Source: Salinibacterium sp. G-O1
GTDB taxonomy: Bacteria; Actinomycetota; Actinomycetes; Actinomycetales; Microbacteriaceae
Assembly: GCF_030063305.1 (NCBI RefSeq)
Contig: NZ_JASISV010000002.1
Span: forward strand, 744,001 to 808,000
Length of the DNA stretch: 64,000 bases
Direction: 5' to 3'
The notes under the pieces are model-generated. The model ran no database searches, had not been told where the DNA came from, and saw nothing but the letters and a program-made list of their open reading frames with translations. Below, in pieces: positions 1-64,000 of the stretch; positions within the stretch are counted from its first letter, which is position 1, and each line of letters starts with the position of its first letter. Both the position numbers and the translations under genes were made by a program.

Positions 1-2
1 TG

Positions 3-1250
3 GACAAGAAAGACCCAGTGGGCCGCAGGGGCACGAACCTGCCCGCGATGGGCGACTTCAACCAGTCCGTCATCCTCGACGCGATCCGCAGGGCGCCCAC
101 CGGGCTCAGCCGCGTCGAGCTGTCCAAATCCACCGGACTCGCGCCCCAGACAATTTCGAACATCTGCCGCAGACTGCTCGACACCGAACTCATCGTCGAG
201 GCTGGACGGGAGAGCACCGGGCCGGGAAAGCCTCGCACGATGCTGCGGCTCAACCCGGAAGGCCGTTACGCGCTCGGAGTTCACCTCGATCCGACCTTCA
301 TCACCATCGTCATGCTCGACCTGACGGGCTCAGTGGTTGCTCGCGAACGCAGGAGAACGCCCACCGTCACCAATCCCGAGAAAATAATCTCTCAGATCAG
401 CTCATCCCTGAACAAGATCATCGACCGTTCCGGCGTGCCACGCGACAAGATCGGTGGACTGGGAATCGCGGCTCCCGGGCCGATCGATCGGGACAAGGGC
501 ACCGTCATCGATCCCCCGCAGCTCATCGGGTGGCACCGTGTTCCGCTTCGCGACGCGCTCGCCGAGGCGACCGGTCTTCCTGCCTTCCTCGACAAGGATG
601 TCACCGCCGCCGCTATCGCCGAGATGTGGGCAGGCGGGTTCAACGGCGTCGGAAGCTTCATCTTCTTCTACATGGGAACCGGCATCGGTGCAGGGCTCGT
701 CGTCCATGACGAAGTGGTGCGCGGAAGCTCCAACAACGCGGGCGAGATCGGACACATCGTGACCGACCCTGCTGGGCCGCCCTGCTTCTGTGGTCTCCGT
801 GGCTGCATCGCCGTGTCGTGCCTTCCACAGTCTCTCGTGCAGGAGGCCGAACTTCTGGGCGTGCTGGATGACACCTCGATGGGTAGCGATACCCACACGA
901 TCGACGCACGTTTCACCGAGCTGTGCAACGCCGCGGCAGACGGAAACGCCGTCGCACTCGAGATCATCGAACGCTCAGCCGTGCGCATCTCCCGGGCCGT
1001 GGCCGTGGTGGCGAATGTGCTGGACGTCGATCGCATCGTCTTCGGCGGTCCGTTCTGGAAGCGTCTCAGCGAGCTCTATCTTCGCCGGGTGCCCGAGTTG
1101 CTCGAGGAGGCCCGTGTCACGCGCAGCATCCATCGCATCACCGTCACCGGCAGCGAGCTGGGCGAGGATGTCGCGGCCATCGGTGCCGCATGCCTCATCC
1201 TGAACCACACTCTGACCCCACACCCTGAGGCGCTGCTTCTCTCGGGGTAA
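3..1250 (+). CDS. ROK-family transcriptional regulator (5' end probably outside window)
   Basis: Winged-helix N-terminus (about residues 15-75 from GTG 18) followed by a ROK/glucokinase-fold domain. Visible motifs are GLGIAAPGPID, DKDVTAAA, GTGIGAGLV, NNAGEIGHIV and the zinc motif CFCGLRGC. ROK regulators bind DNA and respond to a sugar or sugar phosphate. The Glu that often follows the zinc motif in ROK kinases is absent here, and with the HTH this favours a repressor over a kinase. The frame stays open to the left edge, and the residues before GTG 18 (DKKDPV) look like coding sequence of this family, so the real start probably lies upstream. It converges on the mannosidase/ABC operon, its most likely target; that link is inference. 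Confidence 0.9.
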   Translation, partial: DKKDPVGRRGTNLPAMGDFNQSVILDAIRRAPTGLSRVELSKSTGLAPQTISNICRRLLDTELIVEAGRESTGPGKPRTMLRLNPEGRYALGVHLDPTFITIVMLDLTGSVVARERRRTPTVTNPEKIISQISSSLNKIIDRSGVPRDKIGGLGIAAPGPIDRDKGTVIDPPQLIGWHRVPLRDALAEATGLPAFLDKDVTAAAIAEMWAGGFNGVGSFIFFYMGTGIGAGLVVHDEVVRGSSNNAGEIGHIVTDPAGPPCFCGLRGCIAVSCLPQSLVQEAELLGVLDDTSMGSDTHTIDARFTELCNAAADGNAVALEIIERSAVRISRAVAVVANVLDVDRIVFGGPFWKRLSELYLRRVPELLEEARVTRSIHRITVTGSELGEDVAAIGAACLILNHTLTPHPEALLLSG

Positions 1251-1251
1251 C

Positions 1252-1265
1252 GCCGGCAATCCGGC
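1252..1265. terminator. short GC hairpin between convergent genes
   Basis: GCCGG-CAAT-CCGGC lies 2 bp after the ROK regulator stop and before the end of the convergent mannosidase gene. It could end transcription from either side, but the stem is only 5 bp and there is no U tract. Confidence 0.3.
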
Positions 1266-1289
1266 CGACGCCACCCGCGATCAGCAGGC

Positions 1290-4289
1290 CTACCGCGAGA
1301 AACGTAGGGTCACTAGCTGGAACGGCCGGAGTGACAGTGACACCGTCGACTCGGTGTTTGAGCTCACCGCACTCTGGTCGATCGCACGCTCGAGAAGGTC
1401 CGTTTCCGTCACCGACGTCCATCCGAATTCTGTCGACAGAGTCGTCGAGGTTCGCGACCCATGTGCCTCATACAGCCGCACGATGACGTCACCGGATCGG
1501 TCGTCGGCAAGCTTCACCGCTTCAACGACGACGCCTGGTTTGTCCACCGCGATGAGCGGAGCTGGAGCACCCGAGCCGCGGATCGTCCGCAGCGGCAGGT
1601 TCAGACGGTACCCCTCCTCCACAGCTTCGGGGATTCCTGCCCCCGCGCGGATCGACACGACGAACGTGTGCACGCCCTGATCGCACTCGGGATCCGGGAA
1701 GAGAGGCGCCCTCAGCAACGAGAGGCGCACCACGGTTGCCGTCGCTCCATCAGCCATCTCTGAACGACGGATGTCGTGACCGTAGATGGAATCGTTCGCG
1801 ACGGAGACCCCGTAGCCGGGCTCGCCGACCTGCACCCAACGATGCGCAACAGTCTCGAATCGAGCCGAGTCCCACGACGTGTTGGCATGGGTGGGGCGAT
1901 AGAGGTGGCCGAACTGGATCTCGGATGCGGCGCGATCCGCGTGGACATCGAGAGGGAACGACAGCTTGAGCAGCTTCTCACGCTCGTGCCAGTCCACGGT
2001 GGTGGTGATGTCAACCGACGCCGTCGTCGCGCTGAGCGTGATGAGTTGCACCACTCGCGAGGTCCCGAATTCCCGTTCGACCCGAACAGCGTCGCCCTGG
2101 CTCGTGACACTCACGACATCAAGAAGATCCTGGCCATCCTGCTTGTAGCTCTCATCGATGTCCCAGGCGTCCCACTGGTTGGGCAGATCCCGGAAGAGCT
2201 GAAGCACGTTGGCTGCGGCACCGGCAGGCACCAGTTCGCGCCCGGCGACGATGTCAAAGAGCGACACGATCACCCCCCGTGAATCGACACGGACGCGAAC
2301 CAGAGTGTTCTCGAGAACGACATCGTCGCCGTCACGTCTGGACTCGCACGCGACAGTCGCAGTGGCCGAAGCGCCGCCCAGCGCGGGAACACCATCGAGC
2401 GGGAACGGGCCAGCGTTGAAAGCGAACTCGACGTCGCCCGCTCCTGCGATCGACGAGAGTGACGCGCCGATCAGCCCATTCAGTGTCTCTGCGACCTCGG
2501 CGTACTGGCGCTCCGCTTCCTGATGCACCCAGGCAATGGATGATCCGGGCAGGATGTCGTGGAATTGCTGCAGGAGCACAGTGCGCCATGCGGTTTCGAG
2601 CGCAGCGTATGGATACTCGTCATCACCGAGCACGGATGCTGTAGTGGCCCACAGCTCGGCCTCGCGCAGCAAATGCTCGCTCCTGCGGTTGCCCAGTTTG
2701 GTGTTCGCCTGCGACGTGTATGTGCCGCGGTGCAGCTCGAGGTACATCTCTCCGGTCCACACTGGCGGGTGTGAGTATTCCGCTTCGGCCTTCTCGAAGA
2801 ACTGGCGGGGGCTCGACAGGGTCACCTGCGGCGACCCCTCGAGGTCTTTGGTTCGCGCGGCGGCGGCGAGCATCTCACGCGTGGGTCCGCCTCCGCCGTC
2901 GCCCCAGCCGAACGGAACGAGCGAGGTCTTCGCCATGCCCTTCTCGGCGTATTGGGACTGAGCAAGCGCGAGCTCGGAGGCCGAAAGTTCCGACATGTAG
3001 GTATCGACGGGCGGGAAATGGGTGAAGATGCGAGTGCCGTCGATTCCCTCCCACAGGAACGTGTGATGCGGCATCCGGTTCGTCTCGTTCCAGGAGATTT
3101 TCTGGGTCAGGAACCATTTCGATCCTGCCGCCGCGACGATCTGTGGGAGCGCGGCCGAATAGCCGAAGGAGTCCGGGAGCCACACCTCGAGAGGCTCGAT
3201 CCCGAATTCCTCCATGAAGAACCGTTTTCCATGGATGAACTGGCGCGCGAGCGCCTCGCCGCCCGGCATGTTGGTGTCTGACTCGACCCACATGCCACCG
3301 ACCGGCACGAACCGGCCGGCGTGCGCCTGTGCCTTCACGCGCTCGAACAGGGCTGGGTAGTGCTCCTTCAGCCACAGGTACTGCTGGGCAGAGGATGCCG
3401 CGAACACGAAATCGGGGTCCTCTTCCATGAGCGCGAGCACGTTGGAAAAGGTTCTGGCGACCTTGCGCACGGTCTCTCGCACCGGCCAAAGCCATGCGCT
3501 GTCGATGTGGGCGTGGCCCACAGCGGCAAGCTGGTGCGCGCTGGCGTACGCGGGCTGGGCGAGAACCCCGGCAAGCTCAGCACGACCGGCCCCTGCAGTC
3601 CCCGCGATATCGTCTGGGTCGATTGCGTCGACCATTCGGTCGAGCGCGTACATGATCTCCGCACGGCGAGGCAGGGTCGCTGGCAGGGTGCGCATGAGAC
3701 CACCGAGGCTCCACACATCCTGAAGCAGCTCCCACACCTCGACGTCGAGCAGCCCCAGTTCGAGTCGGCGCAGGCGGTAGAGCGGATCTTTTCCCGCTGT
3801 CGCCTTGTCGCCGTGCGCCGTGGGAGCGAACGTGAAGTTGCCGGCGACGTTGGGATTCGCGGCCGCCTCAAGGAAGAGGTCGACTGCAGTGCCAGCCGCA
3901 CCCAGGGGCACGTAGGTGTTTAGTGGCTCGAGCGACTTGATGATGTCGCCATTCGGTGAATAGGCGATGGCCTCGGCCTGAAAGCCCGGGGTGGCCGTGC
4001 TGAAACTGAGGTTGACGACGAGCTCGGGGCGCGTACCCTTCTGGTCCCAGCTCGCAGGGATCTCGCCCGTCACGTGCAGCCACGTGGTGCCCCAGGGCGC
4101 ACCCCACTGCTCTCCCACGGCGAAGGGGCGGTATGTGGCCTCGCGCGCGTGCGCGAAGGGCACTGGCTCATCCGGAACATCCCAGGTCGCTATGTCCACC
4201 TGAGCGGTTTCGCGGTACATGGCAGGAGTGATGCGTTCGCGAACGAAGCGCTCGATTCTTGCCTCGATGAGGGCTGATTTGTCGTGCAT
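1290..4289 (-). CDS. alpha-mannosidase, glycoside hydrolase family 38
   Basis: A 999-residue protein of usual length for bacterial GH38 enzymes, which cleave terminal alpha-mannosyl residues with a zinc-dependent retaining mechanism. The catalytic domain shows GHAHIDSAWLWP (zinc ligands His and Asp), ESDTNMPGGEAL and LPDSFGYSAALPQI; the Asp of the last motif is the expected nucleophile. The rest matches the beta-sandwich C-terminal region. There is no signal peptide, so it should act in the cytoplasm on imported sugars. It is the last gene of the operon, 72 bp after the second permease, with an AAGGAC ribosome site before ATG 4289. Mannoside or mannobiose use is inferred; the exact linkage is not visible. 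Confidence 0.95.
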   Translation of the reverse strand: MHDKSALIEARIERFVRERITPAMYRETAQVDIATWDVPDEPVPFAHAREATYRPFAVGEQWGAPWGTTWLHVTGEIPASWDQKGTRPELVVNLSFSTATPGFQAEAIAYSPNGDIIKSLEPLNTYVPLGAAGTAVDLFLEAAANPNVAGNFTFAPTAHGDKATAGKDPLYRLRRLELGLLDVEVWELLQDVWSLGGLMRTLPATLPRRAEIMYALDRMVDAIDPDDIAGTAGAGRAELAGVLAQPAYASAHQLAAVGHAHIDSAWLWPVRETVRKVARTFSNVLALMEEDPDFVFAASSAQQYLWLKEHYPALFERVKAQAHAGRFVPVGGMWVESDTNMPGGEALARQFIHGKRFFMEEFGIEPLEVWLPDSFGYSAALPQIVAAAGSKWFLTQKISWNETNRMPHHTFLWEGIDGTRIFTHFPPVDTYMSELSASELALAQSQYAEKGMAKTSLVPFGWGDGGGGPTREMLAAAARTKDLEGSPQVTLSSPRQFFEKAEAEYSHPPVWTGEMYLELHRGTYTSQANTKLGNRRSEHLLREAELWATTASVLGDDEYPYAALETAWRTVLLQQFHDILPGSSIAWVHQEAERQYAEVAETLNGLIGASLSSIAGAGDVEFAFNAGPFPLDGVPALGGASATATVACESRRDGDDVVLENTLVRVRVDSRGVIVSLFDIVAGRELVPAGAAANVLQLFRDLPNQWDAWDIDESYKQDGQDLLDVVSVTSQGDAVRVEREFGTSRVVQLITLSATTASVDITTTVDWHEREKLLKLSFPLDVHADRAASEIQFGHLYRPTHANTSWDSARFETVAHRWVQVGEPGYGVSVANDSIYGHDIRRSEMADGATATVVRLSLLRAPLFPDPECDQGVHTFVVSIRAGAGIPEAVEEGYRLNLPLRTIRGSGAPAPLIAVDKPGVVVEAVKLADDRSGDVIVRLYEAHGSRTSTTLSTEFGWTSVTETDLLERAIDQSAVSSNTESTVSLSLRPFQLVTLRFSR

Positions 4290-4306
4290 GGACCGTCCTT
4301 GTGTCA

Positions 4307-4322
4307 GGCCGAGAGTTCGGCC
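4307..4322 (-). other. intercistronic stem-loop before the mannosidase gene
   Basis: GGCCGA-4 nt-TCGGCC is a perfect 6-bp inverted repeat just upstream of the mannosidase ribosome site, in the 72-bp gap after the permease gene. It may tune expression of the last gene or mark an RNA processing end. Confidence 0.35.
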
Positions 4323-4361
4323 GTTGTGCTGGAAGTTGTGAGGGCTCGCCGATCTGCGTCG

Positions 4362-5258
4362 CTACCCCTTGACCGAGCCGGCGAGTGCGAATGACCCGCC
4401 GATTCCGCGCGAGACGATGACGTACAGCACGATGACGGGGATCGAATACAGCACCGAGAATGCTGCGAGCTGCCCGTAGGCGATCGCGCCGTACTGCCCG
4501 AAGAAGCTGTAGATCGACACCGCGGCGGGCTGCTTGTCCGGTGACAGCAGCAAGATGAATGGCACGAAGAAGTTTCCCCACGCCTGCAGGAACACGAAGA
4601 TCCCCACCACGGCGATACCTGGACGCATGAGTGGAATGACGACGGAGCGCAGGGCGCGCATCGACGATGCGCCATCCATCCATGCCGCCTCCTCGAGACT
4701 GATGGGCACAGAGTCCATGAAGTTCTTGGTCATCCAGATCGCCATGGGAAGCGACGACGACGCCAGGAAGAAGATGGTGCCCGGCAGGGAGTCGAGCAGG
4801 TTCAACTGCACGAAGAGGCTGTACACCGGCACCATGATCGCCGTGATCGGAAGGCTCGTGCCGAAGAGCACTCCGTACATGAAGGGCTTATTGAATCGCG
4901 ACTGGTATCTCGACAACGGGTATGCGGCAAGAAGGGCGGCGATCACTGTGACGACCGCCGCGCCCGTGGAGAGCAGCAGGCTGTTCAGCAACGGGATGAA
5001 GGTGAGCTCTGGGCTGAGTACCGCCACGTAGTTGTCGAGCGAGAACGCCTGCGGTATCTGGGTCTGGTAGGTCGCGCCGGTATCCAGCGAACCAAGGATG
5101 AGCCAGCTCAGCGGCAGCAGGAAACACGCTCCCACGATCACCAGCACGATGTTGGCGAGCAGCTTTGACACTGATTTGCGCGGCGAGGCGACGGAGATCG
5201 GAGTTCGTGTTCCTGACACACCGGCCACGGCCTGCGAAACGGTTGCGGTTGACGTCAT
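4362..5258 (-). CDS. sugar ABC transporter permease, MalG type
   Basis: A 298-residue inner-membrane permease of the carbohydrate (CUT1) class with about six membrane segments. The EAA loop reads EEAAWMDGASSMRALRSVVI, the docking site for the ATPase. ATG 5258 is preferred over a longer reading because AAAAGGA sits at normal distance and the upstream permease gene ends only 4 bp before it. It pairs with the next permease and the lipoprotein to import the substrate of the GH38 enzyme. No ATPase gene lies in the cluster, so a shared MsiK-type ATPase encoded elsewhere probably drives it, as in many actinobacterial CUT1 systems. Confidence 0.93.
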   Translation of the reverse strand: MTSTATVSQAVAGVSGTRTPISVASPRKSVSKLLANIVLVIVGACFLLPLSWLILGSLDTGATYQTQIPQAFSLDNYVAVLSPELTFIPLLNSLLLSTGAAVVTVIAALLAAYPLSRYQSRFNKPFMYGVLFGTSLPITAIMVPVYSLFVQLNLLDSLPGTIFFLASSSLPMAIWMTKNFMDSVPISLEEAAWMDGASSMRALRSVVIPLMRPGIAVVGIFVFLQAWGNFFVPFILLLSPDKQPAAVSIYSFFGQYGAIAYGQLAAFSVLYSIPVIVLYVIVSRGIGGSFALAGSVKG

Positions 5259-5262
5259 GGGA

Positions 5263-6213
5263 TCAGTCCTTTTCCGGACGGAGGGCACGAATGTAGACGA
5301 TGGAGAACACGGCCCCAACGAGCAGCATCACGGTCGCAATGGCTGTGCCGTATCCGATATCGCTGAATTTGAAGGCCTCCTTGTACGCAAGGATCGGCAG
5401 GGTGGTGGAGAGATTGCCTGGACCTCCCGATGTCATGACGTAGATGAGCGTGAAGACAGACAGAGTCGACAGGGTCACGAGCATGAGTGTCGTGTTGATG
5501 GTGCGTTTGATCATCGGGATCGTGACATACCGGAGCCGTTTCAGGCCGCCGGCACCGTCGATCTTGGCGGCTTCGGTGATCTCCGGTGGCACGTCGTTCA
5601 ACGCCGCCTGATAGATCAACATCGAGAATGCCGTGCCGCGCCACACGTTCGCGAGGCACACCGCGACCATCGGGTACGTGTAGAGCCAATTGATGGCCGG
5701 AATCCCGATGCCGGCCAACAGCTGGTTTAAAGTTCCGTCTTTACTAAAATAGGCGTAGCTCACGAACGCGGCAACGATCTCCGGAAGCACCCAGGCCGTG
5801 ACAACGATCGTTCCGACGAGGCCGCTGAGAAACTTGTTCGCCTTTTCCATGATCAGTGCGAGGCCGAGACCGAGCACCGTTTGCGAGATCACCGCCGACC
5901 CGAGGACGAAGATGACCGTCAATCCCACCGACAACGGGAAGGTCGGGTCGGCGAACAGCTTTCGGTAATTATCCAGGCCGATGAAATCGACGTTGACGGC
6001 GTGGGGGCCGGTGAGCGCAGCGTTCGTGAGCGACCCGTAAAACGACCAGATGATCGGCCCCAGCAGAAACACTGCCATCAGTGCGATGGCCGGAATTAGT
6101 GGGATTTTTCGGACGAGCTGGGTGCCCCAGCCCCGGAGGGGTCGGGAGCCGTTCGGCTCCTTCCCCCTCCGGCGCGGTGCCATCGAGACGGGCGACACGG
6201 TTTCGGTTGTCAT
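5263..6213 (-). CDS. sugar ABC transporter permease, MalF type
   Basis: A 316-residue membrane permease with a basic cytoplasmic N-terminus (RRRGKEPNGSRP) and about six membrane segments. The EAA-type loop reads TEAAKIDGAGGLKRLRYVTI. It should form a heterodimeric channel with the neighbouring MalG-type permease. It lies 59 bp downstream of the lipoprotein gene and 4 bp before the partner permease, consistent with one transcript. The family places it among CUT1 oligosaccharide importers; the mannosidase at the end of the operon suggests a mannoside. Confidence 0.93.
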   Translation of the reverse strand: MTTETVSPVSMAPRRRGKEPNGSRPLRGWGTQLVRKIPLIPAIALMAVFLLGPIIWSFYGSLTNAALTGPHAVNVDFIGLDNYRKLFADPTFPLSVGLTVIFVLGSAVISQTVLGLGLALIMEKANKFLSGLVGTIVVTAWVLPEIVAAFVSYAYFSKDGTLNQLLAGIGIPAINWLYTYPMVAVCLANVWRGTAFSMLIYQAALNDVPPEITEAAKIDGAGGLKRLRYVTIPMIKRTINTTLMLVTLSTLSVFTLIYVMTSGGPGNLSTTLPILAYKEAFKFSDIGYGTAIATVMLLVGAVFSIVYIRALRPEKD

Positions 6214-6272
6214 AGACGCTCAGGTTCCTTCGTCATGTTGTGCCTTGCCTCATCGTCCGGCCAGGGAAACGG

Positions 6273-7631
6273 CTACTTCTTGGTTATCTTGTCGGCTCCG
6301 ACGACGCCCTCCACCGCTGCGTCATACGCTGCGGCGGCGTCCTTGGGACTCGCCTGGCCGGTAATCACCGCCTCAGTTGCTTCCTGTGCCGCCGTCGAGA
6401 TCTGTGCGTAGTCGCTCGTTGCCGGGCGGAAGTGCGTCACGGACACCGCGTCCGTCACCGCCTGCACGAACGGGTTGGCAGCCACATATGAGGGATCGGC
6501 GGCGACATCATCGCGGACGGCAATCTGGGCATTCTCGTTGTCGTATGCGAGGGCATTCTCGAAGCTCAGTGCCATCGTCAGAAACTCGAACGCCAGATCG
6601 GGGTTCTTTGACTTGGCGCCTACCGCCAGCGTCCATCCACCCGACATGCTGACTCCACCGGGAGCCTGCCCATCCTGTGTCGGGAACAGCGCAGTGCCCA
6701 TGACCTTGTCGTAGTCGGCCCACTCATAGGAACCACCCTTGACCCAGAACGACGGGGTGTACGAGCCTTCCACGGTCGCGCCGAGCATGTCCTTCGGGAA
6801 GAGCTCGCCGAAAACGCTCTTCCACACGTTGCCGTCGAGTGCCTCTGCTGGAGTGACCGCCAGCCCCTCGTCGTAGAGCGTCTTCAGGAATTCGAGCGAG
6901 TCGATGAATCCCTGGGATCCAACCACCCATTTCTGGGATTCGCTGTCATAGAGAGAGTCAGCCCCGAGGTCTGTTCCGTAAAGCAGCTCCCAGAAGCCCT
7001 GCATCACCGTGCCTTCGCCGGTGCCGGTTCCCGCATACAGGTTGAACGGCACGACGCCCGGCTGCGTTGCCTTGATCTTCCGAGCAACATCCAGGATGTC
7101 AGCCCAGGATTCTGGCTGCCACGGCGTGCTGACCCCTGCTGCCTCAAGCACGTTCTTGTTGTACCAAATCACGCGCGTATCAGTGCCGAGCGAGACCGAG
7201 TAGATACTCCCGTCATCGCCAACGCCGGCGAGTTTCGCGCCGTCATTGAACTGCGACCAGTCATCCCAGCCGGCGACGTACTCGTCGAGGTTCAACAGGT
7301 ATCCGGCCTCAGCGTCAGAACGCACATTCGAGGTGTCTTCGTAGAAGACATCAGGTGCGGTGTCCGCGGAACGCTGCGAGAGTGCGAGCTTCGTTTTGTA
7401 ATCGTTGTCGTCAGCAGCGATCGGCTGCAACTCGACGGTGACGCCTGGGTTTGCCTTTTCGAACTCCGCCTTCACGCTCGTGAAGAGCGTGTCGAGCGCA
7501 GTGAAGGAATCGGTCTTTTCGTAGACGACCTTGATCGTCTTGTCGCTGGACTCACCCCCAGCCGAACATGCGCCGAGCACAAGTGCCGCCATTGCTGCCA
7601 CGGAAATTGCTGAGACTACTCTCTTTTTCAT
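6273..7631 (-). CDS. sugar ABC transporter substrate-binding lipoprotein
   Basis: A 452-residue extracellular solute-binding protein. It begins MKKRVVSAISV, has a hydrophobic h-region and a lipobox LVLGAC, so it should be lipid-anchored outside the membrane. The body resembles CUT1 binding proteins, with stretches such as VRSDAEAGYLLNLDEYVAGW and GTDTRVIWYNKNVLEAAGV. I chose ATG 7631 over an in-frame ATG six codons upstream because AAAGGAG lies 7 nt before it and the signal peptide then starts at once. It is the first gene of the operon (binding protein, two permeases, mannosidase). Confidence 0.94.
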   Translation of the reverse strand: MKKRVVSAISVAAMAALVLGACSAGGESSDKTIKVVYEKTDSFTALDTLFTSVKAEFEKANPGVTVELQPIAADDNDYKTKLALSQRSADTAPDVFYEDTSNVRSDAEAGYLLNLDEYVAGWDDWSQFNDGAKLAGVGDDGSIYSVSLGTDTRVIWYNKNVLEAAGVSTPWQPESWADILDVARKIKATQPGVVPFNLYAGTGTGEGTVMQGFWELLYGTDLGADSLYDSESQKWVVGSQGFIDSLEFLKTLYDEGLAVTPAEALDGNVWKSVFGELFPKDMLGATVEGSYTPSFWVKGGSYEWADYDKVMGTALFPTQDGQAPGGVSMSGGWTLAVGAKSKNPDLAFEFLTMALSFENALAYDNENAQIAVRDDVAADPSYVAANPFVQAVTDAVSVTHFRPATSDYAQISTAAQEATEAVITGQASPKDAAAAYDAAVEGVVGADKITKK

Positions 7632-7684
7632 GGTGCTCCTTTGCTCCATAGATGCATCACAGGGTGCTCTCGTAATAGTACATC

Positions 7685-7700
7685 GAATGGATATACATTC
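7685..7700. promoter_or_regulatory. candidate operator upstream of the mannoside operon
   Basis: GAATG-GATATA-CATTC is a near-perfect 16-bp palindrome about 55 bp before the binding-protein start. Just downstream on the minus strand is TACTAT, a possible -10 box. A sugar repressor such as the nearby ROK protein could bind here. Operator identity is inferred from position and symmetry only. Confidence 0.35.
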
Positions 7701-7769
7701 CCTAGCGCGAACCGGGCATAGCGAGGCTCCACCGACGAACCGTTACGAAGGTGTGACTCAGAGGACGCT

Positions 7770-8450
7770 TTAGCGCGAAAGACTCCAGGCGCGCCGCTTG
7801 ACCAGGACGTGGCCACCGCGTGTGGTCAGTCGAGTCCAGGGACCTGTCTCGTAGATCGACACGGAGTCGCCGTCGCTGAGGAACCCCAGGCTGAAAGCGG
7901 CGAAAGCTGCGCCCGCTGGAACAAAATCGAGATCGTCGATGGACCGCCCCCAGATCTCGGTTCGCACCCGCTGCACGATCTGCTCCCCCGTTCCCGTCGG
8001 GATGGCTTCGGCGATCTCATCGATGCCAGCGCGGGCCGCCGCCTCGAGGACGGCGGCGTCTGTCGACTGGATGCTCTGCCACCCACCGCGCGGCGGAGAA
8101 ATCGCCGCCCACGTCACAGTGTTCACTTCCATGGGCAGCGTGATGGTTACCCGATCATCCGGGCTGGCGTTCGCCGCCTCGATCTGCCCCTCTACCCGCA
8201 TCAACAATGACCGCACAGGGACCACCGCATCAAACGTGTCGTCCGCGGCGACAGCAAATGTTCGAAGTCCGAGCACGGTTGGGCTCTCGTCCAGAAGACC
8301 CGCAGGGTGCAGCACAGAGACGTAGACCGCCAGCACTCCCGACCCGGCAATGAGGCGCACAGAGCCATCGTCGACGCGCATTGCCCTGCCAAGAAACACG
8401 TGCAGATCCCCCAGCGCAAGGGAGTCGGTGAGGGTGAAAGATCTGCTCAT
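7770..8450 (-). CDS. conserved protein of unknown function
   Basis: A 226-residue soluble protein I cannot assign to a named family. It has no signal peptide or membrane segment. Its N-terminal half looks beta-rich (RSFTLTDSLALGDLHVFLGR), followed by a mixed region with GRSIDDLDFVPAGAAFAA. It is divergently transcribed from the acyl-CoA thioesterase gene with only 21 bp between the two start codons, so the two share a very compact promoter. Codon use matches the neighbours, so it looks like a native housekeeping-type gene. Confidence 0.75.
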   Translation of the reverse strand: MSRSFTLTDSLALGDLHVFLGRAMRVDDGSVRLIAGSGVLAVYVSVLHPAGLLDESPTVLGLRTFAVAADDTFDAVVPVRSLLMRVEGQIEAANASPDDRVTITLPMEVNTVTWAAISPPRGGWQSIQSTDAAVLEAAARAGIDEIAEAIPTGTGEQIVQRVRTEIWGRSIDDLDFVPAGAAFAAFSLGFLSDGDSVSIYETGPWTRLTTRGGHVLVKRRAWSLSR

Positions 8451-8458
8451 AGGTCTTC

Positions 8459-8464
8459 TAAACT
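8459..8464 (+). promoter_or_regulatory. -10 box for the thioesterase gene (near-leaderless)
   Basis: TAAACT lies 7 nt before ATG 8472, the position expected for a transcript starting at or next to the start codon. It overlaps the opposite-strand box at 8460-8465. Confidence 0.55.
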
Positions 8465-8465
8465 A
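8460..8465 (-). promoter_or_regulatory. -10 box for the divergent unknown gene
   Basis: TAGTTT on the minus strand lies 9 nt before ATG 8450 and shares five bases with the plus-strand box, giving a back-to-back bidirectional promoter. Confidence 0.45.
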
Positions 8466-8471
8466 CAGGGC

Positions 8472-9335
8472 ATGAGCGACCCACTGGCCGGACTACTTTC
8501 TGCACTGGACCTGACCGACACGGGGGCACGCACAAGCGAAGACATCTTCACGGGTGGCAGTCAGTGGCAGCCGCACGGTCGAGTCTTCGGTGGCCAGGTG
8601 CTTGCACAGTCGCTCATCGCCGCGCAACGCACTCTGCCCGATGAGCGCGCCGCGCACTCGATGCACGGCTACTTCCTTCGACCCGGCAGTCTTGATCGAC
8701 CGATTACGTTCTCTGTTGACCGAATTCACGACGGCCGATCGTTCTCGACTCGGCGGACGCAGGCATATCAGGACGGAAAACCCATCCTGTCTATGATCGC
8801 CTCCTTTCAGGACCCGGATGTCGGGCTCGATCACCAGGTCGACATGCCCGATGACATCCCCGACCCAGACTCCCTGCCCACCGCCGCTCATGTGTTGAAA
8901 GACATCGACCACCCCGCCGCCAGGGCCTGGGGCTCTGACCGGCCTTTCGATATTCGTCACGTCCCTGCACCCATTTACCTGACCGTCGAAGGCCATCACG
9001 TCGCTCACCAAGCCGTGTGGCTCAAGACTGTCTCCCCCATGCCAGACGACGAGAACCTCCACAGGGCGGCACTCGTCTACGCCAGCGACTACACGATTCA
9101 GGAGTCGGTAATTCGACGTCACGGCCTGCCCTGGGTCACCCCCGGTCTCAAGGTTGCCAGCCTCGATCACGCAATGTGGCTGCACCGCTTCGGGCGGGTC
9201 GACGAGTGGAACCTGTACGTGCAGGAATCCCCCAACGCGGTCGGCGGGCGAGGACTTTCTCAGGGACGAATTTACAACCGTGCCGGAGTGCTTCTGGCCA
9301 GCGTGGCCCAGGAGATCATGGTCAGAGTGCCGTGA
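8472..9335 (+). CDS. tesB: acyl-CoA thioesterase II
   Basis: A 287-residue double hot-dog thioesterase that hydrolyses acyl-CoA to free fatty acid and CoA in the cytoplasm. Family motifs are HGRVFGGQVLAQ near residue 35, SLDHAMWLHR (the Asp is the expected catalytic residue) and ASVAQEIMVR near the C-terminus (catalytic Gln). Length matches TesB. The frame is open well upstream of ATG 8472, but the upstream codons overlap the divergent gene and look non-coding. ATG 8472 fits the homologous N-terminus and follows a TAAACT box by 7 nt. It is a single gene. Confidence 0.93.
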   Translation: MSDPLAGLLSALDLTDTGARTSEDIFTGGSQWQPHGRVFGGQVLAQSLIAAQRTLPDERAAHSMHGYFLRPGSLDRPITFSVDRIHDGRSFSTRRTQAYQDGKPILSMIASFQDPDVGLDHQVDMPDDIPDPDSLPTAAHVLKDIDHPAARAWGSDRPFDIRHVPAPIYLTVEGHHVAHQAVWLKTVSPMPDDENLHRAALVYASDYTIQESVIRRHGLPWVTPGLKVASLDHAMWLHRFGRVDEWNLYVQESPNAVGGRGLSQGRIYNRAGVLLASVAQEIMVRVP

Positions 9336-9713
9336 GACGACGGCCCATTAGCTAACAAAGCTATAACGTCCTATCGGCCACGATATACCGCTGTGGTACC
9401 GATCCGAAGGCCCGGAACACCCGCAAAAAGCTCCCATATGATGCGCGGTGGTCGACGGGAGCCTCGATCCCGGCTACCGTTGATAAAGGCCCAGCAGGGC
9501 GGATCATCCAGATCTGCCGCGGGCTTGAACCATCCAGCAGGCCGCGACCACGACGCTTAGAACAGCTTTGGTCGTACGGTCGATGCACGCCGAACCGTCC
9601 CATGACGGATTCCACCGCCGGAGGCTGCCTACTGCAGTCACGCCGCGACATCGCGTGCCCGACCCGGACCGTCAACCGAAGAAGCAGCGCGCTGCGCGTG
9701 CCTCCAGGAGAAC
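9336..9713. other. 378-bp intergenic region
   Basis: No convincing gene on either strand. It holds a weak repeat TAGCT-AACAA-AGCTA at 9349-9363 just after the thioesterase stop, a short GC palindrome (CAGCGCGCTG) near 9685, and the AGGAG ribosome site of the next gene at its end. It presumably carries the osmoprotectant-operon promoter, but I could not place one. Confidence 0.5.
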
Positions 9714-11012
9714 GTGACCGACAACATTGCCGTCCGCGCCAAGAACCTTTACAAGGTCTTCGGTCGCCGCCCCCAGGAAGCCGTGCAGAAGCTGCGCGCA
9801 GGGGCAAGTAGAACAGACATCGCCGAGCTCGGCACCGCCGCAGTTATCGACGCCAGCTTCGAGGTCAAGAAGGGCGAGATCTTCGTCGTTATGGGCCTCT
9901 CCGGGTCAGGAAAGTCGACCCTCATCCGCATGCTCAACGGCCTGTTGGATTCGACAGCCGGCAGTGTAACGATCAACGGCAACGCCGTGACGGGTATCTC
10001 ACCCAAGCAGCTGAGGTCCGTGCGACGCACAAGCGTCTCCATGGTGTTCCAGCACTTCGCTCTCTTCCCGCACCGCACCGTGCTCGATAACGTGGCTTAC
10101 GCCCTTGAAGTGCAGGGCGTTCCGCGCGCCGAGCGCCTCGAGCGTGCGGGCCGCACCGTCGAGCTGGTCGGGCTCGCGGGCTGGGCCGATCGCATGCCAT
10201 CAGAGCTGTCCGGCGGTATGCAGCAGCGTGTGGGTCTCGCCCGAGCGCTCACTGCCGACACCGACGTGCTTCTCATGGATGAGGCGTTCAGCGCACTCGA
10301 TCCGCTCATCCGCCGCGAAATGCAGCAGCAGCTTCTCGAATTGCAGCATGACCTCGGCAAGACCATCATCTTCATCACCCACGACCTCAACGAGGCCATG
10401 TTCATCGGTGACCGCATCGCGGTCATGCGCGATGGACGCGTCGTGCAGGTGGGAACGCCGGAAGAGATCCTGACCGATCCGGCCAACGACTACGTCGAGC
10501 AGTTCGTGCAGGATGTGGATCGCGCTCGCGTGCTCACCGCGGCGAGCGTCATGGAGCCAGCGCGATCGACAGTTCTGGCAACGGCAGGACCACGCGCCGC
10601 CCTCAAGACGATGCGCGACCTGCAGACCTCTGCCGCGTTCGTGCTCGGCCGTGACCGCAAACTCCAGGGCGTCGTTCGGGACGGTGAAGCCATGAAACTC
10701 GTGCGCACCGGCAACTCCGATCTCGCCTCGATCATCAGCGACGACTACGCCGCTGTCGATTCGACAACCTCCCTTTCCGAGCTCTTCGTGCCGTCCGTCG
10801 AGAGCACACTGCCTCTCGCCGTGATCGATGAGCGCCAGCGGCTGGTGGGAGTGATCCCCCGCGTCACGCTGCTCGCCGCCCTGGGCAACGTGAGCACTGA
10901 TACCGCGGAAACCCCGGTGCTTGACCCTCCGCCCACGGTCGAACCGGCAGCGATTACCGCTGCCCTGCGCGTTGCCGACGAGACAATGTCCATGACAGGA
11001 GGAACCCGATGA
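9714..11012 (+). CDS. proV: glycine betaine/proline ABC transporter ATP-binding protein
   Basis: A 432-residue ATPase of the ProV/OpuAA family, longer than a plain ABC ATPase because of C-terminal CBS-like sequence (about residues 275-400). Such domains gate transport in response to ionic strength in OpuA. Walker A is GLSGSGKST near 61, the signature is LSGGMQQRVGL near 163 and Walker B is VLLMDEAFSALD near 186. The GTG start has AGGAG 6 nt upstream. It overlaps the permease gene by 4 bp (ATGA), so the two are translationally coupled. It energises uptake of a compatible solute. Confidence 0.94.
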   Translation: MTDNIAVRAKNLYKVFGRRPQEAVQKLRAGASRTDIAELGTAAVIDASFEVKKGEIFVVMGLSGSGKSTLIRMLNGLLDSTAGSVTINGNAVTGISPKQLRSVRRTSVSMVFQHFALFPHRTVLDNVAYALEVQGVPRAERLERAGRTVELVGLAGWADRMPSELSGGMQQRVGLARALTADTDVLLMDEAFSALDPLIRREMQQQLLELQHDLGKTIIFITHDLNEAMFIGDRIAVMRDGRVVQVGTPEEILTDPANDYVEQFVQDVDRARVLTAASVMEPARSTVLATAGPRAALKTMRDLQTSAAFVLGRDRKLQGVVRDGEAMKLVRTGNSDLASIISDDYAAVDSTTSLSELFVPSVESTLPLAVIDERQRLVGVIPRVTLLAALGNVSTDTAETPVLDPPPTVEPAAITAALRVADETMSMTGGTR

Positions 11013-11971
11013 ACGACTTCTTCCGCCTCCCCCTCGGCCAGTGGGTCGAAGATGGCATCGACTACGTCACCGCGACTTTCGGCTGGTTCTTCGACGCCAT
11101 CCGATTCATCATCAGTGGTGCACACGACAGTGTGAACCTCCTTCTCACATCGCCTCCGTTCTGGGTTCTGCTGATCATCTTCGCGGCCATCGCCTTTGCC
11201 GCACGTGGTTGGGTTTTCGCCGTAGGAACTGTGCTTGGCTTCGGAATCATCCTCGGTGTCGACCAGTGGGATAACGCCATGGATACCCTCGCGCTAGTGC
11301 TGGTGGCGGCCCTCGTGGCAGTGCTCATCAGCGTGCCGCTCGGGATCCTCGCGGCTAGCAACCGTACGGTGTCGACGATCCTCAAGCCCGTCCTGGACTT
11401 CCTGCAGACCATGCCGGCGTTCGTCTATCTGATCCCGGCGCTCATCCTGTTCAGGATCGGCGACGTTCCCGGAATCGTTGCGACAGTCGTCTTTGCGATT
11501 GCCCCTGGGGTGCGACTCACCGAGCTCGGCATTCGCGGTGTTGATTCGGAGATCGTGGAGGCGGGACACGCTTTCGGCGCATCGCCGTTCCGCATCATGC
11601 GTCAGGTGCAGCTTCCGCTGGCCCTGCCGTCGATCATGGCCGGAATCAACCAGGTCATCATGCTGTCGCTGTCCATGGTCGTTATCGCGTCCATGGTGGG
11701 AGCGAATGGCCTCGGGCAGCCGGTCATCCGGAGCCTCAGTCGCGGCGACGTTTCGCTCGGTTTCGAAGCCGGGCTGTCGGTTGTCGTGTTGGCCATCTTC
11801 CTGGACCGCCTCACCGCATCGTTTGGCAGGGGAACGGGATTCCTCGGATTCCTGCTCAACTCGATGAAGCCGCAATCCCGGAGCGCCACGGCAACGGCCG
11901 CTCCTTCCACCCCAGCGGATGCCGCGGCCACCGCCGCGCCCGCAGAGCTTAGTTCCTCAGCTCGCCAGTAA
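11009..11971 (+). CDS. proW: glycine betaine ABC transporter permease
   Basis: A 320-residue inner-membrane permease of the ProW/OpuAB family. Several membrane segments occur in the first 280 residues. The ATPase-contact loop reads VEAGHAFGASPFRIMRQVQL. The C-terminus is an Ala/Thr/Ser-rich tail (about the last 35 residues) with no recognisable domain. ATG 11009 overlaps the ATPase stop. With the ATPase and the downstream binding protein it makes a complete osmoprotectant importer. Confidence 0.94.
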   Translation: MNDFFRLPLGQWVEDGIDYVTATFGWFFDAIRFIISGAHDSVNLLLTSPPFWVLLIIFAAIAFAARGWVFAVGTVLGFGIILGVDQWDNAMDTLALVLVAALVAVLISVPLGILAASNRTVSTILKPVLDFLQTMPAFVYLIPALILFRIGDVPGIVATVVFAIAPGVRLTELGIRGVDSEIVEAGHAFGASPFRIMRQVQLPLALPSIMAGINQVIMLSLSMVVIASMVGANGLGQPVIRSLSRGDVSLGFEAGLSVVVLAIFLDRLTASFGRGTGFLGFLLNSMKPQSRSATATAAPSTPADAAATAAPAELSSSARQ

Positions 11972-12074
11972 TTCTCGCGTGCCGTCGGCACACGAGAACC
12001 ATGCAACACCATGTGCATGCACCTCATGTCATCTACGCTCGCGCCCTTTTGGCGAGCAGAACAGGACAACAATC

Positions 12075-12965
12075 ATGAAGAAACAGCTCAAAATGGCTAC
12101 GGCCATCGGCGCCACGGCGCTCCTCGCACTCACCGCGTGCGCATCCACCCCTGCCGGCGACAACGCCAGCGGCGCGGACAGCAAAGACCTCAGCATCGGA
12201 GTCTTCAACGGCTGGCCAGAGGGCGAAGCGGTCTCGATTCTCTGGAAGACGATCCTTGAGGAAAAGGGTTACAACGTCGAGCTCGAGTATGCCGACGTGC
12301 TCCCCGTCTTCTCAGCGCTCAGCACCGGCGACTACGACATCACGCTTGACGGCTGGCTGCCGATCACCCACCAGTCGCTCATGGAGGAATATGGCGACAG
12401 CATTGGTGACCTCGGTGCCTGGAACGACGAGGCTGTACTGACCGTCGCCGTGAACGAGGATGCACCGATCGATTCACTCGAAGAGCTCGCCGACAACGGA
12501 GACCTCTTCGACAACCGGATCGTGGGCATTGAGCCCGGTGCCGGCCTGACAGAGGCCGTCGCCGACCGCACCATCCCCGCCTACGGCCTGGATTCGTTTG
12601 ACTTCCAGACCTCGTCCACTCCGGCCATGCTCGGAGAGCTCAAGGCTGCATTGGCCGCGGGCGAGAACGTTGCCGTCACCCTGTGGCGTCCACACTGGGC
12701 ATACGACGCCTTCCCCCTGAAGGACCTCACCGACCCTGAGGGAACTCTGGGCGACCAGGAGTCATTGCACACCCTGTCTCGCGATGGCTTCGAGGGCGAC
12801 TACCCCGAGCTCACAGAATGGTTCTCAAACTTCACGATGAGCTCCGAGCTGCTTTACTCGCTCGAGAACGTCATGTACAACGAGTACGAGGGCACCGACT
12901 TCGAGCCGATCGTGGCGAAGTGGATCTCCGAGAACCAGGACTACGTCGACGGCCTGACTTCCTAG
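12075..12965 (+). CDS. proX: glycine betaine-type ABC transporter substrate-binding lipoprotein
   Basis: A 296-residue extracellular binding protein of the OpuAC family. It begins MKKQLKMATAIGATALL with lipobox LTAC, so it is probably a lipoprotein. Aromatic-rich stretches typical of the quaternary-ammonium pocket are visible, such as LDGWLPITHQSLME and VTLWRPHWAYDAF. I chose ATG 12075, where the signal peptide starts and AGGA lies 7 nt upstream, although the frame is open further back. It lies about 100 bp after the permease in the same direction. Confidence 0.93.
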   Translation: MKKQLKMATAIGATALLALTACASTPAGDNASGADSKDLSIGVFNGWPEGEAVSILWKTILEEKGYNVELEYADVLPVFSALSTGDYDITLDGWLPITHQSLMEEYGDSIGDLGAWNDEAVLTVAVNEDAPIDSLEELADNGDLFDNRIVGIEPGAGLTEAVADRTIPAYGLDSFDFQTSSTPAMLGELKAALAAGENVAVTLWRPHWAYDAFPLKDLTDPEGTLGDQESLHTLSRDGFEGDYPELTEWFSNFTMSSELLYSLENVMYNEYEGTDFEPIVAKWISENQDYVDGLTS

Positions 12966-12998
12966 GCTTCACCACGTAGCCACCGACGCGTGCGGCCG

Positions 12999-13475
12999 CT
13001 ACGCCCTGGATCGCCTCGTGAATATCACGGGATCCTCGGTGTAGTCGGCCCACGCGTCGCGGCACGTGTCAGGCAGTCTGGTGGGACGCCCATCTGCTGC
13101 CGTCACCGTGACCATCGTCACCACACACCGTGCGTACAGCACGCGCGGCTCGACTCCTATGGGTGAGTACACCTCGTAGCACATGTCGAAACTTGCACCG
13201 CCGATAGCCCCAAACCACACTTCGAGCTCAGCCGGAGCCCGTGAGTACGGCATCTGAGCAAGGTACTCGGTCTCCAGCCGCGCAACGACCGTCATCACCA
13301 CTCCGACCGCAGGATCGAGCACTGCTGTCGGCAGGTTCTCTGCCGGATCCTCGCTGCGCCAGATCACGCGCACCCGAGCCTCTTCGACAAGTCGCAGGAT
13401 CACGACATTGTTGATGTGCCCATAGGCGTCCATATCGCCCCACCGGAGGGCGATCGGAACGCTGACCCTGGCGAT
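12999..13475 (-). CDS. acyl-CoA thioesterase, single hot-dog fold, with a probable AUC start
   Basis: A 4-hydroxybenzoyl-CoA thioesterase-like hot-dog protein. The family motif WGDMDAYGHINN has the catalytic-type Asp near the N-terminus. The first ATG (13433) falls inside this motif and would remove strand beta-1 (VSVPIALRWGD). Upstream in frame there is no ATG, GTG or TTG back to a TGA inside ettA. Two ATC codons at 13478 and 13475 lie at the expected start, and AGGGA is 6 nt before the second. I therefore propose AUC initiation just after the ettA stop. A sequencing error in an original ATG is the alternative. It is probably co-transcribed with ettA. Confidence 0.8.
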   Translation of the reverse strand: MARVSVPIALRWGDMDAYGHINNVVILRLVEEARVRVIWRSEDPAENLPTAVLDPAVGVVMTVVARLETEYLAQMPYSRAPAELEVWFGAIGGASFDMCYEVYSPIGVEPRVLYARCVVTMVTVTAADGRPTRLPDTCRDAWADYTEDPVIFTRRSRA

Positions 13476-13477
13476 GA

Positions 13478-15160
13478 TTAGTCCCTGGTGAGCTTGCGGT
13501 ACGCGCTGCGGTGCGGTTTGGCCGCATCCGGGCCGAGTCGCTCGATCTTGTTCTCTTCGTACGACTCGAAGTTCCCCTCAAACCAGTACCAGTTCGCCGG
13601 ATCGTCCTCGGTTCCCTCGTAGGCGAGGATGTGCGTGGCAATTCGGTCGAGGAACCACCGATCGTGAGTGATGACCACAGCGCAACCGGGGAACTCAAGC
13701 AGAGCGTTCTCGAGGGATCCGAGAGTCTCGACGTCGAGGTCGTTGGTCGGTTCGTCGAGCAGGAGGAGGTTTCCGCCCTGCTTGAGCGTCAGCGCGAGGT
13801 TCAGACGGTTGCGCTCACCACCGGAGAGCACCCCGGCCTTCTTTTGCTGATCCGGGCCCTTGAACCCGAACTGCGACACATAGCCACGTGACGGGATCTC
13901 GGTCTTGCCGACCTGGATGTAGTCCTGGCCGTCGGAGACGACCTCCCACAGGGTCTTGTTCGGGTCGATGCCGCCACGGTCCTGGTCGACGTAGGAAATA
14001 TCGACAGTCTCGCCGATCTTCAGGTCACCACCGTCGAGGGGCTCAAGACCCGTGATGGTCTTGAACATCGTCGTCTTACCGACGCCGTTCGGGCCGATGA
14101 CTCCGACGATGCCGTTTCTGGGAAGCGTGAAGCTCAGGTTGTCGATGAGGACGCGCTCACCGAATCCCTTCTTGAGTTTCTTCGCATCGATAACCTGGGC
14201 ACCGAGCCGCGGGCCGACAGGGATGACCAGCTCTTCGAAATCGAGCTTTCTGGTCTTCTCCGCCTCACTGGCCATCTCTTCGTAGCGCGCGAGACGTGCC
14301 TTCGACTTGACCTGACGGCCCTTCGCATTGCTGCGCACCCATTCGAGTTCGGACGAGAGGCGCTTGGCGAGCTTCGCATCCTTCTTGCCCTGCACCTCGA
14401 GACGAGCACCCTTCTTTTCGAGGTAGGTCGAGTAGTTGCCTTCGTAGGGATACAGGTGGCCGCGGTCGACTTCGGCGATCCACTCGGCAACGTGGTCGAG
14501 GAAGTACCTATCGTGAGTGACCGCGAGGACCGCTCCGTGGTACTGCGCAAGGTGCTGCTCGAGCCACAACACACTCTCGGCGTCGAGGTGGTTGGTGGGC
14601 TCGTCAAGCAGCAGCAGGTCTGGTTTCTGCAGCAGCAGTTTGGTCAGCGCAACGCGGCGCTTCTCACCACCGGAAAGCTTGTCGACGGGCGAGTCGCCGG
14701 GGGGCGTGCGAAGTGCATCCATCGCTTGCTCGAGCTGCGAGTCGAGATCCCACGCGTCAGCGGCGTCGATCTCTTCTTGCAGGGAGCCCATCTCGGCGAG
14801 CAGCGCGTCGAAGTCAGCGTCCGGCTCGGCCATTTCCAGGCCAATGGCCGAATGACGGTCGACCTTGTCCTTGATCGCCCGTACGCCGTCCTGCACGTTT
14901 TCGAGCACCGTCTTCGTCTCGTCCAGCTCTGGCTCCTGCATCAGGATGCCCACGCTGAAGCCCGGGCTCAACCGCGCCTCGCCGTTGCTGGGGGTGTCGA
15001 GGCCCGCCATGATCTTCAGAATCGTGGACTTGCCCGCGCCGTTGGGGCCGACCACCCCGATCTTCGCACCGGGAAGAAATGACATGGTGACGTCGTCGAG
15101 GATGAGCTTGTCGCCGACCGCCTTGCGGGCGCGCACCATGGAATAAATAAATTCGGCCAT
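13478..15160 (-). CDS. ettA: energy-dependent translational throttle protein EttA (ABC-F)
   Basis: A 560-residue soluble protein with two ABC ATPase domains and no membrane segments, the normal length for EttA. EttA binds the ribosomal E site and couples ATP/ADP state to translation elongation. First domain: GPNGAGKST near 38 and LSGGEKRRVAL. Second domain: GPNGVGKTT and LSGGERNRLNL, with LLLLDEPTNHLD and LLLLDEPTNDLD. The lysine- and arginine-rich linker (about 240-310) fits the P-site-tRNA interacting region. ATG 15160 follows TAGAAT by exactly 6 nt without a Shine-Dalgarno site, so the mRNA is probably leaderless. Confidence 0.96.
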   Translation of the reverse strand: MAEFIYSMVRARKAVGDKLILDDVTMSFLPGAKIGVVGPNGAGKSTILKIMAGLDTPSNGEARLSPGFSVGILMQEPELDETKTVLENVQDGVRAIKDKVDRHSAIGLEMAEPDADFDALLAEMGSLQEEIDAADAWDLDSQLEQAMDALRTPPGDSPVDKLSGGEKRRVALTKLLLQKPDLLLLDEPTNHLDAESVLWLEQHLAQYHGAVLAVTHDRYFLDHVAEWIAEVDRGHLYPYEGNYSTYLEKKGARLEVQGKKDAKLAKRLSSELEWVRSNAKGRQVKSKARLARYEEMASEAEKTRKLDFEELVIPVGPRLGAQVIDAKKLKKGFGERVLIDNLSFTLPRNGIVGVIGPNGVGKTTMFKTITGLEPLDGGDLKIGETVDISYVDQDRGGIDPNKTLWEVVSDGQDYIQVGKTEIPSRGYVSQFGFKGPDQQKKAGVLSGGERNRLNLALTLKQGGNLLLLDEPTNDLDVETLGSLENALLEFPGCAVVITHDRWFLDRIATHILAYEGTEDDPANWYWFEGNFESYEENKIERLGPDAAKPHRSAYRKLTRD

Positions 15161-15166
15161 GACCCC

Positions 15167-15172
15167 ATTCTA
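15167..15172 (-). promoter_or_regulatory. -10 box of ettA (leaderless)
   Basis: TAGAAT on the minus strand ends exactly 6 nt before ATG 15160, the usual spacing of actinobacterial leaderless promoters. Confidence 0.6.
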
Positions 15173-15195
15173 TGGAACGCAGTCGGGCCCGACTT

Positions 15196-15696
15196 CTACC
15201 AGTCGATCGTGCGCGTGCGCCCGATCAGGCAGGAGCCGGTGGTGAGCTTGGGGGCGAGTATCGTGCTGTAACCCGACGCGCTGTACTGTCCGACCAAGCA
15301 TTCTTCACCCAGAAGCACTGAAAAAATCAGGGAATCGACCGGGAGATTAATCGCGGTCCGGTCCGGAGTGATTTGCATCGCCGCTTTATCGAACCCCACG
15401 CTCACCAGGTTGTCGATGACGCCCCTGCCCTCAGGGATGACGCTGCCGACCTGAGTGAAGTAGTTCTGATTTGCCAGGTCAAAGATCGGTTTGTTCTCTT
15501 CTGCAGTGCCACCCGGCACGAACACCGGTTCCGCTGGTGGGGCCGGCGTCGGCGTTGGGTTGTCGTCGGGTACCGCGGTAGCAGTCGGAGTCTTCGTCAC
15601 CTCGGGTGCTGGCGTGGCTCCAACGCAGGCACTCAGACCCAGTGTCAGAGCGAGGGCCGCCGCTGTCAGAGCCAGGGATCGCGCAACAATGCCCAT
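15196..15696 (-). CDS. putative lipoprotein of unknown function
   Basis: A 166-residue protein with signal peptide MGIVARSLALTAAALALTLG and lipobox LSAC. A Thr/Pro-rich linker follows (about residues 28-55), then a conserved-looking domain of about 105 residues with ENKPIFDLANQNYF and two cysteines near the end (EECLVGQY and GSCLIGRT) that could form a disulfide. ATG 15696 is chosen over a longer reading because GGGAG lies 9 nt upstream and the signal peptide starts there. It is exported and probably membrane-anchored; function is unknown. Confidence 0.8.
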   Translation of the reverse strand: MGIVARSLALTAAALALTLGLSACVGATPAPEVTKTPTATAVPDDNPTPTPAPPAEPVFVPGGTAEENKPIFDLANQNYFTQVGSVIPEGRGVIDNLVSVGFDKAAMQITPDRTAINLPVDSLIFSVLLGEECLVGQYSASGYSTILAPKLTTGSCLIGRTRTIDW

Positions 15697-15800
15697 CGTT
15701 GAACGCTCCCCCAGCCTGATCAATGTGTGTGGATCTCTTGGGGGCACAAACCCGCGCAATCGATCAGGGCGAGTATACGGTCGCTGGCGAGGGAGGAGTG

Positions 15801-16313
15801 TCAGAAAGGCACCGGCAGCTCCTCTGCCTCATCCGGAATTGGGGCGTCAACATCACCCGAATTGTCGACGCTGTTCGAGGTGGCCGCAGCCCAGGATTCG
15901 GCCGGCGTACCGTCGCTTCCGGCAGGCATCGCGGCGTCCTGGGTGGCGCGGCTGGACGAGATGGTGCGCGAGAACACCGACGTGCCCCACGACAGGTCAT
16001 GGCCTATCGACTCCGCCTCGATGTCAACCGTGGTTCCCGTGCGCTCCCCGTTCTGCCACTCGCGAATCTTGAGCCGCCCTGACACAACGACCCTGTCGCC
16101 CTTTTTGATCGATGACGAACAGTTCTCGCCGAGTTGACGAAACGCGGTGATCGTGTACCAGTTCGTGTCGACATCGATCCACCGTTCCTGCGCCCGGTCA
16201 AACCGGCGCTGGGCGGATGCGAGCCGGAACGACGAAATCGTGAGGCCCTCATTGGTCACGATGTGCCTGGGGACTGTGGCCACGAGGCCGGCCAGTGTGA
16301 TGTTGTCAGTCAT
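15801..16313 (-). CDS. ssb: single-stranded DNA-binding protein (paralogue)
   Basis: A 170-residue SSB with an N-terminal OB fold (about residues 1-110; DTNWYTITAFRQLGENCSSS, KGDRVVVSGRLKIREW) and a disordered C-terminal half ending in the acidic tip EAEELPVPF, which in SSBs recruits partner proteins. It binds single-stranded DNA in replication, repair or competence. It stands apart from any rpsF/rpsR cluster, so it may be a second SSB rather than the replicative one; that is inference. ATG 16313 has GGAG 6 nt upstream, and the frame upstream of it is not SSB-like. Confidence 0.92.
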   Translation of the reverse strand: MTDNITLAGLVATVPRHIVTNEGLTISSFRLASAQRRFDRAQERWIDVDTNWYTITAFRQLGENCSSSIKKGDRVVVSGRLKIREWQNGERTGTTVDIEAESIGHDLSWGTSVFSRTISSSRATQDAAMPAGSDGTPAESWAAATSNSVDNSGDVDAPIPDEAEELPVPF

Positions 16314-16446
16314 GTTCGCTCCATCTGCAAGGGACTCGGCATGGAAGGTCGTCCATGCCGGAACCGAAGCCCGGGGTCGGCACTCGTGCCGGGAAGCCGC
16401 CCCGGGCCTCGATGAGCCCAGTGTTGTCGCGATGCGAACGCAGAAA

Positions 16447-16478
16447 CGCCGGCATTTCCCATGTGGGGAAAGCCGGCG
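16447..16478 (-). terminator. terminator-like hairpin after the 70-residue gene
   Basis: Arms of 13 bp (CGCCGGC.TTTCCC and GGGAAAGCCGGCG) with one bulged base and a short loop are followed on the minus strand by TTTCTG. It lies about 35 bp past the stop at 16511 and before the ssb gene. Confidence 0.55.
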
Positions 16479-16510
16479 CTCCGGGACGTTCTGGAGGAGA
16501 GGAGGATTGG

Positions 16511-16723
16511 TTAGTGTTCGCGGAACTCCGGCCATTCTGCTCCGGGCAGAAGAGCGGCATGAAGCGCACTCTTCGCGATCTCGAGCGTGGGATATGACGC
16601 CCTGAAATCGGCATCGGCCACGAGCTTGAAGGTGTAACCGTCCTCAACCCTGTGGATCGAGCCAACCGCCCCGGCCGGCCCGAAAGCCACCCATGTCTGC
16701 CCCGTCAGTGTCTTTTCACTCAT
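16511..16723 (-). CDS. small conserved protein of unknown function
   Basis: A 70-residue protein beginning MSEKTLTGQTWVAFGPAG and ending EWPEFREH. It is predicted soluble, with a beta-rich first half (GSIHRVEDGYTFKLVAD) and a helical second half. ATG 16723 has AAAGGAG 8 nt upstream, a strong ribosome site. It is a single gene followed by a hairpin terminator. I recognise it only as a short protein of the type common in Microbacteriaceae; no function can be given. Confidence 0.78.
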   Translation of the reverse strand: MSEKTLTGQTWVAFGPAGAVGSIHRVEDGYTFKLVADADFRASYPTLEIAKSALHAALLPGAEWPEFREH

Positions 16724-16829
16724 CGTTGAGCTCCTTTCGTACACATCAGATTTGGAGTACGTAGCTGACGTTACGCCGAACAGAACTCGAAAGACAGGAG
16801 GTTCGAAAGATCGCGATGCTGGCGGCCCT

Positions 16830-16835
16830 TATTGT
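16830..16835 (+). promoter_or_regulatory. -10 box of the aldo/keto reductase gene (leaderless)
   Basis: TATTGT ends exactly 6 nt before ATG 16842, supporting that start over upstream in-frame codons. Confidence 0.55.
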
Positions 16836-16841
16836 GGAAGC

Positions 16842-17849
16842 ATGCCCTATGACGCTGCTCACGACCGTTACGAATCAATCGACTACGCAAGGGTGGGTCG
16901 CAGCGGGCTGAGGCTGCCGAAGATCTCGCTGGGGATCTGGAACAACTTCGGCTACGACCGCCCGCTCGACACCCAGAGAGCGATTATTCGTCGGGCGTTT
17001 GACCTCGGCATTGCCCATGTTGACATCGCGAACAACTATGGCCCTCCTCCCGGATCGGCCGAGAGCAACTTCGGCACAATCTTTGCTCAGGATCTCGCGC
17101 CGTACCGTGATGAGCTCATCATTTCGAGCAAGGCCGGGTATCGGATGTGGGATGGCCCGTATCAGGACATGGGATCACGCAAGTACCTTCTCTCGTCGCT
17201 TGACGCGAGCCTGAAGCGCACAGGGCTCGAGTACTTCGACATCTTCTACTCACACCGGCCGGACCCGGAGACTCCCATCGAGGAGACCATGGGTGCGCTG
17301 GCCAGTGCTGTCCACTCCGGCAAGGCTCTCTACGTCGGCGTATCGAACTACAGCCCAGAGCAAACCCGCGCGGCACAGGCGGCTCTGGCCGTTCACAACG
17401 TGCCGCTGACAATCCACCAGCCCCGCTACAACATGTTCGACCGTCACATCGAAGATGGTCTCTTTCCGGTTCTCGATGAACTCGGCATGGGAAGCATCGT
17501 GTTCTCGCCGCTGGCGCAGGGCCTCCTTACTGACCGCTACCTCGGTGGAATCCCCAGCGACTCGCGCGCGGCAAACAGCCCCTTCCTCGGCGCCTCCAAC
17601 ATCACCGATGAGTATCTCGAGCGGGTTCGCGGGCTGAATGCGATCGCTGAGGAGCGCGGGCAAAGCGTTGCGCAACTCGCGCTGTCCTGGGTTCTGCGTA
17701 TTCCACAGGTGACGTCTGCTTTGATCGGGGCGAGCAGCGTCCGGCAGCTCGAGAACAACCTCGCATCGCTCGACCAGCAACCACTCACCAATGACGAAAT
17801 CGCCGCGATCGACCAGTTCGCGGTGCACGGAACGGGCTCCCCCAGCTGA
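16842..17849 (+). CDS. aldo/keto reductase, YghZ/GAP-reductase type
   Basis: A 335-residue NADPH-dependent aldo/keto reductase of the AKR14 type, which in E. coli (YghZ) reduces L-glyceraldehyde 3-phosphate and methylglyoxal. The catalytic tetrad is visible: Asp in HVDIANNYGP with the following Tyr, Lys in ISSKAGY and His in FYSHRPD. The C-terminal cofactor region is SALIGASSVRQLENN. Length is typical. ATG 16842 begins MPYDAAHDRYESIDYARVG, the normal N-terminus, and follows a leaderless-type promoter. It probably has a detoxification role and acts alone. Confidence 0.92.
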   Translation: MPYDAAHDRYESIDYARVGRSGLRLPKISLGIWNNFGYDRPLDTQRAIIRRAFDLGIAHVDIANNYGPPPGSAESNFGTIFAQDLAPYRDELIISSKAGYRMWDGPYQDMGSRKYLLSSLDASLKRTGLEYFDIFYSHRPDPETPIEETMGALASAVHSGKALYVGVSNYSPEQTRAAQAALAVHNVPLTIHQPRYNMFDRHIEDGLFPVLDELGMGSIVFSPLAQGLLTDRYLGGIPSDSRAANSPFLGASNITDEYLERVRGLNAIAEERGQSVAQLALSWVLRIPQVTSALIGASSVRQLENNLASLDQQPLTNDEIAAIDQFAVHGTGSPS

Positions 17850-17925
17850 GGTAGCAAGATTGTATGAATGTCGGCGGTAGAACATATCTTCGAATGTAGA
17901 GATCGCCCACATTCGAGGAGACATT

Positions 17926-18183
17926 GTGACCACGCTCGACTTCGTTGGAACCCACCACATCGACTCTGCTGGCATCCGCGCCGGCATCGCCATAATTCAG
18001 CTGCACAACGACTTGTGGCGGGTGACGCGGCCAGACGGTGACGTGGTCGGCTACATCGAGCGCAGCCAGACTCCATCCGGCTCGCGGTATTTGGCAAAGA
18101 GGATGCTCCAGCGTCAGCGTAGGTTCCTCCCGATTGGCGAGTTCTGGGGACTTGACGATGCGCTGGATTGCTTCAGGTTCTGA
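17926..18183 (+). CDS. small conserved protein of unknown function
   Basis: An 85-residue protein from GTG 17926 with GAGGAG upstream. It has a compact beta-type core (LHNDLWRVTRPDGDVVGYIE), then a basic stretch (RYLAKRMLQRQRRFLPIG) and ends LDDALDCFRF. No signal peptide or membrane segment. The basic patch might contact nucleic acid, but this is weak. I do not recognise a named family. Confidence 0.75.
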   Translation: MTTLDFVGTHHIDSAGIRAGIAIIQLHNDLWRVTRPDGDVVGYIERSQTPSGSRYLAKRMLQRQRRFLPIGEFWGLDDALDCFRF

Positions 18184-18236
18184 GGTCGGTGCCGCGACTC
18201 GCCCAAGGCTTCCGTGATCCGCATCCCGCGCGGGGT

Positions 18237-18242
18237 TACAGT
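18237..18242 (+). promoter_or_regulatory. -10 box (leaderless) of the gene at 18249
   Basis: TACAGT ends exactly 6 nt before ATG 18249, fixing the start of the small membrane-anchored protein. Confidence 0.55.
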
Positions 18243-18248
18243 GCCTGC

Positions 18249-18866
18249 ATGGTGCAGCAGTGGTGGAATGACATTGTCCGTTGGTTCAACTCGGATGGCG
18301 GACAAACCGTCGTGACGAGCGCAATCATCCCGTTCGTCGCGATCGTGGTCGGCGGGGTTGTTGCCGGGCTGATCGCGCGAGGCGCAATAAAGCGACTCCT
18401 TGCCCAGCAGGACCGGGAGCAGAAGGCCGCTGCCGTTGCTACCCTCATTGCCGCGGGTCGTCGTGCAGCCACTTGGAGCACCTTGTCCGCACCGGAGAAG
18501 GATCACGTCGAACACCAGTCGACCGAAGCCGAGGTTCGAGTGCGACTGCTGCCCGTTCTCGGCGCCACGCTGGCCGCGGACTGGGCGGTTCACCAGCTCG
18601 CGACGATGAAGAGGAACTCCACAAACTACAGCTTCCAGGCCGAACAGGACCTCTCCGACTTCCAGGATGGCCTCATTGCCTGGCAGTCCAAGCCTGCGCG
18701 CGCGAAGAAGCTGTTTGCTCAGGATCTCGCAGCGTGGAAGTACGAGACAGCCGCCATTCCCTCCGAAGAGGAGCAGCTTGCCAGCAAGCAGCGCGAATGG
18801 TCTGCGTCGCAGCCTGCATCCACTAACTCGGCAACCGCCGTAATCCCGGAGCCAGCCAGCAAATAG
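18249..18866 (+). CDS. membrane-anchored protein of unknown function
   Basis: A 205-residue protein with one clear membrane segment near residues 22-46 (VTSAIIPFVAIVVGGVVAGL), followed by a long predicted-helical cytoplasmic region and a low-complexity Ser/Ala/Pro tail. The cytoplasmic part (EHQSTEAEVRVRLLPVLGAT, TNYSFQAEQDLSDFQDGLI) recalls uncharacterised Microbacteriaceae proteins. I chose ATG 18249 because of the leaderless promoter box and because upstream in-frame codons overlap the preceding gene. No function can be assigned. Confidence 0.78.
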   Translation: MVQQWWNDIVRWFNSDGGQTVVTSAIIPFVAIVVGGVVAGLIARGAIKRLLAQQDREQKAAAVATLIAAGRRAATWSTLSAPEKDHVEHQSTEAEVRVRLLPVLGATLAADWAVHQLATMKRNSTNYSFQAEQDLSDFQDGLIAWQSKPARAKKLFAQDLAAWKYETAAIPSEEEQLASKQREWSASQPASTNSATAVIPEPASK

Positions 18867-18884
18867 CGCGCTCATGGCCCATCG

Positions 18885-18908
18885 CCCGCCGGAAGCGGCT
18901 CAGGCGGG
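18885..18908 (+). terminator. possible hairpin terminator
   Basis: CCCGCC-12 nt-GGCGGG lies 19 bp after the stop at 18866. There is no U tract, so this is a weak call. Confidence 0.35.
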
Positions 18909-18941
18909 TCACGGAGTGAATTCTCGCGCGAGATTCTGTTT

Positions 18942-19581
18942 ATGACTTTCGAACGCTGGAAAAACCTCACAGAATGGCCGCTGGCTGCGGCTGCGCTCAT
19001 TTTCCTCGGCGCCTACGCCTAGACGGTTATTGCGAACATCTCCGGACCAGCCAGCGCGCCACTCGAGTTTGTGATGGCAGCCGTTTGGGTGATTTTCACC
19101 GTCGACTACGTCGTCAGCCTTGCACTGGCCAAGCCTCGCGGTCGCTGGTTCGTCACCCACCTATACGACCTACTCATTGTTGTTTTGCCCGCGCTTCGGC
19201 CCTGCGCCTACTGCGCCTCGCGACCCTAATCTCGGTCCTGCACAGAACGGCGGCAGTGCGCTACGTGGTCGAGTGACAATTTATGCCGTCTCGGCCTCTG
19301 TACTTCTTGTCCTGGTCGCGGGCCCGGCGGTGCTCGATGCGGAGCAGAATGTGAGCGGCGCGAACATCACAACCTTTGGTGATGCGATCTGGTGGGCTTT
19401 TTCGACGATCACCACAGTGGGGTACGGAGACTATTTTCCCGTCACGCTCGTCGGCCGCCTTGTCGCGGTTGGGCTTATGGTCTCCGGCGTCGCCTTGCTC
19501 GGAACAATCACAGCAACAATCGCAAGCTGGTTCATAGAGCTCGTACGTCAACCGGAAAGAACGCCGGACTCGGACTCCTGA
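18942..19581 (+). pseudogene. voltage-gated potassium channel, disrupted
   Basis: Remnant of a potassium-channel gene with the selectivity filter TTVGYGDYFP near the C-terminus, preceded by membrane segments. The reading frame is broken three times. An in-frame TAG at 19020-19022 sits where Trp (TGG) would fit between ALIFLGAYA and TVIANISG. A one-base loss near 19200 moves the frame from LIVVLPALRP to LRLLRLATLISVL. Another near 19255 moves it to ALRGRVTIYAVSASVLL. The pieces in order still spell a complete channel from an ATG at 18942 to TGA at 19581. With two losses and one nonsense change, a functional product is unlikely. Confidence 0.85.
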
Positions 19582-19621
19582 CCCTCCGATGGGCTCGTGA
19601 ACGACGGTATCGTCACGAATA

Positions 19622-19697
19622 TGGTGCCCTCGGCAGGATTCGAACCTGCGACCAAGAGATTAGAAGGCTCCTGCTCTATCCCCTGAGCTACGAGGGC
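19622..19697 (-). tRNA. tRNA-Arg (anticodon UCU)
   Basis: On the minus strand the acceptor stem GCCCTCG/CGAGGGC, D-stem GCTC/GAGC, anticodon loop CTTCTAA and T-arm GCAGG-TTCGAAT-CCTGC are all present, with CCA encoded. The anticodon stem is closed by a C-U mismatch (positions 31/39). It reads AGA, a rare codon in this high-GC genome. Confidence 0.95.
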
Positions 19698-19735
19698 GGG
19701 AATCGTCCACAACGATACCGCGTGGACGTGGTGCG

Positions 19736-20077
19736 TCAGACCGCTTTGGCCAGGGCGACGAGCACCTGGTTCACGGTGGGTATGCCCTCAGCCCTGAATA
19801 CCTCGGTGCCGTCGTCCGCAACGACCACCACCGTTGGGGTGACTCTGACGCCAGCCTTCTCGGCCTCGGCCGCATCGCGCACCACGTCAAGCTCGGCAAT
19901 TTTTGCAGCAGGAACGAGCGCCGCTACCTCAAGGAGGACACCGCGCGTCACCATGCACGGCTCACAGAAGTTCGAGGAAAAGAAGAGAAGATTCACCGTA
20001 GCTGGAACGTCGCGGAGGTCGCCGGAATTCCTAAGCGTCGTAGCGCTCTTCGACGGCTTCAATGGGATCACTTTCAT
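19736..20077 (-). CDS. small thioredoxin-like protein
   Basis: Thioredoxin-fold protein with the active-site motif FFSSNFCEPCMVTR and the cis-proline region RVTPTVVVV. It may reduce disulfides in the cytoplasm; no signal peptide is seen. The start is uncertain. ATG 20077 overlaps the upstream gene by 47 bp and has GGGA before it (113 residues). GTG 19996 gives a bare 86-residue domain close to the usual length but has no ribosome site. It follows the 91-residue gene in the same direction and is probably translated from the same mRNA. Confidence 0.82.
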   Translation of the reverse strand: MKVIPLKPSKSATTLRNSGDLRDVPATVNLLFFSSNFCEPCMVTRGVLLEVAALVPAAKIAELDVVRDAAEAEKAGVRVTPTVVVVADDGTEVFRAEGIPTVNQVLVALAKAV

Positions 20078-20306
20078 TCTGGTCCCAGGTGTACGTAACC
20101 TGCACCTGCTCGCCAACGTGCTTTGCGACGGGTGAGATGTATTCCAGCTGGGTCTCCTTGCCATCGAAAGCCGCTATCACCGTAATTGCGGTCTCCCACG
20201 TGCCGTCGGTGCTGATGCGAGTATCGGAGCGTCCGTCGTAGGGTCCACCGGTGTAGAACACGACGTATTCGTCGCCGCGGGTAATTTCTGGAGCTGTGTC
20301 GGTCAT
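20031..20306 (-). CDS. conserved protein of unknown function
   Basis: A 91-residue acidic soluble protein: GDEYVVFYTGGPYDGRSDTR near the N-terminus, then beta-rich sequence (ETAITVIAAFDGKETQLEY) and an acidic end (EAVEERYDA). GAGGG lies close to ATG 20306. I know similar short proteins in Microbacteriaceae but no function. It overlaps or abuts the thioredoxin-like gene, suggesting joint expression. Confidence 0.75.
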   Translation of the reverse strand: MTDTAPEITRGDEYVVFYTGGPYDGRSDTRISTDGTWETAITVIAAFDGKETQLEYISPVAKHVGEQVQVTYTWDQNESDPIEAVEERYDA

Positions 20307-20346
20307 CCCTCAGTCTTATCAGACCACGCTCCCGATTCGCTCCGAA

Positions 20347-21570
20347 CTAGTACGCAACGCTCCGAACGACCACGACTGTGACGTCGTCGGGCTGGGAGCC
20401 ACCGGTCAGCGCCACGAGGTTGTCCACGACCTCCTGGGATGTGCGCGACCTGCGCACGATGCCCTCAACCTCGGTGAGCGCATCGAGAGAGCCGTCGAAG
20501 AGGTCGAGCACGCCGTCACTCAGCAGGATCAGGGTGTCGCCGACATTGAGCTTGACGGAGTGTTCGCTCCACTGCGCCTCAGAATCGACGCCGAGCGGAA
20601 AGTCGTTGGTGGAAAGCCGCTCTGCGGTGCCGTCGCGACGCACAATCACCGAAAGACCGTGGCCGGCATCGACATAGGTAACAACGCCGGTATCCATGTC
20701 GAGGCGAGAATGGAAAAGCGTGACGAACACACCCGACTCGTCCAAATCGGAGTCGAGGATTACTGCGGCACTCTCGACCGATGTAGCGAGTCCTTCATGG
20801 CGCGAACCGGCCCGGAGAACCGCTCTGACCGTGGCAGCGATGATCGCGGCACCGATCCCCTTGCCCATGACGTCGCCGAGCGTGAATACGGCCCCCTCCC
20901 CGACGGGATACCAGTCGAAGAAGTCACCACCGACGGCCTGTGCCGGACGACAATCGCCGGCAACGTCGAAGCCGGGCAGGCTCAACAGTCGTTTAGGAAG
21001 GAGACCGCGCTGCACCTGGGCTGCACGATCGAGCTCGCGGCTGGCATTGAGCTCACCCTGAATCCACCTGGCCACATCTGCGAGGAGCGATTTCTCAGTC
21101 TCGAGAAAAACCCTGGGTCGAGTGTCGAAAAGTCCGACAGCGCCCACTCGTTCCCCGCCAGGACCCATCAGGGCGTGACCCGCCCAGAAGCGTAAGTGTG
21201 GCTCACCCCAGACGTATGGGTGACCATCGAAACGGGGATCCGCCTGGGTATCGCGCACAGTGACGGTTCCTGCGCCGCTAGCGTCGATGATCTCCATGAA
21301 GGAATCCTTGCGCGCGACCTCGGTGCGAACGACGCCCGAACTGGCCTTCACCCATTCGCGTTCCCCCTCGAGGATCGAAATCGCAGCTGAGCGCACGCCG
21401 AAAAATTGCTGCATCAAGCGAGAAACGATATCGAGGCGACTCGTCAGCGGATCGTCGTCAACGACTACGACCGTGTCCATTTCCTCTGCGCGCTTCCGCG
21501 ATACCTCGTCGATAACTTCCAGAATCGACGGTCTGCCCGACCGCCCAGCGGTCTCTCGCCCGTAGATCAT
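20347..21570 (-). CDS. GAF-PP2C (SpoIIE/RsbU-type) protein phosphatase
   Basis: A 407-residue cytoplasmic phosphatase. A GAF-type sensor domain spans about residues 25-180 (RLMQQFFGVRSAAISILEGE, PHLRFWAGHALMGPGGERVG) and a PP2C-like domain about 195-405 with metal-binding motifs AVGGDFFDWYPV, LGDVMGKGIGAA and PDDVTVVVV. Enzymes of this class dephosphorylate a STAS anti-anti-sigma protein and so switch on the partner. It overlaps the RsbW-like gene by 4 bp (ATGA) and ends the operon glycosyltransferase-STAS-kinase-phosphatase. The GAF domain implies an input signal, unknown here. Confidence 0.92.
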   Translation of the reverse strand: MIYGRETAGRSGRPSILEVIDEVSRKRAEEMDTVVVVDDDPLTSRLDIVSRLMQQFFGVRSAAISILEGEREWVKASSGVVRTEVARKDSFMEIIDASGAGTVTVRDTQADPRFDGHPYVWGEPHLRFWAGHALMGPGGERVGAVGLFDTRPRVFLETEKSLLADVARWIQGELNASRELDRAAQVQRGLLPKRLLSLPGFDVAGDCRPAQAVGGDFFDWYPVGEGAVFTLGDVMGKGIGAAIIAATVRAVLRAGSRHEGLATSVESAAVILDSDLDESGVFVTLFHSRLDMDTGVVTYVDAGHGLSVIVRRDGTAERLSTNDFPLGVDSEAQWSEHSVKLNVGDTLILLSDGVLDLFDGSLDALTEVEGIVRRSRTSQEVVDNLVALTGGSQPDDVTVVVVRSVAY

Positions 21571-22010
21571 GAACGTAGATTCCTCGAGATTTTCCAGCGA
21601 TTAACCAGACCCACCCTGTCGTAATGGAACTCGTCGACCAACGCCCGGATGATCGGAAGACCTCTGCCGGACTCGCAGAGACCGTCCGGCATCTCGGTGT
21701 TATCGAGGTCGAGGTCTCCGCCCGGCTGCCCGGAGTCACGGAGTTCGGCGTCAATGCGGTCGGGGGCGATCGTCACGGTAAGGCTGCAGGAGATTCCGAG
21801 GCCTGCATCGGCGTGAGCTATGACATTCGCCGCAAGTTCGACCAGGGCCGTTTCGAAGCTGAAACGGTCAATCATCTCGACGTTCGGCGCAGTGGCCCAG
21901 ACATCCTGCATCAGGTCCTGAACGGTGTTTATGTCGTCGGGCGGCGACGACAAATCCATGCGATGCGTGGTGACCTCAACCACGGGGAAAGGCTGCGTCA
22001 ATGTCGGCAT
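21567..22010 (-). CDS. RsbW-like anti-sigma/serine kinase (HATPase)
   Basis: A GHKL ATPase of the RsbW/SpoIIAB class. The N box reads ALVELAANVIAHA, followed by DAELRDSGQPGGD and GRGLPIIRALVDEF. Such kinases phosphorylate the STAS partner on Ser and hold a target protein when the STAS protein is phosphorylated. The start is ambiguous: ATG 22010 is used here, GTG 22025 and ATG 21959 are possible, and the first two overlap the STAS gene end. It sits between the STAS and phosphatase genes with tight overlaps. No sigma factor gene is nearby, so its target is open. Confidence 0.9.
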   Translation of the reverse strand: MPTLTQPFPVVEVTTHRMDLSSPPDDINTVQDLMQDVWATAPNVEMIDRFSFETALVELAANVIAHADAGLGISCSLTVTIAPDRIDAELRDSGQPGGDLDLDNTEMPDGLCESGRGLPIIRALVDEFHYDRVGLVNRWKISRNLRS

Positions 22011-22311
22011 ATTCGGCGAGAACACGATCCATGTTGGTGAGCTTCAGCACGAGCTGAACCTGCTCAGTCGGTGCCACCAGCCGCAGGTCTCCACCTGACT
22101 GGCGTGCAGTCTTCAGCCCAGAAATGAGAGCGCCGAGCCCCGACGAGTCGAGGAACGTCACTGAACTCAGGTCGACGGCTACCCGCGTGCTTCCGTCAGC
22201 TACCGCCGCCGCGACAACCTCGCGGAAACGCATCGCCGTCACCATGTTCAATCGGCCCGCGACGCTGAGAACGGCGACGCCGTCCCCGTGATCCGAGAGG
22301 GTGTATTCCAT
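21976..22311 (-). CDS. STAS-domain anti-anti-sigma factor (RsbV/SpoIIAA-like)
   Basis: A 111-residue single STAS domain. The conserved phosphorylation loop is VTFLDSSGLGALISGL; the Ser of DSSG is the expected target of the RsbW-like kinase and of the PP2C phosphatase. ATG 22311 overlaps the stop of the glycosyltransferase gene (TAATG), so translation is coupled to the enzyme. Unphosphorylated STAS proteins usually bind the kinase and free its other client. Here the client may be the glycosyltransferase or an unlinked sigma factor; this cannot be settled from the sequence. Confidence 0.93.
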   Translation of the reverse strand: MEYTLSDHGDGVAVLSVAGRLNMVTAMRFREVVAAAVADGSTRVAVDLSSVTFLDSSGLGALISGLKTARQSGGDLRLVAPTEQVQLVLKLTNMDRVLAEYADIDAAFPRG

Positions 22312-24302
22312 TAGTTGCCTTCCTTGCCCGCAAAGCCGCGATAGCGAACCGCCGGGATGATCACGCTGAGAATGACGATGTCGTAGACCACCCACGCGAG
22401 ATTGACAATAGTGCCGACAGGCTCACCATCCCCGGTGATCAACCGCGTGATTCCGATAATCGAGGCGATGATGAGGACAACTCCGACTATCAGCTGGTAA
22501 CGCACGAGACGCCACTGGCTCCCCGTCTCGTTCTTGGTCTTAGAGGTGACCACGAATCCGAGCGGGCGCCCGAAGAAAACGTTCGCAGCGGCCGTCGTCG
22601 TCGCCGCGATCCAGATCGGGAATAGGGCGAGGCTGTACTGCTGGCCCCTCCACGTCGACATGCCTCGACTTGAGAACAAGAAGAGCATCTGGTTGATGAC
22701 GAGGAACGGGATGAAATGGTAGAAGAAATCTTCAGCCATCGTCGTCACGGGCAACACTCCGAATACGAGGAAGATCACGGGAGCGGCGAAGTAGATGATT
22801 GCCGCGTAGCCGGTGAGATACGTCCACATCGTGCTGAAGTACATGAGCCGCTGCGCGATTGAGAGGCCCTTCTGCACGAGCGGGTTCTCGCGAATGAGCA
22901 CCTGCATCGTGCCCTGCGCCCAGCGCAGACGCTGGGTGAGCGACGTACCGAGGTCTTCGGGCGCGAGCCCCCACACGAGAGTCTCGTGGTGGTAAATGCT
23001 TTTCCAACCGAGGCCGTGGAGACGCATCGAGGTGGCCATGTCTTCGGTCACCGAGATCGTCGCCAGGGGCATGAGGGGCTGCGCCTCGTCGTCGCGGTCG
23101 ACATCGATCGACCGGATGAGTGCCTGAATCGACTCGAGTGCACCGAGGGGGGTGAGATCACGCGATGCCAGCGACTGAACCGCGGCGTCGATGTCGCTAA
23201 ACGCTCCCCAGTCCCCGTCGTCGTCACCCTGCAATTCGCGAATGGCGTCGAGGTCCCGCGCGAGCTCGTCAAGGTCGTACGAAACGACGCTGCGGGACGC
23301 GATGTCGACGCGTCGTTGCAGGTTGTAGGTGACAGTTCCGATCGGCGCGCGCCCGGCGATCGCCGTTCGCGCTTCCGCGACCGCGGACGCCACTCCGGCG
23401 AGAGCCTGCTGCGTGGCCGGATGTGCGGCATCCGCCGACCGCCTGGCTTTGCGGATGACGCGATCCGCACCCCTGAGTGCCACGGAGACCGAATGCTCGA
23501 GCTCGGTCACATAGCGTGTCACGCCGAGCATCATGAGTGCCTCACGGCGAAGCAGGGCATTTGACCCGCAGAAAAAGGCGGCGTTCCAGCCGTCCTTGCC
23601 CTGCTGCAGCGGCCCGTAGAAGAGCGGCGCGTGGCTGCCGAGCGGGTCATGTGCCGGCACATTCCAAAATTCCTGAGGAGTCTGCACGAGCGCAACTTGC
23701 TCGTCATTGAAGTGGCCGAGTGTGCGGTCGAGGATGTGCTTGCTAGGCACCTGGTCGGCGTCGAGGATGAGCATGAACTCCCCTCCCGTGGCCATGAGCG
23801 CGTTGTTGAGATTGCCCGCCTTGGCGTGCCTGGGGCGATTGCGCCACGATTCACCACGGGTGATGTAGCCGACACCGATCTCGTCAGCCACCGCCCGCAT
23901 CTCATCGCGCGCCCCGTCGTCCAGAATCCAGGTCAAGTGGGGGTACGTGATATCGCGCGCCGCGATTGCGGTGCCCCTGACGAGCTCGATGTCCTCGTTG
24001 TATGTCGTAATGAACACGTCGACGGTCAGGCCGGCTGGTGCTTCTGGCGATTGCGGGCGCGTGCGCGCACGCCACATGGTCAGGCCGAAGAGAGAGACAT
24101 CTATCAGGCTGTAGGTCTCGGCGGCGACCAGGGGAATCGCGATCCACCACGCGTCAAAGTTCAGCGAGAACGTCCAACGCCACAGGATGTAGTTGAGCCC
24201 CGCAGCGATCGTCAGGACCACGAGAATGCGCAGCATGAGCAATCTGCCCGAGCGCTCAAGCACGCCCGAGCGCACAGCACGTACGCTGTCGATGATCGCC
24301 AC
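22311..24302 (-). CDS. membrane glycosyltransferase, BcsA/cellulose-synthase type, with internal insertion
   Basis: A 663-residue processive family-2 glycosyltransferase. Two membrane segments (about 22-44 and 52-75) precede the catalytic domain, with about five more after it. Catalytic motifs are LDDG (128-129), DAD (181-183), VTED (421) and QRLRW (457-461), the D,D,D,QxxRW set of cellulose and hyaluronan synthases. About 150 residues (roughly 262-412), Ala/Arg/Asp-rich and mostly predicted helical, are inserted between FFCGSNALLRR and the TED motif, normally close together. The chain ends after the last membrane segment, so no PilZ c-di-GMP domain is present. GGGGGGA precedes GTG 24302. It probably exports a beta-linked polysaccharide; the sugar is unknown. 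Confidence 0.93.
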   Translation of the reverse strand: MAIIDSVRAVRSGVLERSGRLLMLRILVVLTIAAGLNYILWRWTFSLNFDAWWIAIPLVAAETYSLIDVSLFGLTMWRARTRPQSPEAPAGLTVDVFITTYNEDIELVRGTAIAARDITYPHLTWILDDGARDEMRAVADEIGVGYITRGESWRNRPRHAKAGNLNNALMATGGEFMLILDADQVPSKHILDRTLGHFNDEQVALVQTPQEFWNVPAHDPLGSHAPLFYGPLQQGKDGWNAAFFCGSNALLRREALMMLGVTRYVTELEHSVSVALRGADRVIRKARRSADAAHPATQQALAGVASAVAEARTAIAGRAPIGTVTYNLQRRVDIASRSVVSYDLDELARDLDAIRELQGDDDGDWGAFSDIDAAVQSLASRDLTPLGALESIQALIRSIDVDRDDEAQPLMPLATISVTEDMATSMRLHGLGWKSIYHHETLVWGLAPEDLGTSLTQRLRWAQGTMQVLIRENPLVQKGLSIAQRLMYFSTMWTYLTGYAAIIYFAAPVIFLVFGVLPVTTMAEDFFYHFIPFLVINQMLFLFSSRGMSTWRGQQYSLALFPIWIAATTTAAANVFFGRPLGFVVTSKTKNETGSQWRLVRYQLIVGVVLIIASIIGITRLITGDGEPVGTIVNLAWVVYDIVILSVIIPAVRYRGFAGKEGN

Positions 24303-24340
24303 GAATGTCCCCCCGAAGTATTTCCGGCCCCCGCCGGAAT

Positions 24341-24368
24341 TGCGTAACGTATTCGCTTTTATTACGCA
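24341..24368. promoter_or_regulatory. inverted repeat upstream of the glycosyltransferase operon
   Basis: TGCGTAA-14 nt-TTACGCA is a perfect 7-bp inverted repeat 39-66 bp before GTG 24302, in AT-rich sequence unlike the surroundings. It suits a dimeric regulator site or a 5'-leader hairpin of the polysaccharide operon. Confidence 0.45.
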
Positions 24369-24490
24369 CTTGACACTCTACCGGCCCTCGTGCACAGGTC
24401 GTTCCACCCCTTTCGGGGCGTTGCGCAGCACAGTTTCTGACCCTCGAGACTGCACCAACGGTGGCAGGCGAGCGCGTCGACGCCCAGAGG

Positions 24491-24496
24491 TAGGCT
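24491..24496 (+). promoter_or_regulatory. -10 box of orn (leaderless)
   Basis: TAGGCT ends exactly 6 nt before ATG 24503 and there is no ribosome site between them. Confidence 0.6.
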
Positions 24497-24502
24497 TGCC
24501 CC

Positions 24503-25123
24503 ATGGCTTCCAACGCTGACCTTTTGGTCTGGATCGACTGCGAAATGACCGGGCTCGACATCACCGTCGACGAACTGGTGGAGGTAGCAGTGGTGATCAC
24601 TAATTACGATCTCGTGCCGCTCGACCCTGGATTCTCCATTGTCATCAAGCCCGACCAGACGGCGCTCGACAACATGGGCGAGTTTGTTCGCAACATGCAC
24701 ACCGAGAGCGGGCTTATCAACGAGATCGGCCAAGGAGTTTCCCTCGCAGATGCCGAGTATGCCGTGAACGAATACATCCTGAAGTTCGTTCCGCTGCCGA
24801 GCAGTGCTCCGCTTGCGGGAAACACGATTGGCACCGACCGCGCCTTCCTCGCCAAATACATGCCGCGCGTCGACAGCCACCTGCACTATCGAAGCGTCGA
24901 CGTCTCGTCGATCAAGGAGTTGTCTCGTCGCTGGTTCCCCCGCGTGTACTTCAACGCTCCCTCCAAAGACGGCGGGCACCGGGCGCTTGCCGACATCCGT
25001 GAGTCGATCCGGGAACTCGACTACTACCGCAAGGCCGTTTTTGTGCAGGAGCCCGGGCCAACTACTGACCAGGTGCAGGCAATCTCGGCTGAGGTCGTGC
25101 AGGAATTCGCTCAGCGTCTCTAG
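24503..25123 (+). CDS. orn: oligoribonuclease
   Basis: A 206-residue DEDDh 3'-5' exoribonuclease that degrades dinucleotides (including pGpG) to mononucleotides and is needed for RNA turnover. Catalytic motifs are [11 protein letters not shown] (DxE), [15 protein letters not shown] and [11 protein letters not shown] (HxxxxD). Length is slightly above the usual 180 because of a short C-terminal tail. It appears to be transcribed alone from a leaderless promoter, upstream of tRNA-His. Confidence 0.96.
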
Positions 25124-25139
25124 CCGGTTTTTTGATTTG

Positions 25140-25164
25140 CCTGACAGGCCTTAGACTTGTCAGG
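25140..25164 (+). promoter_or_regulatory. inverted repeat around the tRNA-His promoter
   Basis: CCTGACA-11 nt-TGTCAGG is perfect over 7 bp. Its loop contains TAGACT (25152-25157), a good -10 box about 40 bp before tRNA-His. A repressor or a DNA-structure effect on this promoter is possible; it might also end orn transcripts. Confidence 0.4.
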
Positions 25165-25197
25165 TTGCTCGGCACGAATAGTGCAGGGCATTGCATG

Positions 25198-25273
25198 GTG
25201 GGCGTAGCTCAGTTGGCAGAGCGCTGGCTTGTGGAGCCGGATGTCGCGGGTTCGAGCCCCGTCGTTCACCCCA
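25198..25273 (+). tRNA. tRNA-His (anticodon GUG)
   Basis: Acceptor stem GTGGGCG/CGTTCAC, D-stem GCTC/GAGC, anticodon GTG, T-arm GCGGG-TTCGAGC-CCCGT, discriminator C and encoded CCA. A genomic G at 25197 can supply the extra 5' G(-1) that pairs with the discriminator C and marks tRNA-His. Confidence 0.96.
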
Positions 25274-25275
25274 TC

Positions 25276-25313
25276 GGAAACGGTCTGACCCAGGTCAGGC
25301 CGTTTCTTTTTTC
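25276..25313 (+). terminator. rho-independent terminator after tRNA-His
   Basis: A long imperfect stem (GAAACGG.CTGACC with GGTCAG..CCGTTTC) is followed by a run of T with one C interruption, directly after the tRNA. This is the clearest intrinsic terminator in the window. Confidence 0.85.
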
Positions 25314-25327
25314 TCCGGGAGGTTTGG

Positions 25328-25618
25328 ATGTCGATTCCCACCCTCGAGCGTGAGACCGACCTCGATGCGGCACAGCAGCCCGACACACCCTGGGTCACGA
25401 TTGTGTGGAACGATCCGGTCAACCTGCAGACCTACGTCTCCTACGTGTTCCGCACCTACTTTGGCCACCCTCGCGCCGAGGCGGAACGGCTGATGCTGCT
25501 CGTCCACAACGAGGGCAGGGCGGTTGTTGCCTCAGGAGGCAGAGAAGAGATGGAGCGCCACGTCGAGGCCATGCACGACTTCGGTTTGTGGGCAACGCTG
25601 ACGCGGGATGGCTCGTGA
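25328..25618 (+). CDS. clpS: ClpS, adaptor for the ClpAP/ClpCP protease
   Basis: A 96-residue N-end-rule adaptor that delivers proteins with destabilising N-termini to the Clp unfoldase. Conserved sequence includes VTIVWNDPVNLQTYVSYVF, MLLVHNEGRAVVASGGREEMERHVEAMHDFGLWATL, the substrate-pocket and ClpA/C-contact regions. GGGAGG lies ahead of ATG 25328. Its stop overlaps the next gene (GTGA), giving a ClpS-DUF2017-metallopeptidase operon, an arrangement common in Actinobacteria. Confidence 0.96.
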   Translation: MSIPTLERETDLDAAQQPDTPWVTIVWNDPVNLQTYVSYVFRTYFGHPRAEAERLMLLVHNEGRAVVASGGREEMERHVEAMHDFGLWATLTRDGS

Positions 25619-26169
25619 GACCCTTCGAGATCCGCGGCACCGTCATCGTCGCGACACTTCATGAGGTCGAGTCCGAGATGCTGTGCCAGCTCGCCGGCCA
25701 GCTCGCCGAATTGCTGGGCGACAGGGCGAGGACAGACCGCAGCGACTCCCCCGCGGGTTCCGCCGCCGCGCTGCTGGCGCAATTGGGCATCGGCGGCTCT
25801 GCCTCTGCTCCCCTGGATCCGGCCCTGGCCCGCCTGCTTCCCGATGCATACCGCAATGACCACACGGCGGCCTCTGAGCATCGTCAACTCACCGAGCTGG
25901 GACTCGTGGACCGTAAGATCGCCAACGCCGAGGCCGTCGTGGCAAGTCTCACCAACGATCCTGTCGAACTGACCGACGCCATCGCTCAATCGTGGCTCCG
26001 GACACTTACCGACCTCAGGCTCACCCTCGCGGCACGGCTGCATATCGAGGACGACGGAGATGAGGGCACCGGCGATGACGCCATGCTGGACGTGTACGAC
26101 TGGCTCGGCTACCTGCAAGGAACTCTGTTGGAAACGATCGAGCACCGCGAGGTGAATGGTGAACTCTGA
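25615..26169 (+). CDS. DUF2017-family protein
   Basis: A 184-residue cytoplasmic, mostly helical protein beginning MRPFEIRGTVIVATLHEVE at GTG 25615, which overlaps the clpS stop by 4 bp. DUF2017 proteins sit beside clpS across Actinobacteria, and their role is unknown. A link to N-end-rule proteolysis is inferred from context. In-frame codons upstream of GTG 25615 lie within clpS and do not resemble the family. It overlaps the metallopeptidase gene by 14 bp. Confidence 0.88.
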   Translation: MRPFEIRGTVIVATLHEVESEMLCQLAGQLAELLGDRARTDRSDSPAGSAAALLAQLGIGGSASAPLDPALARLLPDAYRNDHTAASEHRQLTELGLVDRKIANAEAVVASLTNDPVELTDAIAQSWLRTLTDLRLTLAARLHIEDDGDEGTGDDAMLDVYDWLGYLQGTLLETIEHREVNGEL

Positions 26170-26515
26170 TGAGCTCGACGCTGAGCAGTTCGAGAGGCTG
26201 GTCATAGACGAGCTCGATCTGCTTCCTGACGACATGGTCGATGGCCTCGAAAATGTGATCTTCGTCACGGAGGATCGTCCCGAGGATGGGTCGCTCGACA
26301 TACTCGGGCTCTACGACGGGGTGGCGCTCACGGAGCGGGGAAACTACGGTTTCGGTGAATTGCCGGATCGAATCATCCTGTATCGCGAATCGTTACTCAA
26401 TCTTTGTTCCAGCATCGACGAGCTGAAAGAGCAGGTGCACGTCACGCTCGTGCATGAGATAGCCCACTTTTACGGGATCGACGACGCCCAGTTGCACGAC
26501 CTCGGCTGGGGTTGA
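26156..26515 (+). CDS. zincin-like metallopeptidase (PF06262-type)
   Basis: A 119-residue minimal zinc peptidase. The active-site sequence HEIAHFYGIDDAQLHDLGW gives HExxH with downstream Asp/His ligand candidates. Acidic N-terminal region, no signal peptide, so cytoplasmic. Its location after clpS and DUF2017 suggests a part in intracellular proteolysis; no substrate is known. ATG 26156 overlaps the previous gene, and GTG 26159 is an alternative start one codon later. Confidence 0.9.
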   Translation: MVNSDELDAEQFERLVIDELDLLPDDMVDGLENVIFVTEDRPEDGSLDILGLYDGVALTERGNYGFGELPDRIILYRESLLNLCSSIDELKEQVHVTLVHEIAHFYGIDDAQLHDLGWG

Positions 26516-26588
26516 TGGGCGCGTAGCTTGCCCGGCGCCCGCCGGGGCAACGTAGGATTCGAGAAGTTGGTTTTGATCAGGAGGCACC

Positions 26589-27173
26589 GTGTTTTCGACA
26601 CAGCGAGCGACATCGGTCGTGCTGTCTGCGGCAATCGTCGTGGGGCTTGGCGGCTGCTCACTCATTGAGCCTCAGGGCACCGTCGTGCCCCTGACCGGCC
26701 TTGCCGCCTGCGCACAGGGCAACACCTGGAATCTTGATATGACCAAGCTTGCCGAAACGGTAAAAGCCAACATCGCCGCCCAGGGATTCGGGGTCGAAAT
26801 AACCACCGCTGGCAAGCAGGTGATGGTCTGGGATATCGATGGCGCCGTGGTGATCGACTCTGACTACACCCTGACGATCACCTCAGCCCCGGCTCCTGAG
26901 CAGGTGCAAACTGTCACCACAACTCACGTCGGCAAAGCCACCGGCGCCTCGTACATCACCGAAAATATCGCCATCCCACGCGACTGGGATGCGACAGGTA
27001 CCGTCATCAAGACTGTCGGCGACCTCGACGGCACGCCGATCGATCCCGTTCCGTTCTCCGTGCTCAATGCTGACCTCAACGATTCGGTGGGCGTCGAACT
27101 TACCTGCGACGGTGAAACACTCACCACCCACCCTCGAGGCAGCTCGATCACGCAGACCTGGACCAAGGGCTAA
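26589..27173 (+). CDS. putative lipoprotein of unknown function
   Basis: A 194-residue protein with signal peptide MFSTQRATSVVLSAAIVVG and lipobox GLGGC. The mature part is beta-rich, with aromatic and Asp-rich stretches (GNTWNLDMTKLAETVKANIA, VMVWDIDGAVVIDSDYTL), and ends SITQTWTKG. GTG 26589 has AGGAGG 5 nt upstream. It is separated from the Clp cluster by about 70 bp and could share its transcript. No named family recognised. Confidence 0.8.
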   Translation: MFSTQRATSVVLSAAIVVGLGGCSLIEPQGTVVPLTGLAACAQGNTWNLDMTKLAETVKANIAAQGFGVEITTAGKQVMVWDIDGAVVIDSDYTLTITSAPAPEQVQTVTTTHVGKATGASYITENIAIPRDWDATGTVIKTVGDLDGTPIDPVPFSVLNADLNDSVGVELTCDGETLTTHPRGSSITQTWTKG

Positions 27174-27179
27174 ACGGGT

Positions 27180-27725
27180 TCACTGCGTGTGACGGGTGGC
27201 GCGGCGAACGCTCCCGAGGGCCTCGATCGTGTCGGTGCCGTCGACCCGCAGCGTTGAAAGCCGACGAGGATTCTCTCGGGAAATGAAAAGCTCCTCCTGT
27301 GCTGCCCAGCGATCCCAATAGGGCGCGTACGCGTCGCCATCTCGCTCCAATGCCCGCACCTTGCGAGTTGCGTCATCCAGCTCGACCCACACCGCGACAT
27401 CCACCAGCGGCCGTGACGTGCTGCTGATGGCCCCGACTCCTTCAATGATGATCGGAGCGGATGCGTCGAGCTGATGCCAGGCGCCCGGCGCCCCTGCCGC
27501 CCAGTCCCAGGCTCGCCAGCGCAATGTGGTGAGGATCGAGGCGACCACCCTGCTCCCCTCGTCCAGCCCATCCCAGCCCGGATAGAGGTCGTCGAGCCTC
27601 ACCAGCTGGGATCCCGGCCAGCCGTCCGCGAGCGCGCGCGCCAGCTCCGTCTTGCCGGAACCGGACCGACCGTCAATGAGCACCCGAGTCGCCGGCCCGC
27701 CGGTCGAGAAGCTACGGGCCGACAA
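27180..27725 (-). CDS. P-loop kinase-like protein (uridine-kinase type) in the ECF operon
   Basis: A 181-residue P-loop NTPase. Walker A is DGRSGSGKTELARAL, then VRLDDLYPGWDGL resembling the substrate loop of uridine/pantothenate-type kinases, and IIIEGVGAISS as a Walker-B-like strand. TTG 27725 is the likely start, overlapping the EcfT gene end by 14 bp, with GGTGGAAC upstream; the next in-frame GTG would cut into the Walker A strand. It is the last gene of the TPP-riboswitch operon. A role phosphorylating an imported pyrimidine or thiazole moiety is speculation; a general nucleoside kinase is as likely. Confidence 0.85.
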   Translation of the reverse strand: MSARSFSTGGPATRVLIDGRSGSGKTELARALADGWPGSQLVRLDDLYPGWDGLDEGSRVVASILTTLRWRAWDWAAGAPGAWHQLDASAPIIIEGVGAISSTSRPLVDVAVWVELDDATRKVRALERDGDAYAPYWDRWAAQEELFISRENPRRLSTLRVDGTDTIEALGSVRRATRHTQ

Positions 27726-28461
27726 TGAAGTTCCACCGCCCCGACAGCACTGCTGCGGCGATCGCCACCAGCCCGATCGACAGGCCCGCTGCCATAACGA
27801 GCCACTCCCGCGACCCCCACGGCGATTCCCTCGCCCACGTCCGTTGAGCGGGGGCACCGAAGCCGCGTGCCTCCATGGCCGTTGCCAGAGCACTCCCGCG
27901 GCGGATGGACAACACGAACAGCGCGAAGGCCTGACCTGCGATGCGCCGGATGCGCCCGGTGTCTGCAACCCCTCGAGCCCGGCGCGCGAGCTCGAGCGAT
28001 CGCCAGTCCTCCATGAAGAGTGGGACGAGGCGCATCCCGGCAAGAGCGCCGAGTACGAATCGGGCCGGCAACTTCGCGCGCTGGGCGAGACCGTCGGCGA
28101 GGTCAGTGGGGTCGATGCTCACGAACAGCACCACTGCCGGGAGCCCGATCGCCAACACCCTCAGCACCGTCGCGATCGCGAGGGTGATCGATCCATCACT
28201 CACGCGAGCGAGGGCGAACTCGAAGTAGATGGCTCCGTCGGTCTGGCCGTACAGCGCGATCGTGACACCAGTGAGCGGAGCTGCGATCCACACCGGCAGG
28301 GTGCGCAGCCAGAACACTCTCGCTTTCATGCGGATGAAGGCGAACACGACAAATTCGAGCGCCAGCGCCACCGTCGCAGACACCCAGTCGATGGTCAGCA
28401 CGAGGCAGATGGCGAGCAACAGTGCGGCAGCGAGCTTGGCCACCGGGTTTACGGTGGTCAT
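27712..28461 (-). CDS. ECF transporter transmembrane component (EcfT, YkoC-like)
   Basis: A 249-residue membrane protein with about five membrane segments. The two coupling motifs that contact the ATPases are RSLELARRARGVAD and ATAMEARGFG. It forms the scaffold of an energy-coupling-factor importer with the fused ATPase and the YkoE-like S component. ATG 28461 overlaps the ATPase stop (ATGA). Riboswitch context indicates uptake of thiamine or its HMP precursor. Confidence 0.92.
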   Translation of the reverse strand: MTTVNPVAKLAAALLLAICLVLTIDWVSATVALALEFVVFAFIRMKARVFWLRTLPVWIAAPLTGVTIALYGQTDGAIYFEFALARVSDGSITLAIATVLRVLAIGLPAVVLFVSIDPTDLADGLAQRAKLPARFVLGALAGMRLVPLFMEDWRSLELARRARGVADTGRIRRIAGQAFALFVLSIRRGSALATAMEARGFGAPAQRTWARESPWGSREWLVMAAGLSIGLVAIAAAVLSGRWNFIVGP

Positions 28462-29891
28462 GAGAGTGTCACCGTGGCGTCGGCAAGGGCATCCACCAGA
28501 TCCAGGTCATGGGTGATTGTCACAACGGCCGTGCCGTCGTCGACGAGACCGGCGAGCAGCGCAACGAGTTCGCTCCAGGTACGCGAATCCTGTCCGAAGG
28601 TCGGTTCGTCGAGCACCAGCACCCTGGGTCTGGTTGCCAAAGCTGTGGCAACACTCAACCGGCGTTTCTCGCCGCCAGACAGAGTGAACGGGTTTGCCTC
28701 GGCAAGCGACGCGAGCCGAAGGCGGTCGAGCAGTTCGGACACTCGCGTACGGGTCTCGCTGTCCGACAGACCGAGAGCTTTCGGACCCACCTCGAGTTCG
28801 GCGCGCACCGTCGCGGCGATGAACTGGTGCTCCGGCTGTTGGAACACCGTGCCGATGCGCGTCAACAGCTGCCGTGATCGCCACTTGATTGGATGCGGCC
28901 CCGCGTCGCCTGCCAGTTCAGCGCCCGCGACGACCTCGCCACCCACCGGCGGCAGCAGCCCCGCCAGGGTGAGCCCCAGCGTCGACTTTCCGGCGCCGTT
29001 CGGGCCCGTGATCGCCAGAGTGGCACCGCCGCACACGCGCAGGTCGATCCCCTCCTGCACCGCCATGCGTGACCGCCCCACACTGAGTTCACGCGTCTCG
29101 AGCATGAGCTGTTCAGCAGCCCTGTGCCGTCGCGCTGGACGTGCTGGTGGATGCCCGGCAACCCAGACCCCACCGGCGGCGAGTTCTGCACCCCGGGCTC
29201 CCAGCACGGAGCCTGGGTCACCATCGGCGATCGCCCCTCCACCGGTCTCCAGGACGACCACCCGATCCACGACGCCCTGCCAGACCGCCACGCGGTGTTC
29301 GATCACGATGAGGGTTGCACCGGTCAATTGCGCCACCCGCACCACAGCGTCTCTGACCTCGGTCACACCCTGTGGGTCGAGATTGGCGGTGGGCTCATCG
29401 AGCAAAATCAGCCCCGGCTGCATTGCGATGACCCCGGCGAGCGCCAGCCGCTGCTTCTGCCCTCCCGACAGCGCCGAGGTCGAGCGGTCGAGCGCAACGT
29501 CGAGCCCCACGGCGTCGAGCGCTTCATGGACGCGCCGCCACGTCTCGTCCCGCTGCACGCCGAGGTTCTCGCAACCGAATGCCACGTCGTCGCCGACTCT
29601 GGCGAGAATCAGCTGGCTGTCCGGATCCTGCAGCACGAGCCCGGCACGACCGGGCGCCGGCGGCCGCCCATCGACGAGCATGGTGCCTTCGCGCTCACCC
29701 TCATCGTCGGCGAGCACGCCGGCGAGTGCCTGAAGCAGGGTCGACTTGCCCGCGCCGGATTGCCCGAGGAGCAACACGCGCTCCCCCGGTTCGATGGTGA
29801 GGTTCAGGTCGCGGAGAGCCCAGGCGAGCCTGCCCGCATGGCGCCACCCCCACCCGGTGATGGTGACGCCAGCGGGGACAACGACGCTCAG
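28458..29891 (-). CDS. ECF transporter ATPase, two fused ABC domains (YkoD-like), possible CUG start
   Basis: A 477-residue protein with two ABC ATPase domains in tandem. Domain 1: GQSGAGKST, LSGGQKQRLAL, LILLDEPTANLD. Domain 2: GPNGAGKST, LSGGEKRRLSV, VLVLDEPTFGQD. It replaces the usual EcfA/EcfA' pair. The start is unusual: no ATG/GTG/TTG occurs between the S-component stop and the first Walker strand. CTG 29891, overlapping that stop as CTGA, gives a natural N-terminus (MSVVVPAGVTITGWGW). GTG 29969, 82 bp inside the upstream gene, is the alternative. Confidence 0.9.
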   Translation of the reverse strand: MSVVVPAGVTITGWGWRHAGRLAWALRDLNLTIEPGERVLLLGQSGAGKSTLLQALAGVLADDEGEREGTMLVDGRPPAPGRAGLVLQDPDSQLILARVGDDVAFGCENLGVQRDETWRRVHEALDAVGLDVALDRSTSALSGGQKQRLALAGVIAMQPGLILLDEPTANLDPQGVTEVRDAVVRVAQLTGATLIVIEHRVAVWQGVVDRVVVLETGGGAIADGDPGSVLGARGAELAAGGVWVAGHPPARPARRHRAAEQLMLETRELSVGRSRMAVQEGIDLRVCGGATLAITGPNGAGKSTLGLTLAGLLPPVGGEVVAGAELAGDAGPHPIKWRSRQLLTRIGTVFQQPEHQFIAATVRAELEVGPKALGLSDSETRTRVSELLDRLRLASLAEANPFTLSGGEKRRLSVATALATRPRVLVLDEPTFGQDSRTWSELVALLAGLVDDGTAVVTITHDLDLVDALADATVTLS

Positions 29892-30511
29892 ACCCGTTTC
29901 GCGATCTCGCGCCCGGCCGCGAATCGATGGAGAGCGCCGGTGCGGGCAAGACCGCGCATGGCCAGCCACGACAACAGCCCGGCGATCAGTGCACCACCCA
30001 CCATGGCTGAAATTGTGTAGACCATGACGAACGGGGTGTCTGAACCGGGGTACCAGAGCGTAAGGTCGGTGACGGCCATGCCCAGGCCAGCCCCGACTCC
30101 GGCAAGGATCGCGACACCCACCCGCCAGTTTGTGTAGAGGAAGATCGCGAAGACCAGCTCGGCACCGAGCCCCTGCACCGCTCCGCTGACCAGGGTGAGT
30201 GGGCCCCACTGGTTGCCGATGAGAGCAGACACTGTCGCCGCGACCATCTCGCCGTACAGCGCGGCTCCCGGCTTGCGCACGACGATGGCGGTCAGCACTC
30301 CGGCGAACAGCCAGAAGCCGCCGCCAAGTGCCTGAAGGCCGGGCAGTAGCGCGGCGAGGGGGTCGGTCACCGGGTTGGATGCGACGTTCCATGCGACGAA
30401 GACGAGTCCGCTAGCGACGCCGATAACGCTCGCCACGACGATGTCAACGACCCGCCAGCGGAATCGGGAGGGCGTGGTTGTAGCCGGTGGTGTTGTCAGA
30501 GTGGTTGTCAT
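29888..30511 (-). CDS. ECF transporter S component (YkoE-like, HMP/thiamine)
   Basis: A 207-residue membrane protein with about five segments after a short Thr/Pro-rich N-terminus. Sequence such as GGGFWLFAGVLTAIVVRKPGAALYGEMVA and ISAMVGGALIAGLLSWLAM is typical of YkoE substrate-capture proteins for hydroxymethylpyrimidine/thiamine. ATG 30511 is preferred over an ATG 19 codons upstream because AAAGG precedes it and the longer version would begin inside the riboswitch. It is the first gene of the operon, directly under TPP control. Confidence 0.92.
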   Translation of the reverse strand: MTTTLTTPPATTTPSRFRWRVVDIVVASVIGVASGLVFVAWNVASNPVTDPLAALLPGLQALGGGFWLFAGVLTAIVVRKPGAALYGEMVAATVSALIGNQWGPLTLVSGAVQGLGAELVFAIFLYTNWRVGVAILAGVGAGLGMAVTDLTLWYPGSDTPFVMVYTISAMVGGALIAGLLSWLAMRGLARTGALHRFAAGREIAKRV

Positions 30512-30551
30512 TTCGTGCCTTTCGATTGAAATGGCACGGGTTTCGAGATTG

Positions 30552-30641
30552 CCTCCCTGCGCTGGCATGATCCAGATCAGGTTCGACGGTCGAAGCTTGG
30601 AGAAGCTTCCTCTCAGCCCGGCTCACCGGACTCCCGTGTTC
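30552..30641 (-). promoter_or_regulatory. TPP (thi-box) riboswitch
   Basis: The minus strand carries the conserved thi-box parts in order: ACACGGGAGTCCGGTGAGCC, GGCTGAGAGGAAGC, a variable arm, then CGAACCTGATCTGGATCATG and CCAGCGCAGGGAGGC. It ends about 40 nt before the YkoE start. It binds thiamine pyrophosphate and normally shuts off the downstream genes, here an ECF importer. The exact expression platform is not clear. Confidence 0.96.
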
Positions 30642-30679
30642 AGCAACCATCCTATGCCGAGCAGAAGCAGACGGTGACG

Positions 30680-31480
30680 CTACTTCTGAGCGCTCTCTGC
30701 CCCCGCGAGCCGCTGGGCGAAGTAGATCGGGACGATCGACACCAGCACCAGCACCACCGCGATCACGTTGACAATGGGTGCCTGGTTTGGCCGGAACAGG
30801 TTGTTGAGAATCCAGATGGGCAGTGTCGACATCCCCGGCCCGGCCGTAAACGTCGTCACGATGATCTCGTCGAATGACAGGGCGAATGCCAGCAGGCCAC
30901 CCGCGAGCAGCGCCGAGCGGATCTGCGGGAAGGTAACGAGCCTGAACGTTGTCCAGATGCCGGCGCCCAGGTCAGCTGATGCCTCCTCCAGCGATGTACC
31001 CGTGCGGCGAAGCCGTGCGATGACGTTGTTGAACACTGTCACGATGCAGAACGTCGAGTGAGCGATGACGATGGTGACGAAGCCGAGTTGCACATCGATG
31101 ATGGTGCGAAAGAAGTTGTTGAGCGCGATGCCAGTGACGATGCCGGGCAATGCGATGGGCAGGATCACGAGCAGGCTCACGGCATCCCTGCCGAAGAAGG
31201 TGAAGCGCTGCAGTGCCAGCGAGATGAGGGTGCCGAGCACGAGCGCGATCGCGGTAGACACGACGGCGATCTGCACGCTGGTACCGATCGCCTCCATGGC
31301 TCCCGCATTCTGGAACGCTTTTCCCCACCATTCGAGGGTGAAGCCCGGCGGGGGCCACGTGAGGTTCTTGCTGGTGGAGAAAGAGTTCACAAAGACCACG
31401 AGCAGCGGAAGATAGACAATAGCCAGCACGACACCCGTGACGACCCCGAGCGAGATTCGTGCGGTTCGACTCAAACGCAT
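30680..31480 (-). CDS. potC: polyamine-type ABC transporter permease (PotC-like)
   Basis: A 266-residue inner-membrane permease with six predicted segments. The ATPase-contact loop reads EEASADLGAGIWTTFRLVTF. It pairs with the PotB-like permease whose gene ends 8 bp upstream. AGGAG precedes ATG 31480. It is the last gene of the operon ATPase-binding protein-PotB-PotC. The family moves spermidine/putrescine or related organic cations; the true substrate cannot be read from the sequence. Confidence 0.9.
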   Translation of the reverse strand: MRLSRTARISLGVVTGVVLAIVYLPLLVVFVNSFSTSKNLTWPPPGFTLEWWGKAFQNAGAMEAIGTSVQIAVVSTAIALVLGTLISLALQRFTFFGRDAVSLLVILPIALPGIVTGIALNNFFRTIIDVQLGFVTIVIAHSTFCIVTVFNNVIARLRRTGTSLEEASADLGAGIWTTFRLVTFPQIRSALLAGGLLAFALSFDEIIVTTFTAGPGMSTLPIWILNNLFRPNQAPIVNVIAVVLVLVSIVPIYFAQRLAGAESAQK

Positions 31481-31488
31481 CGCTGCTC

Positions 31489-32415
31489 CTAGAGGCTTTC
31501 GAGCGCGCCGCTGCGGCGGGCTGCGGTCAGATATACGACCATGATGGCGATCGGGATGGTGGCGATTGCCGCGGCCAGCGGCAGGTTGTTCGCTGCCCCA
31601 ACGTTGGTGAAAACGAGGTTGCCCAGCAACTGGTTCGCACCGCCGACGATGTTCACGGTGATGTAGTCGCCCAGCGACAGCGAGAAGCTAAAGATGGACC
31701 CGGCGATGATCGCGGGCCAGAGCATGGGCAACACGATGCTCACGAGCGTCCGTCCGGTCTTCGCGCCAAGATCGCTCGAGGCTTCGAGCAGGGAGTCTGG
31801 CACGCGCTCGAGGCCCGCGTAGATCGGCAGAATCACGTATGGCAGCCAGAGGTACGACAGGGTGATGACGATTGCGGGGATGCCGTACCCCGGGGTCTGG
31901 CCACCGAACGGTGACAACAACCATTCGAGCAACCCGCCCTCGGACAACACGGAGCGCCACGCGTACGCCTTCACAAGGTAGCTCGCCCAGAGCGGCATCA
32001 GGACGGCGATCACCAGGATGCGCCGCAGTCGGGGGCTGGCGACTTTCGCCATGAAGAACGCAATGGGAAGCGCGATCACGATGTCGACGATGGTCACGAG
32101 CAACGCAATCCCTACTGTGCGCAGGGTGACCGCCTGGTACACGGCCCCCGTGAACACCGTGACGAAATTATCCAGTGTCCAGGTCGTCGACACCTCGCCC
32201 GTAAAGGAGTCAACCGACCAGAACGCTGTGACGAGCAACGCGGCAAGCGCCACGATGTACACGAGACCCAGCCACAACAGGGGCGCAGACAGCAGCAGTC
32301 CCAATCGTGCCCTGGCGTGTTGGCTCAGGAATACCGAGACCCTTCGCGCCGGGGTGTGGCGATGTGGCGGGATTCCCGCCCTCTCGATGAGCGGCGAAGC
32401 CGCGTTGCTCGTCAT
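31489..32415 (-). CDS. potB: polyamine-type ABC transporter permease (PotB-like)
   Basis: A 308-residue inner-membrane permease, six main membrane segments after a cytoplasmic N-terminus of about 35 residues. The EAA-type loop is LEASSDLGAKTGRTLVSIVL. It lies 7 bp after the binding-protein gene and 8 bp before the PotC-like gene, so these are one transcript. It forms the channel with PotC. Confidence 0.9.
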   Translation of the reverse strand: MTSNAASPLIERAGIPPHRHTPARRVSVFLSQHARARLGLLLSAPLLWLGLVYIVALAALLVTAFWSVDSFTGEVSTTWTLDNFVTVFTGAVYQAVTLRTVGIALLVTIVDIVIALPIAFFMAKVASPRLRRILVIAVLMPLWASYLVKAYAWRSVLSEGGLLEWLLSPFGGQTPGYGIPAIVITLSYLWLPYVILPIYAGLERVPDSLLEASSDLGAKTGRTLVSIVLPMLWPAIIAGSIFSFSLSLGDYITVNIVGGANQLLGNLVFTNVGAANNLPLAAAIATIPIAIMVVYLTAARRSGALESL

Positions 32416-32422
32416 GCGTGAA

Positions 32423-33589
32423 TCAGCCCTTAATCTCCGACCACGCGGTTGCCCACGCGGAGTAATCGGTGCACTTCACGTCGGTACGGCCATCGAGGCA
32501 GTCCGCTATCGGAGTCGACCAGTACCAGATCTGCGATGCGTAGTCGGCGTCGCCGGCGTGGAAGGCTTCGCAGTCATCGCGGAAGTCACACGCCGCGATG
32601 CTGGACGGCGCCTCGCCGAAGTACGCGGTTGCCTGCGCATTGGCTTCGGGGCTGGCGATGTAGTCGAGCCACGCGTATGCGCAGTTCGGGCTCTTCGCTT
32701 TCGACGCGATCATCCAGGTGTCGGACCACCCGGTGGCGCCTTCTTTCGGAAGCACGACCTCGGTGTTTCCCGTGGAGACGGAGTTCTGGATCACCTGCCA
32801 TGTGGTGCCCACCACCGAGTTGCCGGTCTCGAATGCCTGAATCTCCTTCAGATAGTCACTCCAGTACTCGCCGACGGAGGCGCGCTGCGTCTTCAGAAGG
32901 TCCACTGCAGCGGCGAGCTGAGTTTCGTCCAGCGAGTAGGGGTTGGTGATGCCGAGATCGGGCTGGGTCGCCATCAGATAGACAGCCGCATCCGCGATGT
33001 AGATGGGCGAGTCGTACGCAGTCACCTTGCCGGCATTCGCTGCAGCGTCGTCGAAGACGGCGCTCCATGAGTCGAGACCGTCAGGGAAAACGTCCGTGTT
33101 GTACATGAGGAGGTTGGCGCCGTAGCCGTGCGGGATTCCGTAGCTGACCCCGTCCACGCTGTTCCACGACTTCTCCTTGAGGAAGTCGAAGATGCCGTCG
33201 TAGTTCTCGAGTAGATCGGTGTTGACCGGAGCAACCTCGCCGGATGCCACCAGGCGCAGGCTCGCGTCGCCGGACGCCGCGATGACGTCGTATCCGCCGG
33301 TCTTCATGAGGTTGAATGCCTCATCCGACGTGCCGTACGTCTTGCTGCTGACGGTGCATCCGGTCTGCTCCTCGAAGGCGGACACCCAGTCGACTGTCGG
33401 GTCGTTGGAACCGTCTTCGACATATCCGGGCCACGCGAGGATGGAGACGCTGCCCTCGAAGTCCCCGAGCTCGTCGGCGGCACTACCGCCGTCGCTCGAG
33501 CCCGAGGTGGTGCCACAGGCGGTAAGAACCGCAACCGAGGCGATGGCAAGGCCGGTGAAAATCGCCGACCTTCGTGCTGTGTTGTTCAT
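32423..33589 (-). CDS. polyamine-type ABC transporter substrate-binding lipoprotein (PotD/PotF-like)
   Basis: A 388-residue extracellular binding protein. Signal peptide MNNTARRSAIFTGLAIASVA with lipobox LTAC. The mature protein starts with a PotD-like core (VSILAWPGYVEDGSND, TGCTVSSKTYGTSDEAFNLM) and later PKEGATGWSDTWMIASKAKS. AAGGAG lies before ATG 33589. The W-PGY region corresponds to the polyamine pocket in PotD/PotF. Ligand may be spermidine, putrescine or another amine. Second gene of the operon. Confidence 0.9.
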   Translation of the reverse strand: MNNTARRSAIFTGLAIASVAVLTACGTTSGSSDGGSAADELGDFEGSVSILAWPGYVEDGSNDPTVDWVSAFEEQTGCTVSSKTYGTSDEAFNLMKTGGYDVIAASGDASLRLVASGEVAPVNTDLLENYDGIFDFLKEKSWNSVDGVSYGIPHGYGANLLMYNTDVFPDGLDSWSAVFDDAAANAGKVTAYDSPIYIADAAVYLMATQPDLGITNPYSLDETQLAAAVDLLKTQRASVGEYWSDYLKEIQAFETGNSVVGTTWQVIQNSVSTGNTEVVLPKEGATGWSDTWMIASKAKSPNCAYAWLDYIASPEANAQATAYFGEAPSSIAACDFRDDCEAFHAGDADYASQIWYWSTPIADCLDGRTDVKCTDYSAWATAWSEIKG

Positions 33590-33620
33590 TGCTGCTCCTT
33601 GTACTGACTGGATTTTCGGA

Positions 33621-34658
33621 TCAGGCGGGGATCGGGGCGAGCGAGACGACGTCGGTTCTTGCGAACTCTGCCCTCACCTTCTGGCCCCGGCGGTCATTCC
33701 CGGACAGGGATGACACGTTTTGCTCGAGCACGCTGAGCTGCTGGCCCGACGCCAGCGTCACTAGCAGTCGCGTGCTCGTACCGAGATAGATGACTTCCGA
33801 GATCGTTCCGTCGAGGCTCACAGTGCCTTCCGGCACGGCTGAGCCTGCCCCCGCGAGCGTGATTTTCTCTGGGCGGATCGAATTCGTGCCCGGAACTCCG
33901 AGCACCTCTCGGGATCTGTTCTCGTCGAAGATGTTTGAGGTGCCCACGAAGGACGCGACGAAGCTGGACTGGGGTCGCTCGTAGATCTCGGTCGGCGTTC
34001 CGAGCTGCTCAATCCGCCCCTTGTTGAACACCGCGATGCGGTCGCTCAGCGTGAGCGCCTCCTCCTGGTCATGAGTGACGAAGATGAAGGTGATTCCGAG
34101 AGAGCGCTGCAGTTCTTTCAATTCGACCTGCATCTGTTCGCGCAGCTTCAGGTCAAGCGCGCCGAGGGGTTCGTCCAGCAGAAGCACTTTGGGCTGCACG
34201 ACGGTTGCCCGCGCGAGCGCGACCCGCTGCCGCTGGCCGCCGGAGAGCTGGCTCGGTTTCCTGTCCCCAAAACCCCCGAGGGCGACCGACTCGAGGGATG
34301 CCGCTGCGCGCTCGAGGCGCTCCTTCTTGCCCATCCCCCGCACCCGGAGCCCGTAGGCCACGTTCTCGCGCACCGTCATGTGGGGAAAGAGTGCGTAGTC
34401 CTGAAAGACGGTGTTGACGTCGCGGTCGAAGGGTGAGCGGTTCGTGACGTCGTGACCCTGGAGCTCGATGGTGCCGGCGCTGGGCATCTCGAAGCCAGCT
34501 ATGAGCCGCAATACCGTGGTTTTTCCCGATCCCGACGGGCCCAGCATTGAGAAAAATTCGCCCTCGGCGATGTCGAGGTCGAGGTTGTCGACGGCGTTCA
34601 CCGAGCCGAATGCCTTGCTCAATGCTGTGAGTCGAATCGCGGGTGTCGCTGTTGTCAC
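33621..34658 (-). CDS. potA: polyamine-type ABC transporter ATP-binding protein (PotA-like)
   Basis: A 345-residue ATPase: Walker [10 protein letters not shown] near residue 40, signature [14 protein letters not shown], Walker [12 protein letters not shown], and a C-terminal TOBE region (about 270-345) typical of PotA. GTG 34658 has GGGAGG 6 nt upstream. First gene of the operon, divergent from the GntR regulator with 102 bp between the starts. It powers uptake through PotB/PotC. Confidence 0.93.
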
Positions 34659-34760
34659 GCCGGGCCTCCCTGCCGTTCTGTATAAATCATATGGAAGCAG
34701 ATGTCTTAATCATTCCCGGGATGTTACGGTCGTGTCACGAATCGATCATTCGAGGAGACC

Positions 34761-35492
34761 GTGCCTACGCCCCATCGCCCCGCTACAGCTGCACGTGCCG
34801 CCGTTTTCGCGCCACTTGCCGGTGGTGGGCGCGCAGAACTCGTGGCGCAACGCCTCACCGACGCGATCGAGCTGGGCCTCCTTTCCCATGGCGAGAAGCT
34901 TCCGAGCGAAGCGGACATGGCGCGTCAGTTCGGCGTGGCGACCGTGACGGCTCGCGAGGCGCTCGAAGCCCTTCGATCCCGCGGACTGGTCGAAACGCGA
35001 CGGGGCCGAGACGGAGGAAGCTTCGTGACGTCGGGCGCTCAGGCCCGATCCGGGATCGCGGCTCGCGTGGAGGCACTCTCCAGAGTCGAGATTCGCGACA
35101 TGGCCGCCTATTACTCCGCCATCGCCACGATGGCCGCTGAGCTTGCCGCCGACCGCGCGACAGCGGACGATGTCGCCCACCTGCGAGAGCTTGTCACGGC
35201 AACCGATATCGAAAGCGACGCGTCCTCCCGTCGGGGCGAGGCCGCCTTCCGACTCGAGATCGCAGCACTGTCGCAATCGGCGCGACTGGTGGCAGAAGAG
35301 TTGCGGCTGCAGGCGGAGTTCGCTCCGCTGTTGTGGCTGAGCCTGAAGGAACAGCCCCATCGCGACCTCAGCAGGGAATCGCACCTCGCCGTTGTGGCTG
35401 CCATCGAAGAATTCGATGGAGGATTGGCCAGACAGCTCACCGCGCGGCACATCATGCACTCCGTAGAGTGGCTGCTGGAGGCGAAAGGATGA
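34761..35492 (+). CDS. FadR-type GntR transcriptional regulator
   Basis: A 243-residue regulator. The winged helix-turn-helix covers about residues 25-95 (EKLPSEADMARQFGVATVTA, GLVETRRGRDGGSFV), followed by an all-helical FCD-like effector domain ending HIMHSVEWLLEAKG. GTG 34761 has GAGGAG 5 nt upstream. It is divergent from the polyamine-type transport operon, the likely target. Its stop overlaps the Cache-like gene (ATGA), so the two are made together. Confidence 0.92.
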   Translation: MPTPHRPATAARAAVFAPLAGGGRAELVAQRLTDAIELGLLSHGEKLPSEADMARQFGVATVTAREALEALRSRGLVETRRGRDGGSFVTSGAQARSGIAARVEALSRVEIRDMAAYYSAIATMAAELAADRATADDVAHLRELVTATDIESDASSRRGEAAFRLEIAALSQSARLVAEELRLQAEFAPLLWLSLKEQPHRDLSRESHLAVVAAIEEFDGGLARQLTARHIMHSVEWLLEAKG

Positions 35493-36205
35493 TCGTGGAA
35501 CGTGTTGACGACGTAGCGGCGACCGCTATGAGCGACGTCTTCGATTCCGTATTCGCCCTGATCGACGACTGGCGGGCAGCGGTCGGGCATGCGCTGGTCG
35601 AACGCAACGGCGTGGTCACCGCAGCAGAGATCGATCACATCACCGGGCAACTCGTCGTACCCCGCCTCTCTCACCATAAGGCCCTGATCATCGGCGGAGG
35701 TTTTGTCGCGGCGCGAGGATTCCTTGCTGACACCGACTGGCACCTGGCGTGGTGGCTGGGCAGCGGCAATACCTTCCGTGCGGAACCGGACAATCCGATC
35801 CCCCGTCGCCTGCAGGCGGAAGAGGATCCCACCTCTGACACGTTCCGCGACTACACGGCCCTCGAATGGTGGCGAGTACCTGCCGCGACCATGGCGCGCC
35901 ACATCACCGGGCCCTACGTCGACTACCTCTGCACCGACGAGTACACCCTCACCCTCACGATGCCGGTCAGCTTCCGCGGCGCGATGGTCGGTGTAGTGGG
36001 AGCAGACCTTTTCGTCAGCGATGTCGAACGAGCCCTGCTGCCAGCGCTGCGTTCGATCGGAGCGCCCGCCACCCTCATCAACGCCTCCCGTCGCATCGTC
36101 GTATCGACAGACCCACACCGGCCGACCGGCACGATCCTGCGCGAGCACGTGGGCACCGCAGAACTGGCCTGCGGCGACACCGGCCTGCTGCTCGTCGTCG
36201 ATTGA
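35489..36205 (+). CDS. Cache-domain-like sensor protein without membrane anchor
   Basis: A 238-residue protein starting at ATG 35489, which overlaps the GntR gene stop. About residues 55-190 look like a PAS-like Cache sensor domain: FLADTDWHLAWWLGSG, FRDYTALEWWRVPAATMARH, GPYVDYLCTDEYTLTLTMPV. No signal peptide or membrane segment is visible, unusual for Cache domains, which normally sit outside the membrane. With its regulator and transport neighbours it may bind the imported amine inside the cell. The frame is open upstream of this start, but that part lies within the GntR gene. Confidence 0.8.
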   Translation: MIVERVDDVAATAMSDVFDSVFALIDDWRAAVGHALVERNGVVTAAEIDHITGQLVVPRLSHHKALIIGGGFVAARGFLADTDWHLAWWLGSGNTFRAEPDNPIPRRLQAEEDPTSDTFRDYTALEWWRVPAATMARHITGPYVDYLCTDEYTLTLTMPVSFRGAMVGVVGADLFVSDVERALLPALRSIGAPATLINASRRIVVSTDPHRPTGTILREHVGTAELACGDTGLLLVVD

Positions 36206-36224
36206 GCCATCGGTGGTTGCGCTT

Positions 36225-36731
36225 CTAGTCGAGAAGTGCGAGCAGTTTCGAGACGGTCCTGAGGTTTCTGGCTGTGGAATCCCGGCCGACTTGGCGCCAG
36301 AATGCCGGCTTCAACCTCGTGTGCGAAACGCCGTCTGGCAGGTACTGGTACACGGCCTCAGCCCCGACGGCGACGAGCTCTGAGCCGAGATCGTCTGGCA
36401 CGCTGACCTCGTCCGGCACGGTGCTCATGAAGGTGATTGTGAGTCGCGACTCGTCGCCGGTGAACGGGAATGCGTCGGCGATCCGGCGAAATTGCACCGC
36501 ATCGACAATCAGGATGCTGGTGGTGACCCCGGTCTCGTCGGCGACGCGCTGCTGGAGGGCCGCCGCATCCACCTTGCCCCTGAAAACCACGTTGCCGCTG
36601 TTGAGCAGCGTGACCACCTCCGTCGCTCCCGCCTCCTCGAACGCGGAGCGCAGCAGCGCCATCGGCACCTTCGTCGTTGGCCCGACGTTGATTCCCCTCA
36701 GGAGTGCGACAGATCGCGAGGCCGGACTCAT
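36225..36731 (-). CDS. DUF1697-family protein
   Basis: A 168-residue soluble protein with the family start SVALLRGINVGPTTKVPMAL and TLLNSGNVVFRGK. DUF1697 proteins are widespread and uncharacterised. ATG 36731 overlaps the end of the upstream glycosyltransferase gene by 4 bp (ATGA), so it is translated from that mRNA. Convergent with the Cache-like gene. No function can be stated. Confidence 0.92.
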   Translation of the reverse strand: MSPASRSVALLRGINVGPTTKVPMALLRSAFEEAGATEVVTLLNSGNVVFRGKVDAAALQQRVADETGVTTSILIVDAVQFRRIADAFPFTGDESRLTITFMSTVPDEVSVPDDLGSELVAVGAEAVYQYLPDGVSHTRLKPAFWRQVGRDSTARNLRTVSKLLALLD

Positions 36732-37576
36732 TCCGGTGACTCTGCGTCGTCTCGTCGCTGCTCGTTGGCCTCTCTGAACAATTCACCGGCTCGCATGGCC
36801 TTCAGCGCGGGATATGCCGACATCAGCACTGCCATCGGGGCGCGCAGTGCGATGTTGTGAACGTTGTGCTTCTGGTAGGTGCGCTCGAAACGCATCACAT
36901 AGTCGTAAAACTCGCGCGGATTGTCGTCGAGGCGCCGGGCCGACATCCCGGTGACCATCTCGGAGGAGTATGCGACCTTCTGGGCATGCTCGTGCAGGTG
37001 GATCGACAAGTCGATGTCCTCATGGAGTTCGTCATCGGGATCGAGGCACGCCTCAGATCCGATCAGCTGCCAGGCCGTAGCACGCAGTGCCATATTGCTG
37101 CCGAACAGCAGGTGGTAGTCCTGCGCCAGAACGATCAGAGCCCGTCGGACAGCGTCATCGGCGATGGCGCCGAACCGACGCAGGGGCATGTCGTAGTAGA
37201 TCACCGGTCCGGTGCACGCCGCGACCTCCGGGTCAGCGAAAGCCTTCTGAACCTCCTCTACCCAGGTCGGCTCGAGCACCGAATCCGAATCGATGCGGCC
37301 CAGGATGTCGCCGTGCGCGTGGTCAAGGCCGAAGTTGCGGGTGGGGATGATCCCCTGCGCCTCCTGCTGCTGGAGGTAAATGAGCGGTGCCTCGGGAAAC
37401 GCGACCTGCAGCGCCTTGACGACGGCGGCTGTGCCATCCGTCGACATGTTGTCCACGACGATCACCTCGAACGCGGGCACGGTCTGCTCGAGCGCGGCAA
37501 GCACGCACGCCTTAATGGTGTGTTCTTCGTTCCACGCCGGGATGACGATCGAGACGGTCGGTCGAGGCGAATCCAT
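36728..37576 (-). CDS. family-2 glycosyltransferase
   Basis: A 282-residue GT-A glycosyltransferase: N-terminal nucleotide-binding sequence VSIVIPAWNEEHTIKACV, VVDNMSTDGT, the metal-binding DSDS (GRIDSDSVLEPTWV) and EDIDLSIHLHEHA as the probable base region. No membrane segments, so it works at the cytoplasmic face, perhaps on a lipid-linked acceptor. ATG 37576 follows TAGGTT by exactly 6 nt (leaderless). It forms a two-gene unit with the DUF1697 protein. Confidence 0.92.
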   Translation of the reverse strand: MDSPRPTVSIVIPAWNEEHTIKACVLAALEQTVPAFEVIVVDNMSTDGTAAVVKALQVAFPEAPLIYLQQQEAQGIIPTRNFGLDHAHGDILGRIDSDSVLEPTWVEEVQKAFADPEVAACTGPVIYYDMPLRRFGAIADDAVRRALIVLAQDYHLLFGSNMALRATAWQLIGSEACLDPDDELHEDIDLSIHLHEHAQKVAYSSEMVTGMSARRLDDNPREFYDYVMRFERTYQKHNVHNIALRAPMAVLMSAYPALKAMRAGELFREANEQRRDDAESPE

Positions 37577-37582
37577 GCTGCC

Positions 37583-37588
37583 AACCTA
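37583..37588 (-). promoter_or_regulatory. -10 box of the glycosyltransferase gene (leaderless)
   Basis: TAGGTT on the minus strand ends exactly 6 nt before ATG 37576. Confidence 0.6.
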
Positions 37589-37791
37589 CCGGAGGGGCCC
37601 ATTTTCGGCCCAAGCCTGACCTTTACCCCGTGATCAGATTTTGCGCAACCCCCCACCGAGCCATTCCCGCGTGTTGCCTGCAAACGAATACCACTTCGCC
37701 AACGGGGCCGGCCCTCTTCTCTCACTCCGGTAGCGTTAACGCCCATGACTCCCCCGCAGCACCACACTCATTCCTTTCGGTCGACTGAGTC

Positions 37792-39906
37792 ATGGTAGAA
37801 AGCTGGCCAGGGACGGCCTATCCTCTTGGCGCCACCTTTGACGGCAGCGGAACGAATTTCGCTCTGTTCAGCGAGGCCGCTGAAAGAGTCGAGCTGTGCC
37901 TCTTCAACGACGGGGAAGAGATCCGCGTCCCCTTGACCGAGGTCGATGCCTTCATCTGGCACGCCTACCTGCCGACGGTGCAGGCCGGGCAGTTGTACGG
38001 GTACCGCGTTTATGGCGACTACGACCCCGAGAACGGGTCGCGCGCCAACGGGTCAAAACTGCTGCTCGATCCGTACGCCAAGGCCACCAGCGGTGACATC
38101 GACTGGGATCAGTCTCTGTTCTCCTACAACTTCGGCGACGAAGATTCCGTGAACAATGACGACTCAGCCAGTCACATGATGCTCGGCGTCGTGGTGAACC
38201 CCTACTTCGACTGGTCGGGCGAATCGTCACCGAACATCGCCTACAACGACACCGTGATCTACGAGGCGCACGTCAAGGGTCTCACCGCAACACATCCCGA
38301 TATCCCCGAGGAGCAGCGCGGAACCTACTCGGCCATCGCGCATCCGGCCATCATCGAGCACCTCCAAAAACTCGGAATCACCGCCATTGAATTGATGCCC
38401 GTGCACCAGTTCGTCAACGACTCGGTACTTCAGGATCAGGGCCTGTCGAACTACTGGGGCTACAACACGATCGGGTTCTTCGCTCCGCACGCCGCATACT
38501 CGTCGACCGGCGATCGTGGCCAGCAGGTGCTCGAGTTCAAGAGCATGGTGCGTGCCCTGCACCATGCCGGCATCGAAGTGATTCTCGATGTGGTCTACAA
38601 CCACACGGCAGAGGGAAACCACCTCGGGCCCACGATCTCGTTCAGGGGCATCGACAACGCCGCTTACTACCGCCTCGTCGACGACGACCAGAAGCACTAC
38701 ATGGACTACACGGGCACCGGAAACTCGTTCAACGTGCGGCACCCTCATTCGCTGCAGCTGATCATGGATTCCCTGCGCTACTGGGTCACCGAGATGCACG
38801 TCGACGGATTCAGGTTCGACCTCGCCTCCACCCTCGCCCGCGAGTTCTACGACGTCGACAAACTCTCGACCTTCTTCGAGCTGGTGCAGCAGGATCCGGT
38901 GGTCTCGCAGGTGAAACTGATCGCCGAGCCCTGGGATATCGGCCCGGGCGGCTATCAGGTGGGCAACTTCCCTCCGCAGTGGACCGAGTGGAACGGAAAG
39001 TACCGCGACACCGTCCGCGACTTCTGGCGGGGCGAACCCGCCACCCTCGGCGAGTTCGTGAGCCGCTTGAGCGGATCACCCGAGCTTTATGAAACGTCGG
39101 GGCGACGCCCGGTGGCATCCATCAACTTCGTTACAGCGCACGATGGGTTCACCATGCGCGACCTCGTGTCGTACAACGAGAAGAACAACCAGGCGAACGG
39201 CGAGAACAACAACGACGGCGAGTCACACAACCGCTCGTGGAACAGCGGAGTCGAGGGCGAGACTAAGAACCGCGCTGTGCTCGCGATCCGGGCCCGTCAG
39301 CAGCGCAACTTCATCACCACACTGTTCCTCTCGCAGGGCGTGCCCATGCTGCTTCACGGTGACGAGATGGGTCGCACGCAGCGCGGGAATAACAACACAT
39401 ACGCACAGGACTCCGAGCTGAGCTGGGTGAACTGGGCGGAGGCTGACGAGTCGTTGGTCGCCTTCACGTCGATGGTCGCCGCGCTGCGGGCGAATCATCC
39501 GGTCTTCCGCCGGAAGCGATTCTTCACGGGTCGCCCGGTGAAGCGTGCCGAGGGCGAGCCATTGATGGATGTCGAGTGGCTGTCGACTGACGCGACCGCG
39601 ATGACTGACGAGCATTGGGAATCCGACTACGTCAAGTCGCTCGGCATGTTCCTGAACGGTGACGGTATCAGGGGCCGGGATGCCCGGGGCCAGGACATCA
39701 CCGACGCGAACTTCCTGCTGTACTTCAATGCGTCAGAAGAGGGAGTCACGTTTCAGCTGCCGTCAGCGGAATACGGCGCCAAATGGGATCTCGTGCTCGA
39801 CACCACCACCGCGAAAGCTCCCAAGGGTGTCTTCGCTGCTGGCGGGTCGATCACCGTTGGCGGACGCGCGATCATGGTGTTGTGCGCACGTAAGGAGACC
39901 TCCTGA
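37792..39906 (+). CDS. glgX: glycogen debranching enzyme GlgX/TreX
   Basis: A 704-residue GH13 debranching enzyme that hydrolyses alpha-1,6 branches of glycogen to release linear malto-oligosaccharides. An N-terminal CBM48-like domain ([19 protein letters not shown]) precedes the TIM barrel. Catalytic motifs: [19 protein letters not shown] (nucleophile Asp), LIAEPWD (acid Glu) and FVTAHDGFT. Length is typical. It is first in a glgX-treY-treZ operon: its linear products feed TreY. The ribosome site before ATG 37792 is weak. Confidence 0.96.
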
Positions 39907-42209
39907 ACATCCCGATCTCGACCTACCGCCTGCAGATCAGAGCTGGCTTCGATCTGGATGCCGCGGCAGAGCTTGTCGACTACCTCGCGCTGCTCGGGGT
40001 GGACTGGGTCTACCTATCGCCGATCCTCGCCGCCGAGCAGGGATCGGACCACGGTTATGACGTCGTGGATCACTCGTTCATCGACGCCTCCCGGGGTGGC
40101 GCGGCGGGGCTCGAAAAGCTGTCCGCCGCTGCGCACTCTCGCGGCATGGGCGTGCTCGTTGACATCGTGCCGAACCATGTGGGGGTTGCGACGCCATCGG
40201 CAAATCCGTGGTGGTGGGATCTCCTGCTGCGAGGCCAGGACTCTCGCTACGCGGAGGCATTCGATGTCGATTGGGATTTCGGAGATTCGCGCATCCGCAT
40301 CCCCGTTCTCGGCGACGAAGACATTCCGCAGCTGTCGATCGTAGATGGGCAGCTCGCCTACTACGACCAGCGGTTCCCCATCGCCGAGGGCACGGCCGAC
40401 GATGGCGCTGACGCCCTCACCGTTCACGACCGGCAGCACTACGAGCTGGTGAACTGGCGCCGCGCCGACGCCGAACTCAACTACCGCAGGTTCTTCGCGG
40501 TGAACTCCCTCGCCGGCATCCGGGTCGAGGTGCCGTGGGTCTTCGACGAGTCACACGCAGAAATCGTCCGCTGGTTCGACGAGAAGCTCGTGGATGGTCT
40601 AAGGGTTGATCATCCGGACGGCGTGCTCGACCCTGGAACCTATCTCGATGACCTTGCCAGGGCAACCGGATCCGCATACGTGCTGGTGGAGAAGATCCTA
40701 GAGGGCAGCGAGCGGATGCCGCCCCATTGGCAGGCCGCAGGAACCACGGGCTACGACGCTCTCGGCGACATCGACCGCGTGCTCGTCGACCCCGCCGGGC
40801 GTCATCGCCTCGACCGGCTCGACGCAAGCATCGACGACGCGCCGAAACAACCCTGGCTCGACCTCATCCATGACACGAAGCGGGCGATCGCCGACGGAAT
40901 CCTGCGATCGGAAATCCTGCGCATCGCCAGGATGCTCGCCGACGAGACAGGTGACCTGACGACGGGACAGGCCGACGACGCTATCGCCGAAATCGCCGCA
41001 TGCTTCCCCGTCTATCGGTCGTACCTGCCGCACGGCATGGAACATTTCGAGGAGGCCCTCGAAGATGCGAGACATCGCCGGCCAGATCTCGACGAGGTTT
41101 TCGACGTGCTGGTTCCGCTGCTGAGCGATCCGTCGAACCCGGCCGCGCAACGCCTGCAGCAGACCACCGGCATGGTCATGGCAAAGGGCGTCGAAGACAC
41201 CGCGTTCTACCGGTATTCCCGGCTCGCATCGCTGACCGAGGTGGGCGGCGATCCTTCCGAGTTCTCCATCACCCTCGACGAGTTTCATTCCCGCCAGGAG
41301 GATCGCCACGCGGTGTTCCCTGCCTCGCTCACGACGCTCAGCACTCACGACACGAAGCGCGGCGAGGATGTTCGGGCACGCATCGATGTGCTCTCGGAGA
41401 TTCCCGGCGAATGGCGGTCAACCCTGACCAGCCTGCGTGAGCTGGCACCACTCGGCGATGGACCACTCGAAAACCTCCTGTGGGAGTCGATCGTCGGTAC
41501 CTGGCCGGCGTCGCGCGAGAGGCTGCATGCCTACGCCGAGAAGGCCGCACGGGAGGCCGGTAACTCCACCGGCTGGGCAGCGCCCGACGAAGATTTCGAG
41601 CTGAGGATGCACGCGCTCATCGACAGCGCATTCGACAACCCGGCCGCGGCGGAGCAGCTCGCGGCCATCGTCGAGCGGGTGTCGCAGCCAGGGTGGTCCA
41701 ACTCCCTGGCGGCCAAGCTCATCCAGTTGACCGCACCTGGGGTGCCCGACGTTTATCAGGGCAGCGAACTGTGGGAGACCTCGCTCGTCGATCCAGACAA
41801 CCGCCGGACTGTCGACTTCGGCCTGCGTCGGCAGTTGCTGGCCTCGATCGATGGCGGCGAGCATCCACACATCGATGCGACCGGTGCCGCAAAGCTTTTG
41901 GTGACCACCGCCGCTCTGCGGTTGCGCAGGGATCGTGCGGAACTTTTCACGCGCTACGCCCCGATCTCGGCTATTGGTGAGGCAGCCGACCATCTCATCG
42001 CCTTCGACCGCGGCGGTGCCGTGACGCTGGCGACGCGCTTGCCGATCGGGCTCGACGCTCGCGGTGGGTGGGGATCGACCACCGTGTTGTTGGCGCAGCG
42101 ACCTATTGTTGACGTGATCACGGGAGCCGAATACGAGGGCGGCGAACTCGAGTTGAGCGTGCTGCTGTCGCAGTATCCGGTTGCGTTGCTCGCAACAAGG
42201 GAGGTCTAG
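39903..42209 (+). CDS. treY: malto-oligosyltrehalose synthase TreY, CUG start
   Basis: A 768-residue GH13 enzyme that isomerises the reducing-end alpha-1,4 bond of a maltodextrin to a trehalose unit. Motifs: [11 protein letters not shown] at the N-terminus, [21 protein letters not shown] (nucleophile Asp), VLVEKILEG (Glu) and [10 protein letters not shown]. The first GTG (39999) would delete the essential first barrel strand. The frame is closed by TAA at 39891-39893, and no ATG/GTG/TTG lies between. CTG 39903 has a perfect AAGGAG 5 nt upstream and overlaps the glgX stop (CTGA). I therefore call CUG initiation. Confidence 0.96.
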
Positions 42210-43934
42210 ATGCCATTCCAGCTATGGGCGCCTCGAGCCCACCGCGTGACGCTCGTGCTCGGGTCACAGAGCGTCAGCCTGGACGCGGTCGGCGACGGCT
42301 GGTGGTCACCCCGTGGACGTGTCGAGTGGGCTGAGGGTCTCGACTACGGCTACCTGATCGATGACGACTCGACTCCGCTGCCAGACCCGCGTTCGCGCAG
42401 GCAGCCGTGGGGAGTTCACGGTCTTTCGCGCACCGTCGATCCGGCCTCGTACGAGTGGTCAGACTCCCAATGGGCGGGCCGCGAGCTCAAGGGCGCCACG
42501 ATCTACGAACTGCACATCGGTACTTACACGCCAGAAGGAACGCTGGATTCCGCCATCGAAAGGCTCGATCATCTGGTCGAACTCGGCATCGATTTCGTTG
42601 AGGTACTCCCGGTCAACGGCTTCAACGGAACGCACAACTGGGGCTACGACGGTGTGCTGTGGTACACGGTGCATGAAGGCTATGGCGGTCCCGCCGCTTA
42701 CCAGCGGTTCGTCGACGCCTGCCATCAGCGGGGGCTCGGCGTCATTCAGGATGTCGTCTACAACCACCTCGGTCCGAGCGGAAACTACCTCCCACGGTTG
42801 GGCCCGTACCTGGACGACGCCAGCTCGAATACGTGGGGTACGACCGTCAATCTGGCCGAGCCGGAGGTGCGCGAGTACATCATCCGCAACGCGCTGATGT
42901 GGATGAACGACTACCACGTCGACGGGCTCAGGCTGGATGCCGTACACGCCCTGGTGGATACGCGAGAGAAGCACCTGCTGGCGGAGCTGGCAGAGCGCAC
43001 CGACAGCCTCAGCGAGGCCATCGGGAGACCGCTCACGCTCATCGCCGAGTCGGACCTCAACGATCCGAAGATGATCACGCCGCGAAGCGAAGGCGGCTAT
43101 GGAATGACAGCGCAATGGAGCGATGACTACCACCACGCCGCGCACGTGAACCTAACCGGGGAGACGAGCGGGTATTACGCCGACTTCGACTCGCTCGAGG
43201 CCCTGGCCAAGACGATGACCCGTGGGTTCTTTCATGATGGAACGTACTCATCCTTCCGGGAGCGCAATCACGGAGTTCCGATAGACCTGAGCGCCGTGCC
43301 GACCTGGCGCCTCGTCACCTTCACCCAGGATCACGACCAGATCGGCAACCGCGCCGTCGGGGACAGACTTACCGCGCAGCTGAATGCGAACCAGCAGGCC
43401 ATCGCGGCGGTGCTGACCCTGCTCGGTCCGTTTACTCCGATGCTGTTCATGGGTGAGGAGTGGGGCGCCACGACTCCGTGGCAGTTCTTCACGTCGCATC
43501 CCGAGCCCGAACTTGGCATCGCGACGGCAGAGGGTCGTATCGCCGAATTCGAGAAAATGGGTTGGGACGCCGCAGTCGTACCCAACCCTCAGGATCTGGC
43601 TACCTTCACGAACTCCCGGCTCGACTGGTCCGAGCTGGAGGAGCCCGCGCACGCACGGATCTTCGCGCTCTACCGCGAGCTCGTGACGTTGCGCCGTGAG
43701 CTGCCGGGGCTGACTGACCCCGACTTCTCCTCCGTCTCCTGCTCCTTTGACGAAGGCGAACGGTGGTTCAGGATGGACCGTCCCGGCGTCAGCGTCGCGA
43801 TCAACTTCTCCGATCAGGACGCCGATGTGCCCGCGCCCGCCGGCACTATCGTGCTGGCCACCTCGGGATCGCCGGAGCACCAGGGTGAGTCGATCCGCCT
43901 CGATGCCCAGAGCGCGGCAGTTCTGCGCACCTGA
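42210..43934 (+). CDS. treZ: malto-oligosyltrehalose trehalohydrolase TreZ
   Basis: A 574-residue GH13 enzyme that releases trehalose from the TreY product. An N-terminal beta domain ([18 protein letters not shown]) precedes the barrel; catalytic motifs are [12 protein letters not shown] (nucleophile), LIAESDLND (acid) and [11 protein letters not shown]. It starts at ATG 42210, the base after the treY stop, with AGGGAGG upstream. Trehalose made by glgX-treY-treZ serves as an osmo- and cold-protectant. Confidence 0.96.
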
Positions 43935-43940
43935 ATCCCG

Positions 43941-43954
43941 TCGGGACGTCCCGA
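43941..43954. repeat. perfect 14-bp palindrome after treZ
   Basis: TCGGGACGTCCCGA begins 6 bp after the treZ stop. It has no loop and no T run, so it is more like a protein site for the following gene than a terminator, but either is possible. Confidence 0.35.
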
Positions 43955-44045
43955 TCGTACTCCTGCGTCATAAAGTGTCAAGACGTTTACTTGGTGGCGT
44001 TTCGGTGGTCGAATGGGTTCGCACCCCCGACCGAAAGGCGAATCA

Positions 44046-44327
44046 GTGTCGATTAGCGAACTCCCCCACGCAACGTCCCACGCTCGAGGTACTGCCTCGG
44101 CAACGCAACCCCGCCCCAGGCAAGAGGAACCTTCGATCGCGCTCTTACGCGACGATGTCTATGCCGTCCTCGATGAACACACCACCATGGGGTTCGTCGA
44201 ACGTATCGAGAACGTCTACGTCGCGATGGCGGGCGACCGTCAGCTCAAGGCCGTTGAGATCGGCCAATCCCTCTCGTGGGACGTCGCCGTCGAGATGGTG
44301 TGCATAGCGTACCGACGCCGCCACTAA
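44046..44327 (+). CDS. small conserved protein of unknown function
   Basis: A 93-residue protein from GTG 44046, with AAAGG 8 nt upstream. The first 35 residues look disordered (HATSHARGTASATQPRPRQE). The rest is a compact region, DVYAVLDEHTTMGFVERIEN and AVEIGQSLSWDVAVEMV. No membrane segment. It is single and I cannot assign a function. Confidence 0.75.
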   Translation: MSISELPHATSHARGTASATQPRPRQEEPSIALLRDDVYAVLDEHTTMGFVERIENVYVAMAGDRQLKAVEIGQSLSWDVAVEMVCIAYRRRH

Positions 44328-44353
44328 CGCAGGGTGTTCGACGACGGCCGCGG

Positions 44354-45187
44354 TCAGGTCGTGACGAAGTCGATGAGCTGCTCGACCCTGCCCAGCAACT
44401 GCGGCTCGAGATCGGCGTAGCTGTCCACCCTCGAAAGGATGTGTTGCCACGCGCGGGCAATGTCGGCTTGCTCTGCGTGCGGCCAGCCCATCGCCTCGCA
44501 CACACCGTGCTTCCACTCTGTTCCTCGCGGGATTACGGGCCACGCTTTCATTCCAAGCCGTGCTGGTTTCACCGCCTGCCAGACGTCGATGAAGGGATGT
44601 CCGACCACGAGGACGTGCTCGCGTGAAGTGCCCCGGTTGACGGCATCCGCGATTCGTGATTCTTTCGACCCGGCGACCAGATGGTCGACCAGCACCCCGA
44701 CCTTGCGCCCAGGACCCGGAGCGAAGTCACGGATAATCGCTTCGAGATCGTCCACCCCGGCGAGATACTCCACCACCACACCCTCGATGCGGAGGTCGTG
44801 ACCCCAGACCTTCTCGACGAGTTCGGCGTCATGGCGACCCTCGACGAAAATACGACTCGGAAGTGCAACTTTGGCCCGATGTCCCTCGACGGCAACCGAA
44901 CCGGATGCGCTTCGCATCGCCGGCTGAGCCTTCGGCGCAGGACGCACCAGCTTCACGGGAGCGCCATCGACGAGGTAACCGGCACCGAGTGTGAAGGTGC
45001 GGATAGCACCCACACGATCCTCGAGTTCGATCATGCCGTTGGCATAGGCGACGATCGCGCCAACGAAGCCCGTGCCGGTCTCTTCCAGAACGAGACCGCG
45101 TTCGATCGCGAGTTCTGGAATAGGAGCGGGGCCCCGCTGTTTCTTGAACCCCGCGAGAACATTATTGCCGTACCGGTCGTCACTCAC
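44354..45187 (-). CDS. DUF3097-family protein
   Basis: A 277-residue cytoplasmic protein typical of Actinobacteria. Recognisable family sequence: RYGNNVLAGF at the N-terminus, IFVEGRHDAELVEKVWGHDL (TOPRIM-like; Glu of VEGRHDAEL) and KVGVLVDHLVAGSKE (Asp). These suggest a Toprim metal-binding fold and possibly action on nucleic acids, an inference from the motif. GTG 45187 follows TAGCCT by exactly 6 nt (leaderless). Confidence 0.92.
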   Translation of the reverse strand: MSDDRYGNNVLAGFKKQRGPAPIPELAIERGLVLEETGTGFVGAIVAYANGMIELEDRVGAIRTFTLGAGYLVDGAPVKLVRPAPKAQPAMRSASGSVAVEGHRAKVALPSRIFVEGRHDAELVEKVWGHDLRIEGVVVEYLAGVDDLEAIIRDFAPGPGRKVGVLVDHLVAGSKESRIADAVNRGTSREHVLVVGHPFIDVWQAVKPARLGMKAWPVIPRGTEWKHGVCEAMGWPHAEQADIARAWQHILSRVDSYADLEPQLLGRVEQLIDFVTT

Positions 45188-45193
45188 CGGTCG

Positions 45194-45199
45194 AGGCTA
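45194..45199 (-). promoter_or_regulatory. -10 box of the DUF3097 gene (leaderless)
   Basis: TAGCCT on the minus strand ends exactly 6 nt before GTG 45187. Confidence 0.55.
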
Positions 45200-45241
45200 A
45201 CCGACAGCCCGCTGCAATCGACGGAGACCCACCGCTCATGC

Positions 45242-46075
45242 CTAGGCGTTGACGTGAGCCGACAGCCAGGCGTACGGGTCGATGAAGGTGCCATTCACGA
45301 TGATGCCGAGGTGCAGGTGGGCTCCTGTCGACTCCCCCGTCGATCCGACCAACCCAAGACTTTGGCCGCGGGCGACGGTGTCACCGACGTTGACGGTGAT
45401 CGAGGAATCCAGCATGTGTGCGTAGAGGCTCGACACGACCTGCCCGTCGATCACGTGCTCAACGACCACCTTGTTGCCGTAGCCCGTGGAATCCCACCCG
45501 GCCTCGGTGACAACTCCGGCCGCGATCGCCTCGATGGAGTAGCCGGAGCCGGGATTGAAATCGGTGCCCTTGTGATCCGTGGAGCATCCCGAGCACTCCC
45601 TGGTACCGAAGGTGCTGCTGATCGGGGTCGAGGCTGGCACAGACCACTGCACGACTGAAAACTCGGTCATGGCGAAATCATCACGCACCGGCGGGGCAAC
45701 GACGGCAGGTGACGTGGTCAGGGATTGCGACTGCGCGGCCGCCCGCGTCACGTCCAGGGCGAAGGCCGCTGGTGCGGGCGACGGGATGCTTGTGAGCAAC
45801 CCGACTGCCGCGACTGCAGCAACCAGCACCACGCGGCGCTGCGACCGGATAAAGCCGAGAAAGCCGGGACGGCGGCGCGCGGCGGCGCGGCGAGGGGACG
45901 AAATGGGCGTGTTGAACTCTTGTGACAAAGCGACTGATCTTTCGAGGTCGGCGCGGCAGACAAGGCGACGCGCACGTGCATCAACGGCACGAAACGGAGT
46001 AGTCAGCACCCGGTGGGGTGCGGGGGCGGTCTCGAAGGGAACGCAATCCGGCGGTGTAGTCGCGCCGGGGTTCAC
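45242..46075 (-). CDS. M23-family metallopeptidase (peptidoglycan hydrolase type)
   Basis: A 277-residue protein with a long basic cytoplasmic start, one membrane segment near residues 82-105 (VVLVAAVAAVGLLTSIP) and a C-terminal M23 LytM domain (about 155-270). Zinc-site motifs are HKGTDFNPGSG (HxxxD) and TGAHLHLGI (HxH). Such enzymes cut peptide cross-links in peptidoglycan or regulate those that do. GTG 46075 directly follows the VanZ-like stop, with AGGAC upstream, so the two genes are an operon. The cysteine pair ECSGCS before the motif may form a disulfide outside the cell. Confidence 0.9.
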   Translation of the reverse strand: MNPGATTPPDCVPFETAPAPHRVLTTPFRAVDARARRLVCRADLERSVALSQEFNTPISSPRRAAARRRPGFLGFIRSQRRVVLVAAVAAVGLLTSIPSPAPAAFALDVTRAAAQSQSLTTSPAVVAPPVRDDFAMTEFSVVQWSVPASTPISSTFGTRECSGCSTDHKGTDFNPGSGYSIEAIAAGVVTEAGWDSTGYGNKVVVEHVIDGQVVSSLYAHMLDSSITVNVGDTVARGQSLGLVGSTGESTGAHLHLGIIVNGTFIDPYAWLSAHVNA

Positions 46076-46540
46076 TCAGTCCTGGGGAATTTCCCTGTGA
46101 CCAGCCTGCGCGATAACCCTGTGTGATTCATGTGTACGCATGAGCGGCGAGCGCGGGGCGGTCAGCATAGCCGCCAGCGCGATGCCTGCGATCGCGCCAA
46201 TGCAGGACCAGGCAACGTCGCTGAGTTTGGCGTATCCCGTTGGCATCCAGACGGACTGCGCGGCTTCGATCCACACGGCCATGAGCAGGCTGAAGGCGAA
46301 AGCCGCCCACCAACGACGACGCCCGAGCATCAATAACAGCAACACTCCGACCGGCACGAAAGCGATGACGGGCCAGAACCATTGGTCCCGCGACGACGCC
46401 GAACTCGGCATGAAGGTGGCGAACACAAGAAGTGCGAGGTACGCGACATTGACGCAGAGCAGCATCATCCGTTTCACAGGCACCTGCTCAGTATTACCCG
46501 ACGTCCTGCGGGGAAGGTGTGAGAAGAGTGAACGCATCAT
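46076..46540 (-). CDS. VanZ-like membrane protein
   Basis: A protein of about 154 residues with four membrane segments (MLLCVNVAYLALLVFATFM, WFWPVIAFVPVGVLLLLMLG, AAFAFSLLMAVWIEAAQS, VAWSCIGAIAGIALAAML). VanZ-family proteins alter sensitivity to cell-wall antibiotics. The start is uncertain: ATG 46540 lacks a good ribosome site; GTG 46483, GTG 46477 or ATG 46468 would begin just before the first membrane segment. It is immediately followed by the M23 peptidase gene, suggesting a joint envelope role. Confidence 0.82.
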   Translation of the reverse strand: MMRSLFSHLPRRTSGNTEQVPVKRMMLLCVNVAYLALLVFATFMPSSASSRDQWFWPVIAFVPVGVLLLLMLGRRRWWAAFAFSLLMAVWIEAAQSVWMPTGYAKLSDVAWSCIGAIAGIALAAMLTAPRSPLMRTHESHRVIAQAGHREIPQD

Positions 46541-46617
46541 GGGAGCGACGCATTGTTCGGGAATCTCGGGGCCGAGCCGCCGGTTGTTACGCTCGATACA
46601 ACATCCGGAGGTAACCC

Positions 46618-47190
46618 ATGGCATTCGATTGGCTCGAACTGCAAAGGCGCGCTCATCGTGGATTCGCGACACGGGTTGCGGCCGTCACCGAGTGGGATGC
46701 AACGACTCCAGACACCGAATGGAGTGTGCGCGACCTCGTGGTCCATGTCATCGAGGAGCAGCAGTGGGTTCCCCATCTCCTCGCGGGATCATCGATCGCA
46801 GCAGCGAAAAAGGAGATCGACCCTTTGCGTGACGACCTGCGGTCCGAGTGGAGGCTCTACTCATTCGCCGCCATGACCGCGTGGGAGTCGACCCCGCGCG
46901 CGACGATGGTGCGGCTGTCGCGTGACATCGTCACCATGGAGGATTACCTTCGAGAGCAGGTGTCCGACGTAGCCATCCACACCTGGGATCTGGCTCGGGC
47001 GATCGGCGCCGACGAACAGTTGGACTCCGAGTTGGTGGATGCCGTCTGGACCGTATTCGAGCCCCAGAAAGACACTCTCGCGGCGAGCGGCCTCTTCGCG
47101 TCGCCGGTGCCGATCCCGGATGATGCGCCTCTTCAGGCCCGGCTTCTCGCCATCACCGGTCGCGACCCGCACGGGCGGATTATCGGGTGA
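46618..47190 (+). CDS. TIGR03086-like / mycothiol-dependent maleylpyruvate isomerase-fold protein
   Basis: A 190-residue DinB-like four-helix metal-binding protein. Family features: TEWSVRDLVVHVIEEQQWV near the N-terminus (His metal ligand) and VSDVAIHTWDLARAIGAD (second His). Some members act as mycothiol-dependent transferases or isomerases; the substrate here is unknown. GGAGG lies 7 nt before ATG 46618. Its end overlaps the convergent methyltransferase gene by 11 bp. Confidence 0.88.
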   Translation: MAFDWLELQRRAHRGFATRVAAVTEWDATTPDTEWSVRDLVVHVIEEQQWVPHLLAGSSIAAAKKEIDPLRDDLRSEWRLYSFAAMTAWESTPRATMVRLSRDIVTMEDYLREQVSDVAIHTWDLARAIGADEQLDSELVDAVWTVFEPQKDTLAASGLFASPVPIPDDAPLQARLLAITGRDPHGRIIG

Positions 47191-48667
47191 GTAGCCCGGT
47201 CAGCACCAGCTCGCGCAATTGGGGTATTAGCTCCTGGGTGAGCTCGACCTCGTCGACCTCCAGAAGCTCCGCCACTGCAGCGCAGATCGCGCCGATGGGC
47301 AGCGTGCCATCGCACGCGCCGACCACGGCAGCGAGTCCCGTTCCAAGCTGAACCGTGCGGGCGAAGCCCGCGCCCTGCCGCAGGTCCATCACCGTGGGGT
47401 GCTCGTCGCCGGGCCAGTAGTGCCGCTGCTCTGTCACGTCGGGAGCGACGGTGAGTGCGACGCGAGCGAAGGCCGCGTCATCCAGCGTCTGCACCCAGTC
47501 GTGCGTGTCAAACAGAGCGGCGATGTGCACGCCCAGCGAATCGGACACCGGCCCGTCGAGCCGTTCAAAGCGTCGCAGGGTCGGCCCTCCCGTCACGGGC
47601 CGGCGAAGCGTCACGTACCCGAAGCCGACCTCGGTGACTCCCCTCGCCTCGAAATCGTCGAGCCAGGCGGTGTACAGCCGGTCGAATTCGGCGCCGGGAA
47701 GGGTGCCACCGTCACGGATCCACGTCTCCGCGTACCGCTCAACCGTTTGTCGCTCACGTTCAATCACCCAGGCGTCGAGCCCAGTGAACCGCACCCACTG
47801 TTCCACCCGAGCGAGACCGTCGTTCGCGCCGTACTCCCAATTGCCGAGGAGCTGCGCGACTCCCCCGGGAATGAGCGTCGACTCGACATCTTTGACGACG
47901 GACGCCACGATGCCATCGCCGACCATTCCGCCGTCCCGGTACTCGTACGCTGGCACACCGTCGAGGCCGCGAGGCGTGATGACGAAGGGCGGGTTCGAAA
48001 CGACATGGCCAAACTTTTCCCCACGAACGGGGTCGAAGAGACTGCCGAGGCGCAGTTCGATATTGGTGATGCCGTTCAGCTCGGCGTTGAACGCGGCAAG
48101 CTCAAGGGCCCGCGCCGAGATGTCTGTCGCAATCACCTGCGTCGCGTGACGGGCGGCGTGCAGCGCCTGGATCCCACAGCCGGTGCCAAGATCGAGCGCG
48201 CGATCGACGGGCCGCGAGATCATCAGGCCGCTGAGGGTGGTGGATGCCCCACCCACCCCGAGCACGTGATTCTCAGGGATCGCGGTGCCGAGGGCGAGTT
48301 CACCGAGATCGGACGCGATCCACCAGCTCACCACTCCCCGACCGTCCGCGAAGGAGTAGGGGCGGAGGTCAAGCAACGGCACACCGTCGGCCGTGACGAG
48401 ACCGAGTTGAACGGCTCCGGCCAGCCCGAGCGTCGGAAGGGCCGCCTCCACGTCGGCGGCGGGAGCCGGCAACCCGAGCACGAAGACCGTGGCCAGCGTC
48501 GACAGTGGCGTGGTCGACGTGATGTGTCTCAGCGCCGGGACACGCTGGCCGCGGTGGAGGGCGGCAGCGGCATCCTGACCCCACAGGTCGGCGAGCGCGT
48601 CGACGGTGAAATGGGCACTCGAAAGGTCAGCCGCGAGGTCGGCTAGGGCTGTCACTCGTCCATTCAA
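47180..48667 (-). CDS. class I SAM-dependent methyltransferase (HemK/RsmC-like)
   Basis: A 495-residue methyltransferase. SAM-binding motif I is ALDLGTGCGIQALHAA near residue 165; motif IV is the NPPF type, GHVVSNPPFVITP, which acts on exocyclic or amide nitrogen of nucleotides or glutamine. An N-terminal domain of about 150 residues and a C-terminal domain of about 190 residues flank it, as in actinobacterial relatives annotated only as methyltransferases. Target could be rRNA or a protein; not resolvable here. No ribosome site or leaderless box is obvious at ATG 48667. Confidence 0.9.
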   Translation of the reverse strand: MNGRVTALADLAADLSSAHFTVDALADLWGQDAAAALHRGQRVPALRHITSTTPLSTLATVFVLGLPAPAADVEAALPTLGLAGAVQLGLVTADGVPLLDLRPYSFADGRGVVSWWIASDLGELALGTAIPENHVLGVGGASTTLSGLMISRPVDRALDLGTGCGIQALHAARHATQVIATDISARALELAAFNAELNGITNIELRLGSLFDPVRGEKFGHVVSNPPFVITPRGLDGVPAYEYRDGGMVGDGIVASVVKDVESTLIPGGVAQLLGNWEYGANDGLARVEQWVRFTGLDAWVIERERQTVERYAETWIRDGGTLPGAEFDRLYTAWLDDFEARGVTEVGFGYVTLRRPVTGGPTLRRFERLDGPVSDSLGVHIAALFDTHDWVQTLDDAAFARVALTVAPDVTEQRHYWPGDEHPTVMDLRQGAGFARTVQLGTGLAAVVGACDGTLPIGAICAAVAELLEVDEVELTQELIPQLRELVLTGLLTR

Positions 48668-48691
48668 CCACCACCGCCGGGGCGGCGGCGC

Positions 48692-49072
48692 TCAGGCGAC
48701 GAGCACCGACAGCACGTTGCCCGCCGGATCTTTGAACCAGCAGATCAGCGGCCCCTGGTTGGCCTCCGTCGGCCGGGCAATGCCACGCTCATCGGTGAAA
48801 TCGTCATAGATCTTCGTCACGACGCCGCGGGAGTTCAATTCGTCGACGGCAGCGTCGATGTCGGTCACGGGGAAGTTCAGGATGGTGAAGGTCGCTGGAA
48901 CATGGTCGTCTTTGGGATAGATCATGACCACCCCGCCAGTCGCCAGCCGCAGGTTGAGAAAGCCCATCGCGTTGTCGTCGACGGTCAACCCCAGAGTGTC
49001 GCGGTAGAAGGTTCTGGCCGCGTCGATGTCGTCGACGGAGAAGCCACTGAAGGCCGGAGACTCTGAAAACAC
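48692..49072 (-). CDS. VOC-family (glyoxalase/bleomycin-resistance-like) protein
   Basis: A 126-residue single-chain VOC protein with two beta-alpha-beta-beta-beta modules ([20 protein letters not shown] and [18 protein letters not shown]), ending [16 protein letters not shown]. It is likely to bind a metal and a small molecule; no specific reaction is implied. GTG 49072 starts the protein, near a TetR-type regulator gene transcribed in the opposite direction with 88 bp between the starts. Confidence 0.9.
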
Positions 49073-49160
49073 GATATTTCTCCCAACAGCGCCGGTGGAT
49101 ATGTTTACACCGTAAACACTGCCATATGATTGCTGGAACGTCTAGCAAAAGAGGCTCACC

Positions 49161-49802
49161 ATCACGAATGCAATCGCCGGTCGCCCGAACTATCATCATG
49201 GCGACCTCCGGCAGGCCCTGCTGACCGCGGGCATCGAGCTCGCGCGCGACGGCGGCCCCGACGCCGTGGTTCTTCGCGAAGCGACCCGTCGAGTCGGGGT
49301 CTCCCCCAACGCCGCGTACCGACACTTCGCCGATCGCGACGCATTGCTGGCCGCCGTCAGCGACGCGGCGCTTGCCCTGCTTGCGACGTGCATCGATGAG
49401 ATTGTCGAAAGGATCCCCGAGGGCGACCCCGACGTTGTCGCGCGGGCGCAGCTGCGGGCAGTCGGCACCGAGTATGTGAGCTTCGCGCTCGATAACCCCG
49501 GCCTGTTCCACGCTGCCTTCTTTGTGGCATCCGACCTCGAGAGCTCGAGCGCCCCGAGCAAATCCGGTCGAAGCGGCCGCTCCCCGCTTGCCCTGCTGAC
49601 GGCCGCCCTCGACCTGCTCGTGTCATCGGGCGCCATGCCCTCCGAGCGCAGGCCACAAGCGGAATTCCTGGCGTGGTCATCTGTGCACGGCTTTGCCCTG
49701 CTGCTCATCGATGGTCCGCTGCGAGCGCTGCCCCGAGATCAGGCTGACGTCGTCACCCAGCGACTGATCGACATGGTGGAGGCCGGTTTCACCTGCCCGT
49801 GA
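49161..49802 (+). CDS. TetR-family transcriptional regulator, probable AUC start
   Basis: A 213-residue TetR regulator. The N-terminal helix-turn-helix includes YHHGDLRQALLTAGIELARD and VSPNAAYRHFADRDALLAAV; the C-terminal part is the ligand-binding domain. The first standard start in frame, GTG 49266, would delete helix 1. The frame is closed by TAG at 49143, and between them only near-cognate codons occur. ATC 49161, with AGAGG about 6 nt upstream, gives MTNAIAGRPNYHHGDLR, a typical TetR N-terminus. I call an AUC start; a base error in an original ATG is the alternative. It may control the divergent VOC gene. Confidence 0.87.
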   Translation: MTNAIAGRPNYHHGDLRQALLTAGIELARDGGPDAVVLREATRRVGVSPNAAYRHFADRDALLAAVSDAALALLATCIDEIVERIPEGDPDVVARAQLRAVGTEYVSFALDNPGLFHAAFFVASDLESSSAPSKSGRSGRSPLALLTAALDLLVSSGAMPSERRPQAEFLAWSSVHGFALLLIDGPLRALPRDQADVVTQRLIDMVEAGFTCP

Positions 49803-49820
49803 TTCCATTTCGGCCGTAGG

Positions 49821-49826
49821 TAGGGT
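49821..49826 (+). promoter_or_regulatory. -10 box of the FBP-domain gene (leaderless)
   Basis: TAGGGT ends exactly 6 nt before GTG 49833. Confidence 0.5.
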
Positions 49827-49832
49827 GGAAGG

Positions 49833-50327
49833 GTGAAGCCACTCACTCCTGCAGACATCCGCGCGAGCTTCGTCAACGCCACCCACGGCGAGGTCGAGCG
49901 AGTGCCCATGCCCGGCCTGCACGACGTGATCTGGGCCGATCGTGAATACCTGGGCTGGCGAGACCAGCAGGCGCATCAGCGCGCCTATTTGGTGCACTGG
50001 GTCGACGACAGACCGGTCGGAATCCTGCTGCGTGCGTCAGAATTCTCCCTGCAACCTGGCATCGCAGCAATGTGCTCCCTGTGCCGGATCACGCGGCGGT
50101 CCCACGAAATCAGCCTCTTCTCAGCGCCCCTGGCCGGGCAGGCCGGCCGCGACGGAAACACCATAGGAACGTACCTCTGCGACGACCTGGCGTGTTCGCA
50201 CCTGATCCGGATTCTGCCGCCGCCGCATCCGATGCAGCCAGCACCTGAGGAGGTACTCGCGGCGAGAACCAACGGTCTCATCTCCCGCGTGCAGGCCCTC
50301 ACGGCAAACGTGATGAGGTCGGCGTGA
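49833..50327 (+). CDS. FBP-type treble-clef zinc-finger protein (EF-G-binding-like)
   Basis: A 164-residue protein with two zinc-binding pairs, MCSLCR and YLCDDLACSHLIR, forming the treble-clef domain of FusB/EF-G-binding relatives. Proteins with this domain can bind elongation factor G, and FusB rescues it from fusidic acid. A role on EF-G or the ribosome is inferred. The N-terminal half carries the adjoining conserved region (DIRASFVNATHGEVERVPMP). Confidence 0.88.
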   Translation: MKPLTPADIRASFVNATHGEVERVPMPGLHDVIWADREYLGWRDQQAHQRAYLVHWVDDRPVGILLRASEFSLQPGIAAMCSLCRITRRSHEISLFSAPLAGQAGRDGNTIGTYLCDDLACSHLIRILPPPHPMQPAPEEVLAARTNGLISRVQALTANVMRSA

Positions 50328-50378
50328 CCGCACTGCGGTAGACCCGAGCCGTCTGACCGGTCAACCCCTGTTCACTGA

Positions 50379-50391
50379 CCTCCGGTGGAGG
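50379..50391 (+). other. hairpin holding a Shine-Dalgarno-like GGAGG
   Basis: CCTCC-GGT-GGAGG is a perfect 5-bp stem 12 bp before ATG 50404. If transcribed, it would hide the only ribosome site of the next gene. A CAGTGT box 6 nt before the ATG could instead give a leaderless transcript lacking the hairpin. Confidence 0.35.
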
Positions 50392-50403
50392 CAGTGTGGA
50401 TTC

Positions 50404-50886
50404 ATGACACATGATGACGAGCTGAAGAAGATCAACGACATTATTAACGGCACTCGATTTGCGACCGTCACCACCCGAACCTCCGACGGAGATCTGGTCA
50501 GTCGCCCGCTCGCCGTCCTGAGCCATGATTTCGAGGGAACCGTGTGGTTTTTCACCCAGGATCCGAGCCCCAAGACGGCGGACATTGCCCATGACGCGCA
50601 CGTCAACGTTGCGTACTCCGACGGGCCGAGCACCGTCTCGCTCGCCGGGATCGCGACGGTGAGTCGCGATCAGGCCCGGATCGACGAGTTCTGGAATCCG
50701 TGGGCGGAGGCCTGGTTCGAAGGGGGCCGGAAAGACCCGACGGTCGCCCTGCTTCAGGTGGATGCCACGAGCATCGAGTACTGGGACATCGACAAGCCCG
50801 CCATCGCGCGTGCGTTCGAGGTCGTCAAGGGGCTGATCACCCAGAAGGCGCCCGATGTCGGGGAGAGTCGCACCGTGGAGCTGTGA
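50404..50886 (+). CDS. pyridoxamine 5'-phosphate oxidase-like general stress protein
   Basis: A 160-residue split-barrel FMN-binding-like protein of the general-stress type, with FATVTTRTSDGDLVSRPLAV, VWFFTQDPSPKTADIAHDAH and a W-rich segment (FWNPWAEAWFEGG). It may reduce or bind flavin or haem-like cofactors; the reaction is unknown. Single gene, convergent with the SRPBCC gene. Confidence 0.9.
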   Translation: MTHDDELKKINDIINGTRFATVTTRTSDGDLVSRPLAVLSHDFEGTVWFFTQDPSPKTADIAHDAHVNVAYSDGPSTVSLAGIATVSRDQARIDEFWNPWAEAWFEGGRKDPTVALLQVDATSIEYWDIDKPAIARAFEVVKGLITQKAPDVGESRTVEL

Positions 50887-50914
50887 GAGATCGCGCGCGA
50901 CCGAAACTACCTTG

Positions 50915-51403
50915 CTACGCGCTCGATGACGCGGACTGCCTGGATACTTCGCTCGCAATCGGCGGCAACACTTTGTTCATGTAGGGCCGCCACAGCAGTT
51001 TCACGATGAGACCGACAACCCAGCTCCTGCCCGGCTTCCCAAAGAAGGTGTAGGTCCAGCTGATCCGGGTTCCTAGCTCGACGCGCTCGAAACGCCACTC
51101 AGCCCTGGCACCCGAGATCAGCATCCCGAACAGCTTCGTGAAGCCGCTGAGTTCGTAGGCGAAGTATGTTGGCGAATCCGTATTCGTGATTGTCTCGACC
51201 ACCTGGCCGCCATCCGAAAGCTTCAGGGTGCGTGTGCGACCGATGGTGTCCCACGTGCCGCTCTGGTCTTTCACCGCCACGACGGCGGGGAGCAGCCCTG
51301 ACGCTGGGTAAAACTTCGTCGGATCCAGCGGACCCGAAATCTCGTAGGCCTGCTTCGGGTTGGCCTGTGTGATCGCGACGGCTGTCGCGCTTGTGCCGGG
51401 CAT
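50915..51403 (-). CDS. SRPBCC-family lipid/hydrophobe-binding protein
   Basis: A 162-residue helix-grip (START/Bet v1-like) protein, with a long strand-rich middle (GRTRTLKLSDGGQVVETITN, RFERVELGTRISWTYTFFG) and a C-terminal helix (GLIVKLLWRPYMNKVL). AAAGGGA precedes ATG 51403. Such proteins bind hydrophobic ligands; no specific ligand is visible. No membrane segment. Confidence 0.85.
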   Translation of the reverse strand: MPGTSATAVAITQANPKQAYEISGPLDPTKFYPASGLLPAVVAVKDQSGTWDTIGRTRTLKLSDGGQVVETITNTDSPTYFAYELSGFTKLFGMLISGARAEWRFERVELGTRISWTYTFFGKPGRSWVVGLIVKLLWRPYMNKVLPPIASEVSRQSASSSA

Positions 51404-51493
51404 AGTGTCCCTTTCGGTTTGACTGCTGTTCGGAGCAGCCCGTGAGTTCGATGGGATCGTCGACGAACATTCCGGCCGAGCTGGCTGCTGAGG

Positions 51494-52849
51494 CTACGAG
51501 GCCCCTGGACCACTCGATCCCGCCGGATACTCCTCGAGCTCCACCGCGTCCTTTCGCCATGCCGCGAGCGCTGGGGCGATAATCCTCCAGCATTCTTCGG
51601 CGACGTCACCGCGCACTGACAGCGTCGGGTCGCATTCGAGTAATCCGGCAAGCACTTCGCCATAGGCGCTGAGATCTCCCGCACCGAAGTCGGCGTGCAG
51701 GATGCTCGGCTCCAACGTGAACGGATCGCCCTCGCCGTTGATCATCAGGTCGATGTCGACGGCCGCCGGCTTCATCGACATCCGCAACCGCGACGGCACC
51801 GGGGCGGGCGTCAGGCCGGTGGGGAGGTGAGGCACCTCCTTGAACGTGACCACCACCTCCTGTTTCGCATCACCGAGCGCCTTGCCGGATCGCAACAGGA
51901 ACGGCACCCCAGCCCAGCGCCAGTTTGCGATCTCGAGGGTCACCTCGGCGAGAGTTTCGGTCTTGCGCGACGCGTCAACGCCGTCCTCGTCCGTGTAGGC
52001 CGGCAGTGAGCGACCGTTAATTGTGCCGGCCGCATACCGTGCCCGTCGACTCGACGTGCCATTCTTCGTTTTCATGCTGGTAGCCCGCAGGACCTGGGCC
52101 ATTGCACCGCGCAGGTCGTCCGCGTCGAGACTGGCCGGGGGCTCCATCGTTGCGAGGGCGAGCACGAGCAGCAGGTGGCTCTGGATCATGTCAACGAGCG
52201 CGCCGGCCTTGTCGTAGTAACCCGCGCGATTCTCGAGCGCGAGAGATTCGTCGAATACGATCTCGACCTTTTCTACGTTCTCGGCAGAGAATAAGGGCTC
52301 GAATATCCGGTTGGCGAACCTCACGCCAATCATGTTCAGCACCGTGGACTTGCCGAGGAAATGGTCGACCCTGAACACCTGGTGCTCCGGAAGCATCTTC
52401 TGCAGGAGCCGGTTGAGCGACTTCGCGGTGCGCAAGTCGGTGCCGAACGGCTTTTCGAGGGCGAACGATATTCCGGCGGGCAACGTCATCGTCGACAACG
52501 CCGTGCAGGCGGCGATCGTCACCGCTGGCGGAAGCGCAAAATAGAGAGCAACCCGACCCGGCGCCTCGGCGAGAACCGCGGCGAGATCGTCCTCATTCGT
52601 TACATCCGCCCTGAGATAGCGGGACTTCCCGGCCACCTCCCTTGCGAGCGCGGACGGGGTCGCGGCGAACGCCTCATCCACTTTCTTGTGCCACTCAGAG
52701 TCAGCAACATCACCCCTGTCGACACCGATGAGATTGATCGAAGCTCCTCGGGTGGAGGCGAGCAGGGAGGCCAGTCCCGGCAGCAACAATCTGGAGGTCA
52801 GGTCACCGTGGGCGCCGAGAATTACGAGGGTGTCGATGCGATCGGTCAT
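51494..52849 (-). CDS. zwf: glucose-6-phosphate dehydrogenase (paralogue)
   Basis: A 451-residue NAD(P)-dependent glucose-6-phosphate dehydrogenase. The dinucleotide motif is GAHGDLTSRLLLPGL (family GxxGDLxxR), FALEKPFGTD follows, and the active site is RVDHFLGKSTVLN with its catalytic His and Lys. It is about 30-60 residues shorter than typical Zwf and has no opcA or tal-tkt neighbour, so it is probably a second isoenzyme. ATG 52849 is chosen: TATCGT lies 7 nt upstream and the N-terminus then matches the family. It feeds the pentose phosphate path. Confidence 0.9.
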   Translation of the reverse strand: MTDRIDTLVILGAHGDLTSRLLLPGLASLLASTRGASINLIGVDRGDVADSEWHKKVDEAFAATPSALAREVAGKSRYLRADVTNEDDLAAVLAEAPGRVALYFALPPAVTIAACTALSTMTLPAGISFALEKPFGTDLRTAKSLNRLLQKMLPEHQVFRVDHFLGKSTVLNMIGVRFANRIFEPLFSAENVEKVEIVFDESLALENRAGYYDKAGALVDMIQSHLLLVLALATMEPPASLDADDLRGAMAQVLRATSMKTKNGTSSRRARYAAGTINGRSLPAYTDEDGVDASRKTETLAEVTLEIANWRWAGVPFLLRSGKALGDAKQEVVVTFKEVPHLPTGLTPAPVPSRLRMSMKPAAVDIDLMINGEGDPFTLEPSILHADFGAGDLSAYGEVLAGLLECDPTLSVRGDVAEECWRIIAPALAAWRKDAVELEEYPAGSSGPGAS

Positions 52850-52856
52850 CCCGCCG

Positions 52857-52862
52857 ACGATA
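52857..52862 (-). promoter_or_regulatory. -10 box of zwf (near-leaderless)
   Basis: TATCGT on the minus strand ends 7 nt before ATG 52849. Confidence 0.45.
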
Positions 52863-52885
52863 CTCCGTGCGGATGACCGGGCAGA

Positions 52886-53647
52886 ATGAGCAGCGTGAAT
52901 ATAGTTCTGCGTCGAGCACGTCGAATCTTCGTCGTGATTGCTGTGATCGTGCTGCTCGCGGTCGTCGCGTTTCTGTTCTATTCGAGCATGGTCATGGCTG
53001 GCGATCGGTCGCAGGCGATCAAGGTCTGGGACAACCCGGCGATCACTGTAACCTCGACCGACCATTCGGTGGTGCTGGAGCCCACGGGGGCCGCATCGGG
53101 AAGCGGCCTCGTCTTCATCCCCGGCGCCAAGGTCGACCCGTACGCCTACATGTACAAGTTGTCAGGAATTGTCGAATCGAGCGGCGTGACAGTGGTCATC
53201 ACCAAACCGACGCTCAATCTCGCGTTCTTCGATCAGCGCCCACTGTCGCTCTTCGAGGATGACGCTCCCGCCGTCTCCCGCTGGTTCGTCGGCGGCCACT
53301 CTTTGGGCGGGGTGCGCGCCTGCCAACTCGCCGCATCGCCCGGGGCCGAGGTCGCCGGGCTGGTGCTGTTCGGAAGTTTCTGCGCCAACGACCTCTCAAC
53401 CTCGACGCTGGAGGTGCTGTCGATCGGCGGCAACGCCGACGGCCTGAGCACGCCAGTCAAGATCGACAACGCGTCGACGCTCCTCCCGGCGGGGGCGGCC
53501 ATCGTGCAGATTGACGGGCTCAACCACGCCGGATTCGGTGACTATGGCAGTCAGCCCGGTGACGGAGCCGCCACTCTCAGCAGCGAGCAGGAGCGGTCGG
53601 CTATCACCGACCTGCTCGAGTCTGTTCTCGCCTCCGGCGTGCACTGA
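52886..53647 (+). CDS. membrane-anchored alpha/beta hydrolase
   Basis: A 253-residue alpha/beta hydrolase with an N-terminal membrane segment (about residues 14-36, FVVIAVIVLLAVVAFLFYSS), so it works anchored on the outside. The nucleophile elbow is GGHSLGGVRAC (Ser); the C-terminal His is probably in INGLN-type sequence QIDGLNHAGFGD. Substrate unknown. Divergent from zwf with 36 bp between starts. No clear promoter box was found. Confidence 0.88.
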   Translation: MSSVNIVLRRARRIFVVIAVIVLLAVVAFLFYSSMVMAGDRSQAIKVWDNPAITVTSTDHSVVLEPTGAASGSGLVFIPGAKVDPYAYMYKLSGIVESSGVTVVITKPTLNLAFFDQRPLSLFEDDAPAVSRWFVGGHSLGGVRACQLAASPGAEVAGLVLFGSFCANDLSTSTLEVLSIGGNADGLSTPVKIDNASTLLPAGAAIVQIDGLNHAGFGDYGSQPGDGAATLSSEQERSAITDLLESVLASGVH

Positions 53648-53700
53648 ACCGGCATTCCTGACACCCGTTTTGGCGGCAGCGGCGGACTCAATCGGGTCGC

Positions 53701-53706
53701 TAGGGT
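53701..53706 (+). promoter_or_regulatory. -10 box (leaderless) of the gene at 53713
   Basis: TAGGGT ends exactly 6 nt before ATG 53713, choosing that ATG over the GTG at 53707. Confidence 0.5.
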
Positions 53707-53712
53707 GTGCAC

Positions 53713-54153
53713 ATGCCATCGTCGCGCGTCGTTCTGGGGGAACTAGCACAAGCCGACGTCGATCGCCTGCTCGATGCCGCGATTCGACTCGCGAAACAAC
53801 ACCTCGCCGACGCGAGCGAGTTCGCACCCTTTGCGATAGTCGCGGGAATCGACGGCCGGCTACACGAGGCGGAGTTCGACCTCACGAGTCTGGGCAAGCA
53901 CCCCGGGTCAGCGCAAATCGTGGACGCGACGACGACTCAACTGCGCGCGATCGCGCCCAACGCACGAGGTACGGCGCTCACCGTGAATACGCGGCTCAGC
54001 GAGCGGAAGACCGACGCAGTGGAAGTTCGCCTTGAGCACTACGAGGGCGGTGCGCTGTTGGCGCTGCTGCCATACAAACGGCCGAGGTTTAGCGGCGCTA
54101 TCGACTTCGGGGATCTCATGATCTTCCCGGCCACGCCGGAGATCTGGAACTGA
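53713..54153 (+). CDS. conserved protein of unknown function
   Basis: A 146-residue soluble protein starting at ATG 53713. Two halves: a helical N-terminus (GELAQADVDRLLDAAIRLAK) and a beta-rich remainder (FAIVAGIDGRLHEAEFDLTS, VEVRLEHYEGGALLALLPYK) ending MIFPATPEIWN. I recognise no family. The leaderless box fixes the start. It is followed 22 bp later by the acyltransferase gene, which has its own leaderless promoter. Confidence 0.78.
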   Translation: MPSSRVVLGELAQADVDRLLDAAIRLAKQHLADASEFAPFAIVAGIDGRLHEAEFDLTSLGKHPGSAQIVDATTTQLRAIAPNARGTALTVNTRLSERKTDAVEVRLEHYEGGALLALLPYKRPRFSGAIDFGDLMIFPATPEIWN

Positions 54154-54163
54154 CGAAGTCTCG

Positions 54164-54169
54164 TAGAGT
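54164..54169 (+). promoter_or_regulatory. -10 box of the acyltransferase gene (leaderless)
   Basis: TAGAGT ends exactly 6 nt before ATG 54176. Confidence 0.6.
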
Positions 54170-54175
54170 GACGCC

Positions 54176-55489
54176 ATGACCAAAGTCGCCCACCAAGCCT
54201 CGACCCCAGCGACCGCGAATTCGAGGAGCTCCTCGATCGACCTGTCGAAGCGCGACCTGACTCTCGATCTCGCTCGCGTGTTCTGCGTACTCCTGGTGGT
54301 CGCGATCCACCTCATGATGGTGGGCGTCGGGGTCGGCCAGGATGGACAACTGATCGCCACAAGCCCGGTCGACAGCCCCCTTGGAATTCAGCCTTGGTTT
54401 GCGGGCGCCACCTGGGCGGGCCAGATCATGCCGCTGTTCTTCGTCGTCGGCGGTTTCGCCTCGATCACCGCCTGGCGCAGCATGGTGCGCCGGGGCGGTA
54501 CCGCGTCAGACTACGTACGGAACCGCGTGCTGCGGCTCGCCCAGCCAGCGCTTCCGCTGTACATCTTCTACGCGGTCGTCATTTCGGTTGCGACTCTGGC
54601 CGCACTGGCACCCGAGCTCCTCAGCATCGCTGTGCAGGGCGCTGCGTCCCCGCTCTGGTTCCTTGCCGCATACACGCTCTGTCAGGCAATGGTTCCAACG
54701 ATGGTCGGATTCCACACCCGCCGCCCGCGAGCAACTCTCGTCGCCCTTGTCGCCGGAGCGGTGATCGTCGACTCCCTCCGGCATCTCACGGGGATCCAGG
54801 AGGTGGGGCTTGCGAACCTGTTCTTCGTCTGGCTCTTCGCCCAGCAACTCGGATTTTGGTACGCAGACGGCTGGTTCGCCGCCCGCCGCTGGTGGCAACT
54901 GGTGCTCATCGCGGTCGCCGCCTATGCCTCGCTCGTGCCCATGACCTTCACCGGCCAGTACCCGTTCGACATGCTCACGAACCTCAACCCGCCCACCGTG
55001 CCTCTCATGGCGCTCGCGATCGCACAGGCCTGCGTTCTGCGCCTGTTGCGCCCCGCACTCGCGCGGTTGATGAACACCCACGCTGCCAGGGCCGTTGTCT
55101 TTCTCGTCGGGTCGCGCCTGATGACCGTCTACCTTTGGCATCTGCCGGTCATCCTGATCATCTCAGGGGCGTTGCTGCTCATTCCCGGGGCGGCGCCCAC
55201 CCCGGGCAGCGCCATCTGGTGGTGGTCGCGACCCGTGCTCTTCGTTGCGGTGCTGCTGGCGGTCTTCGCGCTGTCATTCCTCGTCGGCCGCTGGGAAGCT
55301 CCGCGCGAGATCACGCAGACTCCCCCGGCATCCGTCGTTGCCATCGCCGCAGTGCTGGCGTTCATCCCGTCGTTGCTCGTCACCCAGTACTTCATGAACC
55401 TGACGCTCGCCATCATTGGCAGCACCTTTCTCGCAGCTTCGGTGCTTATGCTCGGGCGATGGAGAACTCGCGCAACCGTCCCGGCCTGA
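54176..55489 (+). CDS. membrane acyltransferase (acyltransferase-3 family)
   Basis: A 437-residue polytopic protein with about ten membrane segments. The first segment holds the conserved His expected for catalysis (RVFCVLLVVAIHLMMVGVG). Family members transfer acyl groups to sugars or lipids at the membrane, for example in O-acetylation of polysaccharides. The acceptor is unknown. Its stop overlaps the DUF427 gene by 31 bp. Confidence 0.88.
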   Translation: MTKVAHQASTPATANSRSSSIDLSKRDLTLDLARVFCVLLVVAIHLMMVGVGVGQDGQLIATSPVDSPLGIQPWFAGATWAGQIMPLFFVVGGFASITAWRSMVRRGGTASDYVRNRVLRLAQPALPLYIFYAVVISVATLAALAPELLSIAVQGAASPLWFLAAYTLCQAMVPTMVGFHTRRPRATLVALVAGAVIVDSLRHLTGIQEVGLANLFFVWLFAQQLGFWYADGWFAARRWWQLVLIAVAAYASLVPMTFTGQYPFDMLTNLNPPTVPLMALAIAQACVLRLLRPALARLMNTHAARAVVFLVGSRLMTVYLWHLPVILIISGALLLIPGAAPTPGSAIWWWSRPVLFVAVLLAVFALSFLVGRWEAPREITQTPPASVVAIAAVLAFIPSLLVTQYFMNLTLAIIGSTFLAASVLMLGRWRTRATVPA

Positions 55490-55974
55490 GCCGCATCGAG
55501 CCAGGGCCCGGGCAGGAGTCGGTCTGGGATTATCCGCGGCCGCCCCGCGTCGAACCCAGCACCGAGCGAATCGTGGTCACGCTCGGCGGCCGGGTGATTG
55601 CCGAGACGACGGATTCGGTGCGCGTGCTTGAGACGAGTCATCCACCGGTCTACTACCTGCCGCGCTCCGCGTTCGTCGACGGCAGCCTCGTCGCGGCTGC
55701 CGGCAGCAGCTTCTGCGAATTCAAGGGTGCCGCGAAATACCTCTCTGTGGTGTCACCGGATGCCACGGCAGAGCGGGCCGCGTGGTACTACCCGACTCCC
55801 ACCCCAGGTTTCGAAGCCCTCGTGGACAAGGTTGCCGTGTATCCGTCGGCCATGGACTCCTGTGTGGTTGCCGGAGAGACCGTCCAGGCGCAGGCCGGGG
55901 ACTTCTACGGCGGCTGGATCACGAGCCGGGTCGTCGGGCCGTTCAAGGGCGGCGCGGGAACCGCGGGCTGGTAG
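55459..55974 (+). CDS. DUF427-family protein
   Basis: A 171-residue protein of the DUF427 family: the repeat-like core includes VESTERIVVT-type strands (VVTLGGRVIAETTDSVRVLE), a conserved aromatic PPVYYLPRSAF, and a C-terminal WITSRVVGPFKGG ending GW. Function is not established. ATG 55459 is read within the acyltransferase gene end. Convergent with the DUF1801 gene, whose stop is 1 bp away. Confidence 0.9.
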   Translation: MENSRNRPGLSRIEPGPGQESVWDYPRPPRVEPSTERIVVTLGGRVIAETTDSVRVLETSHPPVYYLPRSAFVDGSLVAAAGSSFCEFKGAAKYLSVVSPDATAERAAWYYPTPTPGFEALVDKVAVYPSAMDSCVVAGETVQAQAGDFYGGWITSRVVGPFKGGAGTAGW

Positions 55975-55975
55975 C

Positions 55976-56386
55976 TCAGGGCGTCGTTGACACGGCCTGC
56001 TCCACCATCTTCTCGAGCACATCGAGGTCGACGTCAGACAGCCGTTTCACGTACAGGCATCCCTTGCCGGTCGTGTGCGGACCGAGCTGTTGCACGAGCG
56101 GATACTGCTCAGGCGCGTACTCACTCCACAGGCCGTAGAGGCTCAGAGCCGGTTTGCGTGGCGAGAAGCCGACGACAAACCAGTCGCCCTCCCTCCCGCT
56201 CGCGGATGTGTAGTGCATGCTTCCGAACCCGACCATCGTCGGGCCCCACATCGTCGCGGGCTCCCCGCTCACCCGTTCCATGAGCGCTCTCAGCACGGTG
56301 GCCTCCTCGCGCCGGCGCGGATCCGCCACCGCCGCGATGAAGTCGTCAACGTTCACTGTGGTCGCTGTCGTCTTGTTGGTGCTCAT
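55976..56386 (-). CDS. DUF1801-family protein
   Basis: A 136-residue soluble protein of the DUF1801 type: EEATVLRALMERVSGEPATM, a central WFVVGFSPRKPALSLYGL strand region, then TGKGCLYVKRLSDVDL. The family is uncharacterised, with a fold related to small helix-grip domains. Convergent with DUF427. Confidence 0.88.
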   Translation of the reverse strand: MSTNKTTATTVNVDDFIAAVADPRRREEATVLRALMERVSGEPATMWGPTMVGFGSMHYTSASGREGDWFVVGFSPRKPALSLYGLWSEYAPEQYPLVQQLGPHTTGKGCLYVKRLSDVDLDVLEKMVEQAVSTTP

Positions 56387-56410
56387 GCCACCAGCGTGCC
56401 ACGGAGCGTC

Positions 56411-58102
56411 TCAGTGGTCGAGTAAGTTCTTGCGCACCACGCGTCGAAGCACCTTGCCCACGATGTTGCGCGGCAACTCCTCGACGACCTCGATCCGACG
56501 GGGCACCTTGTATGCGGCGAGCCGCTCCTTCGCCCAGGCGCGCACGGCGTCGGCATCGAAGGACTCTCCATCGGCGAGCACGACGGCGGCCGTGACATCC
56601 TCGCCCCCCGTCTTGCTCGGCAGCCCCACCACGGCCACGTCGGCAATGGAGGGATGAGTCAGAAGAACAGCCTCGACCTCGCTCGGAGCCACGTTAAAAC
56701 CGCCGGTGATGATCAACTCCTTGATGCGGTCGATGATCGTGACGAAACCGTCCGCCGACACCGTCACGATGTCGCCGGTGCGAAGCCAGCCTCCCGGCAG
56801 CAGCGTCTCGGCTGTCTCACTCGGGCGATTCCAGTAGCCGCTGAACACCTGCGGGCCACGGATCAGCAGTTCGCCCTCGTCGCCCACTCCCCTGTCGACG
56901 CTCGGGTCGTCAGGGTCAACCACACGAATCTCGGTGCTCGGAAACGGCACACCCACTGTGCCCGGCCGACGCGAGGGGCCGATGGGGTTGCCCAGGGCGA
57001 CGGGCGAGGTCTCGGTCATGCCGTAGCCCTCCACGAGCAGGCCGCCCGTGGTCTTTTCCCAGCGGGCGACCGTGTCGATCGGCAGATTCATGGCCCCCGA
57101 AATGGCGAAGCGAATGCCGCTGAGACTGACGCCCTTCTTCTCGGCCGCCGTGACCAGCCTGTCGTAGATCGGCGGCACCGCAGGGAGGAACGTGGCTGGC
57201 GTCGAGCGCATGGCATCGAGCACCAGCTTCTCGTCGAACTTCGGGAACAGCACCAGTCGAGCGCCCATGCTCATAGCGAAGGTCAGGCAGAGCGTCAGTC
57301 CGTAGGCGTGGAACATCGGAAGCACCCCGTAGAACACCTCGTTGCCTGGGCGGAGCCCGGGAACCCAGGCCTCACCCTGCGAGGCGTTTGCGCGCAGGTT
57401 CGAATGGGTCAGGATGGCGCCCTTGGGCGAGCCCGTGGTTCCGCTCGTGTACTGGAGCACGGCGATGTCGCCGAGCTCGGGGCCGGCCACCCTGCGGTTG
57501 ATGCGCGCAGCATCGATGAGGGTGCTCCACGCGACAGCGCCGGTGACCGCCCGGCCCAGCGTCAGCGCGGCGCGGGACTCACGCGCCTTCTTCACCGGTA
57601 AACGCAACGCTGCCCGGATGCGCAGCGGCATCGCGCGGGTGATGTCGACGGAAATCACGGTGGCGACGCCGACGTCGGCCGGGAACCCGACCACCGTCGC
57701 TGCGATCTTGTCCCAGACGATGGCGACCGTCGCGCCGTGATCCTCGAATTGGTGGCGCAACTCACGCTCGGTGTACAGCGGGTTGTGCTCGATGGCGATG
57801 GCACCGATGCGCAGGATCGCGTAGAAGGCCACGACGTGTTGGGGGCAGTTGGGCAGCACGATCGCGACCCTGTCTCCGCGACGAACGCCGAGCTTGCGGA
57901 GCGCATTTGCTGCCCTCGCGACCTGATCACCGAGTTCCGCGTACGTCGTCTCTGCGCCGAAGAATTCCAGCGCCACCCGTCGGCGGTGACGACGGACCGC
58001 AACGTCGAGCATCTCTGTGAGCGTTTGTGTGGGCGGGTCTATTGCAGCAGGAACCCCCTCGGCGTACGACGCGAGCCAGGGTCTGGAATCGAAAACAGTC
58101 AT
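56411..58102 (-). CDS. long-chain fatty acid-CoA ligase (FadD-like)
   Basis: A 563-residue AMP-dependent acyl-CoA synthetase that activates fatty acids by an acyl-adenylate. Motifs: LQYTSGTTGSPKGAILTHSN (ATP/P-loop), EGYGMTETSP, GWLRTGDIVTVSADGF and the C-terminal lid KVPRRIEVVEELPRNIVGKV with the catalytic Lys. ATG 58102 follows CAGAAT by 7 nt; ATG 58111 is also possible. Single gene, divergent from the UvrA-like gene. It may work with acyl-CoA thioesterases in lipid turnover. Confidence 0.93.
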   Translation of the reverse strand: MTVFDSRPWLASYAEGVPAAIDPPTQTLTEMLDVAVRRHRRRVALEFFGAETTYAELGDQVARAANALRKLGVRRGDRVAIVLPNCPQHVVAFYAILRIGAIAIEHNPLYTERELRHQFEDHGATVAIVWDKIAATVVGFPADVGVATVISVDITRAMPLRIRAALRLPVKKARESRAALTLGRAVTGAVAWSTLIDAARINRRVAGPELGDIAVLQYTSGTTGSPKGAILTHSNLRANASQGEAWVPGLRPGNEVFYGVLPMFHAYGLTLCLTFAMSMGARLVLFPKFDEKLVLDAMRSTPATFLPAVPPIYDRLVTAAEKKGVSLSGIRFAISGAMNLPIDTVARWEKTTGGLLVEGYGMTETSPVALGNPIGPSRRPGTVGVPFPSTEIRVVDPDDPSVDRGVGDEGELLIRGPQVFSGYWNRPSETAETLLPGGWLRTGDIVTVSADGFVTIIDRIKELIITGGFNVAPSEVEAVLLTHPSIADVAVVGLPSKTGGEDVTAAVVLADGESFDADAVRAWAKERLAAYKVPRRIEVVEELPRNIVGKVLRRVVRKNLLDH

Positions 58103-58217
58103 CAATCGCATTCTGCCCCACATCGCGGCGTGCGTGGGTACCAGGGTGGTTCGGAGCGCCACGGCTCAACGCCTGCCCCCGTGGTGAATATCGGTGCGAT
58201 GTGCCAAAGTTGACGCC

Positions 58218-60566
<2,349 letters not shown>

Positions 60567-60585
60567 GGTTTCGGCGTCGCGCGGA

Positions 60586-61080
60586 TCAACGACCGGGCAA
60601 CGCCACAGTCTGCGTCTGGCCGCCGTAGCCGTTGGCCTGGTCCCGACCTTCGACAACCACCTCCGTGATGCCTGCCGGGATCTCGACGCCGGTCTGGCTT
60701 CGGGTGAACGGCTGCTCGCTCGCATGGTCGTGGGTCAGCTCGTGCTCGCCGAGCAGATCCCCGTCCGGTGTCAGGATGCGCCATCCATCGGCGTAGCGAT
60801 CGGGGGTGTCGTACGGGGAGCTGACGGTGACCGCGAAATCGAATGAGTCACCGCCGGTGTTCGTGACCTCGACCGACACGATGTCAGGGAAGGAAGAGCT
60901 GTCTGTCGCGTTCGAGGATGAGCTCGATGGAGGCTGCGCGGTCGCATCGTCTACCGGCGAGCCCGCGCAGCCGGTCGCGAGGGCGACAACCAGCACTGGG
61001 AGCAGGACGGCCGAGGCCCGGGAGGGCTTCTTGTTGACCATCAGTGCCAGGCGTTGAAACACAGCCAGCGGATCGCTCAT
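60586..61080 (-). CDS. putative lipoprotein with C-terminal Ig-like domain
   Basis: A 164-residue protein with a signal sequence (about 14-36, VNKKPSRASAVLLPVLVVAL) and lipobox LATGC. After a Ser-rich linker (SSSSSNATDSSS) it has one beta-sandwich-like domain (VEVTNTGGDSFDFAVTVSSP, EVVVEGRDQANGYG). Probably exported and lipid-anchored. ATG 61080 follows TAGGCT by exactly 6 nt, which is why I prefer it to ATG 61041. Function unknown. Confidence 0.8.
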   Translation of the reverse strand: MSDPLAVFQRLALMVNKKPSRASAVLLPVLVVALATGCAGSPVDDATAQPPSSSSSNATDSSSFPDIVSVEVTNTGGDSFDFAVTVSSPYDTPDRYADGWRILTPDGDLLGEHELTHDHASEQPFTRSQTGVEIPAGITEVVVEGRDQANGYGGQTQTVALPGR

Positions 61081-61086
61081 GGACCG

Positions 61087-61092
61087 AGCCTA
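61087..61092 (-). promoter_or_regulatory. -10 box of the lipoprotein gene (leaderless)
   Basis: TAGGCT on the minus strand ends exactly 6 nt before ATG 61080. Confidence 0.55.
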
Positions 61093-61250
61093 GCCGGGAG
61101 CTTTGTGCGGGCAGCGGCTCGCCCGTCAGCCCGGCCGGGTCTCCGCCGCTGCGGCCTGGGCCTCCGCGATTTAGCGATGTCAGTTCACACTGACATCAGT
61201 CTGAACTGACATGCGAAAATCGCGCACCCTCGCGCTGCCAGAATGGCGGG

Positions 61251-62036
61251 ATGCACAACTCTGCTGCCCCTGAACCCCGGCGCGTGATGGCAGCCGACGG
61301 TGTTGCCATCGCTACATACGAATTCGGCGACCCCGACGCATCCACGGTGCTTCTGGTGCACGGATTCGCTTCGAGCGCGCTCGGGAACTGGCACCTCACC
61401 GGGTGGGTGCGCGACCTCCTCCGCGCCGGACGGCACGTGATCGCCATCGACCAGCGCGGTCACGGCGCGAGCGACAAGCCGCACGATCCCCGCCGGTACA
61501 GCATGCAGATCCTCGCCGAGGATGTGCTGACCGTGCTCGACGCCTTCCTGCTGGGCGAGGTTCAGTTCGCCGGCTACTCCCTCGGTGCTCGGGTCGGGTG
61601 GAAGGCGGCACGCGAGTACCCCGACCGCATCACTGCGGCGGTGCTCGGCGGCATCCCCGATGGCGACCCTCTCACGCGCTTTCGGGTGGACCAGGCGCGA
61701 GAGTTCATCGCCAACGGCGAAGCTCCGGATGACCGGCTCACGGCGACGTACGTGCAGATGGCCGCCGGCATCCCGAACAACGACCTGTCAGCTCTGCTCG
61801 CTCTCGTCGAGGGGATGCGCGACGGGGAACAGCCGAATGTGGGCAATGCCCCCAGTCAGCAGCTACTTTTCGCCACGGGGAGCGACGATCGCATCGTCGA
61901 GAAGTCCCGCGCGTTGAGCGCCGCGTCACCCCACGGCACGTTCTTCGAGATCCCCGGCCGCAACCACTTCAACGCCCCGACCTCGCGCGAATTCCGCGCC
62001 GCGGCGATCGAGTTTCTCGCCGAGCAGCCCAATTAG
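61251..62036 (+). CDS. alpha/beta hydrolase
   Basis: A 261-residue soluble hydrolase. Oxyanion-hole region VLLVHGFASSALGNW, acid-type region AIDQRGHGASDKPHD, nucleophile elbow FAGYSLGARVGWKAA (Ser), and the C-terminal His in GRNHFNAPT. Esterase or haloperoxidase-like; substrate unknown. CAGAAT lies 6 nt before ATG 61251 as a weak leaderless box. The next gene follows after 9 bp with its own box. Confidence 0.9.
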   Translation: MHNSAAPEPRRVMAADGVAIATYEFGDPDASTVLLVHGFASSALGNWHLTGWVRDLLRAGRHVIAIDQRGHGASDKPHDPRRYSMQILAEDVLTVLDAFLLGEVQFAGYSLGARVGWKAAREYPDRITAAVLGGIPDGDPLTRFRVDQAREFIANGEAPDDRLTATYVQMAAGIPNNDLSALLALVEGMRDGEQPNVGNAPSQQLLFATGSDDRIVEKSRALSAASPHGTFFEIPGRNHFNAPTSREFRAAAIEFLAEQPN

Positions 62037-62039
62037 AGT
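62034..62039 (+). promoter_or_regulatory. -10 box of the AI-2E family gene (leaderless), overlapping a stop codon
   Basis: TAGAGT ends exactly 6 nt before GTG 62046, and its first three bases are the stop codon of the hydrolase gene. Confidence 0.55.
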
Positions 62040-62045
62040 GGTGAG

Positions 62046-63176
62046 GTGTTTAAGACAACGAGACCTGTGCAGGACGACCTCAGCTCCCGGCCCACGCTGC
62101 GCGCCATGATGACCGACCGTCTCGGGGCGCTGAGCGTTCGCAGCGCTCAGGTGATCGTCATCGTCATCCTGGCGATCGCCGCGGTGTACGTGCTCGTGCA
62201 GCTGAAACTGGTCGTCATCCCACTGCTGATCGCGCTGATCCTCGCGGCGGCCGCCAGCCCGTTGCTCACGGTGATGCGCAAGCGCGGGATTTCGGCGATG
62301 GTGTCGACCTGGATCACCCTCGTGGCCGCAATCGTCGTCTTCGGCGGGATCATCACGCTCATCGTCTTTGCAGTGCAGGACCAGTGGGACACCCTCGCCG
62401 AATCGGCGTCCGAAGGTGTCGACACGATCCAGGACTTCATCGAGAACGGGCCGATCCCCATCGATCAGGCGCAAATCGACTCCGCGCGCGACAGCATCGT
62501 TGATTTCGTCACCAGCGCCCAATTCGGTTCCGGCGCCGTCGCCGGGGTGTCTGTCGCTGGCGAACTCATCGCCGGGACCGTTCTGATGATCGTGATCCTC
62601 TTTTTCTTCCTGAAAGACGGGGGTGCGATCTGGGAATTCTTCCTTCGCCCGTTCTCCGGCCACCAGCTGGCACGCGGCCGTCGCATCGGCAACACTGCGG
62701 TTCAAACCCTCGGTGGGTACATCCGGGGAACCGCCGTCGTGGCATTCGTGGATGCCGCGGCCATCGGCATCGGACTCGCCATCCTTCAGGTTCCGCTCGC
62801 CCTTCCGCTGGCGGTCATCGTCTTCCTCTTCGCCTTCATCCCGATCGTGGGAGCCACCGTCGCCGGGGCACTCGCAGCGCTCATCGCGCTCGTGGCCAGC
62901 GGACCCATCACCGCCCTGATCGTCGTCATCATCGTGGTCGTGGTGAACCAGCTCGAGGGCAACTTTCTCCAGCCCGTCGTCATGGCGCAATCGCTCAAGC
63001 TGCACCCCTTGGTCATCCTGCTCGCGCTGGCGGCTGGCACGATCGTCGGCGGCATCGTCGGGGCCGTACTGTCAGTTCCGATTGCGGCCGTCGCCTGGGC
63101 GATCATCAAGGTGTGGAACAAGCAGGATGCAGTGGCCGAGGTCCGGCCCAAAAAACCCTCTAAAACGCGCCGCTAG
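62046..63176 (+). CDS. AI-2E family membrane exporter (YdiK/TqsA-like)
   Basis: A 376-residue polytopic protein with about eight membrane segments, the central region DAAAIGIGLAILQVPLALPL and VVNQLEGNFLQPVVMAQSL typical of the AI-2 exporter family. Family members move autoinducers, other small molecules or act in ion homeostasis; the substrate here is unknown. The GTG start follows a leaderless box. Its end overlaps the convergent SDR gene by 17 bp. Confidence 0.9.
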   Translation: MFKTTRPVQDDLSSRPTLRAMMTDRLGALSVRSAQVIVIVILAIAAVYVLVQLKLVVIPLLIALILAAAASPLLTVMRKRGISAMVSTWITLVAAIVVFGGIITLIVFAVQDQWDTLAESASEGVDTIQDFIENGPIPIDQAQIDSARDSIVDFVTSAQFGSGAVAGVSVAGELIAGTVLMIVILFFFLKDGGAIWEFFLRPFSGHQLARGRRIGNTAVQTLGGYIRGTAVVAFVDAAAIGIGLAILQVPLALPLAVIVFLFAFIPIVGATVAGALAALIALVASGPITALIVVIIVVVVNQLEGNFLQPVVMAQSLKLHPLVILLALAAGTIVGGIVGAVLSVPIAAVAWAIIKVWNKQDAVAEVRPKKPSKTRR

Positions 63177-63822
63177 GCAGGTCTTTTTCCCCGTCGATGA
63201 TCGCCCTCACGATTCGGGCGGCCACCGCTTCAGGGGCCAATCCCGCGGGGAAAGCAGGGGCCGCACCCTGAATCGGGTGCGTCGACAGCGCCGTGTCTGT
63301 GTGGCCCGGCCGCGCATCGATGAGCCGGATGGATGCGCGGCGCAGCTCGCGCGAGGTCGCCTGCATGAACGCCGCCAGGGCCGCCTTCGACGCCGAATAC
63401 GCCGCGAGGCCAGCGGTAGGAGTCTCGGAAACCACGCCGCTCAACGTCACCACGAATGGCTCGCCGCCCGACTGTGCCGATGCCGTCAGATGGGGCGCTG
63501 CCGCCCGGATCAGGCGCACGGGGGCGAGAGCGTTCACGTCGAACAGTTCGCGCAGCGTGGCATCCGACAGCTCGGTTGCAGGCCCGAAGGCGACCACCCC
63601 GGCGGCAATGACCAGGCCATCGAGCCTGCCGTGCACGGCGACGGCGGCCTCGATGAGTTGGGCGGCAGCGTCACCGGCGCGCAGGTCCGCAGCAAGGGTC
63701 TTAGTTGTGCGCCCGGAACGGAGCACTGTTGCCCCCGCCTGCTCGAGTTGCTCAGAGATGAGCGAACCGAGCCCGCCCGTCGCTCCGACCACCAGCACGA
63801 TCGCCCCGCCAGGATTTGTCAT
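63160..63822 (-). CDS. short-chain dehydrogenase/reductase
   Basis: A 220-residue SDR enzyme: cofactor motif VVGATGGLGSLI near the N-terminus, LVIAAG, and the catalytic pair YSASKAALAAF (Tyr-xxx-Lys) after the active-site Ser in VVTLSGVVSE. NAD(P)-dependent oxidoreductase of unknown substrate. ATG 63822 follows TAGAGT by exactly 6 nt. Confidence 0.92.
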   Translation of the reverse strand: MTNPGGAIVLVVGATGGLGSLISEQLEQAGATVLRSGRTTKTLAADLRAGDAAAQLIEAAVAVHGRLDGLVIAAGVVAFGPATELSDATLRELFDVNALAPVRLIRAAAPHLTASAQSGGEPFVVTLSGVVSETPTAGLAAYSASKAALAAFMQATSRELRRASIRLIDARPGHTDTALSTHPIQGAAPAFPAGLAPEAVAARIVRAIIDGEKDLPSGAF

Positions 63823-63828
63823 GCAGCG

Positions 63829-63834
63829 ACTCTA
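63829..63834 (-). promoter_or_regulatory. -10 box of the SDR gene (leaderless)
   Basis: TAGAGT on the minus strand ends exactly 6 nt before ATG 63822. Confidence 0.6.
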
Positions 63835-63925
63835 GGCGCGCGACTTACGCGGCGTGAAGGCCTTGACTGACGGCGACGGCCAACCTCACATTGCCTTCAA
63901 AGGTAAGGCGCGCAAGACTGGCCCC

Positions 63926-64000
63926 ATGGCTGAACCGACAGATTCCCGCGTTGCCGTCTACATCGATTTCGACAACATCGTCATCTCGCGCTACAACCAG
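63926..64000 (+). CDS. NYN-domain protein, 5' end only
   Basis: Only the first 25 residues are inside the window. They read MAEPTDSRVAVYIDFDNIVI, where YIDFDNI is the first metal-binding strand of NYN/PIN-like RNase domains. The gene runs off the right edge, so length, other domains and partners cannot be judged. Confidence 0.75.
   Translation, partial: MAEPTDSRVAVYIDFDNIVISRYNQ

Follow-up and report, generated by a model that had tools for sequence, protein, structure and literature searches.

In Vibrio fischeri, biofilm polysaccharide is controlled by SypA, a phospho-serine STAS protein that is active when unphosphorylated (excerpts of PMC8256260). SypE combines kinase and phosphatase activity in a single protein (excerpts of PMC8256260 and PMC4517449). 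The phosphatase HmpU, the kinase HmpW and the STAS protein HmpV of Nostoc punctiforme are separate proteins belonging to a hormogonium motility and polysaccharide locus, and the direct target of SypA, like that of HmpV, is described as unknown in the same excerpts (PMC8256260). A sigma cascade has been described for hormogonia (title of PMC6495340). In Anabaena, all4160 is a glycosyltransferase bearing an N-terminal STAS domain (excerpts of PMC8256260).

Here we describe a locus from a 64,000-nucleotide stretch of Salinibacterium sp. G-O1 DNA (the window), in which genes for a BcsA-like processive synthase (GT), a STAS protein, an RsbW-like kinase and a PP2C phosphatase lie together (Table 1). 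As with SypE/SypA of the syp locus, a STAS protein is tied to polysaccharide, but here RsbW and the GAF-PP2C phosphatase are separate genes, not one response-regulator protein of the SypE type, and a candidate target is encoded inside the same operon. The separate phosphatase, kinase and STAS protein are reminiscent of HmpU/HmpW/HmpV, although the Hmp locus is cyanobacterial. The three regulators belong to the same protein families as RsbV/RsbW/RsbU and SpoIIAA/SpoIIAB/SpoIIE of Bacillus and presumably share their phospho-chemistry; unlike in the Bacillus systems, a SigB/F/G-type factor was found in neither the operon nor the host genome.

Table 1. Features of the synthase and partner-switching operon (positions in the window).
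Feature	Position	Strand	Description
BcsA-like processive GT2 synthase (GT)	24302-22311	minus	663 aa, membrane protein
GT insertion	23067..23534	minus	about residues 261-412, within catalytic domain
STAS (SpoIIAA/RsbV-like)	22311-21976	minus	111 aa, single domain
STAS presumed phospho-acceptor Ser56	22146-22144	minus	
RsbW/SpoIIAB-like serine kinase	21567..21983	minus	GTG start favoured, predicted kinase
GAF-SpoIIE (PP2C) phosphatase	21570-20347	minus	407 aa

ORF coordinates and Pfam matches show that the overlapping four-gene operon described in the initial annotation is real, as is the absence of a sigma gene within it. The GT stop codon (TAA) and the STAS start codon (ATG) have one base in common, and an ATGA overlap joins the phosphatase gene to RsbW. 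The most likely start of RsbW is the GTG at 21983, which overlaps the STAS stop by 8 nt; a longer alternative, with a start at 22025, is possible. The same 8-nt overlap is seen for 59 of the 74 RsbW genes that lie behind STAS in relatives, and the end of GT and the beginning of STAS overlap at 67 of the 73 loci in which STAS follows GT on the same strand (within 1.5 kb), the starts in both counts having been chosen by script. Neither BcsB nor BcsZ was seen among the genes adjoining the operon. GH26 and OpgC genes are found near the synthases of some relatives.

The GT matches Cellulose_synt (82.7 bits) and GT2 families in Pfam. It contains the sequences DDG, DAD, TED, QRLRW and FVVTSK, which we take to be the GT2/BcsA motifs. 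The GT2 core of BcsA (D, D, TED, QxxRW, FxVTxK) is present in this membrane protein, and its best solved relative is BcsA both by sequence (234 bits) and by fold (Foldseek, 6.6e-25). The likeness to BcsA extends to the GT2 core, motifs and membrane helices; in contrast to BcsA, the window GT has no PilZ domain, carries a 152-residue insertion and scores below the cut-off of the CelA equivalog TIGR03030 (350 bits against 699). The insertion (about 150 residues) is located ahead of the TED motif, is absent from E. coli BcsA and is mostly helical in the structure model. Comparison with Pfam and the PDB gave no convincing relative, and its identification as a known domain was rejected, as matches were scattered and weak (TraB_PrgY_gumN in 7/26 members, best 3e-4). 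PilZ is absent from all 26 insertion-type GTs, including that of the window, which stops short of the PilZ part of BcsA. Among 19 insertion-free BcsA relatives, PilZ is present in 13 and a distant STAS in one; PilZ is not universal in this group, since the other six have no match at E 0.001.

The window STAS protein matches its Pfam family with 64.2 bits, the RsbW-like protein matches HATPase_c_2 with 49.5 bits (cut-off 27.4), and the phosphatase matches SpoIIE with 116.4 bits. The GAF domain originally ascribed to the phosphatase does not reach the Pfam cut-off (20.6 bits, with 28.6 required), yet it is upheld by a profile of the protein's relatives, positions 9-164 of which match the solved chain 4zmu (1.8e-35) over what we take to be its GAF domain. 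The structure model of RsbW (pLDDT 88.6) has Leptospira LvrC, SpoIIAB and RsbW as its top Foldseek matches. DSSG in STAS, the N-box E/N, G1 Asp and G2 GRG in RsbW, and the Asp residues in PP2C are all present in the window proteins; these are presumably the residues needed for activity, and we assume that the first serine of the STAS motif (Ser56) is the phospho-acceptor. With these domains and residues in place, the annotated STAS/RsbW/PP2C set is indeed complete, and its sequence features predict the chemistry of an RsbV/RsbW/PP2C partner-switching module. DSSGLG is invariant in all 76 canonical STAS rows of the alignment; the G1-box Asp is missing from RsbW in 57 of 76 rows, and kinase activity is therefore not assured there. 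RsbW and the phosphatase, separate genes in the window, are fused at loci L029, L120, L137 and L142. The host genome has 12 HATPase_c_2 matches (one in an RsbW-sized frame), three STAS matches (one free-standing) and two SpoIIE matches (one a full domain).

Synthase relatives were collected by scanning 84,980 species genomes, and the closest 80 were kept. At 73 of these, STAS, RsbW and PP2C all lie no more than 6 kb from the GT start, in several gene orders; at two further loci a contig end truncates the fourth gene. PP2C is missing from the retrieved DNA at L025 and L083; two loci with an insertion-type GT (L034 and L095) have neither STAS nor RsbW within the retrieved DNA. GT frames shorter than 500 aa or running off a contig were dropped from the 80-locus count, and the seven loci affected were rechecked. 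Neighbouring genes were counted only if confirmed by HMM or Pfam; the crude ORF calls include shadow ORFs. Among 21 genomes of the phylum with a match, the sole insertion-type GT beyond that of the window has the order PP2C-GT-STAS-RsbW. The proposed conservation of the four-gene order thus holds for the association of the genes but not for a fixed order, which is shuffled among relatives.

In a survey of 249 genomes of the family, GT was found in 42, STAS in 55 and both in 37, a co-occurrence with a Fisher value of 4e-25 uncorrected for kinship. After two-piece GT matches were merged (48 rows to 43 places), a switch protein was found to adjoin GT at every one of the 43 places: canonical STAS is directly behind GT at 34 and upstream at one, a degenerate STAS is behind or fused to GT at five, and RsbW is directly behind GT at the remaining three. 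Chance adjacency is rejected on the basis of this survey and of the conservation across the 80 loci.

The insertion-type GTs form one clade (100/99), in which a group of five genomes from two genera is sister to all others with moderate support (90/88). In these five genomes RsbW has no match at E 1e-4, SpoIIE matches are only partial, and the STAS exceeds the Pfam cut-off and has lost DSSG. It is fused to the C-terminus of GT in two genomes and is the next gene in three. The retention of STAS behind or within the synthase despite the apparent loss of RsbW and the phosphatase is the strongest clue in these sequences, and suggests that STAS acts on the synthase. The fusions place STAS and glycosyltransferase in one chain, as in Anabaena all4160 (excerpts of PMC8256260), but differ from it in phylum and domain order.

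Mirror-tree analysis gave a partial correlation between the insertion and RsbW of 0.41 over all 48 thinned rows (fast-site control 0.27), 0.21 in the window's own group of 18 rows (p=0.095; fast-site control 0.32) and 0.59 in a Micrococcaceae-like set of 44 rows (PP2C control -0.13). Rows lacking a gene, RsbW fusions above 250 aa and near-identical cores were left out. The link is clean only in the Micrococcaceae-like set, and we keep it as a hint.

Taken together, partner switching probably gates the BcsA-like enzyme, a probable synthase of a surface polysaccharide, post-translationally. RsbW would phosphorylate STAS at Ser56, and the GAF-PP2C phosphatase would strip this phosphate in response to a signal; unphosphorylated STAS would turn the synthase on, most likely by touching its cytosolic face directly, and would thereby do what c-di-GMP-bound PilZ does in BcsA. 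Docking probably takes place on the helical insertion; RsbW would be a competitor for STAS, and perhaps for the insertion as well. The observed basis of this model is the conserved gene set, the insertion, the absence of PilZ, window proteins whose expected active-site residues are intact, and the retention of STAS next to or within the synthase in genomes that yielded neither a kinase nor a complete phosphatase; from it we infer direct contact, the docking partner at each site and the sign of control. The initial annotation had suggested that the switch takes over the missing PilZ control by acting on the synthase or its partners; this is supported in part, and action on the synthase is strengthened by the contrast in PilZ content (0/26 against 13/19), the two C-terminal GT-STAS fusions and the lack of a host SigB/F/G-type factor. 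Tentatively, the synthase could occupy the place of the sigma factor in partner switching: RsbW would be an anti-synthase that holds the insertion, unphosphorylated STAS would either release it or bind the synthase itself, and the switch would have replaced c-di-GMP/PilZ regulation of a BcsA-type enzyme in one actinobacterial lineage; we regard this as possible rather than probable.

RsbW could instead sequester a distant sigma factor (RpoD or an ECF factor), with the synthase merely co-transcribed with its regulators. The SpoIIAB/RsbW fold of the RsbW model is in keeping with this, as are the control of the Chlamydia primary sigma factor by an Rsb system, reported in a title among the references of PMC8256260, and the higher frequency of SigB/F/G factors in genomes with GT (14/42 against 16/207, p=4e-5). 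A TIGR02980 search of the host genome, however, found no SigB/F/G-type partner: the best match (129.8 bits, cut-off 234) is in a 448-aa RpoD-like frame and a second (36.8 bits) is in a frame read as ECF-like. Such factors are also absent at E 1e-45 from 28 of the 42 GT genomes, and the five genomes with no RsbW match still have STAS downstream of GT or joined to it; we consider this explanation quite improbable. Co-expression without direct control would also be expected if the three proteins were a general module with another non-sigma target. The STAS-RsbW-PP2C triplet is present in 12 genomes with no GT match at E 1e-60, indicating that the switch has other outputs somewhere and that exclusive dedication to the synthase is not established. 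Of 36 STAS places away from GT, 25 were retrieved, and RsbW and PP2C adjoin 16 of them and RsbW alone three more. The frequent overlap of the STAS start with the GT stop, the fusion of STAS to GT in two genomes and the joint occurrence of insertion and linked switch in one GT clade of the sample nevertheless make this reading unlikely.

The persistence of a degenerate STAS lacking DSSG in the five sister genomes would also fit a role for STAS as a synthase subunit that serves structure or folding, with phosphorylation of minor importance. This is very unlikely given the invariance of DSSGLG in canonical STAS and the retention of RsbW and PP2C at 73 of the 80 loci.

A compact, conserved and overlapping module in Microbacteriaceae and Arthrobacter-type bacteria thus names a candidate target for its switch, the synthase itself, and the natural STAS-synthase fusions are evidence for that target. 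If gating of the synthase is correct, partner switching can directly gate an enzyme, and can replace PilZ/c-di-GMP control within the cellulose-synthase family.

The four-gene operon described in the initial annotation, encoding a BcsA-like glycosyltransferase (GT), a STAS protein, RsbW and a GAF-SpoIIE phosphatase (PP2C), is present in the window in the tightly overlapping form reported, with every gene overlapping its successor. The GT/STAS junction is a TAATG overlap and the RsbW/PP2C junction an ATGA overlap, while STAS and RsbW overlap by 8 nt, given a GTG start codon for RsbW. The divergent flanking gene is, judging by its translation, presumably oligoribonuclease-like.

Coordinates of the operon, its flanks and other features discussed in the text
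Feature	Sequence	Position	Remark
GT, STAS, RsbW, PP2C	window	24302 to 20347	minus strand
RsbW start	window	21983	GTG
Divergent gene	window	24503	one flank of operon
Small gene	window	20031-20306	other flank of operon; no Pfam match
Thioredoxin-like gene	window	19736-20164	flank beyond PP2C, same side as small gene
GGDEF protein	host genome (G000), C3	260212-260685	
RsbW-PP2C fusion	L029	6290-7906	
RsbW-PP2C fusion	L120	6532	
RsbW-PP2C fusion	L137	4269	
RsbW-PP2C fusion	L142	4509	

Scanning 84,980 species genomes, we obtained 386 GT relatives and kept the best 80, which represent the closest part. Conservation of this module holds for its membership but not for a fixed order: a script located STAS, RsbW and PP2C no further than 6 kb from the GT start at 73 of these 80 loci, and the window's gene order is found at 7. 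The order PP2C-GT-STAS-RsbW is found at 40 loci and, with an additional opposite-strand match (in some cases the GAF part only), at 13 more; GT-PP2C-STAS-RsbW is found at 2, and at L035 and L089 the switch genes are on the strand opposite to GT. Loci L032 and L064 have all four genes, the last cut by a contig end, and L102 has GT and PP2C before its contig ends. Within the DNA examined around GT, PP2C was not found at L025 and L083, which have STAS and RsbW, and neither STAS nor RsbW was found at L034 (a match to GAF only, approximately 6 kb away) or L095. Membership that is kept despite shuffled order argues that the grouping is functional and not simply a DNA segment inherited as a block.

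Residues 18-260 and 413-648 of the window GT align to adjoining stretches of E. coli BcsA. The 152 residues between these two parts are an insertion that separates the FFCGS region from TED; unlike BcsA, the window GT ends before PilZ. BcsA is the top Foldseek match of the GT model (mean pLDDT 69.9), in which the insertion is predicted to contain long helices (ten-residue-block pLDDT 63-88 for residues 261-350 and 44-62 for 351-410). PilZ was found in none of 26 GT relatives. In a phylum sample of 396 genomes, 21 have a GT match at E 1e-40: the host genome, G462 (insertion present, order PP2C-GT-STAS-RsbW), and 19 others holding 20 places. At the 19 of these 20 places examined, some of them cut by contig ends, the insertion is always absent, PilZ is present at 13 (E 0.001), and a module-type match occurs once (a 66-bit STAS encoded on the opposite strand at a distance of approximately 2.8 kb). 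Within the phylum sample examined, the insertion with the switch was not seen together with PilZ.

The window's family was surveyed in 249 genomes (GT at E 1e-60, module-type STAS at E 1e-12; kinship not corrected). GT is found in 42, module-type STAS in 55 and both in 37; neither was found in the four other genomes of the host genus sampled, so the module is patchy. STAS lies directly behind GT at 34 of 43 GT places. PP2C-STAS-RsbW is upstream of GT at one (L128), and three genomes that are close kin of one another (L129-L131) have RsbW directly behind GT without STAS between, a STAS-RsbW pair being located elsewhere in the same genomes. The remaining five places have a degenerate STAS.

This degenerate form belongs to a sister clade, in which STAS is either fused to the GT C-terminus (G133 and G186; proteins of 796 and 791 aa) or encoded by the gene next to GT (G222, G118 and G173). 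All five score 23.0-33.7 against Pfam STAS (cut-off 22.6) and lack DSSG. No RsbW match was found in any of the five genomes at E 1e-4, and their SpoIIE matches span the C-terminal part only, with G222 and G173 having one partial match each at about the cut-off. Insertion-type GTs form one clade (support 100/99), and the sister-clade GTs, whose insertion is shorter and diverged, branch sister to the rest with moderate support (90/88). STAS is therefore the partner common to the two sides of this split, and contact with GT is the simplest explanation for its being kept without its kinase.

BcsA is gated by PilZ. In our best reading, which assumes the usual motif roles in the module proteins, STAS would be the counterpart of PilZ: GAF-PP2C, sensing a signal, would remove phosphate from STAS Ser56, RsbW would phosphorylate it again, and STAS without phosphate would switch GT on through contact. 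Alternatively, RsbW may dock onto the GT insertion. Hints of this are the adjacency of GT and RsbW in L129-L131, the divergence of the insertion in genomes without an RsbW match, and a mirror-tree signal in one clade (STAS-RsbW positive control 0.46, 48 rows); the fast-site control of the mirror-tree weakens it. Searches of open-licence PMC papers listed none whose title and abstract connect STAS switching with a BcsA-type synthase, and none that combines "STAS domain" with "BcsA". A GGDEF search of the host genome returned a single protein, so c-di-GMP signalling looks minimal.

Sigma factors are a possible alternative target. The SigBFG model has two matches in the host genome, one to a 448-aa RpoD-like frame and a partial one to an ECF-like frame, both far under its cut-off; one of 13 sigma region-4 matches was read. 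Across the 249 family genomes, 30 have a SigBFG match at E 1e-45 (two exceed the curated cut-off), including 14 of the 42 GT genomes, the other 28 being without. This positive association with GT (p=4e-5, without correction for kinship) counts against control of GT by the switch itself; it may mark more versatile genomes.

The switch is not tied to GT everywhere: other outputs exist, or GT was lost or missed. At 36 of 73 STAS places in the family survey the distance to any GT exceeds 6 kb, and the 25 of these examined have RsbW and PP2C (16), RsbW alone (3), a weak PP2C (1) or nothing (5). Twelve family genomes without a detected GT, one of them (G039) only 83% complete, have the STAS-RsbW-PP2C triplet (L108, L109, L114, L115, L117-L120, L122-L124 and L137). 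Microcella putealis (L029) and three genomes of one genus have RsbW and PP2C fused into a single protein (approximately 535 aa), near GT in L029 and L142 and with no GT nearby in L120 and L137. The RsbW G1-box Asp is lost in 57 of 76 rows (L033-L101), chiefly in Arthrobacter-type loci, and the N- and G2-box residues are invariant; where this Asp is lost, RsbW is a putative kinase.

One ORF cluster near GT comprises 24 ORFs from 15 of 81 loci; six were scanned, giving four GH26 and two OpgC. Neither gene type was seen adjoining the window's operon. In L031, L034, L074, L089, L095, L129, L131, L132 and L134 the surroundings of GT include GH26 hydrolases or OpgC-type acyltransferase frames 829-963 aa in length, with GH26 adjoining GT in L132 and L134 and OpgC following RsbW in L129 and L131. 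The presence of these genes suggests that in some relatives the GT product may be an acylated, trimmed exopolysaccharide.
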